Origin: Acidimicrobiaceae bacterium
GTDB lineage: Bacteria; Actinomycetota; Acidimicrobiia; Acidimicrobiales; RAAP-2
Reading direction: 5' to 3'
NCBI GenBank assembly: GCA_003161255.1
Contig: PMOQ01000019.1
Span: 1 to 64,000, forward strand
DNA length: 64,000 nt
Part shown: positions 1-64,000 of the stretch, piece by piece
Numbering within the stretch: position 1 is the first letter of the stretch
Layout: the number at the start of each line of letters is the position of its first letter
The notes under the pieces: generated by a model
What the model was told of the DNA's origin: nothing
Databases searched by the model: none
The model's input: the letters and a program-made list of their open reading frames with translations, nothing else
Made by a program: the position numbers and the translations under genes

Positions 1-1074
1 GTGGCCATCACCCCGGCCGGGGTGCGTGAGCTCACCTCGGCCGGCCACACCGTCTTGGTGGAGCAGGGCGCCGGGGACGGCTCGTCGATGCCCGATGCCG
101 ACTTCATGGCCACCGGCGCCAAGATCCTGGACGAGCCCGATGACGTCTGGGCCGAGTCGGACATGGTCCTCGGGGTGAAGGAGCCGATTCCCGAGGAGTA
201 CCGGCGGCTCGGGTTGCGCCGGAACCAGGTCCTGTTCACCTACCTCCACCTGGCCGCGTCGCGCGCCTGCACCGACGCGTTGGTCGCGGCCGGCAACACC
301 GCCATCGCGTACGAGACGGTGCAGCTCCCCGACCACTCGCTGCCCTTGCTCATCCCGATGAGCGAGGTCGCGGGCCGGATGGCCCCGATCGTCGGGGCCA
401 ACCACCTCATGCGGCCCGCCGGCGGCAGCGGCGTGCTGGTGTGCGGGGTTCCCGGGGTCCGCTCGGCCAAGGTGGTCATCCTGGGGGCCGGCATCGCGGG
501 CATGGCCGCGGCGACGCTGGCGGTCGGGCTGCATTGCGACGTCTATGTCCTCGACCGCGACCTCGAGCGGCTCCGCAGTGTCGACCATCACTTTCGGGGG
601 GCCCTGGAGACCATCGCGTCGAGCACCCATGCGATCGAGGAGAACTGCGTCGACGCCGACATCGTCATCGGCGCGGTGCTGGTGGTCGGGGCCAGGGCGC
701 CCAAGCTGGTCACCGACGACCTGGTCGCGCAGATGAACCCGGGGTCGGTGCTCGTCGACATCTCGGTCGACCAGGGCGGGTGCTTCGAGTCGTCGCACCC
801 GACGACGCACTCCAATCCGACCTTCAAGGTCCACGAGACGCTCTTCTATTGCGTGGCCAACATGCCCGGGGCCGTTCCCCACAGCTCCACCTACGCGCTC
901 ACCAACGCGACGCTGCCCTACACGCTCGAGGTGGCCTCGCACGGCTGGCGCCAGGCCGCCAGGACCGACCCCGCCCTGGCCAAGGGGGTCAACGTCGTCG
1001 AAGGTCACGTTACCTACGAGCCGGTGGCCGACGCCCACGCGATGGCCTACACCAAGCTCGGCTCGCTGCTCTGA
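1..1074 (+). CDS. ald: Alanine dehydrogenase, 5'-truncated by the window edge
   Basis: This is NAD-dependent alanine dehydrogenase, which interconverts L-alanine with pyruvate and ammonia in the cytosol. The frame is open at base 1, and the visible 357 codons begin at the ITPAGVRELTSAGHTV stretch that lies about 15 residues into complete proteins of roughly 370 residues, so the true start is upstream of the window. The substrate-domain segment VLFTYLHLA and the Rossmann motif VVILGAGIAGMAA (about residues 158-170) are present. The C-terminal segments GSVLVDISVDQGG and CVANMPGAVPHSSTYALTNA are diagnostic of this family. It ends at a TGA and the next gene is convergent. The family assignment is very secure; the GTG at base 1 should not be read as the true start. 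Confidence 0.95.
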   Translation: MAITPAGVRELTSAGHTVLVEQGAGDGSSMPDADFMATGAKILDEPDDVWAESDMVLGVKEPIPEEYRRLGLRRNQVLFTYLHLAASRACTDALVAAGNTAIAYETVQLPDHSLPLLIPMSEVAGRMAPIVGANHLMRPAGGSGVLVCGVPGVRSAKVVILGAGIAGMAAATLAVGLHCDVYVLDRDLERLRSVDHHFRGALETIASSTHAIEENCVDADIVIGAVLVVGARAPKLVTDDLVAQMNPGSVLVDISVDQGGCFESSHPTTHSNPTFKVHETLFYCVANMPGAVPHSSTYALTNATLPYTLEVASHGWRQAARTDPALAKGVNVVEGHVTYEPVADAHAMAYTKLGSLL

Positions 1075-1090
1075 CCCGCGAGGGTCGGCG

Positions 1091-1513
1091 CTAGTCGAGC
1101 CCCCAGGCGGTCCAGGACTCGATCGGCCCGTCCGGCGTGATCGCGAGCAGGACGCGCTGGTCCTTCTCGAGTGACCGCAGGAGCTCGTCGTCGTCGGGGA
1201 CCGGCACGTTGTGTTTCTCCCGGATGGCGCGGAACCGGTCGAGCTCGGCCGGCAGGTCCTCCCTGATCTCGGCCGTGCCCGAGACGAGCGCGCACCGAGA
1301 GCCGGTCGGGTCGTCGATCAGGAGCTCGATGCGCGGGTCGCGGGTGAAGATCTTGAACTTGGCCCGTTGTCGGGTGGTCGAGATGTAGAACCGCTCGCCG
1401 TCCCAGGTGAACCAGTTCGGGGTGAGCTGCGGTCGGCCGTTCTTCCGGACGCCCGCGACGACCACGTTGCGGCGCTCGGCGAGGAACGCCTCGACCTTGT
1501 CCTTCGATGCCAC
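1091..1513 (-). CDS. PPOX-class split-barrel oxidoreductase, probably F420-dependent
   Basis: A 140-residue protein of the pyridoxamine-phosphate-oxidase-like split beta-barrel family. These bind a flavin or deazaflavin (F420) and reduce or sequester small substrates. KNGRPQLTPNWFTWDG (about residues 24-39) and the following FYISTTRQRAKFKIFTRDPR block match the actinobacterial F420-binding PPOX group. The start is the GTG at 1513, preceded by GAGGAG; a longer open frame upstream overlaps the neighbouring hydrolase and is not used. It lies 7 bp downstream of the hydrolase gene on the same strand, so the two are probably co-transcribed. FMN rather than F420 cannot be excluded from sequence alone. 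Confidence 0.85.
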   Translation of the reverse strand: MASKDKVEAFLAERRNVVVAGVRKNGRPQLTPNWFTWDGERFYISTTRQRAKFKIFTRDPRIELLIDDPTGSRCALVSGTAEIREDLPAELDRFRAIREKHNVPVPDDDELLRSLEKDQRVLLAITPDGPIESWTAWGLD

Positions 1514-1520
1514 GGTCTCC

Positions 1521-2339
1521 TCAGGGGTTGTTCGTGGTGATGAACGCGACCATCGAGTCGATGTACTGCTGCGGGATGAACCCTCGCATGATGGCCGAGA
1601 GATGGCCCTTGCCGGGCAGCACGACGTTGGTGAAGTTCCGGGCCTCGCGCCACATCCGATGCGTCTTCGCGTACGGCCTGTCGTACTCGCCGTTGATCGC
1701 GATGATGGGGAACTCGATGCTGGCCAGGTCGATGGCGGCCGACAGGGCCCGCTGGCGGGCCACGAACGCCTCCCGGTCCACGCCGGCCAAGGCGGCCCGG
1801 GCCGGCCGGGCGCCGGCGTTGCCGACCTCTTGGCCCGGCACCTCGGCACGGTTGCGGAACTGGCTCGTCGCCTGCTCCTCCTCGGGGGCGGGCCCCTCCT
1901 TGTCGGCGGGGACGCTGGCCGCCCACTCCTCGGTCTCGGTCAGCCCCGACCCGCCGAAACTCGCCGACAAGAACCGCTCCGGATTGGTCGCCAGGACGCC
2001 GGCGGTCACGAAGCCGCCCATCGAGTAGCCGCCGATGTGGGCCTTGTCGATCCCCTGCTGGTCCATGAACTCGACCACATCGGCCGACATCTTCTGGCGG
2101 CCGTCATCGGGACCCTGGTCGCTCAAGCCGTGGCCGCGCATGTCGATCCCGATGACCCGGTTGGTCGGTGCGAGCGCGGGGGCGATGCTGTTCACGAACC
2201 AGTTGCCAACTGCGCTGCCACCGGCACCGTGGATGAGGATCACGGGGGTGCCCGACCCCATCTCCACCCAGTGGAGCTTCGTGCCGTCCTCGACCGTGAA
2301 GTAGTGCTCTGTCCAGACCGTTTGGCTGGTGGTTGTCAT
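1521..2339 (-). CDS. Alpha/beta hydrolase
   Basis: A 272-residue alpha/beta-fold hydrolase. The oxyanion-hole motif is VILIHGAGGSA (about residues 34-44) and the nucleophile elbow is GGYSMGG, with Ser about residue 112. A late Asp (NGEYDRPY) and His (LPGKGHLSA) complete the likely triad. The substrate is not predictable. The ATG at 2339 has a purine-rich GGGGAGGCGGAG just upstream, favouring it over longer forms. The Arg/Pro-rich extension upstream of 2339 is non-genic GC-rich sequence. It probably forms a two-gene unit with the PPOX gene that follows it. Confidence 0.88.
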   Translation of the reverse strand: MTTTSQTVWTEHYFTVEDGTKLHWVEMGSGTPVILIHGAGGSAVGNWFVNSIAPALAPTNRVIGIDMRGHGLSDQGPDDGRQKMSADVVEFMDQQGIDKAHIGGYSMGGFVTAGVLATNPERFLSASFGGSGLTETEEWAASVPADKEGPAPEEEQATSQFRNRAEVPGQEVGNAGARPARAALAGVDREAFVARQRALSAAIDLASIEFPIIAINGEYDRPYAKTHRMWREARNFTNVVLPGKGHLSAIMRGFIPQQYIDSMVAFITTNNP

Positions 2340-2392
2340 CTCCGCCTCCCCTGGACGGCCTCCGGTTGATGCCGCGCCCGGCGTGACTGTAG

Positions 2393-2596
2393 CGACCGTG
2401 GGCGGACCCGGCCCCCGCGGCCGATCGGTCGGCCCCGCGTTTCGTCGCCGAGGGCCCCGAGCGGATCCGGGTCGAACTCGAGCACCGCCTCCTCGACCGC
2501 CGCGGCGACGGTTGGCAGAGCATGCGCGACGGGGTCGGTTCGATGGGAGGTTGGATCGTCGACCTGACGCGCTTCGCGCACCTCGCCCCGGGCTGA
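2393..2596 (+). pseudogene. SRPBCC/AHSA1-like C-terminal fragment
   Basis: A 67-codon stretch with no usable start codon, entered after an in-frame TAG, reads as the second half of an SRPBCC (START/AHSA1-like) domain. The segments RFVAEGPERIRVELEHR and DGWQSMRDGVGSMGGW correspond to the last strands and C-terminal helix of such proteins. The N-terminal half would lie where the oppositely oriented hydrolase now sits, so it has been lost. This explains most of the 359-bp space between the hydrolase and the YoaK-like gene. The family call rests on motif resemblance by eye. Confidence 0.5.
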
Positions 2597-2698
2597 GCGG
2601 CCGGGGCGACCTGCGCCCCGTAGGCTCGCGGCCGTCAGACCTTGGCCACTTCATGACGGGCACCATTGGCGTGCGGCTGCTGGACGGAGGTGCGACCG

Positions 2699-3400
2699 GT
2701 GACGCCCGAGTCCCCGATCAGCCGTCGTTGGACGGTCACCCTGTTGCTGTCGCTCACCGCTGTGACCGGCCTGGTCGACGCGGCCAGTTATCTGCGCCTC
2801 GGTCGCGTCTTCGTCGCCAACATGACCGGCAACGTGGTGTTCTTGGGCTTCAGCCTGAGCCCGCACTCCGGGCTGTCCGCGCTTGCATCCATCACCGCCC
2901 TGGTCGGTTTCGTGACCGGCGCGCTCGCCGGGGGGCGTTTGGCCGTGCAGCTGGCCGGGCCGCCGCGCCGGTGGCTGGTCGTCGCGTTCGGCCTCGAGGC
3001 GACGATCCTGGGGGTGGTCGCCCTATTCACCGGCCTCGGGATCGCGGCGTACCACGGTGACGCCCGGTACGCGACGATCGCTGTGTTGGCGGCCGCGCTC
3101 GGGATCCAGAACAGCACCGTGCGGCGCCTGAGCGTCCCGGACCTCACGACGACGGTGTTGACGCTCACCCTCACCGGGCTCGCCGCCGACAGCTTCATCG
3201 CCGGCGGGCCGGGGGCGAAGCCGTATCGGCGGTTCGGCTCGGTGGTGACGATGTTCGCCGGTGCGGCGATCGGGGCCGCACTGCTCCAGGTGTCGGTGAC
3301 GCCGGTCATCGCGATCGCCGCTGCAATCGTCGGTGTGGTGGCAATCGGGTTCGCGGTTGGCCGGCCGGCCAGCGAGTCGGCGCCGGACACGACTCACTGA
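2699..3400 (+). CDS. YoaK/DUF1275-family integral membrane protein
   Basis: A 233-residue polytopic membrane protein of the DUF1275 (YoaK-like) family, whose function is poorly defined. Six hydrophobic segments can be picked out, and the family pattern GLVDAASYLRLGRVFVANMT followed by GNVVFLG is in the first third. A second family-typical block, GIQNSTVRRLSVPDLTTTVL, lies near residue 140. The start is the GTG at 2699, which has GGAGG about 8 nt upstream; a TTG at 2666 in the same frame lacks such a site. It stands alone, convergent with the decayed DUF664 gene. Confidence 0.85.
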   Translation: MTPESPISRRWTVTLLLSLTAVTGLVDAASYLRLGRVFVANMTGNVVFLGFSLSPHSGLSALASITALVGFVTGALAGGRLAVQLAGPPRRWLVVAFGLEATILGVVALFTGLGIAAYHGDARYATIAVLAAALGIQNSTVRRLSVPDLTTTVLTLTLTGLAADSFIAGGPGAKPYRRFGSVVTMFAGAAIGAALLQVSVTPVIAIAAAIVGVVAIGFAVGRPASESAPDTTH

Positions 3401-3424
3401 CCGGCCGAGCCGCGGCTGGACCCA

Positions 3425-3772
3425 TTAGGCCATGGCGGCCGAGGCCGGTTCCCAGGGCGTGATCCACGGCGAGGCCGGCCAGCCCTCGGCCGCCGCGATC
3501 AGCGGGAACGCCGTGGCGCCGTCGATTGCCTCGCGGACGATGTCGGCGTGGCCGGCGTGGCGGGCCGTCTGCTCGATGAGGCGGAGGACCACCCAGCGGA
3601 CCGACCAGGCGTCGACGTCGGTGGGGAACCACGGCACGTTTTTCGGCACCGGCACGGGTTCGCCAAGGTCGAGCGTTCGCACGATCGCGTCGGTCTCCGT
3701 TCCCGCCTCGTCGTAGGCGGCGAAGAGGGCCTCCAGGCCCTCGGCTGGGATCCCGGCCAGCGGGTACCGAGA
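3425..3772 (-). pseudogene. Decapitated DinB/DUF664-family protein
   Basis: The 115 sense codons directly after the arsR stop codon, in the same frame, read as the C-terminal half of a DinB-like DUF664 protein, a family related to mycothiol- or bacillithiol-dependent transferases. RWVVLRLIEQTARHAGHAD followed by IVREAIDGAT is the highly conserved C-terminal helix and tail. Full-length members are about 165-180 residues and begin with a helix carrying a metal-ligand His; that half is missing here, its place taken by arsR. A GTG at 3682 could start an 85-residue product, but most of the fold would be absent. I treat it as a remnant. Confidence 0.72.
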
Positions 3773-4144
3773 TCAGGCGTGACGACGGATGCGACGCGGC
3801 ACGACGTTGTCCAACAGGTCACCGATCCGTCGGTCGACCAACTCGTAACGGACGATCCGTCCGTCGCGTTGGGCGGTCACGATCCCGCTCGCACGCAGCA
3901 GTCGCAAGGCCTGGGACACCGCGGTGTCGTTCATGTCGGCCGCCATCGCCAGGTCGGTGACGCTGATTGGACCGGCGCGGGCGATGCAGATCAGGAGGGT
4001 CAGCCGACTGGGATCCCCGACCACTGCAAACCGCGCGGCCCATGTCGCGACGTTGTCCGGTTCCCCGAGAGCCGCGATGGCCCTGCAGACCCGCTCGTCG
4101 TCGAGGACCCGTCGGTTCCGGCGCTCAACCGGCACGAGATGCAC
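3773..4144 (-). CDS. ArsR-family winged-helix regulator
   Basis: A 123-residue ArsR/SmtB-type transcriptional repressor. FAVVGDPSRLTLLICIARAG is the hallmark first helix pair, and SVTDLAMAADMNDTAVSQAL (about residues 60-80) is the recognition-helix region. No clear Cys-based metal site (such as ELCVCDL) is present, so the inducer is unknown. The start is a GTG at 4144 with no strong ribosome-binding site. The C-terminal HA-TGA is followed in the same frame by the DUF664 remnant, suggesting a deletion fused the two loci end to end. Its upstream side faces the riboswitch-controlled cobalt transporter, so it could affect that gene. Confidence 0.85.
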   Translation of the reverse strand: MHLVPVERRNRRVLDDERVCRAIAALGEPDNVATWAARFAVVGDPSRLTLLICIARAGPISVTDLAMAADMNDTAVSQALRLLRASGIVTAQRDGRIVRYELVDRRIGDLLDNVVPRRIRRHA

Positions 4145-4227
4145 GGCCAGATCATGCCACGCAAGGCTCTATAGCTGCGCAGTTGGTCAGATTTGACCAT
4201 CCGGGGCCAGACGCGTACATTGGCCTG

Positions 4228-4400
4228 GCCGCGGTCGAAGGGTCGCGGTGGTGCAGTTGCAGCGAAGTCCGGTGAGATCCCGGCGCTGTCCCGCAACGGT
4301 GAAGCCCTTTCGAAGGGACGAGTCCGGTCGCCTGAACCGTGCCGCGAAGCCAGTCCTCGGAGGAAGGGCGGTTCGTGTGAGGAGACTCGTCGGACCTCGC
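4228..4400 (+). promoter_or_regulatory. Cobalamin (B12) riboswitch aptamer
   Basis: The leader of the cobalt/nickel transporter has the hallmark core of the cobalamin riboswitch. AAGTCCGGTGAGATCCCGG is followed by GCGCTGTCCCGCAACGGT (about 4283-4300), and then by the B12-box-like GAGTCCGGTCGCCTGAACC (about 4319-4337). The P-stem partners around the core can be paired by eye; the outer boundaries are approximate. Adenosylcobalamin binding would reduce expression of the downstream importer, which fits a cobalt-supply role for that gene. Confidence 0.88.
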
Positions 4401-4410
4401 AGGAACACTC

Positions 4411-4438
4411 TTCGTCCTCCGCTTGCTAGGAGGATGAA
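4411..4438 (+). promoter_or_regulatory. Shine-Dalgarno-sequestering hairpin (riboswitch expression platform)
   Basis: TTCGTCCTCC (4411-4420) and GGAGGATGAA (4429-4438) can form a 10-bp stem with one G-U pair around an 8-nt loop. The right arm contains most of the AGGAGG ribosome-binding site of the transporter gene that starts at 4441. This is the expected layout of a translational OFF switch. No terminator with a T-run is visible between aptamer and gene. Confidence 0.7.
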
Positions 4439-4440
4439 CA

Positions 4441-5589
4441 ATGGAAAGCCTGATCAGGCGGGTCGGACGTGTCCGGTCGGCGCTCACCCGGCGTGAATGG
4501 GGCCGATTCGGGGCCATGGCCCTCGCGGTCCTCTCGCTCAACGTCGCCGGATGGGGGATCTTCATCTTCGCGATCGCCCCCCACCACTTCAGGTTCAAGG
4601 GCCTCGGGCTCGGTGTCGGCGTCGCACTCACCGCATGGACGCTCGGAGCCCGGCACGCCTTCGACGCCGATCACATCTCTGCGATCGACAACACGACCCG
4701 AAAGCTGATGTCGGACGGGCGCCGGCCGCTCGGCACCGGGTTCTTCTTCGCCCTCGGGCACTCCTCGATCATCATGGTGGTGGGCGTCGGGCTGTCCATG
4801 GCGGCGAGAGCGGTCTTCGGCGCGGTGGTCACGCCCGAGTCCGGCTTCGAGACCTTGGGGGGGGTCGTCGGCACGTCCCTCGCCGCCACCTTCTTGTACC
4901 TGATCGCGGCGCTCAACCTGGTGGTGCTGGCCGGGATCTTCAAGGTGTTCCGGGGGATGCGCCAGGGGCTGTTCGACGAGGAGGAGCTGGAACGCCAGCT
5001 CCAGGCCCGCGGGCTGATGTGGCGTTTCTTCGGACGGTTCATGCGCTCGATCACGAAGACCTGGCACATGTACTTCGTCGGCCTCGTGTTCGGCATCGGT
5101 TTCGACACCGCGACCGAGGTCCTGCTTCTGGCGGCGACGGCCGCCGCCGCGACCGAGGGCCTGCCGTGGTTCGCAGTGCTGTCGCTGCCGTTGTTGTTCG
5201 CCGGCGGGATGACCCTCTTCGACACCATCGACGGGTGCTTCATGAACTTCGCCTACGGGTGGGCGTTCGCCCGCCCGGTCCGCAAGGTCTATTACAACCT
5301 CGTCATCACCGGTCTTTCGATCGCCGTGGCATTCCTCATCGGCACCATCGAGATCTTCGGCCTCATCTCCGATGAGCTCCACATCCACGGTGGCTTCTGG
5401 GACTTCATGTCGAACTTCGACATCAATCGGGCCGGGTTTGCGATCGCCGGCCTCTTCGTCGCGGTCTGGGCGGTTGCGCTCTGCTACTGGAGGATCGGCA
5501 AGGTGGAGTCCAGGTGGGCGAGCGCGTCCTTGCTGGACGGTGGCGGCGGCGAAGCGGTGATGGTCAGCCGCGACGGCCCGGCCGGCTGA
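4441..5589 (+). CDS. NiCoT-family nickel/cobalt transporter, B12-riboswitch controlled
   Basis: A 382-residue HoxN/NicT/NhlF-type secondary transporter for Ni2+/Co2+ uptake at the inner membrane. The signature HAFDADHISAIDNTTRK (about residues 73-89) is the metal-selecting helix II motif. Further family motifs are FFALGHSS, LGF-like FGIGFDTATEV and GMTLFDTIDGCFMNFAYGWA, within about eight hydrophobic segments. The ATG at 4441 has AGGAGG 7 nt upstream. The riboswitch in the leader indicates that cobalt for B12 is the physiological cargo. A second NiCoT of the same length is encoded at 17743-18891 under different control. Confidence 0.95.
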   Translation: MESLIRRVGRVRSALTRREWGRFGAMALAVLSLNVAGWGIFIFAIAPHHFRFKGLGLGVGVALTAWTLGARHAFDADHISAIDNTTRKLMSDGRRPLGTGFFFALGHSSIIMVVGVGLSMAARAVFGAVVTPESGFETLGGVVGTSLAATFLYLIAALNLVVLAGIFKVFRGMRQGLFDEEELERQLQARGLMWRFFGRFMRSITKTWHMYFVGLVFGIGFDTATEVLLLAATAAAATEGLPWFAVLSLPLLFAGGMTLFDTIDGCFMNFAYGWAFARPVRKVYYNLVITGLSIAVAFLIGTIEIFGLISDELHIHGGFWDFMSNFDINRAGFAIAGLFVAVWAVALCYWRIGKVESRWASASLLDGGGGEAVMVSRDGPAG

Positions 5590-5696
5590 GCCGTTCGCCA
5601 CCCAGATGTCGGCGACCTGGTGACGGCTCGATGCCGAGCCAGTCGGGCGCTTGGATCGTCGCGGTAACCTCCGCGAAACCGAGGATTGGGGCCGAG

Positions 5697-7100
5697 ATGG
5701 ATCGCACCGCCGTCGAGCAAGCGGTGCGTCTGGCCGGCCTCGAGCTCGCCGCCGACGTCGACTATGAGGTCGTCGGGGCGGACCCGATCCTGCGATCGCC
5801 GCACCATCTCGGTAATGGCGCCGCGGTCGCCCGCCTCCTCACCGGCGTCGCCGCAGGCGAGATGTGGCGTACCCGTACCGGCCGGCCCCAGGAACTGACC
5901 GTCGACGCCCGTCACGCCGCGGCCGCGCTCACCTCCTACGCCCACCTCCGGCTCCTAGAACGCGAACAAGGGCCTTCGGCCAACCGGTTGCTGGCCGAGC
6001 GCGTCGTCGGGGGCATCGCGGCCACCCGCGACGGTCGACACGTGCAGTTGCACTCCTCCTTCAACGATGGCCCTACGGTCCTCGACATCCTCGGACTCGG
6101 TCCGGACGCCTCGCACGACGAAGTGGTCGCAGCCGTCGCCGATCGGGACGCGTTCGAGCTCGAGGACGCGTTCATCGCCCGGAGGGTGTGCGGCGGTGTC
6201 GTCATGTCGAAGGAGGAGTGGGCGAAGCACCCCCAGGGCATGGCGATCGCGGATTGGCCGGTCGTGCGGATCACGAAGATCGCCGAATCGCCCCCGGAGC
6301 CGCTTCCCGACGGCGACCGCCCGGCGTCGGGCGTGCGGGTCGTCGACCTCACGCGCGTCCTTGCCGGTCCGACCTGCGCCAAGACCATCGCCGAGCACGG
6401 TGCCGACGTCCTCCACGTGACGGCGCCGCACCTCGACCGTGCCGGGCCCTTCGACATCGAGACCGGCATCGGCAAGAGACAGGCGAGCCTCGATCTGAAC
6501 GATCCCGAGCACGCGGCGACGATGCGGTCCCTCATCGGGGAGGCGGACGTCTTTTCGCAGGGGTACCGGCTCGGCACCCTGGCCCGACGGGGGCTCGCAC
6601 CCGAGACCCTCGCCGCGCTCCGCCCCGGCATCGTGTACGTGTCGGAGAACTGCTACGGGCAGGTCGGGCCGTGGAGCGGTCGTCCGGGTTGGGAACAGCT
6701 GGGTCAGGCCGCGACCGGCATGTCCTACCGGGAGGGGACCGCGTCGTCGGCCGGCGTGCCACGCCTCGCTCCGGCGGCGGTCAACGACTACACGACCGGG
6801 TTCTTCGCCGCCTACGGGGCGATGATGGCATTGGCCAGGCGAGCCACCGAGGGTGGGTCATGGCACGTCCAGGTCTCGTTGTCCCAGACGTGCATGTGGT
6901 ACCAGCGGTTGGGGGACGACAACGACAAGGACCACGCGGAGCCGGGGGAGTTGGGCCGCTTCATGGAGGAGATGGACACACCGAGCTTCGGGCGCATCCG
7001 GTTCCTGACACCGGCACTCGCGATGTCGGGGACGCCGCCCCGGTGGGACCTGCCGCCCGCCCCGAGCGGGACGCACGAGCCGGCGTGGTTGGCCCGTTAG
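5697..7100 (+). CDS. CoA-transferase family III (CaiB/BaiF)-like protein with extra N-terminal domain
   Basis: A 467-residue protein. The second half (from about residue 210) is a CaiB/BaiF family III CoA-transferase core: GVRVVDLTRVLAGPTCAKTI, then HGADVLHVTAPHLDR and GIVYVSENCYGQVGPW. At the position of the catalytic Asp (usually x-D-x-x-x-Q-A) it has PGWEQLGQA, so Glu replaces Asp. The first about 200 residues resemble the C-terminal half of the same fold, as in double-length members that have lost a piece. The ATG at 5697 follows GAGGATTGGGG. The next gene, a methyltransferase, starts 2 nt after the stop, suggesting one transcript. Substrate and catalytic competence are uncertain. Confidence 0.75.
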   Translation: MDRTAVEQAVRLAGLELAADVDYEVVGADPILRSPHHLGNGAAVARLLTGVAAGEMWRTRTGRPQELTVDARHAAAALTSYAHLRLLEREQGPSANRLLAERVVGGIAATRDGRHVQLHSSFNDGPTVLDILGLGPDASHDEVVAAVADRDAFELEDAFIARRVCGGVVMSKEEWAKHPQGMAIADWPVVRITKIAESPPEPLPDGDRPASGVRVVDLTRVLAGPTCAKTIAEHGADVLHVTAPHLDRAGPFDIETGIGKRQASLDLNDPEHAATMRSLIGEADVFSQGYRLGTLARRGLAPETLAALRPGIVYVSENCYGQVGPWSGRPGWEQLGQAATGMSYREGTASSAGVPRLAPAAVNDYTTGFFAAYGAMMALARRATEGGSWHVQVSLSQTCMWYQRLGDDNDKDHAEPGELGRFMEEMDTPSFGRIRFLTPALAMSGTPPRWDLPPAPSGTHEPAWLAR

Positions 7101-7102
7101 CG

Positions 7103-7678
7103 ATGGATGCTGCGACCGTCGCCATCTACGAGGACAACGCGCTCGAGTGGGTGGCACGCAGGGGTGAGGCGACTAACGGCCTCGGCGTGAGCTTCCGTGG
7201 CCGGGTCGGAGATGGCCTCATTGCCGACCTCGGGTGCGGACCGGGTCGCTACCTGAGCGAGATCGGCGGTCCGGTGGTCGGCGTCGACGCGACAGCGGCG
7301 ATGCTGGACCTCGCCGGAGCGAAGGGTCACCCGCTCGTCCGGGGGGATCTCGAGGCCCTCCCGTTCGCCGACGGGGTCCTTGCCGGCGCGTTCGCCTGCC
7401 ACTCCTACCTCCACCTACCGAAGGCCCGAATGGGCGACGCCCTGACCGAGGCGTTCCGCGTGCTGCGACCCGGAGGGAGGCTCCTGGTCACCCTGATCGA
7501 AGGCTCCTACGAAGGCCACGAACGCCCCGGCGACGACTTCGGGGGTCGCTTCTTCGCCTGTTGGGGCACGTCGGAGCTGGGGGCGTTGCTGTCCTCCAGG
7601 GGCTTTTCCGAGATCCGCAGTGACCGGGTGGAGCTTCCCCGCGGCGGTGTCGATCTCGTCACAAACGCTCGGCGCTGA
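7103..7678 (+). CDS. Class I SAM-dependent methyltransferase
   Basis: A 191-residue Rossmann-fold methyltransferase. Motif I is IADLGCGPGRYL (about residues 40-51), the post-I acidic residue lies in VVGVDATAAML, and the motif IV/VI region has LPFADGVLAGAFACHSYLHL and VLRPGGRLLVTL. This resembles the UbiE/Methyltransf_11 group. The substrate is unknown. The ATG at 7103 is 2 nt after the upstream stop, so it is probably translated from the same mRNA as the CoA-transferase-like gene. Confidence 0.88.
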   Translation: MDAATVAIYEDNALEWVARRGEATNGLGVSFRGRVGDGLIADLGCGPGRYLSEIGGPVVGVDATAAMLDLAGAKGHPLVRGDLEALPFADGVLAGAFACHSYLHLPKARMGDALTEAFRVLRPGGRLLVTLIEGSYEGHERPGDDFGGRFFACWGTSELGALLSSRGFSEIRSDRVELPRGGVDLVTNARR

Positions 7679-7736
7679 TCGGGCCGCGCTTTGACGGGCG
7701 CAGTTTCGGGTGACCGATCCGTTGACCGAGGGTGAC

Positions 7737-10700
7737 TCAGGCCACCTCGGGCTGCACGTCGAAGGCCCGCCACATGCTGGCGTAACTGCCGCCGAGCGAG
7801 ACCAGCTGGTCGTGGGACCCCGTCTCGATCACCCGGCCGCCGTCGAGGACGAGGATCCGGTCCGCCCGTCGGGCCGTCTGGAGCCGGTGGGCGATGAGGA
7901 TCGTGGTCCGCCCGCTCGCGACGACGCCCATGGCCCGGTTGACCTTGGCCTCGGTGCTGAGGTCGAGGTTGGAGGTGGCCTCGTCGAGCAACAAGATGGC
8001 GGGGTCGACGAGCTGGGCCCGGGCAAGACACAGGAGCTGGCGCTGTCCGATCGAGAGCGACCGTCCCCGCTCGGAGACCGACTTCAGATAGCCCCCGACC
8101 CCGACGATGAAGTCGTGCGCACCGACGTCGCGGGCGGCGGCTTCCACCTCGGCGTCGGTGGCCTCCGATCGCCCGTAGGCGATGTTGTCGCGGATCGTGC
8201 CCCGGAAGAGGAACGGCTCCTGGGGCACGTAGCCGAGCTGGCGCCGGTACGCCCCGAGCTCGAGGCCCGTCAGCTCGAGCCCGTCCACCGTCACCCTGCC
8301 CTCTGTCGGATCGTAGAAGCGGGCGATGAGCTTCACGACGGTCGACTTCCCGGCGCCGGTCTCCCCGACGAGCGCCACCGTCTCACCCGCGCCCACCTCG
8401 AAGTCGACCCCGGCCAGTGCCTCGTTGGTGGTCCCCGAGTAGTGGAATCGGACGCCGTGGAAGGCGATCCGGCCGGTCAGGCGCTGCGGTGTGATCGCGT
8501 TCTCTGCCACCGGCGTGTCGATCGGCGTGTTCAAGACGCCGGCGATCTTGCGCAGGCCAGCCGTGGCCTGCTGGTAGGTGTCGAAGACCTGGGAGAGCTG
8601 CTGGACCGGGGCGAACAGGAGGGTCAGATACAGCAGGAACGCCGTCAGGCTGCCGATGCTGAGGGTCCCGGCCTTGAACTCCTGGCTGCCCACGCCGAGC
8701 ACGATCAGGATCGCGATGTTCCCCATGAACGTCGCGAAGGTGAAGTAGATCGACGAGACCTTCAGCGAACGCAGCCCGGCATCGCGGTACCCGGCGGTCA
8801 GGCCGAGGAACGTCCGGTTGTTGTGCGTCTCTCGACGGAACGCCTGGGTGACCCGGACCCCCGAGATGTTCTCCTGGAGGTCGGCGTTGACCGCCGAGAT
8901 CCGGTCCCGCTGGCGGTCATAGGCGCGGGTCGACTGGATCCGGAACCACACGGTCCCGATCGCGAGCGGGGGAACGACGGTCAGCACGATCAGGATCAGG
9001 TGGGTGTTCCTGGTGGCGAGGATCACGATGACGCCGGCGAACTGCACCACGTAGACGAGCGCGTTCAGCAATCCCGACTGGAGCAGCTGGGACAGCGTGT
9101 CGACATCCGACGTCATGCGGGTCAGGATCCGACCGGTCATCTCGTGGTCGTAGAAGTCCATCCCGAGGCGTTGGAGGTGGGCGAAGATCCGCACCCGCAT
9201 GGAATACAGCATCCGCTCGGACGTCCGTCCGGTCCAGAACGTCTCCGCCCACATGTCGGCCCAGTCGAGCATGGTGACCCCGAAGAAGAGGCCGGACAGG
9301 AGCCAGAGCACCGACTCCTCGTGGTGCAGCAGGACGCTGTTCACCGCGGTGCCGGTGAACGACGGGCCGACCAGACCCGCGGCGGCGTCCAAGATCACCA
9401 GGAAGACCCCGACGGCGAGTTGGGGCAGGAACGGCCGCAGGAATGCCGTGAACCTGAAGGGCTGGCGGAGCTTTTGGCTGTCAAGGGCGAGGTGCGGCTC
9501 CGGCTCGTCGACCACCGGTGGCAGTGCCTCGATGGCGGCGAGGAGCTCGGGAGTGGGCGGCGCGGACAGCCCGGCCCGCATGCCGCCACCCATGCCCCGG
9601 CCACCGCCGCCCATTCCGGCCGTGCCGCCCATGGTGGCGACGCCCGGCGTCCCTCCGTTGGCGGAGGAGGTGAGGGATGTCGTGGTCTGGAACAGGGCTG
9701 CGCCACCAACCTCCTCACTTGCCCACGCTGCCGGCGTGATCGGGACGATCGAGTCCTCTTCGGTGGCGGCCACCCTCGGCTCGACGCCCTCGCCTTCGGC
9801 GTCCTCGCCCGGGCCCGCGAGGAGGTCCGAGTACAGCGGGCACCGGTCCATGAGCTCGATGTGGGTCCCGGAGTCGACGACCTTTCCCCCATCGAGGACG
9901 ACGATCCGGTCGGCCAGATGCAGCGTCGATCGCCGGTGGGCGACGAGGATGGTGGTGCGGCCGACCATCAGCCGGCGCAGGGTCGCGTGGATCTCCTCTT
10001 CGACCCGGCTGTCGATGGACGAGGTGGCATCGTCGAGGAGCAAGATCCTCGGGTCGGTGAGCAGCGCTCTGGCCAGCGTGATCCGTTGCCGCTGTCCGCC
10101 CGACAAGAGCAGGCCCCGTTCTCCCACGATCGTGTCGTAACCGTCGGGCAGATCCATGACGAAACGATGGGCCTCGGCCGCCCTGGCGGCGGCCTCGATC
10201 TGGGCGTCGGTCGCGTCCGGGCGGCCGTAGGCGATGTTGGACCGGACGGTGTCGGAGAACAAGAAGCTGTCCTCGAACACGACGCCGATCTGTCGGCGCA
10301 GTGAATCGAACGTGACGTCACGGACATCAATCCCGTCGACCTGCACCGAGCCCTGCTGGACGTCGTAGAAGCGGGGGAGGAGCAAGCCGACGGTCGACTT
10401 GCCCGAGCCCGACGAACCGACCAGCGCGACGGTCTCGCCCGCGCCGACCTGGAGGTCGAACCCGTCCAGGACGGGCTCGGAACGGAGGTAGCCGAACGAG
10501 ACGTTGTTGAAGCTGATCCGGCCGTCGAGCGATGTGAGCTCGATCGCATCGGGGCTCTCGACGACGTCGGGCAGGGAGTCGAGCAGCTCGAGCACGCGTT
10601 CTGCGCCCGCCCGGGCTTGCTGTGCGACCACGAGCACCCCGGCCATCTGGCGTGAAGGCGACATCAGCTGGGTCAGGTAGCTGAAGAAGGCCACGAGCGT

Positions 10701-11630
10701 GCCGACGGTGACCCTCCCGTCGAAGACCAGCCAACCCCCGAGTGCCAGCACCGCCACCTGGCCGAGCGCTGGAATGGTCTGCAGCGTGGACGTCCGCCGG
10801 GACCGTAGGCGCCAGTTGCGCATCCTCGACCCGTACAGGGAACCGAGGGCGCCAACGACCCGCGAAAGCTCCCGGCTCTCCTGGCCAAATCCCTTCACCA
10901 CGCGGACACCGCTGACCGAGTCGTCCACGGTCCCGACCATCTCGGCCATGCGGGCCTGCATCTCCCAGCTCGACGGGTAGACGACCCGGCGCATGCGGAA
11001 CGCAAGCAGGAACATCAGAGGCATCAGGGGCACGACGACGGCCGTCAGAATCAACGACAGGTGGACCATGATCACAACGGCGAGGAGGAACTGCAGCACG
11101 TTGGCCAGCACGAGGGGCAGCTGGGTGAGCAACGACCGAATCAAGACGAGGTCCGAGTTGGTCCGCGACACGAGTTGACCGGTCTGGAGCTGGTCGTGGC
11201 GTGCGAAGTCGAGACCCTGCAGATGGCCGAAGACGGTGTTGCGCAGGTCGTAATCGATGTCCCAGCTCACCCTGCCCGCACTGAAACGGCGGATGCCACT
11301 GAAGATGAACTGCATGAGAAACACACCGCCCATGAGAAGGAGCAGTGGTTCGATCCGGTATCGGTGATGGAGGATGGCGCTGTCGATGACCACCTTTTGC
11401 AGGTACGGGGTGATCGCCAGCGTGGCCGATGACACGACCGATGCGATCAGCGCGATCGCGACGACCCTGCGGTGGGCCCACCAGAGGGGAGAAAGGCGGC
11501 GGATCCAACCGCCCGCCTCGGCCCCGAGGGGGCGGGTCTGGGTGCCCCGGTGGCCGGAGCCACCGGCCGCACCTCCCGAACCGTTCGCGGACGGGTCGGG
11601 AGCCGTTACGGCGTCGGCAATCGATTGCAT
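7737..11630 (-). CDS. Fused heterodimer-type ABC exporter (TMD-NBD-TMD-NBD)
   Basis: A 1297-residue single polypeptide containing two complete ABC-exporter halves, each with a six-helix membrane domain and an ATPase domain. NBD1 has Walker A GSSGSGKST (about residue 407), signature LSGGQ (about 510) and Walker B LLLDDATS (about 530). NBD2 has GETGAGKST (about 1091), signature LSIGQ (about 1195) and LLLDEATS (about 1213). NBD1 thus has Asp for the catalytic Glu, and its partner signature in NBD2 is non-canonical. This is the paired degeneracy seen in asymmetric heterodimeric exporters. The halves are joined by a flexible linker containing the Gly/Met-rich MGGTAGMGGGGRGMGGG. It lies downstream of marR and a VOC gene, suggesting drug or lipid export under MarR control. 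Confidence 0.93.
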   Translation of the reverse strand: MQSIADAVTAPDPSANGSGGAAGGSGHRGTQTRPLGAEAGGWIRRLSPLWWAHRRVVAIALIASVVSSATLAITPYLQKVVIDSAILHHRYRIEPLLLLMGGVFLMQFIFSGIRRFSAGRVSWDIDYDLRNTVFGHLQGLDFARHDQLQTGQLVSRTNSDLVLIRSLLTQLPLVLANVLQFLLAVVIMVHLSLILTAVVVPLMPLMFLLAFRMRRVVYPSSWEMQARMAEMVGTVDDSVSGVRVVKGFGQESRELSRVVGALGSLYGSRMRNWRLRSRRTSTLQTIPALGQVAVLALGGWLVFDGRVTVGTLVAFFSYLTQLMSPSRQMAGVLVVAQQARAGAERVLELLDSLPDVVESPDAIELTSLDGRISFNNVSFGYLRSEPVLDGFDLQVGAGETVALVGSSGSGKSTVGLLLPRFYDVQQGSVQVDGIDVRDVTFDSLRRQIGVVFEDSFLFSDTVRSNIAYGRPDATDAQIEAAARAAEAHRFVMDLPDGYDTIVGERGLLLSGGQRQRITLARALLTDPRILLLDDATSSIDSRVEEEIHATLRRLMVGRTTILVAHRRSTLHLADRIVVLDGGKVVDSGTHIELMDRCPLYSDLLAGPGEDAEGEGVEPRVAATEEDSIVPITPAAWASEEVGGAALFQTTTSLTSSANGGTPGVATMGGTAGMGGGGRGMGGGMRAGLSAPPTPELLAAIEALPPVVDEPEPHLALDSQKLRQPFRFTAFLRPFLPQLAVGVFLVILDAAAGLVGPSFTGTAVNSVLLHHEESVLWLLSGLFFGVTMLDWADMWAETFWTGRTSERMLYSMRVRIFAHLQRLGMDFYDHEMTGRILTRMTSDVDTLSQLLQSGLLNALVYVVQFAGVIVILATRNTHLILIVLTVVPPLAIGTVWFRIQSTRAYDRQRDRISAVNADLQENISGVRVTQAFRRETHNNRTFLGLTAGYRDAGLRSLKVSSIYFTFATFMGNIAILIVLGVGSQEFKAGTLSIGSLTAFLLYLTLLFAPVQQLSQVFDTYQQATAGLRKIAGVLNTPIDTPVAENAITPQRLTGRIAFHGVRFHYSGTTNEALAGVDFEVGAGETVALVGETGAGKSTVVKLIARFYDPTEGRVTVDGLELTGLELGAYRRQLGYVPQEPFLFRGTIRDNIAYGRSEATDAEVEAAARDVGAHDFIVGVGGYLKSVSERGRSLSIGQRQLLCLARAQLVDPAILLLDEATSNLDLSTEAKVNRAMGVVASGRTTILIAHRLQTARRADRILVLDGGRVIETGSHDQLVSLGGSYASMWRAFDVQPEVA

Positions 11631-11645
11631 GTCGGACGTGAAGTG

Positions 11646-11660
11646 TAGTTGGTCGAACTA
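11646..11660. promoter_or_regulatory. Inverted repeat upstream of the ABC exporter gene
   Basis: TAGTT-GGTCG-AACTA is a perfect 5-bp inverted repeat with a 5-nt spacer, 15 bp ahead of the exporter start on the minus strand. The position and size suit a MarR- or TetR-type operator overlapping a promoter. Binding by the MarR protein encoded two genes upstream is inferred only. Confidence 0.4.
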
Positions 11661-11773
11661 TTCGATTGCCTAATCAGTTTGGCCACCCACCGATCCTGGG
11701 TGCGACGTCGGCGCCGTTCCAGCTCGTCTCCGATGAGACGGATCGACGGCAGGCCGACGCCAGCGTGCGCGCC

Positions 11774-12169
11774 TCAACGGCCGGGTAGCGGTGAGCCGAA
11801 TCGGATGAGATTGCCGTCCGGGTCGACGTGGCTGCCCTCGCGCAGTCCGTACGGTGTGTCGGCGGGGAGCCGCGTCATCCCGGCGATTCCGGGGGCCCGC
11901 CATTCGGTCGCTAGCGCATCGGCGTCGTCGACATAGAGGTACGTCATCGCAGTGTGCGCTCCGTGCTCGTGGGCACCGCCGTCCGCGTGTTCATGATTCG
12001 AAATCTCGACGAAGTGGAGTCCGACCTCGTCGCGATCGGCGAACCCGTACTGCTCGCCACCCTCGTAAGAGTTGACCTCGAACCCGAGCGACGCATAATG
12101 ATCGAGCGCCCGTCCGATGTCCTTGACCGGGAGGATCGGGCTGATGCTCTTGAATCGGACCTGGCTCAT
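11774..12169 (-). CDS. VOC (glyoxalase/bleomycin-resistance fold) protein
   Basis: A 131-residue vicinal-oxygen-chelate fold protein. SPILPVKDIGRALDHYASLG is the typical first beta-alpha unit, and DPDGNLIRFGSP at the C-terminus is the classic DPDGN motif with a downstream strand. Members are dioxygenases, glyoxalases or drug-binding proteins. A His-rich loop, NHEHADGGAHEHGAH, near residues 58-72 is unusual and could bind metal. Its ATG overlaps the marR stop in an ATGA arrangement, so it is translationally coupled to the regulator. Drug binding is plausible given the exporter downstream. Confidence 0.85.
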   Translation of the reverse strand: MSQVRFKSISPILPVKDIGRALDHYASLGFEVNSYEGGEQYGFADRDEVGLHFVEISNHEHADGGAHEHGAHTAMTYLYVDDADALATEWRAPGIAGMTRLPADTPYGLREGSHVDPDGNLIRFGSPLPGR

Positions 12170-12624
12170 GCGTCCTCCTCGGTCTTCTCTTTGATCTCGG
12201 CGAGTGCGGCCAGCCCAAGCCGAAGGCCCGACATCTGTGCCGACGTGATCATCGCGGACAGCTGGGCATCGATGGCCCGCGTCCCCGCTTCGATCGCGAC
12301 GGCGGCGGCCCTCCCCCTCTCGGTGAGCTCGATCGTCATCCGTCGGCGGTCGTCGGGGTTGACGTCGCGTACGAGGTATCCCCGCAGCACGAGGGTGTCG
12401 ATCAGCTGGCTGGCCGCCTGCTTGGTCACCCCGAGTCCACGGATCATGTCGACCGCCGGCCCGTCGTGGTTGGCCATGCCGCCGAGAACGAAGGCCCCAT
12501 TGCGCGGCAGGTCGTCGAACCCGGCTGCGACGAGCTCGGCGCGGATCGATTGCGCGTAGCTGCCCCGGGCGCCGCGAAGAAGGGCTGGGATCACGACATC
12601 CTCGGGCGGGGGATTGCGGGGCAT
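12166..12624 (-). CDS. MarR-family transcriptional regulator
   Basis: A 152-residue MarR-type winged-helix protein. GLGVTKQAASQLIDTLVLRG (about residues 64-83) is the recognition helix, and DVNPDDRRRMTIELTERG is the signature wing. It starts with ATG at 12624 and overlaps the VOC gene by 4 nt. Its upstream region (12655-12675) has overlapping GTCAA/TTGAC repeats suited to autoregulation. The natural regulon is likely the VOC gene and the large ABC exporter that follow in the same direction. Confidence 0.92.
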   Translation of the reverse strand: MPRNPPPEDVVIPALLRGARGSYAQSIRAELVAAGFDDLPRNGAFVLGGMANHDGPAVDMIRGLGVTKQAASQLIDTLVLRGYLVRDVNPDDRRRMTIELTERGRAAAVAIEAGTRAIDAQLSAMITSAQMSGLRLGLAALAEIKEKTEEDA

Positions 12625-12654
12625 GCGGGCAGGCTAGGCGCCGGCCTTCAGTTA

Positions 12655-12675
12655 GTCAATCAACTTGACAGTCAA
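12655..12675. promoter_or_regulatory. Candidate MarR operator (GTCAA/TTGAC repeats)
   Basis: GTCAA (12655-12659), TTGAC (12665-12669) and GTCAA (12671-12675) form two overlapping inverted repeats in the 54-bp space between the phosphotransferase gene and marR. They lie 31-51 bp upstream of the marR start, the usual placement for an autoregulated MarR gene. Confidence 0.45.
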
Positions 12676-12678
12676 CCT

Positions 12679-13665
12679 TCAGGGGTGGTCCCACAGGGGG
12701 GCGAGGTCGGTGGCACCTTCGACCAACAACCGCCTCCCGAGGGCGCGGGCACGGTTTGCCTGCTCGGGATCGAAGTAGTCGACCGGGGACTTGCCGTCGA
12801 CTCGGGCGAGCAGCAGGCACGCGGCCTGCGGCACCAGGTCGTGGTGGTCAGCGCCGAGGATCGATCGCTCTGCGTACGCGTCGAGAAACAACCGGGCGCA
12901 CGTTTCGTAGAGGTGCGCCTCGCCGGGTCGGTGGATCGCCTTGCACACGAGGTGCGATACCAGGAACGCCAGATCGAAGGTGGGATCGCCGATGTGGGCG
13001 ATCTCCCAGTCGAGAACCCAGAACGAGCCCTCGCTCACCAGCACGTTCTTCGGAGAGAAGTCTCCGTGAACGAGGCAGATCGCCCGCTGCATCATCCGAT
13101 CGACGATCCGGTCGATCAACGCCTCGAGGTCTCGGTGGACCTCACCGACCCGTTTGAAGAACGGCGCGACCCGCAGCTCGACGAAGTAGCGGCGGTCGCC
13201 GAATCGGCGAAACGCATCGGGATCGGAGCCGCTCGCCGAATGCCAGTCCGCCAGGGCCGAGCCGAGGGAACGACCCACATCCGGGTCGATGTTCCCGTCC
13301 AGCAACGCGGACTTCCAATTGACCATCTCGGGCGCCGCTGCGGTCATCACAATGACGAGGTTCACGTCGTCAACGTCGACGATCTTGGGCGCGTTCTCGG
13401 GCCGGATGGTGCGCGCGTAGCTCGTCGCGTCCGCCTCGACGACGATCCGGGACGGCGACGACAGCCACTCTTGGGCGACTCGGAGTCGTGGGAGCGCCCA
13501 CTTCACGACGAATCGGCGGCCGCCAACGGTGAGGGCGAACACGTCGGCTGAGACTCCGCCCGACAGCTCGACGACGGTCGCCCCGTCGGCGGATCCGACG
13601 ACGCCCTGTTCGACGAGCCGAGTGAGGACCCGGTCGATCCGCGGGTCGCTCGGCGCGTCTGGCAT
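12679..13665 (-). CDS. Aminoglycoside-phosphotransferase-fold kinase
   Basis: A 328-residue protein of the APH/choline-kinase-like fold. The catalytic loop is CLVHGDFSPKNVLV (Asp and Asn of the Brenner motif, about residue 197) and the metal-binding segment is WVLDWEIAHIGDPTFDLA. An N-terminal VVKWA supplies the nucleotide-anchoring Lys. Actinobacteria carry many such kinases of unknown substrate, so no antibiotic-resistance claim is warranted. It is divergent from the acyl-CoA synthetase gene across 285 bp, which probably holds both promoters. It might share transcripts with marR downstream. Confidence 0.85.
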   Translation of the reverse strand: MPDAPSDPRIDRVLTRLVEQGVVGSADGATVVELSGGVSADVFALTVGGRRFVVKWALPRLRVAQEWLSSPSRIVVEADATSYARTIRPENAPKIVDVDDVNLVIVMTAAAPEMVNWKSALLDGNIDPDVGRSLGSALADWHSASGSDPDAFRRFGDRRYFVELRVAPFFKRVGEVHRDLEALIDRIVDRMMQRAICLVHGDFSPKNVLVSEGSFWVLDWEIAHIGDPTFDLAFLVSHLVCKAIHRPGEAHLYETCARLFLDAYAERSILGADHHDLVPQAACLLLARVDGKSPVDYFDPEQANRARALGRRLLVEGATDLAPLWDHP

Positions 13666-13950
13666 TTCCGGCTCCCTCTTCGCTACGTCCGAGACCCGAC
13701 GCTGCGGCGCAAAGCCGTGCTGTCGGGGGACCCGGGGGTCGGACGGACGCTATCCCACATCGCTTTCAACCCATCCCCGAGGAAGTGCCGGCAACCGCCT
13801 GCAACCGTGTCGCGAACTGTCGTTACTCATGCCACTCACCGATCGGTCAGGACAGCACATCGATCGAGTTTGTGTCGAGCGCCTGTGGTAAAAGTGCCGC
13901 GACGCCTCGCGCTCGGAGTGCCGTCGGATGAGCGAAGCGTTGGGGGGGAC

Positions 13951-15525
13951 ATGGGGATCTCGCACTGGGGTCTGGCCGAGGTGGTCCGCACGCACGGGAG
14001 AGATCGGCCGGGGTCACCGGCCATCACGTACGGCAGCGAGGTCACCACGTGGAGTCGCCTTGACGAGCGATCGAGCCTGGTCGCCGACGCCCTTATTGGG
14101 CTCGGCGTAGGCGCGGGGGACCGCATCGGCTTCGTCGGAAAGAACACGCCCGAGTACTTCGAGCTGCTCTTCGGGGCCGCGAAGGTCGGCGCGGTCATGG
14201 TGGCGATCAACTGGCGGCTCAAGTCGGCCGAGATCCAGTTCATCGCTGACGACGCCGGAGCGAAGGTGCTCGTCGTCGGTGAGGATTTCACAGGGGTTGT
14301 CGGCGAACTACGAGAGACACGCGTGACCCCGAGCACCTACATGGTGCTCGGATCATCCGAGGTGGCCGGGGCCTTGCCTTACGAAGACTGGCTCTCTGAT
14401 CACCAGCCGGTGGACCCGGGTCATGTGGCGGAGCCCGACGAGGTGGCGTTCCAGCTGTATACGTCCGGGACCACCGGGTTGCCCAAGGGAGCAATGCTCT
14501 CCAATGCCAACGTCGAGAGCTTGAACGCGGCCGGTGAGTCCATGTTCGGGATCAACGAGACCTCGATCAACCTGGTGGTGCTCCCGACGTTCCATATCGG
14601 GGGGGCCGGCTACGCGCTGATCGGAATGGCGCTCGGCTGCAACACGATTCTCCTGCGCGACTTCGATCCGGCCCGAGCCCTTGAGGCTCTGTCCCAACAC
14701 CGAGTGACGAACACGTTCTTCGTGCCCGCCATGCTGGCATTCATGTCCGCGGTGCCGGGGGCGTCGGACGGGGACTACTCGTCGCTCCGCTCCATCATCT
14801 ATGGAGCATCACCGATCACCGACGAGACCCTGAAGGCGGCCATGCGGACCTTCGGCTGTGACTTCTTCCAGGTATACGGATTGACCGAGACCACGGGTGC
14901 GATCACCCAACTCCGGCCGGAAGACCACGACCCCGACGGCCCGCGGTCACACCTGCTCAGGTCGGCAGGCAAACCGTTCGACTGGGTCGAGATCCGCCTC
15001 GTCGATCCCGAAACCGGCGGGGACCGGCCAACCGGGGAGGTCGGAGAGCTGTGGACCCGGTCGAGGCAGAACATGAAGGGTTACTGGAACAACGACGAAG
15101 CCACCGTAGAAGCCGTTCGGGACGACGGCTGGCTAAGAACAGGTGATGCCGGTTACCTCGACGACGATGGCTATCTCTTTCTCACCGATCGGGTGACGGA
15201 CATGATCGTCTCGGGTGGGGAGAACGTCTACCCCGCTGAGGTCGAGAACGTCCTGTCGGCCCACCCAGCGATTGCCGATGTCGCGGTTATCGGTGTGCCC
15301 GATCCAAGGTGGGGCGAGACGGCCAAGGCGGTGGTGGTGCTGAAGCCAGGGGCCAATGCCGACCCCAACGAGATCGTCGCGTTCGTGCGGGAGCGGATCG
15401 CCCACTTCAAGTGTCCAACGTCGGTCGACTTCATCGATGTCCTGCCGCGGAACCCGTCCGGCAAGGTCCTCAAGCGCGAACTGCGCGAGCCGTACTGGGA
15501 AGGCCGCGAGCGCCGAGTGGGTTAG
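13951..15525 (+). CDS. Acyl-CoA synthetase (AMP-binding family)
   Basis: A 524-residue ANL-superfamily ligase that activates a carboxylate as the acyl-AMP and then the CoA thioester. The P-loop-like motif is LYTSGTTGLPKGAML (about residues 169-183). Motif A4 is FFQVYGLTETTG, motif A5/A7 is GWLRTGDAGYLDDDGYLF, and the C-terminal catalytic Lys lies in RNPSGKVLKRELR. Residue choice resembles the long/medium-chain FadD group, but chain length is not predictable. The ATG at 13951 begins MGISHWGLAEVV, a normal N-terminus for the family; the longer upstream frame is not supported. Confidence 0.9.
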   Translation: MGISHWGLAEVVRTHGRDRPGSPAITYGSEVTTWSRLDERSSLVADALIGLGVGAGDRIGFVGKNTPEYFELLFGAAKVGAVMVAINWRLKSAEIQFIADDAGAKVLVVGEDFTGVVGELRETRVTPSTYMVLGSSEVAGALPYEDWLSDHQPVDPGHVAEPDEVAFQLYTSGTTGLPKGAMLSNANVESLNAAGESMFGINETSINLVVLPTFHIGGAGYALIGMALGCNTILLRDFDPARALEALSQHRVTNTFFVPAMLAFMSAVPGASDGDYSSLRSIIYGASPITDETLKAAMRTFGCDFFQVYGLTETTGAITQLRPEDHDPDGPRSHLLRSAGKPFDWVEIRLVDPETGGDRPTGEVGELWTRSRQNMKGYWNNDEATVEAVRDDGWLRTGDAGYLDDDGYLFLTDRVTDMIVSGGENVYPAEVENVLSAHPAIADVAVIGVPDPRWGETAKAVVVLKPGANADPNEIVAFVRERIAHFKCPTSVDFIDVLPRNPSGKVLKRELREPYWEGRERRVG

Positions 15526-15710
15526 CCGTATGAAGCGGCTGGCTGGGGGTCATCGACAGCTGTCGCTGGGGCGACCGGCTTAGCGCCGATCGGCAGGGCA
15601 ATCACCCTGGATCGGGTAGGCTGGAATCGTCCAATGCAGGACTACCCTGAGGTGTCCGCGGACAGGTGTCGAGCGGACCACACCAGCCCGCCGAGCCCCG
15701 AACCACTCTG

Positions 15711-16277
15711 ATGATCCACCGAAAACTCTTTGGCGCTCTGGCCGTAGTTGTCGCGCTACCACTGACCGTGGCGACGCAAATCCCGGCCAGCGCGAGCACT
15801 GTCGCGTCGGCTAGCTCGCTCGCAAAGGACCTTCTTCCGGCTTCGTACGCGAACAAGGTCGGCTTCACCAAGGTGACCGAAAATGTCACAACCTTCAATA
15901 CGGGCAAAAAGTCCTGTCCCGTCGATGCAGAAGAGGAGTTTGAGAACGCCCAGGGAAAGCTGGATCTGATCTCAGGAGCGGCCACTTGTACCACCAGCCA
16001 GGGCGCCGCCACGACTCTGAGGAGCGCGGAGTCAGCGACCTCGGCGACCTCGGCCAGTCCCCCGGAGCAACTTGGTTCTTCAGCCATCGAGCGAACCACA
16101 CCTAGCTCGGTCTATGAGATCTATTGGCTGCGGGGCCGAACCTTAGAGGTGGTGGAAATCCTCGCGGCGTCGCCCACTAGCTCGCACCACCACCGACCGA
16201 TCACCTCGGCTCAGCAGAAGATTCTGTCGAGCGCGGCCGTGGAACAGAACGGGTTGGTTGCTCGGATAACGACATGA
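15711..16277 (+). CDS. Secreted protein of unknown function with signal peptide
   Basis: A 188-residue protein not assigned to a family. The N-terminus has a textbook Sec signal peptide: positive MIHRK, a hydrophobic core FGALAVVVALPLTVA, then a probable cleavage site after ASA near residue 29. The mature part has two Cys residues (KSCPVDAEEEF and GAATCTTSQ) that could form one disulfide, and a Ser/Thr/Ala-rich middle. An ATG at 15711 is preferred over the GTG at 15666, because the longer form would bury the signal peptide behind 15 extra residues. It stands alone on its transcript. Confidence 0.65.
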   Translation: MIHRKLFGALAVVVALPLTVATQIPASASTVASASSLAKDLLPASYANKVGFTKVTENVTTFNTGKKSCPVDAEEEFENAQGKLDLISGAATCTTSQGAATTLRSAESATSATSASPPEQLGSSAIERTTPSSVYEIYWLRGRTLEVVEILAASPTSSHHHRPITSAQQKILSSAAVEQNGLVARITT

Positions 16278-16401
16278 GTTCCCCCACCGATGGTGCTCGC
16301 GTGGACACCGCCATCTTCGGCTGGGGAGCGTCCAGGGTGCCGTAGCAGTTCGGATGATCAAAACCCTTCCGGATGCTGGCTGGGCGACGCCCGCTCGGCC
16401 C

Positions 16402-16893
16402 TCAGGCGGTCGGAGTGGTGTGGGTTCCTGCGCTGCGACAAGCAGAACACCGACCTAGCACCGCGAAGTGGTGCGGGTTGACGTCAAACCCGAAACGCGA
16501 CCGGGCGGTCCGAGACAGGCCCGCGAAGAGCTCGGTGGGCGCCTCGATCGTGGCGCCGCACTCCTCACAGACCAGGTGTCCGTGCGCCCCGGCTGCCAGG
16601 TGGTACGTCGCGGGGCCATGCCCGAGATGCGAATGGACGACCACCCCGAGGCGTTCCAGTTCGTCGAGGTTTCGGTAGATGGTCGATATGTGAATGTCCG
16701 GTGCCTGGAGCTGGACAGCCGTGGCAAGCTCCTCCGCCGTGTGATGGCCCTCGACCTCGAACAGGACGCGCAGGAGGAAACGGCGCGACGAGGTAACTCG
16801 CCCGCCGTGTTTGCGTACCAGGGCTAGAGCACCCTCCACCGTGTTGGGGTCCTCCGCCAGATCAACGGCCGGCTGGTCGTGTGGCGTGCTCAC
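16402..16893 (-). CDS. Fur-family metalloregulator (Zur-like)
   Basis: A 163-residue Fur-superfamily repressor. HHTAEELATAV and ISTIYRNLDELERLGVV form the winged helix (about residues 50-85). HGHLVCEECG and LGRCSACR give two CxxC pairs for the structural zinc site, and HSHLGHGPATYHL holds regulatory-site His residues. Fur, Zur and Nur members share these features, so the metal is not certain. Its location behind an NmtR-like sensor and a His-rich peptide favours Zn or Ni. The start is taken as the GTG at 16893; an in-frame ATG at 16956 would add an Arg-rich tail not typical of the family. Confidence 0.85.
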   Translation of the reverse strand: MSTPHDQPAVDLAEDPNTVEGALALVRKHGGRVTSSRRFLLRVLFEVEGHHTAEELATAVQLQAPDIHISTIYRNLDELERLGVVVHSHLGHGPATYHLAAGAHGHLVCEECGATIEAPTELFAGLSRTARSRFGFDVNPHHFAVLGRCSACRSAGTHTTPTA

Positions 16894-16986
16894 GGCGTCA
16901 TCGTACCGAGCACGCCATCGCGACCAGCGTGACGACGTGGCTGGATTCGGCATCATTCGGACACCCCGAGGAAGGGTCCGAGCTGT

Positions 16987-17049
16987 GCAACCGGTCTTTC
17001 GACGGACGGTGGTGTCTTGGCGGGGTCCGTCGAGGGACCGGCCGGTTGC
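16987..17049. terminator. Long imperfect hairpin after the His-rich gene
   Basis: GCAACCGGTC-TTT-CGACGGAC (16987-17007) pairs with GTCCGTCG-AGG-GACC and the flanking CCGGTTGC (about 17026-17049). The result is a stem of about 18 bp, interrupted by a 3-nt internal loop and a 4-nt bulge, with a loop of roughly 18 nt. The hairpin ends exactly at the stop codon of the His-rich gene on the minus strand. There is no T-run, so it may act as a Rho-dependent terminator, an RNA-stability element or an attenuator before the Fur-like gene. Confidence 0.45.
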
Positions 17050-17258
17050 TACGCGTGCTCGTGCTCGTGGTGATCCTCAAGGCTGACCTCGTGAACGTGC
17101 TCGTGCGCGTGGCCATCGTCCCCGTGAGGGTGCTCGTGGGTGACGTGCTCATGCTCGTGGCTGTCATGGGGGTGCGCGTGCGCATGGTCATGATGAGGGT
17201 GCTCGTGGTCGTGTGGTTCTTGGTGATCGTGCTCAGTGTTCACTTGCTTTCCTTTCAT
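17049..17258 (-). CDS. Small histidine-rich metal-binding protein
   Basis: A 69-residue peptide with 25 His and many Asp/Glu, arranged as HxH and HDH repeats (for example EHDHQEPHDHEHPHHDHAHA). It ends in HHEHEHA. There is no signal peptide or membrane segment and no recognisable domain. It resembles in style the His-rich tails and storage peptides (Hpn, HypB or SlyD tails) that hold Ni, Co or Zn. Its ATG overlaps the stop of the NmtR-like gene (ATGA), so it should be translated with that sensor. The strong coupling and composition argue that it is real rather than a chance open frame. Confidence 0.7.
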   Translation of the reverse strand: MKGKQVNTEHDHQEPHDHEHPHHDHAHAHPHDSHEHEHVTHEHPHGDDGHAHEHVHEVSLEDHHEHEHA

Positions 17259-17629
17259 GTCGGTATCCGAGAAATGGTTCCGGCGTGGCGGTGGCCCCGG
17301 CCGTCGCCTGCCACGTGATCCATGTGTCGAAGGGCTTCGTCGAGCAGGGCAGCGACGTGTGAGTCATAGAGGCCGTAAACGACGTGTCGGCCAGTGCGGG
17401 TCCCGACGACGAATCCGAGATCCCGGAGCACCCGCAGCTGATGCGAGACCGCGGGTTGTTCCATCTCAACCTCGGCGCTGAGTTCACCAACCGAGCACGA
17501 CCCGGCGCGCAGTCGGGCCAGTATCCGAACCCGACTCGCCGTCGAAAGAACCGCCATCACGCGGGCGACTTCCTGTGCCGCCTCCTGGGAGAGCGGGCTG
17601 CTGACCTCGGGATGGTTCGGCTCTCCCAT
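17255..17629 (-). CDS. ArsR/SmtB nickel-cobalt sensor, NmtR-like
   Basis: A 124-residue metal-responsive repressor closely resembling mycobacterial NmtR. MEQPAVSHQLRVLRDLGFVV is the recognition-helix block. LYDSHVAALLDEALRHMDHV keeps the Asp/His/His/His pattern of the alpha-5 Ni/Co site, and a His-containing tail (GRGHRHAG) follows, as in NmtR. The ATG at 17629 is chosen because it leaves the palindrome at 17648-17657 outside the gene. A GTG at 17659 would add ten residues (with HICACKHAH). It is divergent from the second NiCoT gene, its likely target. Confidence 0.9.
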   Translation of the reverse strand: MGEPNHPEVSSPLSQEAAQEVARVMAVLSTASRVRILARLRAGSCSVGELSAEVEMEQPAVSHQLRVLRDLGFVVGTRTGRHVVYGLYDSHVAALLDEALRHMDHVAGDGRGHRHAGTISRIPT

Positions 17630-17640
17630 GTGGGCATGTT

Positions 17641-17662
17641 TACATGCGCATATATGCACGTC
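17641..17662. promoter_or_regulatory. Candidate NmtR operator
   Basis: A perfect 10-bp palindrome GCATATATGC (17648-17657) lies within the AT-rich stretch TACATGCGCATATATGCACG, between the divergent nmtR-like and NiCoT genes. ArsR/SmtB proteins bind AT-rich imperfect palindromes of this kind overlapping promoters, so this is the best operator candidate for both genes. Confidence 0.5.
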
Positions 17663-17742
17663 AAGCGGCGTGGGGACTTACTGCGCCTCAGTCGCAATTG
17701 GGTTAGATTTCTATGAAGGAGCGACTCCAAAGGAAAGCCCGA

Positions 17743-18891
17743 GTGACCGACTCCATCGTCTACGAAACGATCCCCCAATCCCGCCTGGCCAAGCTCCGCA
17801 ATGGGCTCACGCCGCAGGAGTGGCTGCGGGTCGGGGGGATGGCGCTCGCGATCGTCTCGCTCAACGTCGTCGGCTGGGGACTGTTGGCTGCAGCGGTCGG
17901 CCACCACTTCCACATCTCGAAAACCGGACTGTTCGGGTTCGGAACGGGGGTCCTGGCGTACACACTCGGCATGCGGCACGCGTTCGACGCCGATCACATA
18001 GCCGCCATCGACAACACGACGAGGAAGCTCGTCAACGACGGCAAGCGACCCCTGAGCGTCGGGTTCTTCTTTTCGCTTGGGCACTCGACCGTCGTGTTCG
18101 TGCTCGCCGTGTTCCTGAACTTCGGCATCCGGGCCCTCGACGCACAGGTGGGGGACAACTCGTCCGCTCTCCACAAGACCACCAACGTCATCGGGACCTC
18201 GGTTTCGGGCGGCTTTCTCTACCTGATTGCTGCGCTCAACCTCATCGTGATGATCGGCATCGTGAAGGTCTACCGGGAGATGAAATCGGGGCGATACGAC
18301 AACGACGAGCTCGAGCGGCAACTGAGCAACCGTGGCCTGATGAACCGGTTCTTCGGCGGCTACGCGAAGCGGATCGACGCGCCATGGAAGATCTACCCGG
18401 TCGGCATCCTTTTCGGCCTCGGGTTCGACACCGCCACCGAGGTTGGCCTCCTCGTCCTCGCCGGGACCGCGGTGGCCGGCGGCCTGCCGTTCTACGCGAT
18501 CCTGTCGCTGCCGATTCTCTTCGCCGCCGGGATGAGCCTGTTCGACGCGCTGGACGGCTGCTTCATGAACTTCGCCTACGACTGGGCGTTCGCGAAACCC
18601 ATCCGGAAGGTCTTCTACAACCTGACCATCACCGGCCTCTCGGTCTTTGTCGCCTTCTTCATCGGCACCATCGAGATCCTCAGCCTGGTCGGGCAGGAGG
18701 CGAACCTGAACGACCCCTTCTTCAAGTTCGTCCAAGGCTTCAACATCAACACGGCGGGGTTTGCCATCGTCGGGGCGTTCGTCGCGACGTGGGTCGTCGC
18801 CCTCCTCTACTGGCGCTTGGCCAATGTCGAGGCGAAGTGGGACGCCAAGATGCTGCACCGTCAGTCCGCAGAGCGGGTCATGACCGGCTGA
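17743..18891 (+). CDS. NiCoT-family nickel/cobalt transporter, probably NmtR-controlled
   Basis: A 382-residue HoxN/NicT-type permease, paralogous to the one at 4441-5589. It has the signature HAFDADHIAAIDNTTRK, then FFSLGHSTVVFV, FGLGFDTATEV and DALDGCFMNFAYDWAFAK. The GTG at 17743 is chosen because AGGAAAG lies about 6 nt upstream; an ATG at 17713 in the same frame has no such site and would add ten residues. It is divergent from the NmtR-like sensor gene across a short region with a palindrome. Control by a Ni/Co sensor rather than by B12 suggests nickel, or general Ni/Co, supply. No riboswitch is seen here. Confidence 0.93.
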   Translation: MTDSIVYETIPQSRLAKLRNGLTPQEWLRVGGMALAIVSLNVVGWGLLAAAVGHHFHISKTGLFGFGTGVLAYTLGMRHAFDADHIAAIDNTTRKLVNDGKRPLSVGFFFSLGHSTVVFVLAVFLNFGIRALDAQVGDNSSALHKTTNVIGTSVSGGFLYLIAALNLIVMIGIVKVYREMKSGRYDNDELERQLSNRGLMNRFFGGYAKRIDAPWKIYPVGILFGLGFDTATEVGLLVLAGTAVAGGLPFYAILSLPILFAAGMSLFDALDGCFMNFAYDWAFAKPIRKVFYNLTITGLSVFVAFFIGTIEILSLVGQEANLNDPFFKFVQGFNINTAGFAIVGAFVATWVVALLYWRLANVEAKWDAKMLHRQSAERVMTG

Positions 18892-19094
18892 TCGGCTCGT
18901 TCGGTGGTGCCGGGCCCCAGAGTGATGAGCTCCTGTCCGCCCGGTCAGGATCGGTGAGACACCGATAACTACCATGATCGGCGGATCACCACTTCGGGAG
19001 GTGGGTTGGTGGGCCATCATGGGCCAGCGATGTACGAAACGAGCGGGTCTCACATGTGGACCCGCCTGACCGAGGGTCCGAACGTTCGGTGAGC

Positions 19095-20603
19095 ATGGTC
19101 CCCGCCGAGCCGCCCGTCCCAGGGTCGGACTTTCCCTATCTCGAAGCCACGGTCACCGGCCTGCAGGCCGAGATGGAGTCCGGTCGGCTGACCGCACGAT
19201 CGCTCGCGGGTGCCTACATCGAACGCATTCGGTCCCTCGACGAGCAGGGGCCGACCATCCGTTCGGTCCTTCAGGTGAACCCCGATTCGCTCGAGATCGC
19301 CGACATGCTCGACGAAGAACGACGGGCCAACCGGTTGCGGGGCCCCTTGCACGGCATTCCGGTCCTGCTGAAGGACAACATCGCCACGGCCGACCGCATG
19401 GACACGACGGCCGGATCGCTGGCGCTCGTGGGGGTCAAAGTTTTGCGCGACGCACACCTTGTCGTGCGCTTGCGCGAGGCGGGGGCGGTCATCCTCGGGA
19501 AGACGAACCTGAGTGAATGGGCCAACATCCGGTCAACCCGGTCCAGCAGCGGCTGGAGTGCCCGCGGCGGCCTGACCCGCAACCCGTACGCGCTCGACCG
19601 GAACACGAGCGGCTCGAGCTCGGGTTCGGCCGCCGCCATTGCGGCCAATCTGGCCGCCGTCGCGGTGGGCACCGAGACCGACGGGTCGATCGTCTCACCC
19701 TCCTCGGTCAACTGCCTGGTCGGAATGAAGCCCACCGTGGGCCTGGTCAGCCGGGACGGGATCATCCCGATCTCGAGCACGCAGGACACGGCGGGACCGA
19801 TGACCCGGACGGTCGCCGACGCGGCGGCCCTGCTGTCCGCGATTGCCGGACCGGACCCCCAGGACGGCTCCACGGCCAGTGCCCAGGCAATGGACTTCAC
19901 CCAGTTCCTGGATTCGGCCAGCCTTGAGGGGGCACGTCTGGGCGTGGTTCGAACGACGGCGGACCACCCGGATGTCCGCGAGGTATTCGGCCGGGCCCTG
20001 TCGACGCTCGGGACGGCGGGGGCGGTTCTCGTCGATCCGGTGGAGCTAGCCGACGCCCCCGAGGAGGACGAACTCATCGTTCTCCTCCACGAGCTGAAGG
20101 CGGGACTTCCCGTCTGGTTGGCCGAGTTTGCTCCCGACGCTCCGGTGACGAGCTTGAAGGACTTGATCGTCTGGAACGAACTGCACCGCGACGCGGAGAT
20201 GTCGTGGTTCGGGCAAGAGTTGTTCGAGCAGGCCGAGAACTGCGGGGGGTTGACGAGCGACGACTATGTGAAGGCGTTGTCCAGGTGCCGCCGGCAATCT
20301 CGCCAGAACATCGATGACGCGATCTCAGCCAACCAGCTCGACGCGCTGATCGCGCCGACGAGCGGGCCGGCGTGGAGCACCGACCTCGTGAACGGCGACC
20401 ACCACCTCGCCGGCTTCTCCAGTCCGGCGGCGGTTGCCGGCTACCCGCACATCACGGTTCCTGCGGGTTTTGCGCACGGCCTTCCGATGGGCCTCTCGTT
20501 TGTAGGCCCGGCTTGGAGCGAACGGGTGCTCATCGGCCTGGCCCACGCCTTTGAACACGCAGCGCAGGCCCGGCGCGCTCCGACGTTTCCTCCGACCCTG
20601 TAA
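19095..20603 (+). CDS. Amidase-signature family hydrolase
   Basis: A 502-residue amidase-signature enzyme, hydrolysing a C-N amide bond with a Ser-cisSer-Lys triad. The catalytic Lys is in GIPVLLKDNIATA, and the Gly/Ser-rich block is NTSGSSSGSAAAIAANLAAV with the following GTETDGSIVSPSS. The C-terminal HITVPAGF and PMGLSFVGPAWSE motifs are family-typical. These features match the group annotated as amidases or Glu-tRNA-amidotransferase-A-like; absence of GatB/GatC neighbours argues against GatA. ATG 19095 is the likely start, with GTG 19089 an alternative. The 200 bp upstream hold no gene. Confidence 0.9.
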   Translation: MVPAEPPVPGSDFPYLEATVTGLQAEMESGRLTARSLAGAYIERIRSLDEQGPTIRSVLQVNPDSLEIADMLDEERRANRLRGPLHGIPVLLKDNIATADRMDTTAGSLALVGVKVLRDAHLVVRLREAGAVILGKTNLSEWANIRSTRSSSGWSARGGLTRNPYALDRNTSGSSSGSAAAIAANLAAVAVGTETDGSIVSPSSVNCLVGMKPTVGLVSRDGIIPISSTQDTAGPMTRTVADAAALLSAIAGPDPQDGSTASAQAMDFTQFLDSASLEGARLGVVRTTADHPDVREVFGRALSTLGTAGAVLVDPVELADAPEEDELIVLLHELKAGLPVWLAEFAPDAPVTSLKDLIVWNELHRDAEMSWFGQELFEQAENCGGLTSDDYVKALSRCRRQSRQNIDDAISANQLDALIAPTSGPAWSTDLVNGDHHLAGFSSPAAVAGYPHITVPAGFAHGLPMGLSFVGPAWSERVLIGLAHAFEHAAQARRAPTFPPTL

Positions 20604-20672
20604 CCACCCACCGCGGTTCTGCGGTCCGGCCTCGGACCGCGAGATGGTGACCCGAGCGTTCGACGCGGAGGC

Positions 20673-21059
20673 CTATGCGAGGATCTCGGACACCCGATCG
20701 CTCGGGCGAGCGATCACCGCGCGATCACCCTTCATCACGACCGGTCGCTGCATCAAATCGGGATGCTTGAGCAACAGGTCAATGATCTGCTCGGGTGTCA
20801 CGAAGGCGGTGGGGTCGAGGCCGAGCGCCACGAATTTCGGGTCGGACGTCCGGACGAGCTCGGTCACCGGGTTGAGGAGCTTCGCGACGATCATCTCCAG
20901 AGTTTCCCGGTCTGGGGGTGTGACCAGGTATTCGACGACCTCGTGGTCGACCGATTGCTCCTTCAAAAGAACGAGTGCGCCCCGGCTGTTCGAACAACTC
21001 GGGTTATGGAAGATCGTGACGTCTCGGGCGCCGGATCGTTCGGTGTGTTTGTCTGACAA
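20673..21059 (-). CDS. ArsC-family arsenate-reductase-like protein
   Basis: A 128-residue thioredoxin-fold protein of the glutaredoxin-coupled ArsC/YfgD family. The active-site motif FHNPSCSNSRGAL near the N-terminus carries the catalytic Cys, and the conserved Arg-bearing loop MQRPVVMKGDRAVIARP is near the C-terminus. No ars operon surrounds it, so a general YfgD-like role is possible. The start is set by GAGGAGCC 7 nt before a TTG at 21059; no ATG or GTG lies in a suitable place. It is divergent from the CoA-transferase gene at 21199. Confidence 0.85.
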   Translation of the reverse strand: MSDKHTERSGARDVTIFHNPSCSNSRGALVLLKEQSVDHEVVEYLVTPPDRETLEMIVAKLLNPVTELVRTSDPKFVALGLDPTAFVTPEQIIDLLLKHPDLMQRPVVMKGDRAVIARPSDRVSEILA

Positions 21060-21198
21060 TCGAAGGCTCCTCGGTGGGCGAGCTCCGGAGGGGTATGGGG
21101 ACGGTAGCCGATTGTCGGGAACCGAAGGTCGTGACTCGTCGGGTGGCGGCCGATGACAGACTCGCGGCTGAGCGGCGCCTGGCGCGACTGGAGGGCAC

Positions 21199-22428
21199 AT
21201 GGTGACGAGCAACCGGACTGGGGCTGGCCCCTTGGACGGCATAAGGGTGCTCGACCTCACCTCGGTCGTGATGGGCCCCCTTGCGACTCAGGTGCTGGGT
21301 GATCTCGGAGCCGACGTGATCTCCATCGAAAGCGGACGTGGCGACACGAACCGGGGCATGGGGCCAGGACCGGTGCGTCAGCTTTCGGACGTCTCACTCA
21401 ACCTGCTACGCAACAAGCGAAACGTCGCCCTCGACCTGAAGGCGCCGTCCGGATTGGCCGCCGTGCTGCGGATCGCAGCCACGTGCGACGTGTTCGTGAC
21501 CAACCTGCGCCCCGGGCCGCTCGACCGGCTCGGTCTCGGCTACGACAGCGTCGCCGCCGTTCGGCCGGACGTGGTCTTTTGCCGGGCCCACGGGTTCCCT
21601 TCCGACAGCCTTCAGGCCGACGAGCCCGCGTACGACGACATCATCCAGGCTGCGGGCGGGGTGGCCGACGTCGTTCGACGCGCGACCGGCACACCGGCAA
21701 TGGCTCCGACGCTGGTCGCCGACAAGGTTTCGGGCCTCGTGCTGACATACGCAATCCTGGCGGCGCTCCTCCATCGGGAGCGCACCGGCGAGGGTCAGGA
21801 GATCGAGGTCCCCATGGTGGACGCCTTGCGTGCGTTCATGTTGGTCGAGCACGGCGCCGGTGCGATGAGCGGCGAGGACCGGGCGGAGCGCAAGACGGGA
21901 TACCAACGCATCCTGACGCCCGACCGCCGGCCGCAGCGGACCATCGACGGCTGGATCGCCACGTTCCCGTACCTGGATGCGCATTGGGCGGCGTTGCTCC
22001 GAGCGGGCGGACGGGACGATCTGGTCGGCGACCCGCGCCTGACACGGGAGGGCCGGTACCAGCACAGCTCGTTCATGTACTCGACCCTCGACTCGGTGAT
22101 GGCCACCCGCACCACCGAAGACTGGTTGGAGATCTGCCGCAGGGCGTCCATCCCGGCGGCGAAGTCGGCCGACCTGGACGACATCATCGACGCGCTGCCC
22201 GAAGCCGAGCATCCGGTGGCAGGCCCCTACAAGCTGGTGCCCCCGCCGGTCCGCTTCAGCAAGAGCCCGGCGTCGGTCCGCATCCATGCACCGCTCATCG
22301 GTCAGCACAACCGGGAGGTCCTCGAAGAGGTGGGCCTCACCGACGCAGAGATCACGGCACTCGAGGGGAGCGGTGTGCTCCGCACCCGGGGGAGCGCCGA
22401 CTCCGTGGCGGTGCAACCGGACCGCTAG
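21199..22428 (+). CDS. CoA-transferase family III (CaiB/BaiF)
   Basis: A 409-residue family III CoA-transferase, transferring CoA between acyl donors and acceptors. GIRVLDLTSVVMGPLATQVL opens the core, and LGADVISIESGRGD and NKRNVALDLK follow. PAYDDIIQAAGG (about residue 150) carries the catalytic Asp. The C-terminal linker region with EVPMVDALRAFMLVEH is intact, and the length is normal. It stands alone between the divergent ArsC-like gene and a convergent hypothetical gene. The acyl substrate cannot be deduced. Confidence 0.9.
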   Translation: MVTSNRTGAGPLDGIRVLDLTSVVMGPLATQVLGDLGADVISIESGRGDTNRGMGPGPVRQLSDVSLNLLRNKRNVALDLKAPSGLAAVLRIAATCDVFVTNLRPGPLDRLGLGYDSVAAVRPDVVFCRAHGFPSDSLQADEPAYDDIIQAAGGVADVVRRATGTPAMAPTLVADKVSGLVLTYAILAALLHRERTGEGQEIEVPMVDALRAFMLVEHGAGAMSGEDRAERKTGYQRILTPDRRPQRTIDGWIATFPYLDAHWAALLRAGGRDDLVGDPRLTREGRYQHSSFMYSTLDSVMATRTTEDWLEICRRASIPAAKSADLDDIIDALPEAEHPVAGPYKLVPPPVRFSKSPASVRIHAPLIGQHNREVLEEVGLTDAEITALEGSGVLRTRGSADSVAVQPDR

Positions 22429-22437
22429 CGCGGTTGG

Positions 22438-22791
22438 CTATACCGCCCCGCCCGGTTCGTACTGCTGCGCGGCCGAGCTGATGGCCTCCTGGGTCTTCAT
22501 GTCCGCTTGGCCGTTCACCGTGATGCTGGAGCCGAAGCCCCCGTCGCTCTCGAAGAGCGCGGTGATCCGGTAGCAGGTGGCGCCACCGAAGAGACCGGCG
22601 AACGGGATGATCCGCATGGGCCAACCGACGTGGCTCCACTCCCACGTCACCGAGTTATAGGAGGTGTCGATCTCCTTGTAATGGTCCGGGAGCCACGCCG
22701 GTCGGTTCGTCCGCCAGTGGGCCATTGCTGCGTCGGGCTGCTCGTGGGACTCAGTGAAATGTGCTGTGAGATTGCTGCTGAGGGCGCACAC
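22438..22791 (-). CDS. Hypothetical protein, last of a three-gene block
   Basis: A 117-residue protein I do not recognise. It has a central aromatic-rich stretch (NSVTWEWSHVGWPMRIIPFA), no signal peptide and no clear membrane segment. It starts at a GTG 2 nt after the stop of the SHOCT gene, so it is probably translated as part of that block. The spacing and the absence of a competing gene on the other strand are the main support. A shorter product from an internal ATG (MAHWRTNRP) is possible. Confidence 0.5.
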   Translation of the reverse strand: MCALSSNLTAHFTESHEQPDAAMAHWRTNRPAWLPDHYKEIDTSYNSVTWEWSHVGWPMRIIPFAGLFGGATCYRITALFESDGGFGSSITVNGQADMKTQEAISSAAQQYEPGGAV

Positions 22792-22793
22792 GA

Positions 22794-23423
22794 TTACAGC
22801 TCGTCGATCAGTTTTTGCTTCTTGGCCTGGTATTGCGCCTCGTCGATCAGTCCCGAATCCTTCAGCTGGTCGAGCTTTTGGATGCGGGACTGCGTGTCGG
22901 CCGCATATGTCATCGGGAGATCGACGCCGGGCTTGCCCTCACGCAGGTTCTTCATGGCCTGTTCCATGGCCGCGTTCGCGGCGCCACCGTAGGTTTGCGC
23001 GAGTCCCTGCTCAACAGCGGCCTGTGACCCACCGGCTGCTGCGATTGTCGCCTTCTGGGCGTCCCATTGCACGGCGATCGCCTGCGGGTTCTGCGCGCTG
23101 ATCTTGAGCGGGATCTCCATGCCGGCCGTGATTGCGGTCCGCATTCTCACCGTCGGGAATTCGTAATCGATCGTGTACGGCTCACCCCCGGGGGGGTGGA
23201 CCTCGATCGGGATCTGCATGTGGAACCGATTCCCCGGGACGGGTGAGACGAATCCCCGCACGATGCCCTTGGCGGCGATGCCGGTCTTCAGGATCTCCCG
23301 CTCACCGTTGTCGTCGAACGTTGAGTGGATGTCTCGGCGGGAGTCCTTCCAACTCGGCATCCCGCCGGCTTCGGCGGCGGTCTCCCTGATGTTCTTCAAA
23401 TCCTTGAACAATCCCAAGGTCAC
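22794..23423 (-). CDS. SHOCT-domain protein
   Basis: A 209-residue protein with a C-terminal SHOCT domain: IQKLDQLKDSGLIDEAQYQA and KKQKLIDEL is the classic short helical oligomerisation motif. The first about 130 residues contain PIEVHPPGGEPYTIDYEFPT and match a beta-rich domain also visible in its upstream neighbour, whose ADGDPYPATVKQSILPAW is similarly placed. The GTG at 23423 overlaps the upstream stop (GTGA). Function is unknown; SHOCT proteins are often membrane-associated or envelope-linked in Actinobacteria. Confidence 0.75.
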   Translation of the reverse strand: MTLGLFKDLKNIRETAAEAGGMPSWKDSRRDIHSTFDDNGEREILKTGIAAKGIVRGFVSPVPGNRFHMQIPIEVHPPGGEPYTIDYEFPTVRMRTAITAGMEIPLKISAQNPQAIAVQWDAQKATIAAAGGSQAAVEQGLAQTYGGAANAAMEQAMKNLREGKPGVDLPMTYAADTQSRIQKLDQLKDSGLIDEAQYQAKKQKLIDEL

Positions 23424-23824
23424 ACACCCCCATAGATCAGGGCCGACGTCCGGTCGTCGGGATCGAACTTGACAGTGACGGCCTCGCCGGCGGACAGCGT
23501 GTCGAGCCACGCCGGCAGGATCGACTGCTTGACCGTCGCCGGGTAGGGGTCGCCATCGGCCGGCTTGATGTTGAGGTCGATCTCGGTCTTGATCGAGCCG
23601 CTCATCGGGTCCGCCTCGCCGCGCCTGATGGCCGTGATGACCGCCGGAGCCTCGACGCCCGAAGCCTTCAGCTTCTGGGCGAGGTCGCGGAAGCGCAGCA
23701 TCTCGTCCATGTTGGTCGGAGCCGCCGTCGACACCCCGGCCGGCACGCCCTGCATGGTGCCCAGGTTGGCCATGGCGCTCTTGGCCTGGGCCTGAGCGTC
23801 CTTCATCTTGTCAAACAGTCCCAT
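23420..23824 (-). CDS. Small conserved-looking protein paired with SHOCT protein
   Basis: A 134-residue protein beginning MGLFDKMKDAQAQAKSAMAN, an amphipathic N-terminus like that of its downstream partner (LGLFKDLKNIRETAAEAGG). The rest is a predicted beta-rich module with GSIKTEIDLNIKPADGDPYP and AGEAVTVKFDPDDRTSALIY. The two genes overlap by 4 nt and seem to share an ancestral domain, with this one lacking the SHOCT tail. The ATG has AAGGAGAC a few nt upstream. No enzymatic motif is visible. Confidence 0.7.
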   Translation of the reverse strand: MGLFDKMKDAQAQAKSAMANLGTMQGVPAGVSTAAPTNMDEMLRFRDLAQKLKASGVEAPAVITAIRRGEADPMSGSIKTEIDLNIKPADGDPYPATVKQSILPAWLDTLSAGEAVTVKFDPDDRTSALIYGGV

Positions 23825-24078
23825 TTGTCTCCTTGGTGAGTGTGACTTCTCGCCTCGATTGGGCGTGAGCCCGTGAGTCGAGTGTGACGGCCGGCCACCG
23901 AGGGCGCATGAGTACGGCCCTACTCAATTTGGGCTGGATCCGTACTCGGGGCGCCTGACCGGCCACCCCCCGAACCAGGCCGCGAGGGCGCCGACCTGGA
24001 GGGGACGAGCGCCCGGATCGCTCGGGTTGCCGGAGACCCGGTGTTGTTGCGACCCCCTGGGCCGACCACACTGTGCCG

Positions 24079-24726
24079 ATGGACTCTCCCCAGGTTCCCG
24101 GTGGGCTGACCGTCGAGACCCTGACGATCGACGCGGCCACGTTGCAGGAGGCAGCGGGGGTGGCGACCGCGGCCTTCGCCGACGACGCGTTCTTCTGCTT
24201 CCTCAGCCCGAACGAACGCCTCCGACTTCGGGGCCTCAAGATCTACTGGCGGGGTGCGATCGGTGCCCTCGGGGATCGAGGGCTCGTTCTGGGGGTTCGG
24301 GCCGATGACGGAAAGCTCATTGGGGTGGCCGCCTTTGTGCAGCCCGGCGGGTATCCGCTGCCTGTGCTCGCGCAGATGAGGGAAGCTCGATTCGCGTTCT
24401 GGTCGCTGATCACACGCCCACCCGCCCTGGTGGCTGGGACCAAATACCTGGTTGCGATCGATAAGGCCCATCCCCGCGAGCCGCTCTGGTACCTCCAGTT
24501 GCTGGTGGTCGAGCCGACCGCCCAACGCGGGGGAGTCGGGGCGGCGCTGCAGGATCACGTCTACCGGATGGCCGACCGAGACCGGCTCCCGAGCTATCTC
24601 GAGACGCAGAAGGTCGAGAACCTGGCCTATTACCGCCGGTTCGGCTACGAGGTTGTCGACGAGCTCCACCCGGTAAAGAAGGGCCCGCCGCTGTGGACGA
24701 TGCGTCGCGAACCTCGCGCGACGTGA
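24079..24726 (+). CDS. GNAT-family N-acetyltransferase
   Basis: A 215-residue GCN5-related acetyltransferase. LWYLQLLVVEPTAQRGGVGA (about residues 137-156) is the acetyl-CoA-binding motif A with the Q/R-x-x-G-x-G/A pattern. NLAYYRRFGYEVVDE is the usual motif B ending. The acceptor is unknown. The start is taken as ATG 24079, two codons after a GTG at 24073. Its TGA overlaps the ATG of the iminopeptidase gene, so the pair is translationally coupled. Confidence 0.85.
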   Translation: MDSPQVPGGLTVETLTIDAATLQEAAGVATAAFADDAFFCFLSPNERLRLRGLKIYWRGAIGALGDRGLVLGVRADDGKLIGVAAFVQPGGYPLPVLAQMREARFAFWSLITRPPALVAGTKYLVAIDKAHPREPLWYLQLLVVEPTAQRGGVGAALQDHVYRMADRDRLPSYLETQKVENLAYYRRFGYEVVDELHPVKKGPPLWTMRREPRAT

Positions 24727-25640
24727 TGGCGTCGACGCCAGCAGGCCAGGAGGGCACTATCGACTTCAACGGCTTCCCGGTTTGGTTTCGCGTCGTTGGA
24801 GCAGACGCCTCGAAGAGCGATCCGCCGCTGCTGTGTTTGCACGGTGGACCCGGCGCCGCGTCGGACTATCTGGAACCCTTCGGGGACTTGGCTGGCACGG
24901 GCCGTGAGGTCGTCTTCTACGACCAGCTCGGGTGCGGAAACTCGGGGATCGCGTCGCCCCACGATCCGGCGATGTGGACGACGGACCTCTTCGTCGAGGA
25001 GGTCGACGCCGTCCGCACGGCCCTCGGTCTTGAGCGGGTGCACCTTCTCGGCCAGTCCTGGGGCGGCATGCTGGCGATGCAATACGCGCTGACGCGGCCG
25101 GCCGGCGTGCTCAGCCTGGTGATCGAGAGCTCGCCCGCGAGCATGACGCAATGGGTGACCGAGGCCAACCGTTTGCGCTCATTGCTCCCGGCTGATGTCG
25201 AGGCGACGCTGCGTCGCCACGAAGCCGACGGGACCACCGACGACCCGGAGTACGAGGAAGCGATGATGGTCTACTACCGGCGCCATCTGTGCCGACTCGT
25301 TCCGTGGCCCGACTACGTGCAGCGGACATTCGACAAGCTCGCGGCCAACTCAGAGGTCTACAACGTGATGAACGGACCTAGTGAGTTCCACGTGACCGGC
25401 GTGTTGAAGGACTGGGACATCGTCGGCAGGCTGGGCGAGATCGAGCTGCCGACGCTCGTCATGTCGGGCCGTCACGACGAGGCGACGCCCACGATCGCGG
25501 AGACCGTCCACAACGGGATCGCCGGCTCCGAGTGGGTCCTGTTCGAGGAGAGTTCGCACATGTGCCACGCCGAAGAACGCGCGCTGTGCATGGAGGTGGT
25601 CGGCGAGTTCCTCGGTCGGGTCGAAGCCGCAACGCTTTGA
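24726..25640 (+). CDS. Proline iminopeptidase-like alpha/beta hydrolase
   Basis: A 304-residue hydrolase of the prolyl aminopeptidase (S33) type. CLHGGPGAASDYLEPF provides the HGGPG oxyanion motif, and VVFYDQLGCGNSG is the family's DQ-x-G-x-G-S-like strand. LLGQSWGGMLA holds the catalytic Ser (about residue 108), MSGRHDEATP the Asp and ESSHMCH the His. Related enzymes cleave N-terminal proline or act on amides, including in tropinesterase-like roles. The start ATG at 24726 overlaps the acetyltransferase stop. Confidence 0.88.
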   Translation: MASTPAGQEGTIDFNGFPVWFRVVGADASKSDPPLLCLHGGPGAASDYLEPFGDLAGTGREVVFYDQLGCGNSGIASPHDPAMWTTDLFVEEVDAVRTALGLERVHLLGQSWGGMLAMQYALTRPAGVLSLVIESSPASMTQWVTEANRLRSLLPADVEATLRRHEADGTTDDPEYEEAMMVYYRRHLCRLVPWPDYVQRTFDKLAANSEVYNVMNGPSEFHVTGVLKDWDIVGRLGEIELPTLVMSGRHDEATPTIAETVHNGIAGSEWVLFEESSHMCHAEERALCMEVVGEFLGRVEAATL

Positions 25641-25786
25641 GAATTGAGTTACGGCCGACGCCTCGGCGCTGCCCGCACCACCTCTAGGCATGTCGGCGAG
25701 ATAGTTAGGCGTGCACCCGTCCCAAGAATTCCGGGTAGGCCTCGTGAACCAACGGCGCCAACGGACGGGCCCAGGTGGCGCGGTTG

Positions 25787-26230
25787 CTACAGGGTTTCCA
25801 TTCCGAATCGGGTCATGAGCGATCGTTCCTCGTCAGGTGACGGCGGCTCGTCCCGATTCCACAGGTCATGGAGACCCGCGAAGTACGCGTCCATCGCCGG
25901 GGCATGGATCACCAGCAGCCGGGCCTCGGAATCGCCGTCGTTGCCGAAGGTGTGCGCCGTGCCCCGGGGGACCAGGACAAAGCCCTCTGGCCCGACCGTG
26001 AGCTCTTCGCCCTCGATGGTCACCGAGACCAGCCCGTCCAACACGAAGTACGCCTCGGAACAGTTCGTATGACGGTGCGCATTCGGGCGACGCCCACCGG
26101 GCGGGAGTGTGCGCTCCATCAGCGAGAGGTCGCCGTCGTCCTCTCGCGCCAGCGCCTTGAAGAACATCACGCTGCCTCGGGCGCTGTAGCGCTCGGCTCC
26201 CTCGCCCCGGCCGATCACAGAGGCGGCCAT
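25787..26230 (-). CDS. Cupin-domain protein
   Basis: A 147-residue single-domain cupin. Motif 1 is PNAHRHTNCSEAYFVLDG with two His and a Glu as metal ligands, and motif 2 is VLVPRGTAHTFGN with the third His. Such proteins are metal-binding dioxygenases, isomerases or sugar-binding sensors; nothing here fixes the reaction. It is encoded 22 bp downstream of the WS/DGAT gene in the same direction and may be co-transcribed. Confidence 0.85.
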   Translation of the reverse strand: MAASVIGRGEGAERYSARGSVMFFKALAREDDGDLSLMERTLPPGGRRPNAHRHTNCSEAYFVLDGLVSVTIEGEELTVGPEGFVLVPRGTAHTFGNDGDSEARLLVIHAPAMDAYFAGLHDLWNRDEPPSPDEERSLMTRFGMETL

Positions 26231-26252
26231 CAGCGCGGCCGCGCCTGCCGGC

Positions 26253-27650
26253 TCACTCGCTGAGCTTCAGCAGCTGCTTGACGCCGTCCTCGATGCCCCG
26301 GCAGAGCACTTCAAGGTCTGGTGTCGTATCGAAATCACCCGTGACGCCGAAGTTCACCTCGCCGTTGTACGAGAAGATGGCGACCCCGATCCGCACCTGG
26401 CCGGCCAGAGGAACGTAGGGGAAGGCCTTCAACATCTGGCGACCGCAGATGTAGAGGGGGATCTGGGGGCCCGGCACATTGGTTGTGACCGTGTTCACGT
26501 TGCGCTGAGCCAGGCGCGACGAGACGCGCATCCCGAGGGCCAGGAGCATGGGCGGCGCGAACCCCGACATCGATGTGAGGGCCTCGCCGGCCAGGGCCTG
26601 CTTGGACTGTTTCAGTCCCTCCATCTGGTGGGTCACGGCATGCAGGCGCTCCGCCGCGTCGCTGATGGAGACGGGGAGTTCGGCGAACATGGCCGATACC
26701 TTGTTCTGCAGCGTCCCGTCGCCCACCGCGCGACCCCTCTCGTCGCGGGGACGAACCGATACCGGAACCAGCGTGCGCACGACCCGGTCCACGGACTCCC
26801 CACGATGCACGAGGAGCTCGCGGAACCCGTTGGTGATCGCTGCGAGGACGACGTCGTTGAACGCGCCACCGAGCGCTTTGCGGATCGCCTTGATCTCGGC
26901 GACCGAGGTCGAGGCCCATCCATACCGGCGATGGGGTCCGAGCGGGCCGTTCAGGGTGGACAGGGGAGTCCGCCGCACGAGCCCGGTCATGGTCGAGAGC
27001 CCCTGCAGGACCTCCTGCGTCTGGCCGATCGCCTGGCGCGGCAGCCTGAACGCGGACCGCAGGGCCCGCATCTGCTCATACGGGCTGCGCAGAAGGTCCA
27101 ACGACGACTGGGCGGCCAGCTCCAGGCCGGACGGCGCCGCCTCTGCCTTCCACTCGACCGGCACGATCGGGGTCGGCTCCGGGGAGACGTCCATCATGAG
27201 CGCCATCAGGTCGGTCCCCGATATGCCGTCGACCATGGCGTGGTGGGTCTTGTACAAGACGGCCCAGTGACCGTCTTCCAGCCCCCCGACCACCCAGATC
27301 TCCCAAAGCGGCTTGGAGCGGTCGAGCTGTTGGGACATGACCCGCCCCACGAGCTTGCGGAGCTCGGCCTCACCACCGGGGGCGGGGAGCGCGGTGTGAC
27401 GGAGGTGGTACTCGATGTTGAAGTGGGGATCGTCCACCCAGACCGGCCGACCGAGCTCGAGCGGGACGTGGCGCACGACGCGGCGGTAGCGGGGGACCAG
27501 GACGAGCTTGCTGTCGATCATCGCCACGATGTCGTCGAAATCCGGTTCTGGCCCTTCGAAAATCCCCACCGAGGCGATGTGCATGTGGCTGACGCTGTCC
27601 TCGATGTGGAGGAACGATGCGTCCATCGGGCTCAATCGGTCAACGCCCAT
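26253..27650 (-). CDS. Wax ester synthase/diacylglycerol acyltransferase (WS/DGAT)
   Basis: A 465-residue bifunctional acyltransferase that makes wax esters or triacylglycerol from acyl-CoA. The catalytic motif HHAMVDG (about residues 137-143) is in the N-terminal half. The conserved PLW (SKPLWEIWVV) precedes it and the NVPGP motif (TTNVPGPQIPLYICG) lies near residue 395. It starts MGVDRLSPMDASFLHIED, typical of the mycobacterial Tgs group, and has the usual length. It is membrane-associated but lacks clear transmembrane helices. The gene implies neutral-lipid storage. Confidence 0.95.
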   Translation of the reverse strand: MGVDRLSPMDASFLHIEDSVSHMHIASVGIFEGPEPDFDDIVAMIDSKLVLVPRYRRVVRHVPLELGRPVWVDDPHFNIEYHLRHTALPAPGGEAELRKLVGRVMSQQLDRSKPLWEIWVVGGLEDGHWAVLYKTHHAMVDGISGTDLMALMMDVSPEPTPIVPVEWKAEAAPSGLELAAQSSLDLLRSPYEQMRALRSAFRLPRQAIGQTQEVLQGLSTMTGLVRRTPLSTLNGPLGPHRRYGWASTSVAEIKAIRKALGGAFNDVVLAAITNGFRELLVHRGESVDRVVRTLVPVSVRPRDERGRAVGDGTLQNKVSAMFAELPVSISDAAERLHAVTHQMEGLKQSKQALAGEALTSMSGFAPPMLLALGMRVSSRLAQRNVNTVTTNVPGPQIPLYICGRQMLKAFPYVPLAGQVRIGVAIFSYNGEVNFGVTGDFDTTPDLEVLCRGIEDGVKQLLKLSE

Positions 27651-27719
27651 GTCGGATACCCCCTGAGATCTCCGCCCGTGTGTCTCGTCCCTAGGCGCCG
27701 ACGGTACTACCGGAGGGCT

Positions 27720-28715
27720 TCAGCCACCTCGGGCAGGTCGGATTTTGACCGAAGGGGACCCGGCGCGGACGCCAAGGCTGGGGATGCGCCCTTCGGCCAC
27801 CATGCGGGCGGTTTCCCTCATGGCTGCCGACACGACCCGGTGCGCACGCCGGTCGCTCATCGGGTTGAGGCCCATGGCCGCTCTCGAGGAGGCATCCGGC
27901 TCGATGCGGATCACGGTCGACCCGACTCGCTCCAATCGCCGGGTCTCGTGCTCGAGACGGCGGCGCGCAGACCACCGGAAGAGACCATCGGGCGCGCCGA
28001 GCACCGGTCTGTCGAAGGACATCGGTGATATCACGACCACGATGTCCGGCCGCTCGGCTCGAACCGCATCGGCGTTGGTGGGCGAGTACACGCCGCCGTC
28101 GAAGTACTCGACGCCGCCGATCGTCACGGGAGCGAAGTACGCCGGAATGGCACACGACGCCAACACCGCCGCCGCCAGCGGCGCCGGGGGCGCCCCGTGC
28201 CGGCCGAACACCACGCGGCCCCCGTCGCTCCTCCGAGCGGCACAGATCCACAGACGCTCTGGCCAGTTCATCCCGACCATCGCGTGCAGCGGAGCGGCCC
28301 GGTCGGTGATGTCGATCCGTCCCCTCGGCAGCATGGTCATCGCTGCCACCTCGGGTCGGAAACCCCACGGTCGGCGGGCCGTCCGGGCCAGCAGGGCAGC
28401 GGTCGGGGGTCGCCACGGTCTGATCCAGTCTCGGGGCGGTGGAGACGGGAGATCGGCCGAGTTGGGTTGGATCCGCTCGACCAAGGAGAACCCCTCGGGA
28501 GACAACGGGGATTGGGTCGCCAGTGCGGCGAGATCGGATGGGGCGACACCGAGGCGCAGTAGGGTGCCCGAGATCGAGCCCGCCGAGGTGCCGACGATCA
28601 GGTCGGCCTGCCTCGGATCCCAACCGAGCTCGGCTTCTAGCGCTGCTAGAACCCCGGCATGGTACGCCTGACCGACGAGGCCACCGGCACCGAGCACGAG
28701 CGCGACGTTGGTCAC
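27720..28715 (-). CDS. Patatin-like phospholipase
   Basis: A 331-residue patatin-family acyl hydrolase. ALVLGAGGLVGQAYHAGVL is the Gly-rich oxyanion loop, VGTSAGSISG holds the nucleophilic Ser in GxSxG (about residue 44), and EYFDGGVYSPTNAD gives the DGG that completes the Ser-Asp dyad. The start is placed at GTG 28715 (MTNVALVLGAGG) because upstream codons encode only Arg/Gly-rich low-complexity sequence, though the open frame continues to 28820. It lies just upstream of WS/DGAT on the same strand, suggesting linked lipid turnover and storage. Confidence 0.87.
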   Translation of the reverse strand: MTNVALVLGAGGLVGQAYHAGVLAALEAELGWDPRQADLIVGTSAGSISGTLLRLGVAPSDLAALATQSPLSPEGFSLVERIQPNSADLPSPPPRDWIRPWRPPTAALLARTARRPWGFRPEVAAMTMLPRGRIDITDRAAPLHAMVGMNWPERLWICAARRSDGGRVVFGRHGAPPAPLAAAVLASCAIPAYFAPVTIGGVEYFDGGVYSPTNADAVRAERPDIVVVISPMSFDRPVLGAPDGLFRWSARRRLEHETRRLERVGSTVIRIEPDASSRAAMGLNPMSDRRAHRVVSAAMRETARMVAEGRIPSLGVRAGSPSVKIRPARGG

Positions 28716-28951
28716 GCCCGTTGGCCCCGGTGCCCGCCTGGCGGACGAGCCCGATCTTCTTCCATCGTCACCTACCCCCCTTGTGCGGCGAGCGTAACGG
28801 CCGTGGCGCCCTGAGCGCACGATCCTGAGCGCCCGGCAGAGCTGCGGCTACTCACGATCCTGGATCCGAAGCCCGGTCAGCATGCGGCGCCTCAACCTCG
28901 ACCCGTGCGAGCGCCGGCCGTGGGTTGGCAATTTGTGTGTGAGGGCGTCCC

Positions 28952-30185
28952 TCACGTGACCTCGGGCCGGTCTCGGACATCGTGCACACCGGCTTCGAGG
29001 ATTTCGGCCATGCGCTCGACTGCGTCGAAGATGTCCACGAAGCGCGAGTAGAGCGGAGCCGGGCCCAGTCTGATCACGTCCGGTGGTCGGAAATCTCCGA
29101 CCACCGGACGGCGATCGATGAGCGCGTTGCACCACGGCCAGGCCTGGGCGTGGGCCACCGACACGTGTGCACCGCGACGTTCCGGATCGGATGGACTGGC
29201 CAAGGTGGCACCGAGCGGCTCGAGCGCGCACGAGATCCACCAGCATCTCTGTGCATCGTTCGGACTTGGCCCACAGCGCCCGGATCCCCGCTGACTCCAG
29301 GATCTCAGCCGCCGCATCGACGCCCAACAGGCCGAGCACCGGCGGCGTCCCGGTGAGGAAACGGCTCATCCCGCCGTCCGGTTGATAGATCGGGGCCATC
29401 GAGAACTGATCGTGCTGGCCGAACCAGCCCCATATCGGCTGGCGCAGCTCTGCCTGCAGGTCACGCCGCACGTAAGCGAACGCGGGGGAACCCGGGCCGC
29501 CATTCAGGTACTTGTAGGTGCAGCCGACCGCGAGGTCGACTCCGTTGTCATCCAGGGCCACCGGAAATGCCCCGGCGCTGTGGCACAGGTCCCACAGTAC
29601 GAGTGCGCCATGGCGGTGGGCAGCCTCGGTGATGGCCGCGACATCGAGCCGCGCCCCCGACCTGAAGTTGACGTGAGAAAGACACACCAGTGCCGTCTGG
29701 GCACCGATGGCTCCAGCCACGACGTCGGTATCGAGGCCGTCTACCACGCTGCCCTCCAAAAGACGCAGCTCGAAGCCGGTGCTCTCTGCGAGTCCCTGCA
29801 ACACGTAACGATCGGTGGGGAAGTCGTGTGCGTCCGCCAGAATGACCTGCCGGTCAGCCCTGGCGGCAAGCGCCGACGCGGCGAGCTTGTAGAGGTTCAC
29901 GGTCGTGCTGTCACATACGACAACCTGTCCAGGGCCGGCCCCGATCAGCCGTCCGATCCTGTCGCCAACTGCGGCAGGCAAGTCGATCCACCGGGACCAC
30001 CCGCCGACCAGGTTCTCGGACCAGTCGCGCACGGCATCCGCGAGCCGTTCAATTACCACTTTCGCGGGTCGGCCTAAGGAGTTGCCGTCGAGGTAGATCG
30101 GCCCGCTCTCTTCGACGTTGAACTGACTCCGGGACAGCGCCAGAGGGTCGGCCAGGTCCAATCTCTGAGCGATGCCCCGGTCCAT
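28952..30185 (-). pseudogene. kynU: Kynureninase gene with a single frameshift
   Basis: The product reads as kynureninase, a PLP enzyme cleaving kynurenine or 3-hydroxykynurenine to anthranilates plus alanine. NSLGRPAK, the PLP-Lys motif GCTYKYLNGGPGSP and FLTGTPPVLGL are intact. Near codon 318, at the GCGCGC run 29224-29229, the frame fails. The normal C-terminus (GATLASPSDPERRGAHVS to FDAVERMAEILEAGV) continues in the next frame to the stop at 28952. Dropping one base restores 410 codons, the normal length. In the unshifted frame translation would run to 28848 with a meaningless tail. A sequencing error is possible; if real, the enzyme is broken. Confidence 0.85.
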
Positions 30186-30377
30186 GCTCCGATTCTGGCG
30201 CGTCTTTTGCCCAGACTCTCGCTGCGCATCACAGAAATCGCAACTCCCTCGATGAGGTCCCGTGCGACGGTGGAGCTTTAAGGCGAGACCGCGACCGGAA
30301 TGTGTGTGCCCGACCGCATCGTCACGGCGTTGGGCTCGGGCAAACGGCTCGTCAGCGCCGATCTTCTGGCGTTGCGC

Positions 30378-31577
30378 TCAGGTGGTTTGCACCGTCACAT
30401 CAGCGAGGGTCACGGCGGCACCCACCATGACCCGGGCCGCCAGTCGCATCGCCTCTTCGTCGATCGCAAACGTCGGACTGTGGTGCATGCCGCTCGTGCC
30501 GTCGGCAAGACCTGCACCGACAAAGAAGTAACACCCGGGGAGTCGCTCCAAGAAGATGCTCATGTCGTCGCTAGGAGTGACCGGCGGTAGCTCGAGCACC
30601 CTCTCGTCACCGAGTTGGGCTCGGGCAACGTTTGTCACCGCCTCGGTGATCGAGGGATCGTTCGTCACTGCCGGTGCGTTCCCCGCGATCTCGAGCTGCA
30701 CGGTGACACCGTGTTCACCGGCCACGCGGTCGCAGAGAACCGCCAGCCGGTCGAGGGCGTCCGCTCTCTGTTCGGCCGTGAACGTCCGTAGCGTCCCCCT
30801 GATCGCTGCGTGGTCGGGCAGGATGTTCGGAGCGGTGCCGGCGCTCACCATGCCAGCGCTGCAGACACACGAGACGCGTTCGTACTCGAGACCCTCAACC
30901 ACTCCGCCGAGCTGACCCACGGCGTCGCAGATCGCACGCACCACGTCTCCCGTTTGACCCGAGATCGCCCCGTGACCCCCCGGGCCACGGACGACCAGGG
31001 TGAATACGTGCACCTCGGCCATCGCGATCCCTGAACGCATCGCCACAAAACCGGTTGGCACGAGCGACGTGACGTGATGCCCGAGCACCACGCCGCCCTC
31101 GAGGCCATCGAGCACCCCACCGTCCACCATTCGGCGGGCGCCGTCCAGCAGCTCTTCTGCCGGCTGGAATACGAACGTGTAGCTCCCGGCCAGGTCCTCG
31201 GCACGTCCTTGGAGCACCTGGGCCACCCCCAGCAGAGCGGCCGTGTGGGCGTCGTGGCCGCAGGCGTGCATCCTTCCGTCGACCTCCGATGCGTAGGAAA
31301 GGTCGACCTGTTCACCGACCGGGAGGGCGTCGATGTCTGCTCGAAGCACGACCGAACGTCCCGGATGGCCCCCCGTCAGCGTGAACGCCGCACCAGTCGG
31401 CGTGGCCACCGGCAGCTCGGTGAGGCCGAAACCGCCGAGTCGGCGGCGGATCATCGCGGACGCCTCGATCTCGTCAAAACCGAGCTCGGGTCGGCGATGC
31501 AGTTCTCTTCGCATGTCGACCATGTCGTCGAACACTGCGTCTACTGCTTCAACCATCCCGTCGATGTTGTGGCTCAT
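30378..31577 (-). CDS. M20D-family amidohydrolase/peptidase
   Basis: A 399-residue metal-dependent amidohydrolase of the M20D group (hippurate hydrolase, indole-acetyl-amino-acid hydrolase and N-acetyl-diaminopimelate deacetylase relatives). RADIDALPV and MHACGHDAHTA carry metal ligands, VFQPAEE the catalytic Glu pair, and GHHV and the late GMHHSPTFAIDE further His ligands. The small dimerisation insert (GPGGHGAISGQTGD) is present. It starts with ATG at 31577 and is not tightly linked to kynureninase (192 bp apart). The acyl and amino moieties are unknown. Confidence 0.9.
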   Translation of the reverse strand: MSHNIDGMVEAVDAVFDDMVDMRRELHRRPELGFDEIEASAMIRRRLGGFGLTELPVATPTGAAFTLTGGHPGRSVVLRADIDALPVGEQVDLSYASEVDGRMHACGHDAHTAALLGVAQVLQGRAEDLAGSYTFVFQPAEELLDGARRMVDGGVLDGLEGGVVLGHHVTSLVPTGFVAMRSGIAMAEVHVFTLVVRGPGGHGAISGQTGDVVRAICDAVGQLGGVVEGLEYERVSCVCSAGMVSAGTAPNILPDHAAIRGTLRTFTAEQRADALDRLAVLCDRVAGEHGVTVQLEIAGNAPAVTNDPSITEAVTNVARAQLGDERVLELPPVTPSDDMSIFLERLPGCYFFVGAGLADGTSGMHHSPTFAIDEEAMRLAARVMVGAAVTLADVTVQTT

Positions 31578-31787
31578 GTTGGCGGACGGTAGTCGTTCGT
31601 GTCGCGCACCGGGGCACCCGAGGGTTCGGCGGGCCGGGTACGTCCTTCACCCACGCCGAGGTGGGGAGCCTGCGCGATCAGGTGTTATGTATCCGGTCTA
31701 CCCAGGCCGCCCGACCTGAGCTAGCTATGGTGAGGACGGCCGGATCGGGTGCCGATTCGGTAACTCCGACCCGGACGAGGAGGACAA

Positions 31788-32147
31788 ATGCGGGTCACCG
31801 GTATCACTGCGAATCTCCCGGTGGCTGACATCTCAGCCGCTCGTGATTTCTACTCGGGCTACCTAGGATTGAGCATCGAGGGCTTCAACCTTGGCTGGGT
31901 GGCGAACTTCAGAACGCCCGACGGCGCCGCCGTTATCCAGCTCGTCACCGGGGACGCCACCGCCCCGCATGACTCGGTCATCTCTGTGCACGTCGGTCCG
32001 CAGATCGACGAGGCGTTCGCGGAAGCTGAGCGGCGAGGCTACGAGATCGTTCACCCGCTCACCGACGAGCCGTGGGGAGTTCGACGATTCTTCGTTCGAG
32101 CCCCCGATGGCAATGTCATCAACATGGTGAGTCACAAGGACGAATAA
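31788..32147 (+). CDS. VOC (glyoxalase fold) protein
   Basis: A 119-residue vicinal-oxygen-chelate protein. It opens with NLPVADISAARDFYSGYLGL and closes with RAPDGNVINMVSH, the APDGN variant of the family motif. The middle GPQIDEAFAEAERRGYEIVH is the usual helix before the last strands. The ATG has a strong GAGGAGGA 4-10 nt upstream. A monocistronic gene is likely. Function within the fold, which covers dioxygenases, isomerases and resistance proteins, is not predictable. Confidence 0.87.
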   Translation: MRVTGITANLPVADISAARDFYSGYLGLSIEGFNLGWVANFRTPDGAAVIQLVTGDATAPHDSVISVHVGPQIDEAFAEAERRGYEIVHPLTDEPWGVRRFFVRAPDGNVINMVSHKDE

Positions 32148-32221
32148 CTGCGCTGACTTGTCTGTCGGCGCTCATTTCCTCGTTACGACAACCGGCTCCG
32201 AAACGTGCCCAGTGCGTCGGC

Positions 32222-33160
32222 TCATGCGCTCGGCTCTACCTCCGTGGGCGTCTCCGGGTCCGTCGCAAGTGGCGACGATCGTGTGAGAGCAAACACGCCG
32301 AAGACGATCAGGAGCAACCCGAATACCTCAAGCGCGGGTGCCAACCCGCGAGAGTTGATGTGTTCATCGAAGAGCCCGATGCCGATGCACCCTGCCACCA
32401 AGGGCTGTGCCACCGTCAGGGTGGGGAGCGACAGGCGCAATGCCCCTGCGTGAAACGCGCTCTGGGTGAGTAGCAAGGCACCGACGGCCCCGACGGCGAG
32501 TGCGTATGGCTCCCACGTGGACAGGGTGTGCACCACACCGTTGTTAAGGAGGTGCCCGGTCCGCTCGGTGAGTGCAGCCACATAACCGAAGGCCGCGCCC
32601 GAGCCAACGGCCAGCAGGACGGCAGCCCAGCGGCGCGAGGCTCGTCGCGCCACCAGCACTAGGGCTCCACAGCCCACGACAACGACGGAAGTCAAGGTCA
32701 TCCAACCCGTTAAGGACGCGTGGGGATGACCCAGGCCCGGATGGGCCACCCCCAGGAACAGTGCGAGCCCGGCGGCGATGGCGCCTGTCGACGACAGCTC
32801 TGATCGGGACACCCGTTGGTGGTTCAGCCGCGCCGCAACGGGCAATGCGAAGACGAGGCTCAACACCAGGATCGGCTCGACCAGAGCGAGGGAGCCTCTC
32901 CGCAGAGCAAGGAATTGGAATACGTAGGCAACACAGTCGAGAGCCGTGCCAAGGAGCCACCTCGGCCGCGCTACCAAACGAATCAGCAGCCCGGCCTGCA
33001 TGGACAGGTTCGGTGGTTCCTGGATGGCTGCCTCATGTTGGAGCACGGCGGCCAACCCGTAGGAGGCCGCGCTGACCAAGGACAGCAGGACGATGGAAGC
33101 GAGACTTCGCCCGAGGTGGTGGTGGAACACCGCCAACGCATTGATCACAGGCGTCGGCAC
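32222..33160 (-). CDS. DMT-superfamily (EamA-like) permease
   Basis: A 312-residue inner-membrane protein with about ten hydrophobic segments in two halves, as in EamA-type drug/metabolite transporters. LALVEPILVLSLVFALPVAA in the first half and LPTLTVAQPLVAGCIGIGLF in the second are the paired repeat motifs. The N-terminal LVSAASYGLAAVLQHEAA suits the actinobacterial DMT subgroup. The substrate is unknown. It is convergent with the VOC gene and precedes nothing closely on its strand. Confidence 0.85.
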   Translation of the reverse strand: MPTPVINALAVFHHHLGRSLASIVLLSLVSAASYGLAAVLQHEAAIQEPPNLSMQAGLLIRLVARPRWLLGTALDCVAYVFQFLALRRGSLALVEPILVLSLVFALPVAARLNHQRVSRSELSSTGAIAAGLALFLGVAHPGLGHPHASLTGWMTLTSVVVVGCGALVLVARRASRRWAAVLLAVGSGAAFGYVAALTERTGHLLNNGVVHTLSTWEPYALAVGAVGALLLTQSAFHAGALRLSLPTLTVAQPLVAGCIGIGLFDEHINSRGLAPALEVFGLLLIVFGVFALTRSSPLATDPETPTEVEPSA

Positions 33161-33205
33161 CGTGACAGCATCATGCGTTCCTCCGGACGTCGCCTGGCAG
33201 TCGCG

Positions 33206-34723
33206 TTACTTAAAGGCGAGCGCTCCGTCGTCGAGATCAGCTCGGGGGAGTTGCTCCTTCTCCACGGAATACTCGTGCGGGAGCCGCCAAGGATCCCGAG
33301 CTCCCTGTTTCGGCATGAGATGCAGTGAGCGAGTGAGGTAACCGGGATTGAAGTTTTCGGGATCCACCCACGGAACGAGCGCCATGTCGGCTTCTTCGCC
33401 TCCGAGATCGGGGGTCACCATGGTCGCCCCCGACTCGTCCATATGGCCGAGCAGCCGACAAACAAAGTCGCTGATCAGGTCCGCTCGCAGGGTCCAGCTC
33501 GCTCGGAAGTACCCGAAGACGTAGGCGAGGTTCGGGATTCCGGTGAACATGATGCCGCGGTAGGTCACCGTCTCTGCGAAGTCCACCGGTTCGTCGTCGA
33601 CCGAGAACGCGATGTCGCCGAGCACGCTCATGTCGAAGCCGGTGGCCGTGATGACGATGTCGGCTTCTAGGGTCTCTCCTGAGACGAGCCGGATCCCGCG
33701 TTCGGTGAACCGCTCGATCTGGTCGGTCACGACCGAAACCTTGCCCTCGCGGATGCAGGTGAACAGGTCACCTTCGGGAAGGACGGCGATTCGCTGCTGC
33801 CACGGCCGGTAGGTGGGGCAGAAATGCCGCTCGACATCGAAGCCGTCTGGCAGGAGCGGCCGGATGGTGTCGAGCAGGAACTGTCTCAAGAAATCCGGAG
33901 TCTCGAAGGACATCTTTGTGATCGCATCCATGTCCTGGGCGATCTTGCGCCGGACGATCTCGTGGGTCCATTCGTCGGGGATGTCCAGCTGACGAAGCAT
34001 GTCAGCGAGCTCGTTGATGTTCGGTCGAACGAAGTAGAAGGTCGGCGAGCGCTGCAGCATCGTCACGTGCGCGGTATCGGCAGCGATGGCCGGGATCAAC
34101 GTCGCGGCGGTAGCACCCGATCCGATGACGACGACCTTCTTGTCGGCGTAGTCGACGTGTTCCGGCCACTCCTGGGGGTGGACCACGGTGCCCTGGAAGT
34201 CCTCAAAACCCTCCCAGTCGGGGGTGTAGCCCTGGTTGTGGCGGTAGTAGCCCTGGCACATCCAGAGGAAGTTGGCGGTGAAGGTCAGTTGCTCGCCCGT
34301 GTCCTCACGGGTCACCGACAAGGTCCAGCGGCGCAGGTCCGTCGACCAGCTCGCCTTGGTGATCCGGTGGCGATACCGGATGTGGACCCCGAGGTCGTTC
34401 TCCTCGATCACCTCGTCGAGATACTTGAGGATCTCGTCGGCGGAGGCGATCGGCGCCGAGAGCCACGGCTTGAACCGGTACCCGAATGTGAAGAGATCGC
34501 TGTCGGAGCGGACACCCGGGTACCGGTGCGTCCACCAGGTGCCCCCGAAGGTCTCTTGAGCTTCGAGCACGGTGAAGCTCCGGTCTGGGCACTGCTGGCT
34601 CAGGTGATACGCCGCCCCGATGCCGGAGATCCCCGCCCCGACGACTAGGACGTCGAAGTGGAGGGGGTCGGCAGAGCCCTCTCGGTAGCCGGCGGTTTCG
34701 AGGTTCATGGCGATAGCGGACAT
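33206..34723 (-). CDS. Flavin-containing Baeyer-Villiger-type monooxygenase (EthA-like)
   Basis: A 505-residue class B flavoprotein monooxygenase using FAD and NADPH. VVGAGISGIGAAYHL is the FAD-binding GxGxxG, FQGTVVHPQEWP (about residues 166-177) matches the Baeyer-Villiger fingerprint FxGxxxHxxxWP exactly, and VVVIGSGATAATLIPA is the NADPH-binding motif. ITATGFDM is also family-typical. It resembles the EthA group that oxidises ketones and thioamides. ATG 34723 is chosen because GGGAG precedes it by about 6 nt; a TTG at 34735 would add four residues. Confidence 0.93.
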   Translation of the reverse strand: MSAIAMNLETAGYREGSADPLHFDVLVVGAGISGIGAAYHLSQQCPDRSFTVLEAQETFGGTWWTHRYPGVRSDSDLFTFGYRFKPWLSAPIASADEILKYLDEVIEENDLGVHIRYRHRITKASWSTDLRRWTLSVTREDTGEQLTFTANFLWMCQGYYRHNQGYTPDWEGFEDFQGTVVHPQEWPEHVDYADKKVVVIGSGATAATLIPAIAADTAHVTMLQRSPTFYFVRPNINELADMLRQLDIPDEWTHEIVRRKIAQDMDAITKMSFETPDFLRQFLLDTIRPLLPDGFDVERHFCPTYRPWQQRIAVLPEGDLFTCIREGKVSVVTDQIERFTERGIRLVSGETLEADIVITATGFDMSVLGDIAFSVDDEPVDFAETVTYRGIMFTGIPNLAYVFGYFRASWTLRADLISDFVCRLLGHMDESGATMVTPDLGGEEADMALVPWVDPENFNPGYLTRSLHLMPKQGARDPWRLPHEYSVEKEQLPRADLDDGALAFK

Positions 34724-35267
34724 CGGAGCTCCCAAGGGCGATTGGCCGTTGTGGTCTCCTGATCGTAGCTACGGGATGTCCCACCGGTACTCCCGAGGAC
34801 AGCGAGGTCCAACCGATTCAACCGGAGACCCGAGCTCGTGATGCGGTCGAGGCACCGGATGGCACCGTTGAAGGGCTTCGGGTGTTCTTTCGCTTACGGC
34901 TTGAGGAAGAGGCGGCACTCAAAGCGAGAGCAGAAGGTGGCATGCCGAAAAGCTCTTCGTAGCCATCGCGAACTGGGGAGAGCGCTCACAATGCTGGAGG
35001 GTGTCGCAAAACGCACATTTTGGGCACCGATGGTCGTATTGGGCGCGTTAGCTTCGAGGTTGTGCAAACGTCGGTACGCCCGAGCATCCTGGTTGGCGTG
35101 GGCAACGCAAGCGAACCCGTTGTCAATGCCCATCATTCCAGTTTGAGCTCGACTCTCGTCCGGTATTTCGGAACCCGTTTGTCGCGTTGCCGGCGAGATG
35201 ATCACAACCTCTTCGCGTTGCATGGACCTCTCCAGAGTTCGTCCCCGACACCCACCCGGATTGTGCC
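34724..35267. other. Intergenic region ahead of the molybdenum cofactor genes
   Basis: This 544-bp stretch between two divergent genes has no convincing coding frame. Short frames on both strands show no domain, no good ribosome-binding site and no codon bias. It is visibly less GC-rich than the left flank, starting the AT-richer zone that continues through the Moco genes. It should contain promoters for moaC and the monooxygenase. I looked for a Moco riboswitch-like core and did not find one I could defend. Confidence 0.5.
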
Positions 35268-35801
35268 GTGAGTACTGGACCACCGGAGACTCCGGATCTC
35301 GCTCACCTTGATGAGCACGGTCATGCCCGCATGGTCGACGTGACTGGCAAGTCACCGACAGCGCGCGTTGCTGTTGCTCGGTGTGTGGTACATACCGCTG
35401 TCGACGTGGAAAAGGTGTTTGCGTCTGTTGAACACGATCCAACTGTCGACGCCGTTGTTGCAGGGATCCAGGCGGCCAAACTGACCTCACAGTTAATTCC
35501 TCTGTGCCACCCCATTTTGCTGAGCGATATCGAGGTCGCTGTTACGGCGCGTCAAGGAGCAGCGGACATTGTCGCTCGGACCCAGGTCGTCGACCGAACG
35601 GGCGTTGAGATGGAAGCCCTGGTCGCGTGCGCGACCGCGGGACTGGCGATCGTCATGGCTCTGCGCGAGCTCGACCCCGACGCGACGATCGAGGGTCTCG
35701 CGCTTTGGCACAAGTCCGGTGGGCGCTCGGGAACGTGGGACCGCCGCCCGGAGGAACAGGCCACGCCGGCGGTTCCGGACCACCTGGCCAATCCGACATG
35801 A
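35268..35801 (+). CDS. moaC: Cyclic pyranopterin monophosphate synthase MoaC, divergent active site
   Basis: A 177-residue MoaC homologue; the family converts the MoaA product to cyclic pyranopterin monophosphate. LAHLDEHGHARMVDVTGKSP, GIQAAKLTSQLIPLCHP (active-site His) and RTGVEMEAL (two Glu) are clear. However, by alignment to E. coli MoaC, the Lys51 position reads Glu (SVEHDPTVDA), and the YDMCK segment with Asp128 and Lys131 reads VMALR. Three canonical catalytic residues are therefore changed. It starts with GTG at 35268 and overlaps mobA (ATGA). It could be inactive, altered in mechanism, or a lineage variant. Confidence 0.85.
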   Translation: MSTGPPETPDLAHLDEHGHARMVDVTGKSPTARVAVARCVVHTAVDVEKVFASVEHDPTVDAVVAGIQAAKLTSQLIPLCHPILLSDIEVAVTARQGAADIVARTQVVDRTGVEMEALVACATAGLAIVMALRELDPDATIEGLALWHKSGGRSGTWDRRPEEQATPAVPDHLANPT

Positions 35802-36427
35802 GCGCCCGAACGGTCGCCGGGATACTGCTTACGGGCGGCTCGAGTCGGCGCATGGGTGTCGACAAGGCTTCGTTGGGGGTTGATGCCCAGCCAATGGCCG
35901 AGCGCATCGGTGCGGTGCTGGCTGCTTTTGGAACTCCGGTGCTAGAAGTGGGACCGGGGCCAGGGCTGCCTTCGATTCAGGAACCGGAACCCGGTCGGGG
36001 GCCGTTAGTTGCCCTGGGTGCTGCGGTGCGCGAACTCCGCCGGGTAGGAGCGATCGGGCCGGCAGTCGTGCTCGCGTGTGACCTACCGCTTATCAACCGC
36101 GAAGTTGTCGAATTGCTAGTCCACTGGGCCGGGAGATGGTGCGGTGGTCCCGCTTGTGCAGGGATGGGCCAACCGCTCTGCACTCGCTGGGCCGTAGCCG
36201 ATCTGATGGCGGGGGAACGGGGTTTGGAGTCGGGAAAGCGCTCGCTCAAGGGACTTCCGGGCGTGGCTGGGGCTACCCTCCTGACGGAGAAGGATTGGGG
36301 TCATGTTGGGACCGAGAAGACCTTTGGCGACGCGGATAGACGGTCCGACTTGATGGCGCTCGGGGTCACTGCTGGGCTCGAAGATCCGAACACTGGGCGA
36401 CCCGATAGGGGGCCGTTGTGGAACTGA
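35798..36427 (+). CDS. mobA: Molybdenum cofactor guanylyltransferase MobA-like, with paired frame slips
   Basis: A 209-residue MobA-type nucleotidyltransferase that would attach GMP to molybdopterin. GILLTGGSSRRMGVDKASL is the GTP-binding signature and VVLACDLPLI the metal-binding Asp motif. QPLCTRWAVADL and the C-terminal FGDADRRSDLMALGV also fit. Between them, codons near 36131-36170 read RWCGGPACAGMG. Shifting one base gives GDGAVVPLVQGW, the expected MobA sequence. An extra G in GGG 36131-36133 and a missing base near 36166-36170 would explain this and cancel out. It overlaps moaC by 4 nt and moaE by 10 nt. Confidence 0.82.
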   Translation: MSARTVAGILLTGGSSRRMGVDKASLGVDAQPMAERIGAVLAAFGTPVLEVGPGPGLPSIQEPEPGRGPLVALGAAVRELRRVGAIGPAVVLACDLPLINREVVELLVHWAGRWCGGPACAGMGQPLCTRWAVADLMAGERGLESGKRSLKGLPGVAGATLLTEKDWGHVGTEKTFGDADRRSDLMALGVTAGLEDPNTGRPDRGPLWN

Positions 36428-36939
36428 GCACTTCGGACACATTGATCGAACTTTCGACTGCACCACTTGATGTCAGTGCCTTGAGTCGATGGGTGACGGT
36501 CCCAAATTGCGGGGCCGTCGTAACCTTCTGTGGCTGCGTACGCGATCACAGTCCAGGCCGGGAGGGGGTGGTGTCGCTCGAGTATGAGGCTTACGAAGAG
36601 TTTGCCACTCGCCGAATGCGTGCGGTGGCGGATGCGGCTCGGCAATCCTGGCCGGACCTGGCTCGCGTTGCGATTATGCATCGAATCGGCACGTTGGTTG
36701 TGTCCGAGGTAGCAGTCGTCGTGGCAGTATCCTCCCCGCATCGAGACACGGCGTTCGAGGCCGCTAAGTTCTGCATCGACACCGTCAAGGTTTCGGTTCC
36801 GCTTTGGAAGAAGGAGCGGTGGTCGGGGGGCCACGAGTGGACAGACTGTTCGCATGAGGGGATCGCATCAACGCAAAGGGTCGACGAAGGGGAGCCCGAA
36901 GGGAAAACGAGACCGGGCCCTGATTCGAGCTTCACATGA
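36418..36939 (+). CDS. moaE: Molybdopterin synthase catalytic subunit MoaE
   Basis: A 173-residue large subunit of molybdopterin synthase, which transfers sulfur from MoaD to cyclic pyranopterin. GAVVTFCGCVRDHSPGREGV and SLEYEAYEEFATRRM are the conserved N-terminal block. IMHRIGTLVVSEVAVVVAVS follows, and DTVKVSVPLWKKERWSGG carries the conserved catalytic lysines. A tail of about 30 residues after EWTDC is longer and less conserved than usual. The GTG start at 36418 overlaps the end of mobA, and the stop overlaps moeA (ATGA). Confidence 0.93.
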   Translation: MELSTSDTLIELSTAPLDVSALSRWVTVPNCGAVVTFCGCVRDHSPGREGVVSLEYEAYEEFATRRMRAVADAARQSWPDLARVAIMHRIGTLVVSEVAVVVAVSSPHRDTAFEAAKFCIDTVKVSVPLWKKERWSGGHEWTDCSHEGIASTQRVDEGEPEGKTRPGPDSSFT

Positions 36940-38267
36940 GTCACACCGACGCGGTGAGTTCGGTTCGTCTCGACCATACGCCCACGATTCCGCTTCACGA
37001 GGCTTGCGGAATCGTTATGGCGGCGTGTGTGGCCGCCCAGCCGAGCGCCGTTTTGTTGCGCAATGCACTCTCCCACGTCGCAGCTGATGACGTACTGAGC
37101 TCTGTCGTAGTACCCCCGTTCAACAACTCGGGGATGGATGGGTTCGCGGTCGTGGCCGAAGACTGCGCGAGTTCCTCCACGCGGCTCAAAGTGGTGGCCT
37201 CAATCATGGCCGGCGAGGCCGCGAGCACAGAGCTGCAGTCCGGTCAGGCGGCACGGATCATGACCGGCGCACCCATTCCGCCAGGAGCGACGGCTGTCTG
37301 CCCTGTCGAACGTACCGAACTGGACGGCGACACGGTTGTCCTCGAAGGAGTGGTGCAGCCCGGCGATTACGTGCGCCTCGCCGGCGATGACATCAGCCCT
37401 GGGGACGTCGTGGTCAGATCGGGGTCATCTCTCGGCCCCGTCCAGATCGCATTGCTCGAGTCGGTCGGCTGTTCGGAGGTGCTGACCTATCCGCCACCGC
37501 GGGTCGGGGTGCTCACGACAGGCGACGAGCTCATGGGTGCCGGCGAGGCGGGCATCAGAGACTCGAACCGTTCCATGTTGCTCGCAGCCCTGGCACGGGA
37601 GCAGTTCCCGGCCGTGGATCTCGGTATCGTCGGCGACGATGCCGACGAGATCATTCGTCGACTCGGCGAGGCGACGGAGCGGTGCGACGCCGTGATTACC
37701 ACCGGGGGAGTGAGCGTTGGCGATCGAGACGTCGTCCGCCTGACGATTGATCGGCTCCCCACCGTGACCAGCCAGTGGATGCGGGTCGCCATCAAGCCGG
37801 CGAAGCCTTTCTTGTTTGCCCTCCTCGATGCGGCCCCTCGCACAGTTCCCCTCTTCGGATTGCCCGGGAATCCAGTCTCTGCACTGGTGAGCTTCGAGTT
37901 GTTCGCACGCCCGGCGTTGCGTCGCATGGCAGGGCGGCGGTTCTTGTGGCGACCTCTAACCGCCGGGATCGCAACCGAAGATTTTCGGCGTCCACTCGAC
38001 GGCAAGACGCATTTCGTTACGGCCGTGGCCAGGATGTCGAAGGATCAGACTGTGGAGATCCGGCCCTGTGGTCGCCAAGGGTCACACCGGCTGAGTTCAC
38101 TCGGAGACGCGAATGCATTGGCGGTGCTGCCGGATGGGTCTGGGGTGCCAACTGGCGGACGGGTCAGCGTGTTTCTGCTCGACGCCGACGCCCTTTTCAC
38201 TGGTGATCCGTTGGAACCTATGGGATTTGATGTGCCGATTTCAGACTTGATACCGGGGTGCGAGTAG
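36936..38267 (+). CDS. moeA: Molybdopterin molybdenumtransferase MoeA
   Basis: A 443-residue MoeA that inserts molybdate into adenylylated molybdopterin. VVVPPFNNSGMDGFAVVAED (about residues 56-75) is the domain I/III signature, ARIMTGAPIPPGA follows, and GVLTTGDEL and ITTGGVSVGDRDVV form the MogA-like domain. FGLPGNPVSALVSFELF is the C-terminal catalytic loop. The ATG overlaps the moaE stop. No separate mogA/moaB adenylyltransferase is visible in the island, so that step must be supplied elsewhere. Confidence 0.95.
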   Translation: MSHTDAVSSVRLDHTPTIPLHEACGIVMAACVAAQPSAVLLRNALSHVAADDVLSSVVVPPFNNSGMDGFAVVAEDCASSSTRLKVVASIMAGEAASTELQSGQAARIMTGAPIPPGATAVCPVERTELDGDTVVLEGVVQPGDYVRLAGDDISPGDVVVRSGSSLGPVQIALLESVGCSEVLTYPPPRVGVLTTGDELMGAGEAGIRDSNRSMLLAALAREQFPAVDLGIVGDDADEIIRRLGEATERCDAVITTGGVSVGDRDVVRLTIDRLPTVTSQWMRVAIKPAKPFLFALLDAAPRTVPLFGLPGNPVSALVSFELFARPALRRMAGRRFLWRPLTAGIATEDFRRPLDGKTHFVTAVARMSKDQTVEIRPCGRQGSHRLSSLGDANALAVLPDGSGVPTGGRVSVFLLDADALFTGDPLEPMGFDVPISDLIPGCE

Positions 38268-38309
38268 CGGTGGCCAATTCGTCGGTGTCGTCTGTCTCGA
38301 CTCGGTTGA

Positions 38310-38558
38310 TTGGAGGTCAAGCTGCCTGAAGTGCTGTTCTTCGGACCGGCCCGCGATCTAACCAAGGAGCGTCGGGTCACTCTGGACGGAAGCAACGTCA
38401 GCGAGGTTCTGAAGGCGGCTGTCGACCGCTACGGCTCCGCGCTTGCCGATCTGCTTTCGGTCTCGCAGGTCTGGGTGAACGGCGAAGCCGCGGACAGTAC
38501 GGACAGCGTGAGTGACACAGATGAGATCGCCGTGATCCCGCCAGTATCTGGGGGCTGA
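38310..38558 (+). CDS. moaD: Molybdopterin synthase sulfur carrier MoaD
   Basis: An 82-residue ubiquitin-like sulfur carrier. VLFFGPARDLTKERRV is the typical first beta hairpin, and the C-terminal IPPVSGG ends in the Gly-Gly that is thiocarboxylated. Partner MoaE is encoded two genes upstream. The start is uncertain. TTG 38310 is the longest; GTG 38331 (at VLFFGP) fits the usual MoaD N-terminus; GGAGG at about 38312-38316 would best serve a start near 38322, where only CTG is available. The end is firm. Confidence 0.88.
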   Translation: MEVKLPEVLFFGPARDLTKERRVTLDGSNVSEVLKAAVDRYGSALADLLSVSQVWVNGEAADSTDSVSDTDEIAVIPPVSGG

Positions 38559-38749
38559 CGATCACCCGCGGTGAGCGCCAAGAGCCTCTCGAAATAGGAC
38601 TCGAGGCTGTAATAGTTGGGATCGGAGTTGAACGAGCCTGACCAGGCGAGATCCGATGCCCGAACGCGTTTGACCAAAAGTCGCGTGCCGAGCTGGCCGA
38701 TCGGTTGTGGTGGTCGTGCGACGTTCACGCCTTGATCCGCCCACTTCGC

Positions 38750-39829
38750 CTAACCCCCGCGAGTATGCATCTCGAGGTGCGGATCACGGCGGAGGATCGT
38801 GACTGGAATGGCTTCCCGTCGAGTCATAGCCAAACGCTCCAAGGCACCGGCATCTCGCCGAATGAGCCAAGCCTGGGTGACGATCTGACGCATCTCGTGA
38901 TCTGAGGCGCCGGACCGCAACGGCCGCCGAAGATCGATCCCCTTCGGTGCATAGAGACACTGGTACCACACGCCATCGGCAGTTATCCGGCTGCGGTCAC
39001 AGTTCGCACAAAAGGGATGGGTAGTCGACGAAACGATTCCAAACGTCCAGCCATCCGGCAGCGCGTATCGGGTCGCGGGAGCAGAATCCTCACGAGGTAC
39101 CGGCTCAAGGTCGTCAAAGCTCTTTGACAGGATCGCCAGAATTTCGTCTTGGGACACCACCAGATCGTGTGCCCACCCGGTCGCTCCGCCCACATCCATG
39201 TACTCGATGAACCGCACCTCGGCCGGAATCGTTCTGCTGAACTCCACCAGCTCGACGAGTTCGTCGTCGTTAACTCCACGGACAACGACGGAGTCAATCT
39301 TGCTATTCGCAAATCCGGCTGCAGAAAGTGAGCGAAGTCCCTCAATGACCTTCTCATGGCCGGATCGCCTCGTCATCTCTTCAAAACGACCAGGTCGAAG
39401 GGAGTCGAGGCTCACAGTGATTCGATCGAGGCCTGAGTCTCGTAGCGCCGACGCTAGGGGGGCCAAGAGGATTCCGTTTGTCGTCAACGCGACTTCATGA
39501 ATCGCGGGCTTGCTCGAGATAAGACGCACAAGCTCGGCCAAGCCTTTACGAAGAAGCGGTTCGCCTCCCGTGAGACGAACCTTCTCTACACCCAGGGATG
39601 AAAAAATGTCTACAAGCCGGCTCAACTCATCAAAGGTGAGGACGTCCTCTCTTGGGAGCCACCTGTACTCGTCTTCAGGCATGCAATAGCTACACCGAAG
39701 ATTGCAGCGATCAGTGACAGAGACGCGGAGTTCTCGCATTGGTCTGCCCAAGGCGTCAACAATCGCCCCTCTGGGATCGGACTCTGCGCCATATGGGGCG
39801 GCTGCATACGAAGATTCTTTGTCAGTCAA
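38750..39829 (-). CDS. moaA: GTP 3',8-cyclase MoaA
   Basis: A 359-residue radical SAM enzyme for the first step of molybdopterin synthesis. The N-terminal cluster motif is TDRCNLRCSYCMP (CxxxCxxC) and the SAM-binding GGEP is in VRLTGGEPLLRKG. The C-terminal cluster Cys residues are in HPFCANCDRSRITADG and YQCLYA. It ends in HTRGG, and the C-terminal Gly-Gly is required in characterised MoaA. It is convergent with moaD. The start is a TTG at 39829 with no clear ribosome-binding site and about 24 residues ahead of the usual N-terminus. The gene is visibly AT-richer than most of the window. Confidence 0.95.
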   Translation of the reverse strand: MTDKESSYAAAPYGAESDPRGAIVDALGRPMRELRVSVTDRCNLRCSYCMPEDEYRWLPREDVLTFDELSRLVDIFSSLGVEKVRLTGGEPLLRKGLAELVRLISSKPAIHEVALTTNGILLAPLASALRDSGLDRITVSLDSLRPGRFEEMTRRSGHEKVIEGLRSLSAAGFANSKIDSVVVRGVNDDELVELVEFSRTIPAEVRFIEYMDVGGATGWAHDLVVSQDEILAILSKSFDDLEPVPREDSAPATRYALPDGWTFGIVSSTTHPFCANCDRSRITADGVWYQCLYAPKGIDLRRPLRSGASDHEMRQIVTQAWLIRRDAGALERLAMTRREAIPVTILRRDPHLEMHTRGG

Positions 39830-40162
39830 GAGATGAGTAGCATACTCCTAGATCGACCATCACAATATCTGGCACTATGACTCTCGATTAGAGAAGGTGT
39901 TGGGGTCCTATCTATGTCCGATCCCCCGGTATATGGGCGATCATTCAAGTGCGCAAATTCTGCCTGTATCGGGTCAGATGTTGGTGCAGTGTAAGGATGT
40001 AATTGCGGACCACGGGTCTCCTGTCATTTGGTCATTCCCCCGAGAATCGAGCCACATCAGTGATGGCTGTAGATGGCATATTGCGAGTCAGTTGTGACCA
40101 ATACGCTGAAAAACATTCGTGTTGTGATTGGGTGATCGCACCGGTGCTCAATACTGCGGGCG
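39830..40162. other. AT-rich intergenic region upstream of moaA
   Basis: This 333-bp stretch is close to half A+T, in contrast to the GC-rich flanks, and has no supported gene. It should include the moaA promoter on the minus strand. The one short open frame (39897-40097, plus) shows no domain or ribosome-binding site. The composition suggests recently acquired or degenerating DNA at the edge of the Moco island. Confidence 0.5.
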
Positions 40163-40288
40163 GTTGACCCGGCGATCCGCCGAGGCGTCGTGTCGATCCC
40201 CACGGTCACCATCACGCGAGACATGATCGACCCGGTGACCGGGATGACGCGGTACTCGGCTGTACCGGTAATTGTGGAGTCAGCCTAG
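40163..40288 (+). pseudogene. C-terminal remnant of a molybdopterin-dependent oxidoreductase
   Basis: Forty-one codons ending at TAG 40286-40288 read VDPAIRRGVVSIP, then TITRDMIDPVTGMTRYSAVP, then VIVESA. In DMSO-reductase-family molybdoenzymes the C-terminal cap has the pattern R-x-G-V-V-S-[IL]-P-H-G, a variable loop, D-P-x-[ST]-G-x-x, then -x-P-V-x-V-E. Here the loop after SIP appears deleted. The upstream frame is closed within 9 codons (TGA about 40133), so the rest of the gene is absent. Its place beside moaA suggests the island once served a molybdoenzyme here. Confidence 0.6.
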
Positions 40289-40548
40289 GAACGGCTCGTT
40301 ATGAGCGCCGGAGCACCCGGGTGTACATGAAACCATCGGACGGCATTTTTGGTTGCGCGAATGCGTCGGCATCTTCGGGGGCGGGGTGGTTGTCGGACCG
40401 CGCCAAGTGAACAGCGGGGCTTTGGGCTATCACCCTTGGGGCTGAAGTGCGCGATCCGCCTTTGTCACTTCCGCGGCAGAATGCTTTGCAATATGGCACG
40501 AGCGCCCGCTGCTTTAGGCTGACGACTCGATTGACGAGTGTCCACCGG
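40289..40548. other. Promoter-proximal spacer before the TetR gene
   Basis: About 260 bp with no supported gene, joining the molybdoenzyme remnant to tetR. A TTGACG hexamer lies at 40531-40536, close to the tetR start, and could be a -35 element for a start further downstream at 40582. No clear palindrome is seen by eye. Confidence 0.3.
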
Positions 40549-41211
40549 ATGGCGGTAAGGGACACGAGACCATCGGAAGGGATGTACTTGCCGACGGAAC
40601 CGCTGGCTGAGCGTTTGAGGGAGAAGCGGTCGGAGATGATGCTCTCAGAGTTGGAGGCCGTCGCTCTCAGACTCTTCGACGAACGCGGGTTCAATGATGT
40701 AACGGTGCAGGAGATCGCTGACGAGACACAGATCTCAGTTCGTACCTTCTACCGGTACTGTCCGACCAAGGAGGACGTGCTGCAGCTACGGATCGATCAA
40801 CGCTCCGAAGCCCTCCGGGCCGCGCTGTCGGCGCGTCCCGTGGACGAACCCCCGCTGCACTCGCTTCGCATCGCACTCGTTGAGGCGGTGTCGGCTGAAG
40901 ACATGGTGCTTCTCCGCCGCTGGATCACCGTCATCTCGGCCACTCCAAGCGTATTGCGCGGGGTGATGGGTGGCATCTACTTGAAGACTCGTTTGGTGAT
41001 AGCGGGGTTCTTCGGTGTGAGGCTGGGACTGCCCAGCGATGCCCTGATCCCGACGATGTTGGCCGCCGCGGTTGGAGGTGTTTTGGAGGCGACGCAGACC
41101 CAATGGTTCTTTTCCGGAGGGGAATTGGCAACGATGATCTCCGACAGCCTCGAGGTGCTCGAAAGAGGAATCGGCACGGATCCTCAGCGGTGGATGGGTG
41201 AGCGGGGATGA
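40549..41211 (+). CDS. TetR-family transcriptional regulator
   Basis: A 220-residue TetR-type regulator. The DNA-binding domain is AVALRLFDERGFNDVTVQEI and ADETQISVRTFYRYCPTKED (about residues 35-75), with the Phe-Tyr-Arg-Tyr motif ending the recognition helix. The C-terminal ligand domain is divergent. Start choices are ATG 40549 or ATG 40582; the latter has GGAAGGG immediately before it, too close for normal use. It precedes the hydrolase/deacylase/CoA-transferase genes, where two copies of a shared motif (42201-42222, 42600-42620) may be operators for it or for the TetR at 56275. Confidence 0.88.
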   Translation: MAVRDTRPSEGMYLPTEPLAERLREKRSEMMLSELEAVALRLFDERGFNDVTVQEIADETQISVRTFYRYCPTKEDVLQLRIDQRSEALRAALSARPVDEPPLHSLRIALVEAVSAEDMVLLRRWITVISATPSVLRGVMGGIYLKTRLVIAGFFGVRLGLPSDALIPTMLAAAVGGVLEATQTQWFFSGGELATMISDSLEVLERGIGTDPQRWMGERG

Positions 41212-41315
41212 CAGGACCGGATCGATCGAGCCTTCCCTGGTCTCGTTGTGTTGATAGACGACTTGTGGCGTTCAGCGCCCGCTGATCGGACGGACCAGGT
41301 CGCGCTCGTAGCTGA

Positions 41316-42182
41316 TCAGACGAGGATCGTGTCGGCCCAGTCGGCGAGGATCGGCGCCAGTGGCGGCCAGCCGACGAACAGGCCTTCCCCTTGTCCGCCC
41401 GCTCGGGCCGAGGAGCGTTCGTTCCACTCGTCGTCGGACCACGGCGGCTCGACAAGCTGAGCAGCCGGAAGCAGGGCGGCCAGCTGCTCCGACGTCTCCC
41501 TCCGATGACTGAGGTCTGTCGTCCCGGAACGGAAGACGAGCGTTGGGACGTCGAGGCGTCGGGCATCGGCGTCGGGGAGCCCCGGAATGAGCTGGTCGCC
41601 GCGGGGGCAGTACACGGCCATCCAACGCTCCATTGCCGCCACGAACTCCTTCGGGTCGTGGTCCAAAAACCGCTGCTTGTTGCCCGGGTTCCGTTCCAGC
41701 ACCTCGGACCACTCGGGCAGCGCGACCACCGCCTCCATGCCTGACTTCCAGGCGGCGGAGATTGACCCGGCGCAGTAATGGTGGCCCAGGCTCAACAACC
41801 CGTAGACCCCGCCACTGATCCACCACATGGCCAGGCCCGCCGCCATCTCGCGGTGTCGCGCGGCCGTCAGGAGGGACACCCGAGCGCCCCCGGAGCCCCC
41901 GACGATCACCGCAGGCGTCATGTCCAGCTCCGCCAGAAGGCCGGCCAACACATCGGCCTGCATCGCCGACTCCGAGCTCCCTTCAAAGCAGACGTCGGAC
42001 TCGCCCGTGTTGGGTCGGTCCCAGATGAGGACCCGGTTGCCACGCTCAGCCAACGCTTGTGCCAGCTCGCGAACGCCGGGGGAATCCTTACTGAACCGAC
42101 CGCCCGGCGTAATGGCCCAAGGCTGTCCCTCTCCGAAGACTTCGTAGCTGATTGAAAGCCCGTTCACCTTTGCGGTCGTCAT
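41316..42182 (-). CDS. Alpha/beta hydrolase
   Basis: A 288-residue alpha/beta hydrolase. VIVGGSGGARVSLL holds the nucleophile in GxSxG (Ser about residue 96). LIWDRPNTGESD matches the family D-x-P-x-x-G-x-S strand, and TLVFRSGTTDLSH is the region of the acid. The usual C-terminal His is not obvious: the last 40 residues end in PPLAPILADWADTILV with no clear GH motif. Either it is supplied elsewhere (SHRRE) or the triad is incomplete. It is divergent from the small protein at 42236, across a motif that may be a shared operator. Confidence 0.8.
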   Translation of the reverse strand: MTTAKVNGLSISYEVFGEGQPWAITPGGRFSKDSPGVRELAQALAERGNRVLIWDRPNTGESDVCFEGSSESAMQADVLAGLLAELDMTPAVIVGGSGGARVSLLTAARHREMAAGLAMWWISGGVYGLLSLGHHYCAGSISAAWKSGMEAVVALPEWSEVLERNPGNKQRFLDHDPKEFVAAMERWMAVYCPRGDQLIPGLPDADARRLDVPTLVFRSGTTDLSHRRETSEQLAALLPAAQLVEPPWSDDEWNERSSARAGGQGEGLFVGWPPLAPILADWADTILV

Positions 42183-42200
42183 GAGCCGACATTACTGTGC

Positions 42201-42222
42201 CAAAGAACGCTCACTTACTTTG
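42201..42222. promoter_or_regulatory. Shared operator-like motif, copy A
   Basis: CAAAGAACGCTCACTTACTTTG: both ends are CAAAG/CTTTG, giving partial dyad symmetry. The minus-strand core AGTGAGCGTT is near-identical to the cores of copies B, C and E. It lies between the divergent hydrolase (start 42182) and the small protein (start 42236), so one site could control both. Confidence 0.5.
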
Positions 42223-42235
42223 TGGAGGGTGGTTC

Positions 42236-42562
42236 GTGGCCAAGGCCATCATGGTCGTGGAGTCCGGTCCCGCCGATGACGAGCGCGACGCCGAGTACAA
42301 CGAGTGGTATAGCGGGACGCACATTCCGGAGATCTCTTCGATTCCCGGGTTCGTGTCGGCGCGGCGGTACAAGACCAGCGAGGCCGATCGGGGTCGCTCG
42401 ACGAAGGCCAGTTACCTGGCCATCTACGAGCTCGAGGCCGACGACATCAGCCGGCCGCTCGAAGAGCTGGCCGCCCGGTCCGCCGACGGTCGAATGGGCA
42501 GATCCGACGCTCTCGAGCTGTCGCCACCGCCCGTCGTGACGGTGTACGAGCTCATCGAATAG
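42236..42562 (+). CDS. Small dimeric alpha/beta-barrel (EthD/DUF4286-like) protein
   Basis: A 108-residue protein with a ferredoxin-like dimeric barrel pattern. AKAIMVVESGPADDERDAEY and NEWYSGTHIPEISSIPGFVS are typical of proteins in which a Tyr/His pair (here YSGTHIPE) lies on the first helix. SYLAIYELEADD is a later strand. GTG 42236 is chosen because GGAGGG lies 6 nt upstream. Members bind small acids or assist degradation pathways. It precedes the deacylase gene by 100 bp in the same direction. Confidence 0.8.
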   Translation: MAKAIMVVESGPADDERDAEYNEWYSGTHIPEISSIPGFVSARRYKTSEADRGRSTKASYLAIYELEADDISRPLEELAARSADGRMGRSDALELSPPPVVTVYELIE

Positions 42563-42599
42563 AACCCCGGGCAATCCGGGATTGGATGGGGTCCTGCCT

Positions 42600-42620
42600 C
42601 AAAGTAAGCGAGTGTTTGCT
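42600..42620. promoter_or_regulatory. Shared operator-like motif, copy B
   Basis: CAAAGTAAGCGAGTGTTTGCT on the plus strand, 43 bp upstream of the deacylase gene. Its first nine bases equal those of copy A read on the minus strand, and the core AGCGAGTGTT matches copies C and E with one or two differences. A small GC hairpin (CCCGG-GCAAT-CCGGG, 42566-42580) just precedes it and may end the upstream transcript. Confidence 0.5.
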
Positions 42621-42662
42621 ATCTTTTTTGGGGACCCCTCCCGGTGACCGATAGGAGGATCG

Positions 42663-44303
42663 ATGGACCTGTTGCTCCGCGACGCCGCGCTAATCGACGG
42701 ATCGGGTAGCCCAGCGCGGCCTGCCGATGTCGCGGTGGTCGGAGATCGGATCGCTGCCGTGGCGCTGCCGGGGCAACTGCCCCCGACGCCCGACGCCGAG
42801 ATCGTGGACCTCGAGGGATTGACCCTGGCTCCGGGCTTCATCGACATTCACACCCACTACGACGCGCAGGTTCTCTGGGACCGCGACCTGACCCCCTCGT
42901 GTTGGCATGGCGTGACGAGCGTGATCATGGGCAATTGCGGTTTCGGCGTTGCGCCTACACGCGAAGAGCACCGAGATGTCATCGTGCGCCTTCTCGAGAA
43001 CGTCGAAGGCATGTCGATGGAGGCGCTCAATGCGGGAATCGACTGGTCTTTCCACACGTTCCCGGAGTACTTTGCGACGCTCGAACGAACGGCGAAACGG
43101 CTCAATGTCGGCGCGTTCATCGGACACTCGCCGCTTCGCTTGTACGTCCTTGGCGGAGAGGAGCGCCCGGCCCGCTCCGACGAGATTGAAACAATGCGCG
43201 CCCTTGTCCGCGAGGCGATGGAGGCCGGCGCGATCGGCTTCTCCACATCGAGGCAACCAGCCCACCAAGGCGCGTACGGGCGACCGGTCCCCAGCCGATT
43301 CGCGGACGTCGACGAGGTGTTCGCAATGGCGTCCGTGCTCGGGGAACTCGACAAGGGCATCGTGCAGGTCTCGATCGGTCCCGGATTGTTCCTGAACGAG
43401 TTCTCGGACTTGGCCGTCCGGTACGGCATACCCGTGACCTGGACGGCTCTCGTGTCGCGGGCGGACAAACCGGGAGCGGCCCTGAGGACCGTGGAGCGTG
43501 CCGCCTCTCTCCCCGGGGAGGTGTACCCACAGATCGCGTGCCGACCGATCGTGATGCAGATCACCATGACGGATCCCGGCCCACTTGGCGAGATTGACGA
43601 GTGGAAAGAAGTGCTCGCCCGTCCTCGTGAGGAGCGGGCCACCCTGTACCGGGATCCGGCGTGGCGGGATCGGGCTCGTCCGACGACCCTCGCGGCCTGG
43701 AGCCATCGGTGGTCCAAGATCGATGTCCAAGAGACCGAGGCCCACCCCGACGTGGTCGGCGTTCCTCTCGACGAGATGGCGAGCGCGCGGGCGACAACTC
43801 CGTTTGACCTCATGCTCGACTTGGCCCTTTCCGACGACATGCGGACCCGTTTCCGCGTTGTGCTGGAGAACGACGGCGACGAGGAAGTGGGTCAGCTTCT
43901 GGCTGACGAGCGGGCGATTCTCGGCTTGTCCGACGCGGGCGCTCACGCGAGCCAGCTCTGCGATGCCTGCTTCTCGACGCACCTCCTCGGGCATTGGGTG
44001 CGGGAGCGCCACGCTCTTTCCCTCGAAGAGGCCGTCTGGAGGCTCACCGGACACCCGCATCGGGCGTTCCGTCTGGCCGCGCGAGGGCTCGTCAAAGAGG
44101 GCTTCTACGCCGATCTCGTGGCCTTCGACCCCGCGACGGTGGGCACCACCGAGGCCAAGCGGGTGCACGACCAGCCTGCCGACGCCGACCGCCTGGTGGT
44201 CGGCAGCACCGGCATCGAACACATGTGGGTCAACGGCGTGGCGACTCGTCGGAACGGCCACGAGCTCGCAGGTGTGGCTCCCGGCCGACTTATCCGCAGT
44301 TGA
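42663..44303 (+). CDS. D-aminoacylase/N-acyl-D-amino-acid deacylase-like amidohydrolase
   Basis: A 546-residue amidohydrolase of the N-acyl-D-amino-acid deacylase group. TLAPGFIDIHTHYDAQVLWD carries the HxH metal motif (about residues 59-61), and TSVIMGNCGFGVAP has the Cys that bridges metals in this family. GFSTSRQ follows and GLSDAGAHASQLCD contains the catalytic Asp. AGGAGG lies 5-6 nt before the ATG. The substrate may be an N-acyl-D-amino acid, but many members act on other amides or lactams. Its stop overlaps the TTG start of the double CoA-transferase, so the two are coupled and probably act in one pathway. Confidence 0.88.
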   Translation: MDLLLRDAALIDGSGSPARPADVAVVGDRIAAVALPGQLPPTPDAEIVDLEGLTLAPGFIDIHTHYDAQVLWDRDLTPSCWHGVTSVIMGNCGFGVAPTREEHRDVIVRLLENVEGMSMEALNAGIDWSFHTFPEYFATLERTAKRLNVGAFIGHSPLRLYVLGGEERPARSDEIETMRALVREAMEAGAIGFSTSRQPAHQGAYGRPVPSRFADVDEVFAMASVLGELDKGIVQVSIGPGLFLNEFSDLAVRYGIPVTWTALVSRADKPGAALRTVERAASLPGEVYPQIACRPIVMQITMTDPGPLGEIDEWKEVLARPREERATLYRDPAWRDRARPTTLAAWSHRWSKIDVQETEAHPDVVGVPLDEMASARATTPFDLMLDLALSDDMRTRFRVVLENDGDEEVGQLLADERAILGLSDAGAHASQLCDACFSTHLLGHWVRERHALSLEEAVWRLTGHPHRAFRLAARGLVKEGFYADLVAFDPATVGTTEAKRVHDQPADADRLVVGSTGIEHMWVNGVATRRNGHELAGVAPGRLIRS

Positions 44304-46597
44304 CCAGCTCCACCAGCGGCCCGCTGACCGGGGTCCGGGTGGTCGAGGTCTCGCTCGGCATGAGCGAGGTCGGTGCTGGGATGGCGGCCAGCCTGCCCGG
44401 AGCACTTTTTCGCGACTTCGGGGCCGACGTGGTGCGGGTGCAGTCTTCGCGCCGATCCATCTTGGATGCGAGCGTCGAGTTCTCGCGGGTGTGGGATCGG
44501 GGCAAGGAGATCGTTGAGGTCGGGGAAGAAGCCGATCCCACCGACTCCATAGCGGCCCTCGCCCGCGACGCCGACGTGTTGTTCATGACCGGTCCGGAGG
44601 AATCGCTCGAGAGGCGCGGTCTCGTGAACGCCGAGCTAGCCGCTTCCAATCCCCGCCTCGTCAACGTCCGCATTCGACCCAGCTACAACGCGGCAGGCCC
44701 GATGCCCGACCTCGAGCTGCTGGTCCAGGCCAGGGCGGGACTGCTCAGCCAGATCCGAGGGCACCGTCCCGGGCCCATCTTCGGCGACCTCACCGTGGCG
44801 GGCGCTGGCGCCGCCTTGTCTGCGACAGTCGGAGCGCTGGCCTGCCTGTACGAGCGAGAGGTCACCGGCGTGGGCGGTTGGGTCGAGACATCTCTTTACG
44901 ACGGGATGTTGGCGATCCTCCCAATGATCATCGGGCGTGTTGAACACGCGAGCCCGGCCACCGTGCTCCTGTGGGAGCAGCAAGGGCCGTCGGAGAGCCT
45001 CTCGTATCGGTGCGCCGACGGTGAGTACATCCAGCTGTGGTTCGGAGCGAAGGGTGCCTACGAGGCGTTCTTGGACCACATGGATGAACCGCCGAGTGAG
45101 GCCGGTTACACGGCCGACCTGGTCGCCGGGGCCATGGCCGAGAGGAGTCTCAGGTGGGCCGAGAAGTTTGCCACCCGCGATCGATCGTGGTGGTTGGAGG
45201 ATCTCGCGGGACACGACTTTCGCTGTGAGCCGGTGTGGCGTCCGGCCGACGCTCTGCGAGACGGACATGTACGCGAGGTCGGTCTGAGCCTCGAGTGCGA
45301 TGACCCCGACCGTGGGACCCTCACCGTCGTCGGCCCGGTGTCCCAAGTGGTGTCGACCGGAGGTCCCCGCGTTGAGCGCGAGCCGTTGGCTGACCGTGCG
45401 CCGAGGCTCTTGAGCGACGTGCGGGTGCTCGATCTGTCGGCCTACCTCGCCGGCCCCGTCGCAACCCTCGTCCTCGCGGAGCTCGGCGCCGACGTGGTCA
45501 AGGTCGAGCCCCTGGCCGGCGACGTGCACCGGAACATGGAACCCATGTTCGCGGCTGGCCAGCGCGCCAAACGGGCGATCGCTCTCGACATGAAGGCATC
45601 CGACGCCGCTGCCGTCCTCGAGCGGCTCTTCGGATGGAGCGACGTCGTCCACCACAACGCCCGGCTGGGGTTGGCGGAGCGACTCGGCTACGACGAGATG
45701 ACCGTCCGTTCCGTCAATCCCGACGTGATCTACAGCTTCGCCAGTGGATTCGGCACCGTCGGGCCCCGGGCCCCTCTGCCGGCAAACGACCATCTGATGC
45801 AGGCGCTCTCCGGAGTCGAGGCCGCCCAGGGCGGCGTCGGGCAGCCCCCCACCTTCCTTGTCTGGGGGGCCATCGACGTCGCCAGTGGTTGGCTCTCGGC
45901 GGCCTCGATCATTGCGGCGCTGTTTGCTCGCCGGAGAAGCGGTTCGGGCCAGTCGGTCTTGACGTCCCTCGTCGGTTCGGCCCTCCTCCTCAAGTCCGGT
46001 GCCTTTCTCGCCGAGGACAAGCCGGTGGTCGGCCCGGTGCTGGATCACGACCAATGTGGGTATGGGGCCGCCTACCGCCTCTATCAGGGCGGTGACGGCG
46101 AGTGGTTCGCACTGGCCGTTCCCGATGAGAGCGCATGGACGCGCCTCGGTGAGGTCGTTTCGATCGACGGCCTGCCGGCGTCGCCGCCACCGCTGCGAAT
46201 CCAGTTGGATGAAGCGCCACAGCCGGCCGAAGAGCTGCTGGCAGAGGCCTTCCGGTCCAGGCCGGCGTCCGTCTGGGTGTCTGTGTTGCGCCAAGCGGGG
46301 GTGCCGGTCGAGCTTGTGGTCGAGAAGGACAGGGCCGGGTTCATCGCGGGCATTCTCGATGACCCGGTCAACCGGCAACTCGGCCGGGTCGTACGGTTCC
46401 CTTGGGGAGCGAGGGGCCTAGTGGAGCAGCCTGGCCTTGCACTTCGATTCGGGCCCACTCCTCGTCCTGCCAGTCGGCGCTCGATCCCGGGCCTCGGCGA
46501 GCACACAGTCGAGGTGCTCGCCTCGGTCGGATTCGACGCTTCCGAGCGGTCGGCCCTGGCCGCCTGCGGGAGGTTGTCGGCGGCGGCGCTGGACTAG
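44300..46597 (+). CDS. Double-length CoA-transferase family III fusion
   Basis: A 765-residue protein with two CaiB/BaiF domains in tandem, about residues 7-350 and 375-765. Domain 1 opens GPLTGVRVVEVSLGMSEVGA and domain 2 opens DVRVLDLSAYLAGPVATLVL. At the catalytic-Asp position domain 1 has DLELLVQARAG (Glu in place of Asp), whereas domain 2 keeps Asp in ANDHLMQALSG, so only the second site looks competent. Single-domain enzymes act as interlaced dimers; the fusion may make an asymmetric pseudo-dimer. The TTG start at 44300 overlaps the deacylase stop by 4 nt (TTGA). The acyl substrate is unknown. Confidence 0.88.
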   Translation: MTSSTSGPLTGVRVVEVSLGMSEVGAGMAASLPGALFRDFGADVVRVQSSRRSILDASVEFSRVWDRGKEIVEVGEEADPTDSIAALARDADVLFMTGPEESLERRGLVNAELAASNPRLVNVRIRPSYNAAGPMPDLELLVQARAGLLSQIRGHRPGPIFGDLTVAGAGAALSATVGALACLYEREVTGVGGWVETSLYDGMLAILPMIIGRVEHASPATVLLWEQQGPSESLSYRCADGEYIQLWFGAKGAYEAFLDHMDEPPSEAGYTADLVAGAMAERSLRWAEKFATRDRSWWLEDLAGHDFRCEPVWRPADALRDGHVREVGLSLECDDPDRGTLTVVGPVSQVVSTGGPRVEREPLADRAPRLLSDVRVLDLSAYLAGPVATLVLAELGADVVKVEPLAGDVHRNMEPMFAAGQRAKRAIALDMKASDAAAVLERLFGWSDVVHHNARLGLAERLGYDEMTVRSVNPDVIYSFASGFGTVGPRAPLPANDHLMQALSGVEAAQGGVGQPPTFLVWGAIDVASGWLSAASIIAALFARRRSGSGQSVLTSLVGSALLLKSGAFLAEDKPVVGPVLDHDQCGYGAAYRLYQGGDGEWFALAVPDESAWTRLGEVVSIDGLPASPPPLRIQLDEAPQPAEELLAEAFRSRPASVWVSVLRQAGVPVELVVEKDRAGFIAGILDDPVNRQLGRVVRFPWGARGLVEQPGLALRFGPTPRPASRRSIPGLGEHTVEVLASVGFDASERSALAACGRLSAAALD

Positions 46598-46687
46598 CTC
46601 GCAGACCCTGTGGCCGGCCGTCGATCGAGCCTCAGGCCAAGCGCGCTCGTCGCACCGTTTGAGGTCTCGCCGTGCCGCCGAGTGGGA

Positions 46688-47524
46688 TCAGGGCTCAGGG
46701 ATCGCGCGGAGATACGGGGCCATCATCAGTGGCGTCACGCTGAGGACACCGGATTCGACGGGCAGTACCGCCCCCGTTATCCACCGGGCCTCGTCGCTGG
46801 CCAAGAACGTGGCCGCCCAGCCGACGTCCCAGCCCGTGCCGGGGGTCCCGAGCAACCCCGCCTCCGAACGGAGTGCGTTCATGTACTCGGCCCGGGCACC
46901 GGGAGCGCTAACCGAGATCACCATGGGGGTGGTGATGTGCCCGGGGGCGATGGCATTGACACGAATGCCCGAACGACCGTGCGAGTACGCCATGTCGATG
47001 GTCATTGCGATGAGCCCGCCCTTGGCCGCCGAGTAGGCCAGTGTCCCGTCCCCGCGCAATGCCGAGATCGACGAGATATTGACGATGGCGCCGCCGCCCT
47101 TCTCAACCATGACCGGAACGGAGTACTTCGAGGCGAGGAAGGCCGTCCTGAGGTTGATGTCGAGGGCCCGGTCCCAGGCCTCCTCGGTGGTGTCGACAAC
47201 CGTTCCGAGCGAGGCGAGCCCAATGTTGTTGACGAGGATGTCGAGGGTCCCGAATGCCTCGACCGCCGCCGTGACCATGGCCTCGCATTCGACCGCCTTC
47301 GTCACGTCAGCCGCGAAGACCTCCGCCCTGCCCCCCTCGGCCGAGATCATCTCCATGGTCTCCTGGGCTCGCTCGGCGTGGAGGTCGACGAGGAGAACGC
47401 TGGCTCCTTCTCGAGCGAGGACGACGGCACTCGCCTTCCCGGTGCCGACGCCGGGCCCGGGCGTGGAACCCGCCCCGGTGACGATTGCGACCTTGCCTTC
47501 GACTCGTCCAGCCCGCTCAACCAC
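46688..47524 (-). CDS. Short-chain dehydrogenase/reductase
   Basis: A 278-residue classical-type SDR. The cofactor motif is lengthened: TGAGSTPGPGVGTGKASAVV in place of TGxxxGxG. This recurs in an actinobacterial SDR subgroup. NNIG, NISSISALRG and YSAAKGG supply Asn, Ser and Tyr-Lys of the catalytic tetrad. The acidic DLHAERAQ after strand 2 favours NAD(H). It likely oxidises a hydroxyacyl-CoA or alcohol intermediate. It is the last gene of the minus-strand run that starts with the aldehyde dehydrogenase. Confidence 0.9.
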   Translation of the reverse strand: MVERAGRVEGKVAIVTGAGSTPGPGVGTGKASAVVLAREGASVLLVDLHAERAQETMEMISAEGGRAEVFAADVTKAVECEAMVTAAVEAFGTLDILVNNIGLASLGTVVDTTEEAWDRALDINLRTAFLASKYSVPVMVEKGGGAIVNISSISALRGDGTLAYSAAKGGLIAMTIDMAYSHGRSGIRVNAIAPGHITTPMVISVSAPGARAEYMNALRSEAGLLGTPGTGWDVGWAATFLASDEARWITGAVLPVESGVLSVTPLMMAPYLRAIPEP

Positions 47525-47560
47525 GTCGTGTGCCCTTCTCCTCGCTCGTATCGCTGACTC

Positions 47561-48742
47561 TCACCAGCGCGTCAAGAGTGCCGCGCCGGCCTCGATTCCA
47601 CCGACGTTGGTCACCGCGGCCACCTCTGCGCCCACCACCTGTCGCTCTCCGGCCTCTCCGCGTAGTTGTCGCACGGCCTCGGCGGTGTGACCGAACCCGG
47701 CATGGAGCCGGCCGCCCGACAGCTGGCCGCCCCAGGTGTTGAGTGGCAGCTGGCCGTCGAGCGCGATACGCGCGCCACCCTCGACAAAGGCGCCGGCCTC
47801 GCCGGTGCCACAGAATCCCATGGCCTCGAGCCACCACACCGCCTCGATGGTGAAGCCGTCATAGAGCTGGGCCACGTCGACGTCCTGTGGGGTCAGGTCG
47901 GTCCTGGCCCACATGGCGGCCGCTGTCGCGTAGCCGACCCGGCCCATGTCTTCCCACTGCTCCCACGACGGGCGCCCGTCGATCACACCGGCCATGGCCT
48001 CGATGCGTACCGGCGACCGGAGGTCGTGGGCGGTCTCGACGGCGGAGATCACGATGGCCGTTGAACCGTCGGCTGGGACGTCGCAGTCGTACAGGCAGAT
48101 TGGCCACGAGATCATGCGGGAGCCGAGGTAGTCGTCGACCGTCAGCGGATCGCGGTACACGGCGTCGGGATTGAGCGACGCATGCAACCGCTGGGTGACG
48201 GGGATCCAGGCCAGCTGCTCTCGAGTCACGCCGTACTCGTACATGTAGCGGGTGGCGTAGGGGGCCACCTGACAGACCGGCGACAGCGCCCCGACGGGCA
48301 GCAGCCATGCCAGGGGCCCCTCGGCTTCGGGGTGGGTCGATCCGTAGGCGGGCCGCCCGCCGGCCAGGCGGGCTGCGCTACCCTCCTTCACGGTGCGCCA
48401 GACCACGACGTGGCGCGCTTGTCCCGTCGCTACGGCCTGCGACGCCGCGTAGAACGGCAGGCTCATGCCTTCGACTTGGCCCTGTCGCCATGTGGTGGTG
48501 ATACCGAGAGCATCGTGGACCTCGTAGAGGTTGCCGTTGGCGTAGCCGGGAAGGTTGGCCGCCCCGCCACCGGGGAACATCGCCAGTCCGTCGATGTCGT
48601 CGACGCCGAGGCCGGCATCCGCTATGGCCGCCATCACAGCATCGAGCGTCAGCTGGAACCCGGAACGGGGGACCACCCGATCGATGGCCGACTGGCCGAC
48701 CCCCGAGATCACCGCCCGCTGCTCGAAGCGTTCCGAGCCCAT
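47561..48742 (-). CDS. Thiolase-fold lipid-transfer protein (SCP2-thiolase/Ltp-like)
   Basis: A 393-residue thiolase-superfamily protein of the Ltp/SCP2 group. AVISGVGQSAIDRVVPRSGF begins it, APYATRYMYEYGVTREQLAW is the mid-domain motif, and AQLYDGFTIEAVWWLEAMGF and NTWGGQLSGGRLHAG close it. The reactive Cys of true thiolases is not evident at its usual N-terminal position. In steroid degradation such proteins pair with DUF35 partners as retro-aldolases. The ATG at 48742 overlaps the DUF35 stop (TGATG), strongly suggesting a complex here too. The substrate is unknown. Confidence 0.87.
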   Translation of the reverse strand: MGSERFEQRAVISGVGQSAIDRVVPRSGFQLTLDAVMAAIADAGLGVDDIDGLAMFPGGGAANLPGYANGNLYEVHDALGITTTWRQGQVEGMSLPFYAASQAVATGQARHVVVWRTVKEGSAARLAGGRPAYGSTHPEAEGPLAWLLPVGALSPVCQVAPYATRYMYEYGVTREQLAWIPVTQRLHASLNPDAVYRDPLTVDDYLGSRMISWPICLYDCDVPADGSTAIVISAVETAHDLRSPVRIEAMAGVIDGRPSWEQWEDMGRVGYATAAAMWARTDLTPQDVDVAQLYDGFTIEAVWWLEAMGFCGTGEAGAFVEGGARIALDGQLPLNTWGGQLSGGRLHAGFGHTAEAVRQLRGEAGERQVVGAEVAAVTNVGGIEAGAALLTRW

Positions 48743-49161
48743 CAACCGGCCCCTTCGACCGCCGCGAAGCTTGGGATGGCGAAGCCGCCCGGTCCGGGTT
48801 CGAAACCCACCTCGACCTCCAGCCCGATCGCGGCCCGTTGCGGATCGCCGTCTCGGAGACGCCCGATCACCCGCACTCCTGGATGATCGGGGAACTCGAC
48901 CAGGACGATGGTGTATGGCACCTCGAGGTCGGGGAGCCAGCGTTGGTAGTTCACCGTGAAGCTATAGACCCGGCCGCGACCAGCCACCTCCACCGCCGAC
49001 ATCGACCTGCCGCGGCACTTTCGGCACATGCCCCTCGGGGGGAACGATTCGGCCCCGCAGGCCAGACAGTGCTCGATCACCAGGCGCCCTTGTGCGGCGT
49101 TCGTCCAGAACTGTTCGGTCTCATCGGTGACCGCGGGGGGTATGCCTATCGACGCGTCCAT
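48742..49161 (-). CDS. DUF35 OB-fold/zinc-ribbon partner protein
   Basis: A 139-residue DUF35 (ChsH2 C-terminal-like) protein. The rubredoxin-like zinc ribbon HCLACGAESFPPRGMCRKCR gives two CxxC pairs (about residues 32-49). The OB-fold follows, with GRGRVYSFTVNYQRW and PYTIVLVEFPDHPGVRVIGR. DUF35 proteins act as accessory subunits for thiolase-fold lipid-transfer proteins, binding CoA esters. The adjacent, overlapping Ltp-like gene is its obvious partner. Confidence 0.92.
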   Translation of the reverse strand: MDASIGIPPAVTDETEQFWTNAAQGRLVIEHCLACGAESFPPRGMCRKCRGRSMSAVEVAGRGRVYSFTVNYQRWLPDLEVPYTIVLVEFPDHPGVRVIGRLRDGDPQRAAIGLEVEVGFEPGPGGFAIPSFAAVEGAG

Positions 49162-49210
49162 GGTTCGTCCCCTTCCGGCTCGGCCCGCTCCAGGTGTGCC
49201 TCACGCTGGC

Positions 49211-50428
49211 TCAGAGGATCGCGCCCGTCTCTTTCAACTCGCTGATCTCGGTCCACGTCAGACCCATTTCGAGCAGCACCTCCTCGGTGTGCTCGCCGTG
49301 CTCGGGCGCACGAGTCGGGTTTCCGGGCTTCCCGTCGAACTGCACCGGAGACGTGACGAGCGGCAATGACGCGCCGTTGCCTATGTCCACGGCCGCAATG
49401 TAGCCATTGGCCACCACCTGCGGGTCGCTGTGCAGCTCGCGCGGCGTCTGCACGGGCGCCCATTCGCCCGCAATGTCGGCCAGCACGACCCGCCACTCGG
49501 CCAGCGTCCGTTGGACGAACAAGGCTTCGAGGTCCTGGACGCACGAACGGGCATTCTGGCGCCTGGCATCCATGTCGAGGTACCTGGGGTCCGTGGCCAT
49601 CTCTTCACGACCGAGTGCCGTGCAAAGCTCGGGCCAGGAGCGGTCCGGGGCCAACATCGAGAGGGCGACGAATCGGTCGTCCGAAGTCCGGTAGGGGAGC
49701 ATCAGGGGGTTCCAGACGGCGTAACGGTCCGGTGCTCGGCGCGGGGTCTCTTCGTCTTCGAGTCCCGCGTTGACGATCTCGGGCTGAACCTGCCACATCC
49801 CCGACGCGAGGAGGGAGGCGTGGATCACGGCCGTTTCCTCGGTCACGGCGCGGCGATACAGCGCCGCGCTGATGGCACCCGCGATGGTGAGCCCTCCGAC
49901 GACATCGCCGAACGACGGTCGCGCCGTCTCGGGCCATGTGGCACCGGCGGGCGTCAGCAGGTGCTGCATGCCACTCCGGGCCCAGTAGGCGCCGACGTCA
50001 TAGCCCCCCCGATTCGCGTCCGGGCCCCGTGCTCCAAAGGCCGTGCCAAGCACGTAGATGGTCGATGGATTGTCCTTGCGTATGTCGTCAACGTCGATCC
50101 GAAGGCGCTGACGCGCTCCTGGGCGGAAGCTGGTGAGGAAAACGTCCGCGTCCTTCACCATCTTCGACAGGAGGTCCCGGCCATCGTTTGTGGTGAGATC
50201 GATCGCCACCGATCGTTTGCCGCGATTGGCTGATTGGAAGAACGTGTCCACCCCGCGGTACACGTTGTGAAGGCCGACGGTCACGAGCCCCCGGTACGGG
50301 TCACCGGAGACCGGATGCTCAATCTTCACGACTTGCGCGCCCCACTCGGTCAGGACAGAGCCCGCCATCGGCACGAAGACGTGCGACGCGACTTCTAGGG
50401 CGCGGACGCCGGATAGCGGGGGCTCCAC
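49211..50428 (-). CDS. CoA-transferase family III (CaiB/BaiF)
   Basis: A 405-residue family III CoA-transferase. GVRALEVASHVFVPMAGSVL and WGAQVVKIEHPVSGDPYRGL form the N-terminal nucleotide fold, and ANRGKRSVAIDL follows. GGYDVGAYWARSG (about residue 145) has the catalytic Asp. The C-terminus HGEHTEEVLLEMGLTWTEIS is typical. It starts with GTG 5 nt after the aldehyde dehydrogenase stop, so the two genes should share an mRNA. It probably activates the pathway substrate or product as a CoA ester. Confidence 0.92.
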   Translation of the reverse strand: MEPPLSGVRALEVASHVFVPMAGSVLTEWGAQVVKIEHPVSGDPYRGLVTVGLHNVYRGVDTFFQSANRGKRSVAIDLTTNDGRDLLSKMVKDADVFLTSFRPGARQRLRIDVDDIRKDNPSTIYVLGTAFGARGPDANRGGYDVGAYWARSGMQHLLTPAGATWPETARPSFGDVVGGLTIAGAISAALYRRAVTEETAVIHASLLASGMWQVQPEIVNAGLEDEETPRRAPDRYAVWNPLMLPYRTSDDRFVALSMLAPDRSWPELCTALGREEMATDPRYLDMDARRQNARSCVQDLEALFVQRTLAEWRVVLADIAGEWAPVQTPRELHSDPQVVANGYIAAVDIGNGASLPLVTSPVQFDGKPGNPTRAPEHGEHTEEVLLEMGLTWTEISELKETGAIL

Positions 50429-50433
50429 GCGCC

Positions 50434-51900
50434 TCAGGAGGCCAGGAGAGTCGGTGGCAGCCCGATACTGCGGGGCTCGAGGAAGTTGAGGAGACCTTCG
50501 GGTCCCAGCTCGCGCCCGATACCGGACTCTTTGAAGCCCCCAAACGGAACGAGGGGGAACGGTGGATAGTGGCCGTTTATGGCCACGCTCCCCGTTCTCA
50601 TCCGCCGGGCGACGTCGAGTCCCCGCGCCGGGTCCTCGGTCCAGACCCCTCCAGATAGCCCGTATGCCGAATCGTTCGCGATACGGACCGCGTCCTCATC
50701 GCCATCGTGGGGGATGAAGCAGAGCACCGGCCCGAAGATCTCCTCGCGCGCCACCCGCATGCCGTTGTCAACGTCGGCCAAGATCGTCGGTGAGACGTAC
50801 CATCCCTTGGGAAGGTGTGACGGACGCGTTCCACCGGCCGCCACGCGGGCGCCGTCTGCGATCGCCCCTTCGATGTATCCCTCGACTCGCGCCCGCTGGC
50901 GCTCGGCAACGAGCGGACCAACGATCGTCGCCGGATCGTGCGGGTCCCCGACGGTGATCGCGCTGGCCGCGCTGGCGGCCGCTTCGACGGCCTCTGCGTA
51001 GCGCGCCCGGGGGACCAACACCCGGGTGTGGGCCCCGCAGACCTGCCCCGATAGGTGCATCGCCCCGCCAACCAGTCTCGGGATGGTGGCGGCCAGGTCC
51101 ACGTCATCGAGGAGGACGGCTGCCGATTTGCCTCCCAGCTCCAGCGAGACACGCTTGACCTGTTCCCCGCACAGGCTCATGATGCGTTTCCCGGCGGCCG
51201 TCGAACCCGTGAAGGCGACCTTGTCGGTGCCCGGGTGGGTCACGAGGTGCTCGCCGACCTCTCGGCCCGCCGGCACGACGTTGACGACGCCCGGAGGCAC
51301 GCCCGCCTCCTCGAGGGCCTCGGCCAGGATGAAATTGCTGAGCGGGGCTTCGGGCGGTGGCTTGATCACGACGGTGCATCCCGCCGCCAATGCGGGAGCG
51401 GTCTTCCAAGAGGACAACGTGACCGGGGCGTTCCACGGAATGACAGCTGCCACGACACCAATGGGTTCCGATGTGACCAGGCTCGCTCGTTCGCCCGTGA
51501 CGACGCGACGCTCGAACTCGAATGTCCGAATCAGCGTGGAGTAGAAGTCGAAGACCGGTGCGACCAAGCCCGTCTGGGCGGCCGGAGCCTGGCTGATCGC
51601 ACAGCCCATCTCCTCTGTCGTGACATTCGCGATGTCGTCCGTCCGTTGCCGGAGGGAATCTGCGACGCGAGCGAGCACGTCCGACCGCTCCTCTGGGCTC
51701 ATCTTGGGCCAGGGTCCGTCGTCGAATGCCGTGCGAGCGGCTGCCACCGCGCGGTCGATGTCAGCTGGTGTCGCGTACGGGACCTGGCCCACCACCTCTT
51801 CGCTCGATGGTGAGACGACGTCGAAGAATTCGGGCTTCGCCGGCTCGATCCACTCTCCTCCGACGTAAAAGCGGCGCCGTTGCAGCAAGCGGTCGTCCAA
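50434..51900 (-). CDS. NAD(P)-dependent aldehyde dehydrogenase
   Basis: A 488-residue ALDH-superfamily enzyme. Cofactor-domain motifs VIPWNAPVTLSSWKTAPALA and VAFTGSTAAGKRI are intact. The catalytic Glu is in VSLELGGKSA and the catalytic Cys in HLSGQVCGAHTRVLV (about residue 283). EEIFGPVLCFI and PFGGFKESGIGRELG close the fold. The start is a TTG at 51900, preceded 5 nt upstream by GAGGGAG. It is the first gene of a minus-strand unit (ALDH, CoA-transferase, DUF35, Ltp, SDR). A copy of the shared motif lies 40 bp upstream. Confidence 0.92.
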   Translation of the reverse strand: MDDRLLQRRRFYVGGEWIEPAKPEFFDVVSPSSEEVVGQVPYATPADIDRAVAAARTAFDDGPWPKMSPEERSDVLARVADSLRQRTDDIANVTTEEMGCAISQAPAAQTGLVAPVFDFYSTLIRTFEFERRVVTGERASLVTSEPIGVVAAVIPWNAPVTLSSWKTAPALAAGCTVVIKPPPEAPLSNFILAEALEEAGVPPGVVNVVPAGREVGEHLVTHPGTDKVAFTGSTAAGKRIMSLCGEQVKRVSLELGGKSAAVLLDDVDLAATIPRLVGGAMHLSGQVCGAHTRVLVPRARYAEAVEAAASAASAITVGDPHDPATIVGPLVAERQRARVEGYIEGAIADGARVAAGGTRPSHLPKGWYVSPTILADVDNGMRVAREEIFGPVLCFIPHDGDEDAVRIANDSAYGLSGGVWTEDPARGLDVARRMRTGSVAINGHYPPFPLVPFGGFKESGIGRELGPEGLLNFLEPRSIGLPPTLLAS

Positions 51901-51939
51901 GACGGCTCCCTCAGCCTGTCGTCGGGAACTTCATTGTGC

Positions 51940-51956
51940 GCGAATACTCGCTATCT
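51940..51956. promoter_or_regulatory. Shared operator-like motif, copy C
   Basis: On the minus strand the sequence is AGATAGCGAGTATTCGC, whose core AGCGAGTATT differs from copy B (AGCGAGTGTT) at one base. It lies in the 87-bp gap upstream of the aldehyde dehydrogenase, the expected operator position for the ALDH-to-SDR unit. Confidence 0.45.
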
Positions 51957-51987
51957 CGCATGATCGCCTGATCAGGCCCGGTCAGCG

Positions 51988-53190
51988 TCAATTCCGAGAC
52001 GGTGGGTCCAGGTGGTAGAGCTTGGTTGCGGTGTGCTGGAGCACCTTCCCGACGGTGTCGTCCGGCAGACCTCGAAGCGAGATCTCCATCACGTCACGCG
52101 GGCTCAGGGACTCCGAAGCGGGACCGGGGGAGAGACTTGTGGCGTGGGGGAAGTCGGTCTCGAACATGAGGTTGTCGCGCAACTGGTCGATCACCGAGCG
52201 CATCGAGTCCCGCTCGAACCAGTACATGCCGTAGATCTGGCGCCACATGTACTCGCTCGGCAGCAGTCGGTCCGGGTAGTCCTTGTGTGCCCCGACGTTG
52301 AGCCACTGCCAGTCCATGCTCTCGGCCAGGAACGGCAGCCAACCCGCACCATTCTCCACCGAGACGAAATTCAGGTCTGGGTACCGGTGGCAAACGCCGC
52401 TCAACACCACCTCGGCAATCCCCGCCGCATTGCCGAGAAGGACGAGCGAGCTCGCGCGGGTGAACTCGAGCTTCTTCGATTGGTCGACAGCGCCCTTCAG
52501 TTCTTCGTCCGAGTTGAGGAAGCCGACATGGAAATTCAGGCTCAGCCCCATCTCCTGGGCCTGCGAAAGCAGTGGTTCCCAGTGATCGTCAATGAGTCGC
52601 GGGAGACCCACCTTGTCGTACTGGGCTGCGAACAGAATCCCCTTGTGGCCCATTGCGTGGGCCCGTTTCATCTCGACGAGTGAGGCCTCGATGTCCCAGA
52701 ACGGAAGCATCATCATCGGGATGAGTCGACGGGAGTCAGCCGAGCAGAACTCGCTCAACCAGTCGTTGTAGGCGCGCACACACTCTGCTGCGAGAGCGTG
52801 ATCCATCTGGTTCAAGAAGACGTGACTGTGGAAGCCGAGGATGTTCGGATACAGCAACTGGTAGTAGACGCCGACCTGGTCCATGTAGGTCAGCCGCTCC
52901 TTGGCGTCGATGGCGGCGGGGATGGCCTCGTCCAGATTGGGGGGATGCGAGGGCGGGTACTCCCGCCAGCCGGCCTGGGCAAATGCGCCGACGCCGAAGA
53001 GCCGCTTCGACCCCACGTGCCAGCGTTCCTCCCCGCGGCGCTCATCGAACTTCACATGAGGAACCAGCTCGCCCCATTTTGCCGGCACCCGTGACGTCCA
53101 GAGGTCTGCGGGCTCGATGATGTGCGAGTCGACGTCGGCAACCGCGTATCGCTCGCACAGAGCCAGCTCGGCTCGGGCTGTATCAGTCAC
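51988..53190 (-). CDS. Amidohydrolase-2 family TIM-barrel protein (copy 1)
   Basis: A 400-residue amidohydrolase-2 (ACMSD-like) metal-dependent protein. AVADVDSHIIEPADLW is the N-terminal metal site in the D-x-H form, LSLNFHVGF the central His, and LMFETDFPHATSL the C-terminal Asp. Relatives are decarboxylases or C-C/C-N hydrolases. It is preceded by AGGAG before a GTG start. Two similar proteins are encoded nearby (53225 and 58383). It is the second gene of a pair with copy 2, 34 bp apart. Confidence 0.88.
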   Translation of the reverse strand: MTDTARAELALCERYAVADVDSHIIEPADLWTSRVPAKWGELVPHVKFDERRGEERWHVGSKRLFGVGAFAQAGWREYPPSHPPNLDEAIPAAIDAKERLTYMDQVGVYYQLLYPNILGFHSHVFLNQMDHALAAECVRAYNDWLSEFCSADSRRLIPMMMLPFWDIEASLVEMKRAHAMGHKGILFAAQYDKVGLPRLIDDHWEPLLSQAQEMGLSLNFHVGFLNSDEELKGAVDQSKKLEFTRASSLVLLGNAAGIAEVVLSGVCHRYPDLNFVSVENGAGWLPFLAESMDWQWLNVGAHKDYPDRLLPSEYMWRQIYGMYWFERDSMRSVIDQLRDNLMFETDFPHATSLSPGPASESLSPRDVMEISLRGLPDDTVGKVLQHTATKLYHLDPPSRN

Positions 53191-53224
53191 TGTCCCGCGC
53201 TCCTTTCTGATCTGTCACGCGAGG

Positions 53225-54430
53225 TCAAGGCGTCAATGCAGGTATTTCGGCCGGGGTGAAGTTGTACACCCGTGCGGCGTTGCCCACGGCGATCTTGTAC
53301 TGGACGTCGTCGGGGAGGTGCGAGAGCCACTTGCGTGCCAAGCTCACCGAATCGGGCCACGTCGAGTCCGAGTGGGGATAGTCGCACTCGAGCATGACGT
53401 TGTCCTCGCCGATGATGTCGAGGAGCCGGATCCCCGCCTGGTCTTCGATAAAGGTCCCAAAGACATGGTCGTGGAAGAGGCGACGGACGTCTGTGTCCAG
53501 CGAAAAACTTGCTGCGCCCTTCGCCTCTCCGCGGTCGTGGGCGGCATTCATGTTGATGTCGAAGCGGGAGGCCCAGAAGCGCTGTTTGTCCACGACCTGT
53601 TCGGCCCGTTCCAGGAAGTAGGGCATCCACCCGATGGAGCCCTCGGACAGCGCGATCTTCAGCCCGGGAAACTTCTCGAAGTTTCCGCTGAACAGCCAAT
53701 CGAGCAGCGTGCCGGCCTGGTTCGCCGCGGCAGAATACGCCATGAACGCCAATGTGGGCATGTCGTCCGACGTCCTGATCAAGTTGGATGAGGAGCCGAC
53801 GTGCATCGACAGCACAAGTCCGGCCTCCTCGGCGGCTCGGAACATCGGGTGCCAGTAGTCGGTGTGGATGGACGGGAGTCCGAGCTTCGTGGGGTTCTCT
53901 GAGAACGCGATCGACTTGGCACCTCGTGCCGCGGTGCGCTCGATCTCCTTGGCCGCAGCGGCCGGGTCCCACAACGGGATGATCATCATTGGGATGAATC
54001 GTCCGGGGTATGCGTCTGCGAACTCTTCCAGGATGAAGTCATTCCATGCCTGGACACAAACCTGGGCCAGCTCTTTGTCCTTCGCCTCGTGGAACACCTG
54101 CCCGCAATAGCGAGGAAAGGAAGGAAAGAGGAGCGACGAGAGCACGAAGCCTTGATTCATGTCGGCCACTCGAGCCGAAGGCTCGTAGCAGCCCGGGCGC
54201 ATGTCGTCGTAGGTGATCGGCTCGGGAGAGAACTCCTCACGGCTCTTGCCTGCTACGGCATTGAGACCGGTCGTCACGATTTCGCGATCCTCGTAGACCC
54301 AGAACTCCGATGCACCGTCTCGCACGATGCGCGGGGCCACGCCCTTCCATTTCTCCGGCACCCGCTCCTGCCATAGGCGAGCTGGCTCGATCAGGTGGTC
54401 ATCGACGGAGACAAACCAGTTGAACGACAT
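53225..54430 (-). CDS. Amidohydrolase-2 family TIM-barrel protein (copy 2)
   Basis: A 401-residue amidohydrolase-2 protein, paralogous to copies 1 and 3. FVSVDDHLIEPARLW is the N-terminal metal site, LVLSMHVGSSS the central His, and VMLECDYPHSDSTWP the C-terminal Asp (Glu-Cys-Asp in place of the Glu-Thr-Asp of its paralogues). GAGGAGG precedes the ATG by 4-5 nt. Motif copy D lies about 100 bp upstream. Decarboxylase or hydrolase activity on a carboxylate is likely; the substrate is not evident. Confidence 0.88.
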   Translation of the reverse strand: MSFNWFVSVDDHLIEPARLWQERVPEKWKGVAPRIVRDGASEFWVYEDREIVTTGLNAVAGKSREEFSPEPITYDDMRPGCYEPSARVADMNQGFVLSSLLFPSFPRYCGQVFHEAKDKELAQVCVQAWNDFILEEFADAYPGRFIPMMIIPLWDPAAAAKEIERTAARGAKSIAFSENPTKLGLPSIHTDYWHPMFRAAEEAGLVLSMHVGSSSNLIRTSDDMPTLAFMAYSAAANQAGTLLDWLFSGNFEKFPGLKIALSEGSIGWMPYFLERAEQVVDKQRFWASRFDINMNAAHDRGEAKGAASFSLDTDVRRLFHDHVFGTFIEDQAGIRLLDIIGEDNVMLECDYPHSDSTWPDSVSLARKWLSHLPDDVQYKIAVGNAARVYNFTPAEIPALTP

Positions 54431-54530
54431 CGGGCCTCCTCGAGGTGCGATTGGAATCAGAGCTATGCGGTGACGGGGCGCTCGTCGAGAATCCCTCGGA
54501 ACGTTGCGGTACCGCAGTGAAAACCGTGGT

Positions 54531-54554
54531 CAAAGTTAGTGAATGCCCAGTTAC
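54531..54554. promoter_or_regulatory. Shared operator-like motif, copy D (weaker)
   Basis: CAAAGTTAGTGAATGCCCAG begins like copies A and B (CAAAGTWAGYGARYG) but diverges in the second half. It lies in the 178-bp gap upstream of amidohydrolase copy 2, consistent with an operator for that pair of genes. Confidence 0.35.
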
Positions 54555-54608
54555 AAGCAGTTTTCATCATCGGTGCGAGCCTGTCAAGTGATCCTCGCCC
54601 GCGGCCGG

Positions 54609-55727
54609 TTACGACGAGCTGAACTCGACGAGGCCCCGGATGTTCGTCCCGGCGTGCATGTCCTCGTAGCCCACGTTGATCTCCTCGAGCGTGTAGGTGC
54701 GGGAGACCAACTCGTCGAGCTTCAGCGTGCCGTGTTCGTACAGGCTGAGTAAGCGCGGGACATCGGCCGAGGGCGCCATCATCCCGTACAGGCACCCCTG
54801 CAGCCGCTTTTGGAACATGGCCAGCATGAAGGGGCTGATCGGGATGCCGACACTGTCCATGGGCGCAACCGCCGTGACGACCACGGTTCCGCCCTTGCGG
54901 ATTGAGTCGAATCCCTCCGCGATGTGCTCCCCGGTGAGGACGCCCACCGAGATGATGGTGGAATCGGCCCCCTGCCCATTGGTCGCAGAACGCGCGATCT
55001 CGGTGGCCTCCTGAATGGACGCCGTGGCATGGGTGGCCCCCAGCCGGAGGGCGGCATCACGCTTGAGATGCACGGGGTCGGCCGCGATGACCAACATCGC
55101 GCCGGCGTGCGCCGCCCCCTGAACGGCGTTGATGCCGATTCCGCCCACACCCATGACGATCACAACGTCACCTGGCTGCACCCGGGCTGCGTTCACCGCT
55201 GATCCCCATCCGGTGGGAACGGCGCAACCGAGAAGGGCGGCTGAGCGAAGCGGGACGCGCTTGGGGACCTTGATGCACGACCACTCCGACATGACGCTCC
55301 ACTCCGAGAATGCTCCGATCAGCGACGATCGCGCGACATCTCTTCCCTGGTAGTGCAAGCGGAAGCCACCGTCGAGTTGAGCGCCGCCGGCAAGCAGAGC
55401 GCCGCTGTCGCAAAGGTTCTGCATGCCGTGCGCGCACCACCGGCACCGTCCGCAACCCGGAATGAACGACGTCACCACGTGGTCGCCCGGTTCGAGACCC
55501 CGGACACCTGTCCCAAGTTGCTCCACGACACCTGCGCCCTCATGGCCCCCGCAGTAGGGAAAGTGAGGGACCTTCCCGTCGGCCTTGGCCACGTGGTCGT
55601 CGGAGTGGCAGAGGCCCGAAGCCACCATCCGGACCAGCACCTCATGGTCCCTGGGTGGGTCGAGATCAGCCTCGACGACCTCCCACTTCCCAGGTTGCTC
55701 CATGAGCATCGCCGCGTTTGTCTTCAT
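54609..55727 (-). CDS. Zinc-dependent alcohol dehydrogenase, NDMA/mycofactocin type
   Basis: A 372-residue medium-chain alcohol dehydrogenase resembling the NDMA-dependent group, whose tightly bound nicotinamide is recycled with mycofactocin in Actinobacteria. Catalytic zinc ligands are in SGLCHSD, GGHEGAGV and LLGCAVPTGWG. The structural zinc site is GCGRCRWCAHGMQNLCD, and VVIVMGVGGIGINAVQGAAH is the cofactor motif. It begins MKTNAAMLMEQPGKWEVVEA, like characterised members. The subgroup call is from overall resemblance. No mycofactocin genes are in the window. The SnoaL-like gene lies 48 bp upstream in the same unit. Confidence 0.88.
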   Translation of the reverse strand: MKTNAAMLMEQPGKWEVVEADLDPPRDHEVLVRMVASGLCHSDDHVAKADGKVPHFPYCGGHEGAGVVEQLGTGVRGLEPGDHVVTSFIPGCGRCRWCAHGMQNLCDSGALLAGGAQLDGGFRLHYQGRDVARSSLIGAFSEWSVMSEWSCIKVPKRVPLRSAALLGCAVPTGWGSAVNAARVQPGDVVIVMGVGGIGINAVQGAAHAGAMLVIAADPVHLKRDAALRLGATHATASIQEATEIARSATNGQGADSTIISVGVLTGEHIAEGFDSIRKGGTVVVTAVAPMDSVGIPISPFMLAMFQKRLQGCLYGMMAPSADVPRLLSLYEHGTLKLDELVSRTYTLEEINVGYEDMHAGTNIRGLVEFSSS

Positions 55728-55775
55728 GATTTCCGGGTCCCCAATGCTCCCATCGGTGCAATCCCAAGTTCAGTT

Positions 55776-56162
55776 CTACGAGAGGGTGCCGAGCAGCAGA
55801 TGGGTGTCTTGCTGGAACACCCTGATCTCGCGGATGAGACCGTCGGCGAAGGAGAACAGCTCGACAACGTCGACGGTCGCTGATCGACCTGTTTGCGTCG
55901 ACAACCACGTTTGTGTCGTGATCTGGACGACGGCATCCTGGCAGCCGTGCAAGGTGGGATCCGTAATCGTGCGTGTCCAGTAGCGAGCAAACGAAGCGGA
56001 CATCTGCTTCATGCCCTCTGGCCCGTCGTGCCAACCGCCATGGGGTAGCGACTCGGGCTGCTCAATCCGGAAATTCGGATGGAACAGCTGAAATGCTCCG
56101 TCCATGTCGCCCGCTCGGAATCGGCGGCCGAGTTCCTCCACGAGCTCGACATGCCCACTCAC
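55776..56162 (-). CDS. SnoaL-like (NTF2-fold) protein
   Basis: A 128-residue cone-shaped NTF2-like protein. VEELGRRFRAGDMDGAFQLF followed by HPNFRIEQPESLPHGG is the classic SnoaL-like N-terminus. VDVVELFSFADGLIREIRVF is the last strand. Such proteins are small-molecule isomerases, hydratases or cyclases, or binding proteins. GTG 56162 has GGAGGTGA closely upstream. It is likely co-transcribed with the alcohol dehydrogenase gene, with motif copy E in front. Confidence 0.85.
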   Translation of the reverse strand: MSGHVELVEELGRRFRAGDMDGAFQLFHPNFRIEQPESLPHGGWHDGPEGMKQMSASFARYWTRTITDPTLHGCQDAVVQITTQTWLSTQTGRSATVDVVELFSFADGLIREIRVFQQDTHLLLGTLS

Positions 56163-56227
56163 GACTCACCTCCATCCCGTGAATAGATACGGAGTGAACA
56201 ACTCGTCCGTACTGTGGCATCGGACCT

Positions 56228-56251
56228 CAAGTGAGTCAACGCTCGCTCTTG
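56228..56251. promoter_or_regulatory. Shared operator-like motif, copy E (best dyad)
   Basis: CAAGTGAGTCAACGCTCGCTCTTG has strong two-fold symmetry: AGTGAGTCAACGCTCGCT reads as AGYGAGY followed by RCTCRCT on the other arm. The minus-strand core AGCGAGCGTT matches copy A at nine of ten bases. It lies between the TetR gene (stop 56275) and the SnoaL gene (start 56162), an expected TetR-family operator position. Confidence 0.55.
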
Positions 56252-56274
56252 AAGCGAACGGCACTGCAGCGGGT

Positions 56275-56952
56275 TCAGTGGGGCCGCTGTGCTGGCGGGA
56301 GCGGGGGAAAGAAGCCCTCGATGGTGCCCCGAGTGGCCAACGCCACCGCTCGGTCACGGTCGAACCGATTGTTGTGATGGCTCTCCAAGGCCAGGGTCAG
56401 GGCTATGCCCATCACGGCCCTGGCTGAGATGTCCGGCGATTCGAACTCGAATCCGTACCGGCGCTCGACGTCACGCCAGGCGTCGGCCAATCGGTCCATC
56501 GCCACGGCGAAATTCTCCTTGTAGAAGCGGTTGGCCACCTTGGGGTCCCCGAAGAGCACCAGGCCCAGTAGAGGAAGGAGCTCCTCGAGGGTGGAGATCA
56601 GCTGGCGGTAGAGCCCGTTCAGGGTTTCCAACTGACGCTCGCGGCTGAGGGGCTCGTCGCGGTCGACGACCTCGCTTGCCGCCACCAGCTTGTCGACGGC
56701 CTCCCGTAGCGGCTCGACGACCGCCTCGTAGAAAAGCTGGTCCTTGCTCTCGAAGTGCCGGTAGATGATCCCCTCGCTGATGCCGCCGTGCTCGGCGATG
56801 ACCTTTATCGTGGTCCCGTTCACATCGCCGGTCTCACTGAACGCCTTTCGGGCAGCCTTGAGGATGGAGCTCTTCCGGGCTTCGGCGGTGAGCCTGGGAG
56901 CCCGCGGTGTGTTACCGACACCCGCTCGAGATCGCGTCGACTGCTTAGGCAT
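56275..56952 (-). CDS. TetR-family transcriptional regulator
   Basis: A 225-residue TetR-type repressor. SSILKAARKAFSETGDVNGT and KVIAEHGGISEGIIYRHFES form the helix-turn-helix (about residues 28-70), ending in the standard IYRHF-x-S-K-D-Q-L-F. The larger C-terminal domain is typical of regulators of lipid and CoA-ester catabolism. The ATG at 56952 has GAGG about 7 nt upstream. It sits in the middle of the catabolic locus, between the ADH/SnoaL unit and the divergent ADH/amidohydrolase/MMSDH unit, and is the best candidate reader of the five shared motifs. Confidence 0.92.
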   Translation of the reverse strand: MPKQSTRSRAGVGNTPRAPRLTAEARKSSILKAARKAFSETGDVNGTTIKVIAEHGGISEGIIYRHFESKDQLFYEAVVEPLREAVDKLVAASEVVDRDEPLSRERQLETLNGLYRQLISTLEELLPLLGLVLFGDPKVANRFYKENFAVAMDRLADAWRDVERRYGFEFESPDISARAVMGIALTLALESHHNNRFDRDRAVALATRGTIEGFFPPLPPAQRPH

Positions 56953-57192
56953 GGGCGTTCCTCATTGCTTCCGCCACCGAGGCATCAGCGGAACAATACG
57001 GCATCTGGCCGCGGCGTCACTGGGGAACCGGGTGCCTCCTCGTCCGCACGCGGGGAGTCCTGCTCGGACGAAGTGTCCGGAGCCATCGAAGCGTGATCGC
57101 GACTGACGAGCCGTAATATGCGCGGGTGCCTTCCCTCGTGGCCGTGTTGGTGAAGAGCGCCGGCTGGTCCGGGACCTGGGATCGGTGAGCCC

Positions 57193-58269
57193 ATGAAGGC
57201 CGCCGTTGCCTATGAGCTCGGCAAGCCGTTGGTCGTCGAAGACCTGGTTCTTCCGGCGATCGGGCCTAACGACGTGCTGGTCAGGTTGTCAGCGAGCGGG
57301 ATCTGCCACACGGATCTTGCCGCGATCGAAGGAATGACGCCCACGCCCTTTCCCTTCGTGCCGGGCCACGAAGGGTGCGGCGTGGTCGAGGCGGTCGGTT
57401 CGGACGTTCACCGGGTCGAGGTTGACAGCCGCGTGCTCGCGTCCGTCTCCCCGGCCTGCGGCTCGTGCTGGTGGTGCGTGAATTCGATGTCCAACATGTG
57501 CGAAATGGGGAACACGGTCAGAACAACGCAACGCTGGAGCGTCAGCGACGGCGGGTCGGCCACTGCGCTGTGCGGTTGCGGAACGTTCGCGGAGGCGATG
57601 GTGGTCCATGAAGCCTCCGTGGTTCCGGTCGAGACCAGCCTTGCCGACGAGGAGCTCGCTCTTCTCGGGTGTGGTGTCACCACCGGCCTGGGGGCCGCAC
57701 TCAACACCGCTCGTGTCGTGCCGGGTTCGAACGTCGCAGTCATCGGCTGTGGGGGTGTCGGGCAATCGGTGATCCAAGGAGCGCGAATCGCCGGTGCGGC
57801 CGTCATCGTCGGCATCGACCCCGCTGCGTCCCGCCGCCAGGCCAGCCTTGTCGTCGGAGCGACCCACGTGGTCGATCCCGCCGAGGCTGACCCTGTCGAG
57901 CAGGTCCGGGCCCTGACCCACGGGCGCGGCGTCGACTACAGCTTCGAGGTGGTCGGCAGCGCGGACCTCATGCTCCAGGCCTTGGACATGGCGCGCCGAG
58001 GGGGCACGGTGACGCTCGTTGGCATGCCGCCCATGGATGCGACGTTGTCCCTACCAGCCTTTCGCACGGTGTTCTCGGGGAAGAAGATCCTTGGTTCGGT
58101 GATGGGCGACGCGCAGGTCTTGCGGGACTTCCCCCGTTTCATCGCCCTCGCGGAGACCGGGAGGCTGGACCTCGGTTCCCTGGTGTCGAGGCGCATACGG
58201 CTCGATGAGATCAACGACGGGCTGGACGCCCTGCACCGGGCGGAAGGAGTCAGAACGGTCGTCCTGTAG
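57193..58269 (+). CDS. Zinc-dependent alcohol dehydrogenase
   Basis: A 358-residue medium-chain alcohol dehydrogenase. SGICHTDLAAIEG, VPGHEGCGVVEAVG and LLGCGVTTGLGAAL hold the catalytic zinc ligands. ACGSCWWCVNSMSNMC is the four-Cys structural zinc site. NVAVIGCGGVGQSVIQGARI is the NAD-binding motif with an Asp (VGIDPAASRR) selecting NAD. It is divergent from the TetR gene across 240 bp and heads a plus-strand unit with an amidohydrolase and an MMSDH-like dehydrogenase. It is a paralogue of the ADH at 54609 but of a different subgroup. Confidence 0.92.
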   Translation: MKAAVAYELGKPLVVEDLVLPAIGPNDVLVRLSASGICHTDLAAIEGMTPTPFPFVPGHEGCGVVEAVGSDVHRVEVDSRVLASVSPACGSCWWCVNSMSNMCEMGNTVRTTQRWSVSDGGSATALCGCGTFAEAMVVHEASVVPVETSLADEELALLGCGVTTGLGAALNTARVVPGSNVAVIGCGGVGQSVIQGARIAGAAVIVGIDPAASRRQASLVVGATHVVDPAEADPVEQVRALTHGRGVDYSFEVVGSADLMLQALDMARRGGTVTLVGMPPMDATLSLPAFRTVFSGKKILGSVMGDAQVLRDFPRFIALAETGRLDLGSLVSRRIRLDEINDGLDALHRAEGVRTVVL

Positions 58270-58382
58270 GCCGGACCGCCCAGCTCGTCGCGGCCGAACT
58301 GGGTGAGTGACTACTTTCTTCGGGTGGTACATTCGGCCGGCGGTTCTCCGGCGGAGAACGTTCGGGCCGAGCAGGAGGACTG

Positions 58383-59549
58383 ATGGCGACCGCGGACGGG
58401 GTTTTTGTCTTTGACGCCGACTCGCACTGGTGCGAGCGACCCGACCTGTTCACGAGCCGGGCTCCGGCGGCGGTGAAGGATCGGGTGCCCAGCGTCCAGG
58501 ATGTGGACGGCCAACTGATGTGGGTGTTCGATGGCCACCCCGTGGGCCGATTCAGCGCTGGCGGTGTGATCGCCCGGGATGGCTCGAAGGAGTCCGCCGA
58601 CATCGCGTTGAACCACTGGACCTTCGATCAAGTCCACGAGGGGGCCTGGAATCCGAAGGTCCGCATGAGCGTCATGGACGAATGCGGTATCGACGCGCAG
58701 ATCATCTATCCCAGCACCATCGGCCTCGGTGGCCAGGACCTCGGAATGGTGGATGACGAGGCGCTCTGCCGGTTGGCGACGGAGATCTACAACGACGCGC
58801 AGGCCGAGATCCAGGAGGAATCGGACAACCGCCTCCTTCCCCTCCCGCTGATGCCGGCATGGAATATCGGCACCTGCGTCGCTGAAGTGAAACGGGTCGC
58901 GGCGTTGGGCTCACGGGGCGTCAACATGACCTCGGATCCCCAGGATCTCGGTGCTCCAGACCTGGCCGACCGGGCATGGGACCCGTTCTGGGAAGCCTGC
59001 ACCGAGCTTGAGATGCCCGTGCACTTCCACATCGGGGCCAGCGTGACCGCCATGTCGTTTTTCGGCAAGTACTCCTGGCCTTCGCACTCACCAAACACGC
59101 GCCTCGCGCTCGGGGGCACCCTGCTCTTCATCGGCAACGCCCGAGTTGTCAGCAACCTCATCGTTTCGGGCATATTTGACCGGCATCCGGACCTCAAGAT
59201 GGTGTCGGTCGAGAGCGGGTGTGGCTGGATCCCGTTCATCTTGGAAGCGCTCGACTACGAGATGAGAGAGAACGCGCCCGACGAGTTCGCCGCGATGAAG
59301 AAGATGCCTTCCGAGTATTTCAAGAGCAACCTGTACGCGACGTTCTGGTTCGAGAACAACCACGACAAGCTGGCGGACCTGGTGGAAGCGGTGGGCGAGG
59401 ATAAGATCTTGTTCGAAACGGACTTCCCGCACCCGACGTGCTTGTATCCCAATCCGCTCGAGTCCGTCGAGGGAAAGCTGGCCAAGTTGTCACCTGAAGC
59501 CCGCCGCAAGATTCTGGGCGAGAACGCCCGGAAGCTCTACCGCGTCTGA
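58383..59549 (+). CDS. Amidohydrolase-2 family TIM-barrel protein (copy 3)
   Basis: A 388-residue amidohydrolase-2 protein. VFVFDADSHWCERPDLF is the N-terminal D-x-H site, MPVHFHIGASVTAMSFFGKY the central His strand, and ILFETDFPHPTCLYPNPLES the C-terminal Asp. AGGAGG lies just upstream of the ATG. The C-terminal half is closer to copy 1 than to copy 2 by eye. It is followed 17 nt later by the MMSDH-like gene, so a role in the same oxidative steps is likely. Confidence 0.88.
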   Translation: MATADGVFVFDADSHWCERPDLFTSRAPAAVKDRVPSVQDVDGQLMWVFDGHPVGRFSAGGVIARDGSKESADIALNHWTFDQVHEGAWNPKVRMSVMDECGIDAQIIYPSTIGLGGQDLGMVDDEALCRLATEIYNDAQAEIQEESDNRLLPLPLMPAWNIGTCVAEVKRVAALGSRGVNMTSDPQDLGAPDLADRAWDPFWEACTELEMPVHFHIGASVTAMSFFGKYSWPSHSPNTRLALGGTLLFIGNARVVSNLIVSGIFDRHPDLKMVSVESGCGWIPFILEALDYEMRENAPDEFAAMKKMPSEYFKSNLYATFWFENNHDKLADLVEAVGEDKILFETDFPHPTCLYPNPLESVEGKLAKLSPEARRKILGENARKLYRV

Positions 59550-59566
59550 TTCGCGCGCTGCCCGCT

Positions 59567-61051
59567 GTGAAGACCATCGGTAACTGGGTAGGTGGTCGGA
59601 CCGAGCCGGGAGATTCCGGTCGAGGTGGACCCGTCTATGACCCCGCCCGGGGCGTCCAGATAGCGGAGGTCGGTTTTTCGTCCTCCGCCCAGGTCGACGC
59701 TGCGGTCCGTTCGGCCGTGGAAGCGTCCGGGCCCTGGGGGGTTTCGCCGCTCGGGAGGCGGGCCGACCTGCTGTTCCGACTGCGAGAGCTGGTCCTCAAG
59801 CATCGCAAGGACCTGGCGGCCACGGTAACGACCGAGCATGGCAAGGTCCTCGCGGATGCCGAGGGAGAGGTGTCTCGGGGCCTCGAGTGCGTCGACTTTG
59901 CCTGCGGCGTCCCGCACCTCCTCAAGGGCTCGTTCAGTTCCGAGGTGGCCACGGGGGTGGACGTGCACACCGTTCTGTACCCCGTTGGGGTCGTCGCGGG
60001 CATTACCCCGTTCAACTTCCCGGTCATGGTGCCTCTGTGGATGCTCGCCAACGCAGTGGCGTGCGGGAACACGTTCGTGCTGAAGCCATCGGAGAAGGAC
60101 CCCTCGGCCTCCCTGATGCTGGCCGAGCTCGTGCAGAAGGCCGGATTCCCGGACGGCACCGTGAACGTCGTCCAAGGAGACGCTGAAGCTGTCGACGCGC
60201 TGCTGGGCCACCACGACGTCAACGCGGTGTCCTTCGTCGGCAGCACACCGGTGGCCCGGCACATCTATGAGACGGGGACGCGGCACGGAAAGCGGGTCCA
60301 AGCATTAGGGGGCGCGAAGAACCACATGGTCGTTCTCCCCGACGCCGACGTGGACGTGGCAGCGGATGCCGCGATATCAGCCGCCTACGGATCGGCGGGC
60401 GAGCGGTGCATGGCGGTTTCCGTCGTGGTCGCGGTCGGCGACGTCGCCGACCGCCTGGTCGCTGCGATCGCCGATCGCATCCCGGCCGTCGTCGTGGGTC
60501 CGGGTCACGAGCCGACCTCGATGATGGGCCCGCTCATCACCCGTGAGCACCGCGACCGGGTGCGCTCGTATGTCGAGGCGGCGGCCGACGAGGGCGCCCG
60601 GGTCGTTGTCGACGGTTCGCAGGCGACGGCCGGCGAGGGCTACTTCCTCGGCTGCTCGCTCGTTGATGACGTGAAGCCGGGCATGCGCGTCTATGACGAT
60701 GAGATCTTCGGGCCGGTGTTGAGCGTCGTGCGGGCGTCGAACTTCGGCGAGGCCGTGGAAATTGTGAACTCGAACACCTACGGCAATGGCGTCGCGCTGT
60801 TCACGCGAGACGGGGGTGCCGCCCGCCGGTTCGAGCGGGAGGTGTCGGTGGGCATGATCGGCATCAACGTGCCCATTCCCGTCCCCGTGGCGTTCCATTC
60901 CTTCGGTGGTTGGAAGTCCTCGCTGTTCGGTGATTCGGCCATCTACGGTCCCGAAGGAATTCGCTTCTACACCCGGCCCAAGGTCGTGACGTCGAGATGG
61001 CCGGATGGTGGTCAGAGCGGCGTCGATCTCGGCTTTCCGACGAACCGGTAG
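59567..61051 (+). CDS. mmsA: CoA-acylating (methyl)malonate-semialdehyde dehydrogenase-like ALDH
   Basis: A 494-residue ALDH of the MMSDH type, which converts (methyl)malonate semialdehyde to acetyl- or propionyl-CoA with CO2 release. GITPFNFPVMVPLWMLANAV is the diagnostic cofactor-domain segment. LGGAKNHMVVLPDAD replaces the usual Glu-containing ELGGK, and GSAGERCMAVSVVV carries the catalytic Cys. PFxF-like HSFGGWKSSLFGD near the C-terminus is also typical. The start is a GTG at 59567. In valine or inositol catabolism this is a terminal step; here it suggests propionyl- or acetyl-CoA release from a branched chain. Confidence 0.93.
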   Translation: MKTIGNWVGGRTEPGDSGRGGPVYDPARGVQIAEVGFSSSAQVDAAVRSAVEASGPWGVSPLGRRADLLFRLRELVLKHRKDLAATVTTEHGKVLADAEGEVSRGLECVDFACGVPHLLKGSFSSEVATGVDVHTVLYPVGVVAGITPFNFPVMVPLWMLANAVACGNTFVLKPSEKDPSASLMLAELVQKAGFPDGTVNVVQGDAEAVDALLGHHDVNAVSFVGSTPVARHIYETGTRHGKRVQALGGAKNHMVVLPDADVDVAADAAISAAYGSAGERCMAVSVVVAVGDVADRLVAAIADRIPAVVVGPGHEPTSMMGPLITREHRDRVRSYVEAAADEGARVVVDGSQATAGEGYFLGCSLVDDVKPGMRVYDDEIFGPVLSVVRASNFGEAVEIVNSNTYGNGVALFTRDGGAARRFEREVSVGMIGINVPIPVPVAFHSFGGWKSSLFGDSAIYGPEGIRFYTRPKVVTSRWPDGGQSGVDLGFPTNR

Positions 61052-61063
61052 CGGTCCCGTAGG

Positions 61064-62239
61064 TCAGGGATTTGAACGCCCGTCGGCTCGGCCGAGGGCA
61101 TTGATCTCCTCCCGGCTGCATCCCCATCCGGCGAGGAAGTCGGACGTCTCTTCTGTCGAGCCGTCGATCGATCGCAGCGTGGTCGGTGTGCGGCTGAACC
61201 GGGGTGCAGGGGCGGGCTGGACGACGCCGTCGACGCCGATGAAGGTCTGGCGACTGCGGTTGTGCGGATGCTCGGGCGCTTCCCACAGCCCGAGCACGGG
61301 CGCGAAGCACGTGTCGGTGCCCTCCAAGAGCTCGCACCACTCATCTCGGGTCTTCGCCCTGAACACCGCGGCCAGCCGTGCCCGCCCCTCCGGCCACGTG
61401 GCGGGATCTGCCTGCTGCTCGAGCAGGTCCTCCTCCAGGCCGAGGATCCGCACGAGCTCCGCGTAGAACTTCGGCTCCCCGCAGGCGATGGTCACGTAGC
61501 GGCTGTCCGCCGTTTCGTAAACGTTGTAGAAGGGCGATCCGAGGTCCAAGACGTTGGAGCCATAGTCGTCGGACCACAGTCCCTCGGCCCGCATGCCGTG
61601 GAACATCGTGGTGAGGAGGGCCGCGCCGTCCACCATGGCCGCGTCGATCACCTGCCCCTGCCCCGACACGGACCGCTCCACCAGGGCGCCCAGCACGCCG
61701 ACGGCCAGCAGCATCCCGCCGCCGCCGAAGTCCCCGACCAGGTTGAGCGGGGGCGCGGGTGCCTGCCCCCGGGGCCGCAGCGGATCGAGAGCACCCGACA
61801 AGGCGAGGTAGTTGAGGTCGTGCCCCGGTGTGGCGGCGTAGGGGCCGGTCTGACCCCACCCGGTGATGCGGGTGTAGACGAGGCGTGGGTTGCGCTCCAG
61901 GCACACCTCGGGACCGATTCCCAGTCGCTCGGCCACCCCGGGCCGGAAGGGCTCGATCAGGACGTCGGCGCGGTCGATGAGCCCGAGCACCGCCTGCACG
62001 CCATCGTGCTGCTTGAGGTCGATGGCCACGACGTGTCGACCGCGGGCCAGCAGATCGATCCGTCGGTGTCCGCTCAGATTCCGCTCCGTCGCCGACTCAT
62101 CGTCCCCGGTTGCGATGTCTTCAAGCCGGGCGACCCGGAGGACCTCGGCGCCCAGATCGGCCAGGACCATGGCGCCGAACGGGCCCGGCCCCCGACCCTG
62201 CAGTTCGACCACACGAATTCCGCGCAACGGACCCGCCAC
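61064..62239 (-). CDS. Alpha-methylacyl-CoA racemase-like (family III CoA-transferase fold)
   Basis: A 391-residue protein of the AMACR/MCR group, which epimerises 2-methylacyl-CoA esters. GPLRGIRVVELQGRGPGPFG opens it. GHDLNYLALSGALDPL (about residues 143-158) matches the racemase His-Asp motif, as opposed to the transferase D-x-x-x-Q-A form. The C-terminal half has the usual FYAELVRILGLE and HPHNRSRQTFIGVDG motifs. The GTG start has GGAGGCGGGG closely upstream. It follows the acyl-CoA dehydrogenase gene by 84 bp in the same direction. The pair fits beta-oxidation of a methyl-branched chain. Confidence 0.9.
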   Translation of the reverse strand: MAGPLRGIRVVELQGRGPGPFGAMVLADLGAEVLRVARLEDIATGDDESATERNLSGHRRIDLLARGRHVVAIDLKQHDGVQAVLGLIDRADVLIEPFRPGVAERLGIGPEVCLERNPRLVYTRITGWGQTGPYAATPGHDLNYLALSGALDPLRPRGQAPAPPLNLVGDFGGGGMLLAVGVLGALVERSVSGQGQVIDAAMVDGAALLTTMFHGMRAEGLWSDDYGSNVLDLGSPFYNVYETADSRYVTIACGEPKFYAELVRILGLEEDLLEQQADPATWPEGRARLAAVFRAKTRDEWCELLEGTDTCFAPVLGLWEAPEHPHNRSRQTFIGVDGVVQPAPAPRFSRTPTTLRSIDGSTEETSDFLAGWGCSREEINALGRADGRSNP

Positions 62240-62323
62240 GCCCCGCCTCCAGTCCCCGAGCGCGCTCAGAAAGACGCCCTGGCCAGCAACCTGACCAAGC
62301 CGAACGCGCGTGCTTCGGGTCGA

Positions 62324-63469
62324 TCAGACGATCGCCCGTCCGATGATCTCGCGCATGATCTCGTTCGTGCCTCCATAGATCCGCGTGATCCGGGCATCGA
62401 CGTAGGCCCGGCTGATCGGAAATTCAGCGATGTACCCGTAGCCGCCATGGAGCTGCACTCCCAGGTCGACCGCTCTTCCCTGGAGCTCGGTGCACCAGTA
62501 CTTCGCCATGGCAGCCTCCTCGACCGTGAGCTCGCCGTCGTTCAGCGCGATCGTGCATCGGTCGACGAACGTCTGCGCGATCTCGACCTCGGTGGCGAGT
62601 TCGGCCAGACGAAAGCGCGTGTTCTGAAACGCCGATATCTGCTGTCCGAAGGCCCGGCGTTCCTTGCAGTAGCTGACCGTCATGTCGAGCGCGGCGCGAG
62701 CAGCGGCGAATCCGGCCGCGGCCATAGCGAGACGCTCCTGGGCCAGGTTCTTCACCAGGTAGCGGTATCCCTCGCCTTCCTTTCCGAGACGGTTGGCCAC
62801 GGGCACCCGCACGTCGGTGAAGAACAGCTCCGCCGTGTCCTGGGCGTGCATCCCGATCTTGGCCAGGTTGCGGCCCCGCTCGAAGCCCTCCATGCCTCGT
62901 TCCACGACCAGCAGGGAGATCCCCCGATGCCGCTCGGTCGGATTCGTCTTCACGGCGACGATGACCAGATCGGCGTTGACGCCGTTCGTGATGAGCGTCT
63001 TCGAGCCGTTGACGACGTAGCTGTCCCCGTCGCGCAGCGCTGTCGTGCTGACGCCGGCCAGGTCGGACCCGGCGCCCGGTTCGGTCATGGCGATGGCGGT
63101 CACCAGTTCTCCCGATGCCACACCCGGTAGCCACCGAGCTTTTTGCTCCTCGTCTGTGAGGTCGAGCAGGTAGGGCAGGCAGATGTCGGTGTGCAGGGTG
63201 ATGCCCAGTCCCGGTCCGGCGACGACGGCCGCCTGGACCTCCTCGTTGAGGATCAGGTTGTAGCGGAAGTCCCGCACCCCCCCGCCGCCGTACTCGGTCG
63301 GGATGGCGAAGCCCAGGAAGCCCGCCCCGCCGGCCTCGGTGAACACGGCCCGGTCCATGACCCCGCATCGGTCCCAGGCCGCCCGGTGGGGGACCACGTG
63401 CTTGGCGAGGAACCGCCGGAAGGACTCCCGAAAGAGCTCGTGCTCCTCCGCGAACAACGTCCGGCGCAT
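62324..63469 (-). CDS. Acyl-CoA dehydrogenase
   Basis: A 381-residue FAD-dependent acyl-CoA dehydrogenase. TAIAMTEPGAGSDLAGVSTT is the first signature, KTLITNGVNADLVIV the adjacent strand, and QLHGGYGYIAEFPISRAYVD and RIYGGTNEIMREIIGRA the C-terminal signatures. The QERL segment before AAAGFAAARAAL is where LCAD/IVD-type enzymes keep the catalytic Glu, whereas the late MCAD-type position is Gly (YGGTNE). ATG 63469 (MRRTLFAEEHELFRESFR) is the usual N-terminus; an ATG at 63517 would add 16 residues. It likely oxidises the branched acyl-CoA made nearby. Confidence 0.92.
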   Translation of the reverse strand: MRRTLFAEEHELFRESFRRFLAKHVVPHRAAWDRCGVMDRAVFTEAGGAGFLGFAIPTEYGGGGVRDFRYNLILNEEVQAAVVAGPGLGITLHTDICLPYLLDLTDEEQKARWLPGVASGELVTAIAMTEPGAGSDLAGVSTTALRDGDSYVVNGSKTLITNGVNADLVIVAVKTNPTERHRGISLLVVERGMEGFERGRNLAKIGMHAQDTAELFFTDVRVPVANRLGKEGEGYRYLVKNLAQERLAMAAAGFAAARAALDMTVSYCKERRAFGQQISAFQNTRFRLAELATEVEIAQTFVDRCTIALNDGELTVEEAAMAKYWCTELQGRAVDLGVQLHGGYGYIAEFPISRAYVDARITRIYGGTNEIMREIIGRAIV

Positions 63470-63576
63470 CTCAAAACCATATCTTCGAAGAGATGCCAGA
63501 ATGTGAGCGTTCACCATCTCCGCGCCCAGGACCTCAGATTGTCCTGCCCAAATCGGCGGTCTCGAGGAGACACACG

Positions 63577-64000
63577 TTGGCAGCTGACGATCGCATCGTC
63601 CTCGGCGCAGCAGCGCTTCCGGAACCCGACCGTGCCTGGTTAGCCGCGGTCGAGCGCCTCTCGATCGAATCGGTGTGGCAGGGCGGTCACCTGCTTCCGC
63701 CGGGACCGAGTGGCGAGGCCATCACTCGACTCGCCCTCATGACCGCCTGGACACAACGAGCCCGGGTCGGCACCGCGATCTTGTTGCTCCCCTTGTACCA
63801 CCCGGTGGTGATAGCCAAGCAGTTGCTCGATCTCGATGCCCGCTCCGGGGGGAGGGTCTCGGTGGGGGTCGGTGTCGGGGGCGAGTTTCGTCAGGAATTC
63901 GACGCCGTCGGGGTTCCGTTGGCCGAGCGAGGTGCGCGGACCGACGAGAGCATCGAGGTCCTTCGACAGTTGTGGAAGGGCGAGCCCGTGAGCCATCAGG
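63577..64000 (+). CDS. LLM-class F420/FMN-dependent oxidoreductase, 3' end outside window
   Basis: An open frame from a TTG at 63577, 6 nt after GAGGAGA, runs to the window edge (141 codons visible). It reads as a luciferase-like monooxygenase-family protein: LALMTAWTQRARVGTAILLL followed by PLYHPVVIAKQLLDLD is the hallmark strand-loop, and GRVSVGVGVGGEFRQEF the phosphate-binding G-x-G-x-G-G. RTDESIEVLRQLWKG is the next helix. Members use F420 or FMN. It is divergent from the acyl-CoA dehydrogenase across about 107 bp. The remaining half of the protein is beyond the window. Confidence 0.87.
   Translation, partial: MAADDRIVLGAAALPEPDRAWLAAVERLSIESVWQGGHLLPPGPSGEAITRLALMTAWTQRARVGTAILLLPLYHPVVIAKQLLDLDARSGGRVSVGVGVGGEFRQEFDAVGVPLAERGARTDESIEVLRQLWKGEPVSHQ

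What the first reader, a model, noticed from the sequence alone, without database searches (positions are those of the whole stretch)
16402..18891. NmtR-like sensor, 25-His peptide and Fur-like regulator facing a NiCoT importer
An NmtR-type Ni/Co sensor is translationally coupled (ATGA) to a 69-residue peptide with 25 His, followed by a Fur-superfamily gene, and divergent from a NiCoT permease with a palindrome between. Sensor, buffer, second metalloregulator and importer in one block would be a compact metal-homeostasis module. Published NmtR systems control an efflux ATPase rather than an uptake permease, and I know of no described case with a His-rich peptide as the coupled second gene.
Basis: partly seen in the sequence, partly recalled or inferred. 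Interest (0 to 1): 0.62.

Follow-up and report, generated by a model that had tools for sequence, protein, structure and literature searches.

The report
Nickel-control cassette with His-rich peptide
Next to a nickel-import gene in a soil actinobacterium lie two predicted nickel sensors and a tiny protein that is over a third histidine; the tiny protein belongs to a rare, apparently undescribed family that keeps turning up beside nickel sensors and transporters in unrelated actinobacteria, so it is probably a nickel buffer or carrier.

Summary
Window 16402-18891 encodes an NmtR-like ArsR sensor, a 64-69-aa peptide with 25 His, a Fur-family regulator closest to Streptomyces Nur, and a divergent NicT-type NiCoT. 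The peptide is not a chance frame: it is under purifying selection (dN 0.013, dS 0.211), and a profile finds relatives with about 20 fixed-spacing histidines in Thermoleophilia, Mycobacteriaceae and one further actinobacterial class (about 2% of sampled genomes). No Pfam, NCBIfam or PDB match and no paper was found. In nine of ten distinct settings it sits beside a Ni/Co sensor (NmtR, KmtR), a Fur gene, or a Ni/Co or Znu-type transporter. The palindrome is an NmtR-type operator (ACATG-N10-CATGT) overlapping the sensor's own promoter; a separate Nur-box-like site lies at the NicT promoter. Most likely Ni-loaded Nur shuts NicT, while Ni releases NmtR and induces NmtR plus the peptide, which binds Ni. 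NmtR control of NicT is not supported. The host has Ni-SOD, a plausible nickel client. Metal, binding and regulation are inferred, not measured. A new variant of a known kind, containing an undescribed His-rich peptide family.

The parts
16402..16893 (-). Nur-like Fur-family regulator, start GTG 16893 (longer ORF to 16956 less likely)
   Evidence: PF01475 73.8 bits; best solved match 3eyy E 2.6e-30; start conserved in G001; His at Nur positions 33, 70, 72, 88, 90, 126
16991..17041 (-). Hairpin downstream of the peptide gene, possible transcript end
   Evidence: z -3.97 in the window, -2.10 in G001; no T-run, not called by the terminator scan
17049..17243 (-). His-rich peptide, 64 aa from GTG 17243 (69 aa from ATG 17258)
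   Evidence: 25 His; family alignment; dN 0.013, dS 0.211; no Pfam, NCBIfam or PDB match
17255..17629 (-). NmtR-like ArsR sensor, start ATG 17629
   Evidence: 2lkp E 2.5e-29; Asp91, His93, His104, His107 equivalents kept; clade with other peptide-linked sensors 99/91
17636..17664 (-). Putative sensor promoter: TTGACG (17664-17659), 17-nt spacer, AAACAT (17641-17636)
   Evidence: Read by eye; same layout in L033, L034, L035; not called by the strict scan
17642..17661 (.). NmtR-type operator ACATG-N10-CATGT (one mismatch)
   Evidence: 49 of 77 NmtR loci carry it upstream at up to 1 mismatch, 0 in 568 kb of flanks
17681..17697 (.). Nur-box-like site cTGCgc-CTCAG-tcGCAA
   Evidence: Core of tTGCaa-N5-ttGCAA (PMC3919588); core kept in G001; bare pattern not rare
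17704..17709 (+). TAGATT, -10-like hexamer of NicT
   Evidence: Sequence read by eye; TAGGTT in G001
17743..18891 (+). NicT-type NiCoT permease, likely start GTG 17743
   Evidence: NF052500 520 bits, cut-off 450; PF03824 E 6.9e-97; dN 0.006, dS 0.197

Best explanation
A nickel homeostasis cassette with two opposite switches. When nickel is scarce, the Nur-like protein is off DNA and NicT imports Ni (perhaps also Co), while the NmtR-like protein sits on ACATG-N10-CATGT and keeps its own promoter shut. When nickel is ample, Ni-loaded Nur binds the box at the NicT promoter and stops import, and Ni releases NmtR, so NmtR and the His-rich peptide are made. The peptide binds the surplus Ni as a cytosolic buffer, possibly handing it to nickel enzymes (Ni-SOD in this genome, hydrogenase in the other hosts). 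Shown here: gene identities, operator layout, peptide conservation and its repeated neighbourhood. Inferred: metal identity, Ni binding by the peptide, and the direction of each switch (taken from characterised NmtR and Nur).
For: Sensor nearest to NmtR with all four alpha-5 ligands; Fur protein nearest to Nur with the HxH and other His positions; NicT above cut-off; operator layout shared by 49 of 77 NmtR loci and none in flanks, placed inside the sensor promoter in four loci; Nur-box core at the NicT promoter, kept in G001; peptide family in nine of ten settings beside Ni/Co sensors, Fur genes or metal transporters, twice with HypB/HypF; Ni-SOD in G000 and G001; hydrogenase in 13 other peptide-bearing genomes. 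Direction of switches from the review PMC7055735.
Against: No experiment on any of these genes. His3 of NmtR is not kept (Glu or Gly at that position); one of the presumed four M-site His of Nur is not aligned. The Nur-box match is to the core only and the bare pattern is common. Three settings carry Znu-type ABC genes usually linked to Zn or Mn. The hydrogenase association has no background rate. No Nur-box-like site was found near sodN.
Confidence: 0.55

Rival explanations
1. The peptide is a nickel carrier for enzyme maturation rather than a detoxifying buffer: it takes Ni from the importer and passes it to HypB/HypA or to Ni-SOD, and the sensor link only sets its amount.
For: HypB/HypF genes next to the peptide in G640 and G433; hydrogenase in 13 other hosts, Ni-SOD in G000 and G001; several settings lack any NmtR or KmtR gene nearby. 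Helicobacter Hpn does both (PMC4671568).
Against: Linked most often to sensors of metal excess (NmtR, KmtR); only two settings have hyp genes adjacent; no folded domain beyond the His repeat is evident.
Confidence: 0.22
2. The cassette serves zinc or cobalt rather than nickel: the peptide is a general divalent-metal buffer and the sensors respond to Zn or Co.
For: ZnuABC-like genes beside the peptide in G640, G433 and G513; CbiM-type transporters in G159 and G326; NiCoT and NmtR also handle Co; His-rich peptides bind Zn well.
Against: NmtR and Nur are the closest characterised sensors; the window's other NiCoT (4441-5589) follows a B12-riboswitch-like RNA and may be the Co importer, leaving the focal one for Ni; hyp genes, hydrogenase and Ni-SOD point to Ni.
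Confidence: 0.17
3. The His-rich frame is a non-functional or unexpressed stretch of repetitive codons.
For: Low-complexity sequence; a His-rich profile can score compositional look-alikes.
Against: dN/dS about 0.06; conserved His spacing and C-terminal motif across classes; Shine-Dalgarno-like sequence before most starts; repeated neighbourhood.
Confidence: 0.03

Closest known systems
M. tuberculosis NmtR with its P-type ATPase target (nmt operon)
   Same: ArsR-family sensor with the same alpha-5 ligands; operator layout like that of most NmtR homologues
   Different: No efflux ATPase nearby; faces an importer; a His-rich peptide follows; His3 not kept; separate clade
S. coelicolor Nur and its nickel regulon (sodF, nikABCDE)
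   Same: Nearest solved relative of the Fur gene; Ni-SOD also in the genome; Nur-box-like site at a Ni importer
   Different: Importer is a NiCoT, not NikABCDE; no box found near sodN; one presumed M-site His not aligned
NicT/HoxN NiCoT permeases
   Same: Above the NicT equivalog cut-off, RHAFDADH signature
   Different: Nothing unusual in the permease itself
Helicobacter Hpn and Hpn-2 (His-rich Ni storage proteins)
   Same: Small, His-rich, proposed Ni buffer and carrier near nickel enzymes or their maturation
   Different: Different His spacing, Asp/Glu between the His, no known homology, linked to a metal sensor gene; Hpn is from gastric Helicobacter
M. tuberculosis KmtR
   Same: In several mycobacterial genomes the kmtR homologue is followed by a member of the same peptide family
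   Different: KmtR is another ArsR subfamily; its reported target is a CDF exporter (PMC7055735)

Membership tests
NmtR (ArsR/SmtB Ni/Co sensor) | ArsR fold and closest match to NmtR | tested here: met
   PF01022 E 1.4e-13; 2lkp E 2.5e-29, next 2.9e-17
NmtR (ArsR/SmtB Ni/Co sensor) | Asp91, His93, His104, His107 ligands | tested here: met
   D89, H91, H102, H105 of the window protein
NmtR (ArsR/SmtB Ni/Co sensor) | N-terminal ligand His3 | tested here: not met
   Gly2 present, position 3 is Glu (window) or Gly (G001) with His at 6; so filed as NmtR-like, not as NmtR
NmtR (ArsR/SmtB Ni/Co sensor) | Adjacent efflux P-type ATPase | tested here: not met
   None beside the gene in the window; most other NmtR loci have one
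NmtR (ArsR/SmtB Ni/Co sensor) | DNA release by Ni or Co | not testable with these tools
   Needs binding assays
Nur (Ni-specific Fur) | Fur fold, closest to Nur | tested here: met
   PF01475; 3eyy 2.6e-30 against 6.6e-16 for the next
Nur (Ni-specific Fur) | Ni-site and M-site histidines (residue numbers from my own knowledge: 70, 72, 126; 33, 86, 88, 90) | tested here: inconclusive
   70, 72, 126, 33, 88, 90 kept; 86 falls at a gap
Nur (Ni-specific Fur) | Ni-dependent binding to a Nur box | not testable with these tools
   Box-like core at 17681-17697 only
NiCoT / NicT permease | NicT profile over cut-off | tested here: met
   NF052500 520.4 bits, cut-off 450
Hpn-type His-rich Ni storage protein | Sequence homology to Hpn | not tested
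   No Pfam, NCBIfam or PDB match for the family; no direct comparison made; not claimed as a homologue
Hpn-type His-rich Ni storage protein | Binds and stores Ni | not testable with these tools
   Composition and context only

The most novel reading that the evidence does not exclude
A previously undescribed family of small His-rich nickel buffer or carrier peptides, spread patchily across actinobacterial classes and recruited to different Ni/Co sensors (NmtR, KmtR, Fur-type) and different importers (NiCoT, ECF, Znu-type ABC).
Probability: 0.55. Interest if true: 0.65.

Novelty: new variant of a known kind. Interest (0 to 1): 0.55.

Why it matters
Dedicated His-rich nickel storage proteins are best known from gastric Helicobacter. 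A sensor-linked family in soil actinobacteria and mycobacteria would show that such peptides have a wider and modular use, give an easily tested target for nickel supply to hydrogenases and Ni-SOD, and offer a two-switch circuit (close the importer, make the buffer) readable from one short region.

Tried and rejected
Viral contigs: no relative of the sensor. Direct NmtR control of NicT: rejected as the main reading because the operator overlaps only the sensor promoter. ATG at 17713 as NicT start and GTG at 17659 as sensor start: rejected (in-frame stop in G001; the latter lies inside the putative -35). A Nur-box-like site near sodN was not found. Other genome matches to the operator pattern in G000 and G001 that I read did not lie at evident metal genes. 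[NiFe]-hydrogenase in the window genome: none found, in an assembly estimated 87% complete. I first read the ATGA overlap as not conserved at all; L034 and L035 show that it is conserved there.

Full report
OBSERVATION. The sensor (17255-17629, minus) is nearest to M. tuberculosis NmtR among solved structures (2lkp, E 2.5e-29). The Fur-family protein is nearest to S. coelicolor Nur (3eyy, E 2.6e-30; next 6.6e-16). The permease passes the NCBIfam NicT cut-off (520 against 450 bits). The peptide (17049-17258, minus) has 25 His in 69 residues and matches nothing in Pfam or NCBIfam.

GENE STARTS. Comparison with the only close relative, genome G001 (record title: Acidimicrobiaceae bacterium isolate palsa_749), moves three starts. 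The peptide's ATG (overlapping the sensor's TGA) is CTG in G001 and a base is missing before the next start, so the conserved start is GTG 17243, 64 aa, behind AAAGGA. The ATGA overlap is nevertheless present in two Solirubrobacteraceae loci, so close coupling is the common state. NicT starts most likely at GTG 17743 and the Nur-like gene at GTG 16893.

THE PEPTIDE IS A FAMILY. Between window and G001 the peptide gene has dN 0.013 and dS 0.211. The NmtR search found peptide genes behind NmtR-like sensors in two Solirubrobacteraceae and behind a KmtR homologue in Mycobacterium sp. PO1. A profile of five of these, then of 11 members, found 8 of 396 sampled Actinomycetota genomes, 6 of 299 genomes of the class of G159, which holds the Solirubrobacteraceae, 7 of 251 of the mycobacterial family, all in one genus, and 2 of 39 genomes of a further class. 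Among 61 relatives of the window genome only the window genome and G001 have clear members (one more hit is partial and weak). Members have about 20 histidines at fixed spacing, a nearly invariant Glu at position 14, and a C-terminal gLEd.H.H.H motif. E-values of such a biased profile are inflated, so I rely on spacing and context. No solved protein matches the profile. Full-text searches found no description, within the limits of the open-licence library. Occurrence outside Actinomycetota was not tested.

CONTEXT. Ten distinct settings were read: (1) window and G001, NmtR-peptide, Nur, NicT; (2) L034/G640, ZnuABC-Fur-NmtR-peptide with HypF and a HypB-like gene near; (3) L035/G159, CbiM-type ECF transporter genes opposite NmtR-peptide; (4) G433, HypB, HypF, peptide, ZnuABC, Fur; (5) G513, ZnuABC, peptide, Fur, NicO-like gene; (6) G706, NicT-peptide; (7) G692, NicO-like gene next to the peptide; (8) G326, Fur and peptide divergent, CbiM/Q/O-type genes and a second Fur near; (9) G273, MoxR/CoxE-like genes only; (10) mycobacteria, kmtR-peptide (in G941 no kmtR was detected). 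Nine of ten have a Ni/Co sensor, Fur gene or metal transporter adjacent. The four NmtR proteins linked to the peptide form one clade (99/91). [NiFe]-hydrogenase large subunit is clear in 13 peptide-bearing genomes outside the window genus (G842 only weak) and absent in G000 and G001; the latter two have Ni-SOD with its HCDLPCGVYD hook. I have no background rate for hydrogenase in genomes without the peptide.

REGULATORY DNA. The same layout lies upstream of 49 of 77 NmtR loci, most of which have a P-type ATPase gene, and never in 568 kb of their flanks, at up to one mismatch. In all four peptide-linked loci it fills the space between TTGAC(A/G) and a weak -10, and the sensor's ATG follows 6-8 nt later, which suggests a leaderless mRNA (the promoter reading is by eye and the strict scan did not call it). 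At NicT, TGCGCCTCAGTCGCAA (17682-17697) fits the core of the published Nur box tTGCaa-N5-ttGCAA (PMC3919588) and the core is kept in G001; the bare pattern is not rare, so the support is position and conservation. A stable hairpin lies between peptide and Nur gene in both genomes.

MECHANISM. Nur is reported to repress uptake when Ni-bound and NmtR to be released by Ni (PMC7055735). Applied here: low Ni gives NicT on and the sensor-peptide unit off; high Ni gives NicT off and NmtR plus peptide on. This removes the paradox of a Ni-released repressor controlling an importer. The peptide would then hold Ni, like Helicobacter Hpn (PMC4671568), and may pass it on. Steps shown: genes, sites, conservation, context. 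Steps inferred: metal, binding, direction.

VERDICT. The site is a nickel homeostasis cassette with an undescribed His-rich peptide family; a new variant of a known kind. The least certain points are the metal (Ni over Co or Zn), the Nur box, and whether the peptide stores or delivers.

Noticed in passing
window 4243-5589 (+): A second NiCoT gene (4441-5589, NF052500 472 bits, 56% identical to the focal one) preceded by an AdoCbl-riboswitch-like RNA (RF01482, 40.9 bits, below the gathering score of 50, E 2.8e-6). It may be the cobalt importer for B12, leaving the focal gene for nickel.
   Followed up: partly
window 3773-4162 (-): An ArsR-like regulator gene lies divergent and upstream of the riboswitch-linked NiCoT, a second sensor-facing-importer pair in the same window.
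   Followed up: no
L158 (G000:C10), L159 (G001:C42): Ni-SOD gene next to a signal-peptidase-like gene in both genomes that carry the window cassette.
   Followed up: partly
L139 5794-8328; L140 13497-15023: MoxR-like and CoxE-like (VWA) genes lie next to or near the peptide gene in two genomes of one family; link to the peptide unknown.
   Followed up: no
L144 (G941:C55): A mycobacterial peptide locus where kmtR was not detected between the deaminase gene and the peptide gene.
   Followed up: no
L082 1306-1941: In Mycobacterium sp. PO1 a kmtR-peptide pair lies next to an NmtR gene with a P-type ATPase gene.
   Followed up: partly
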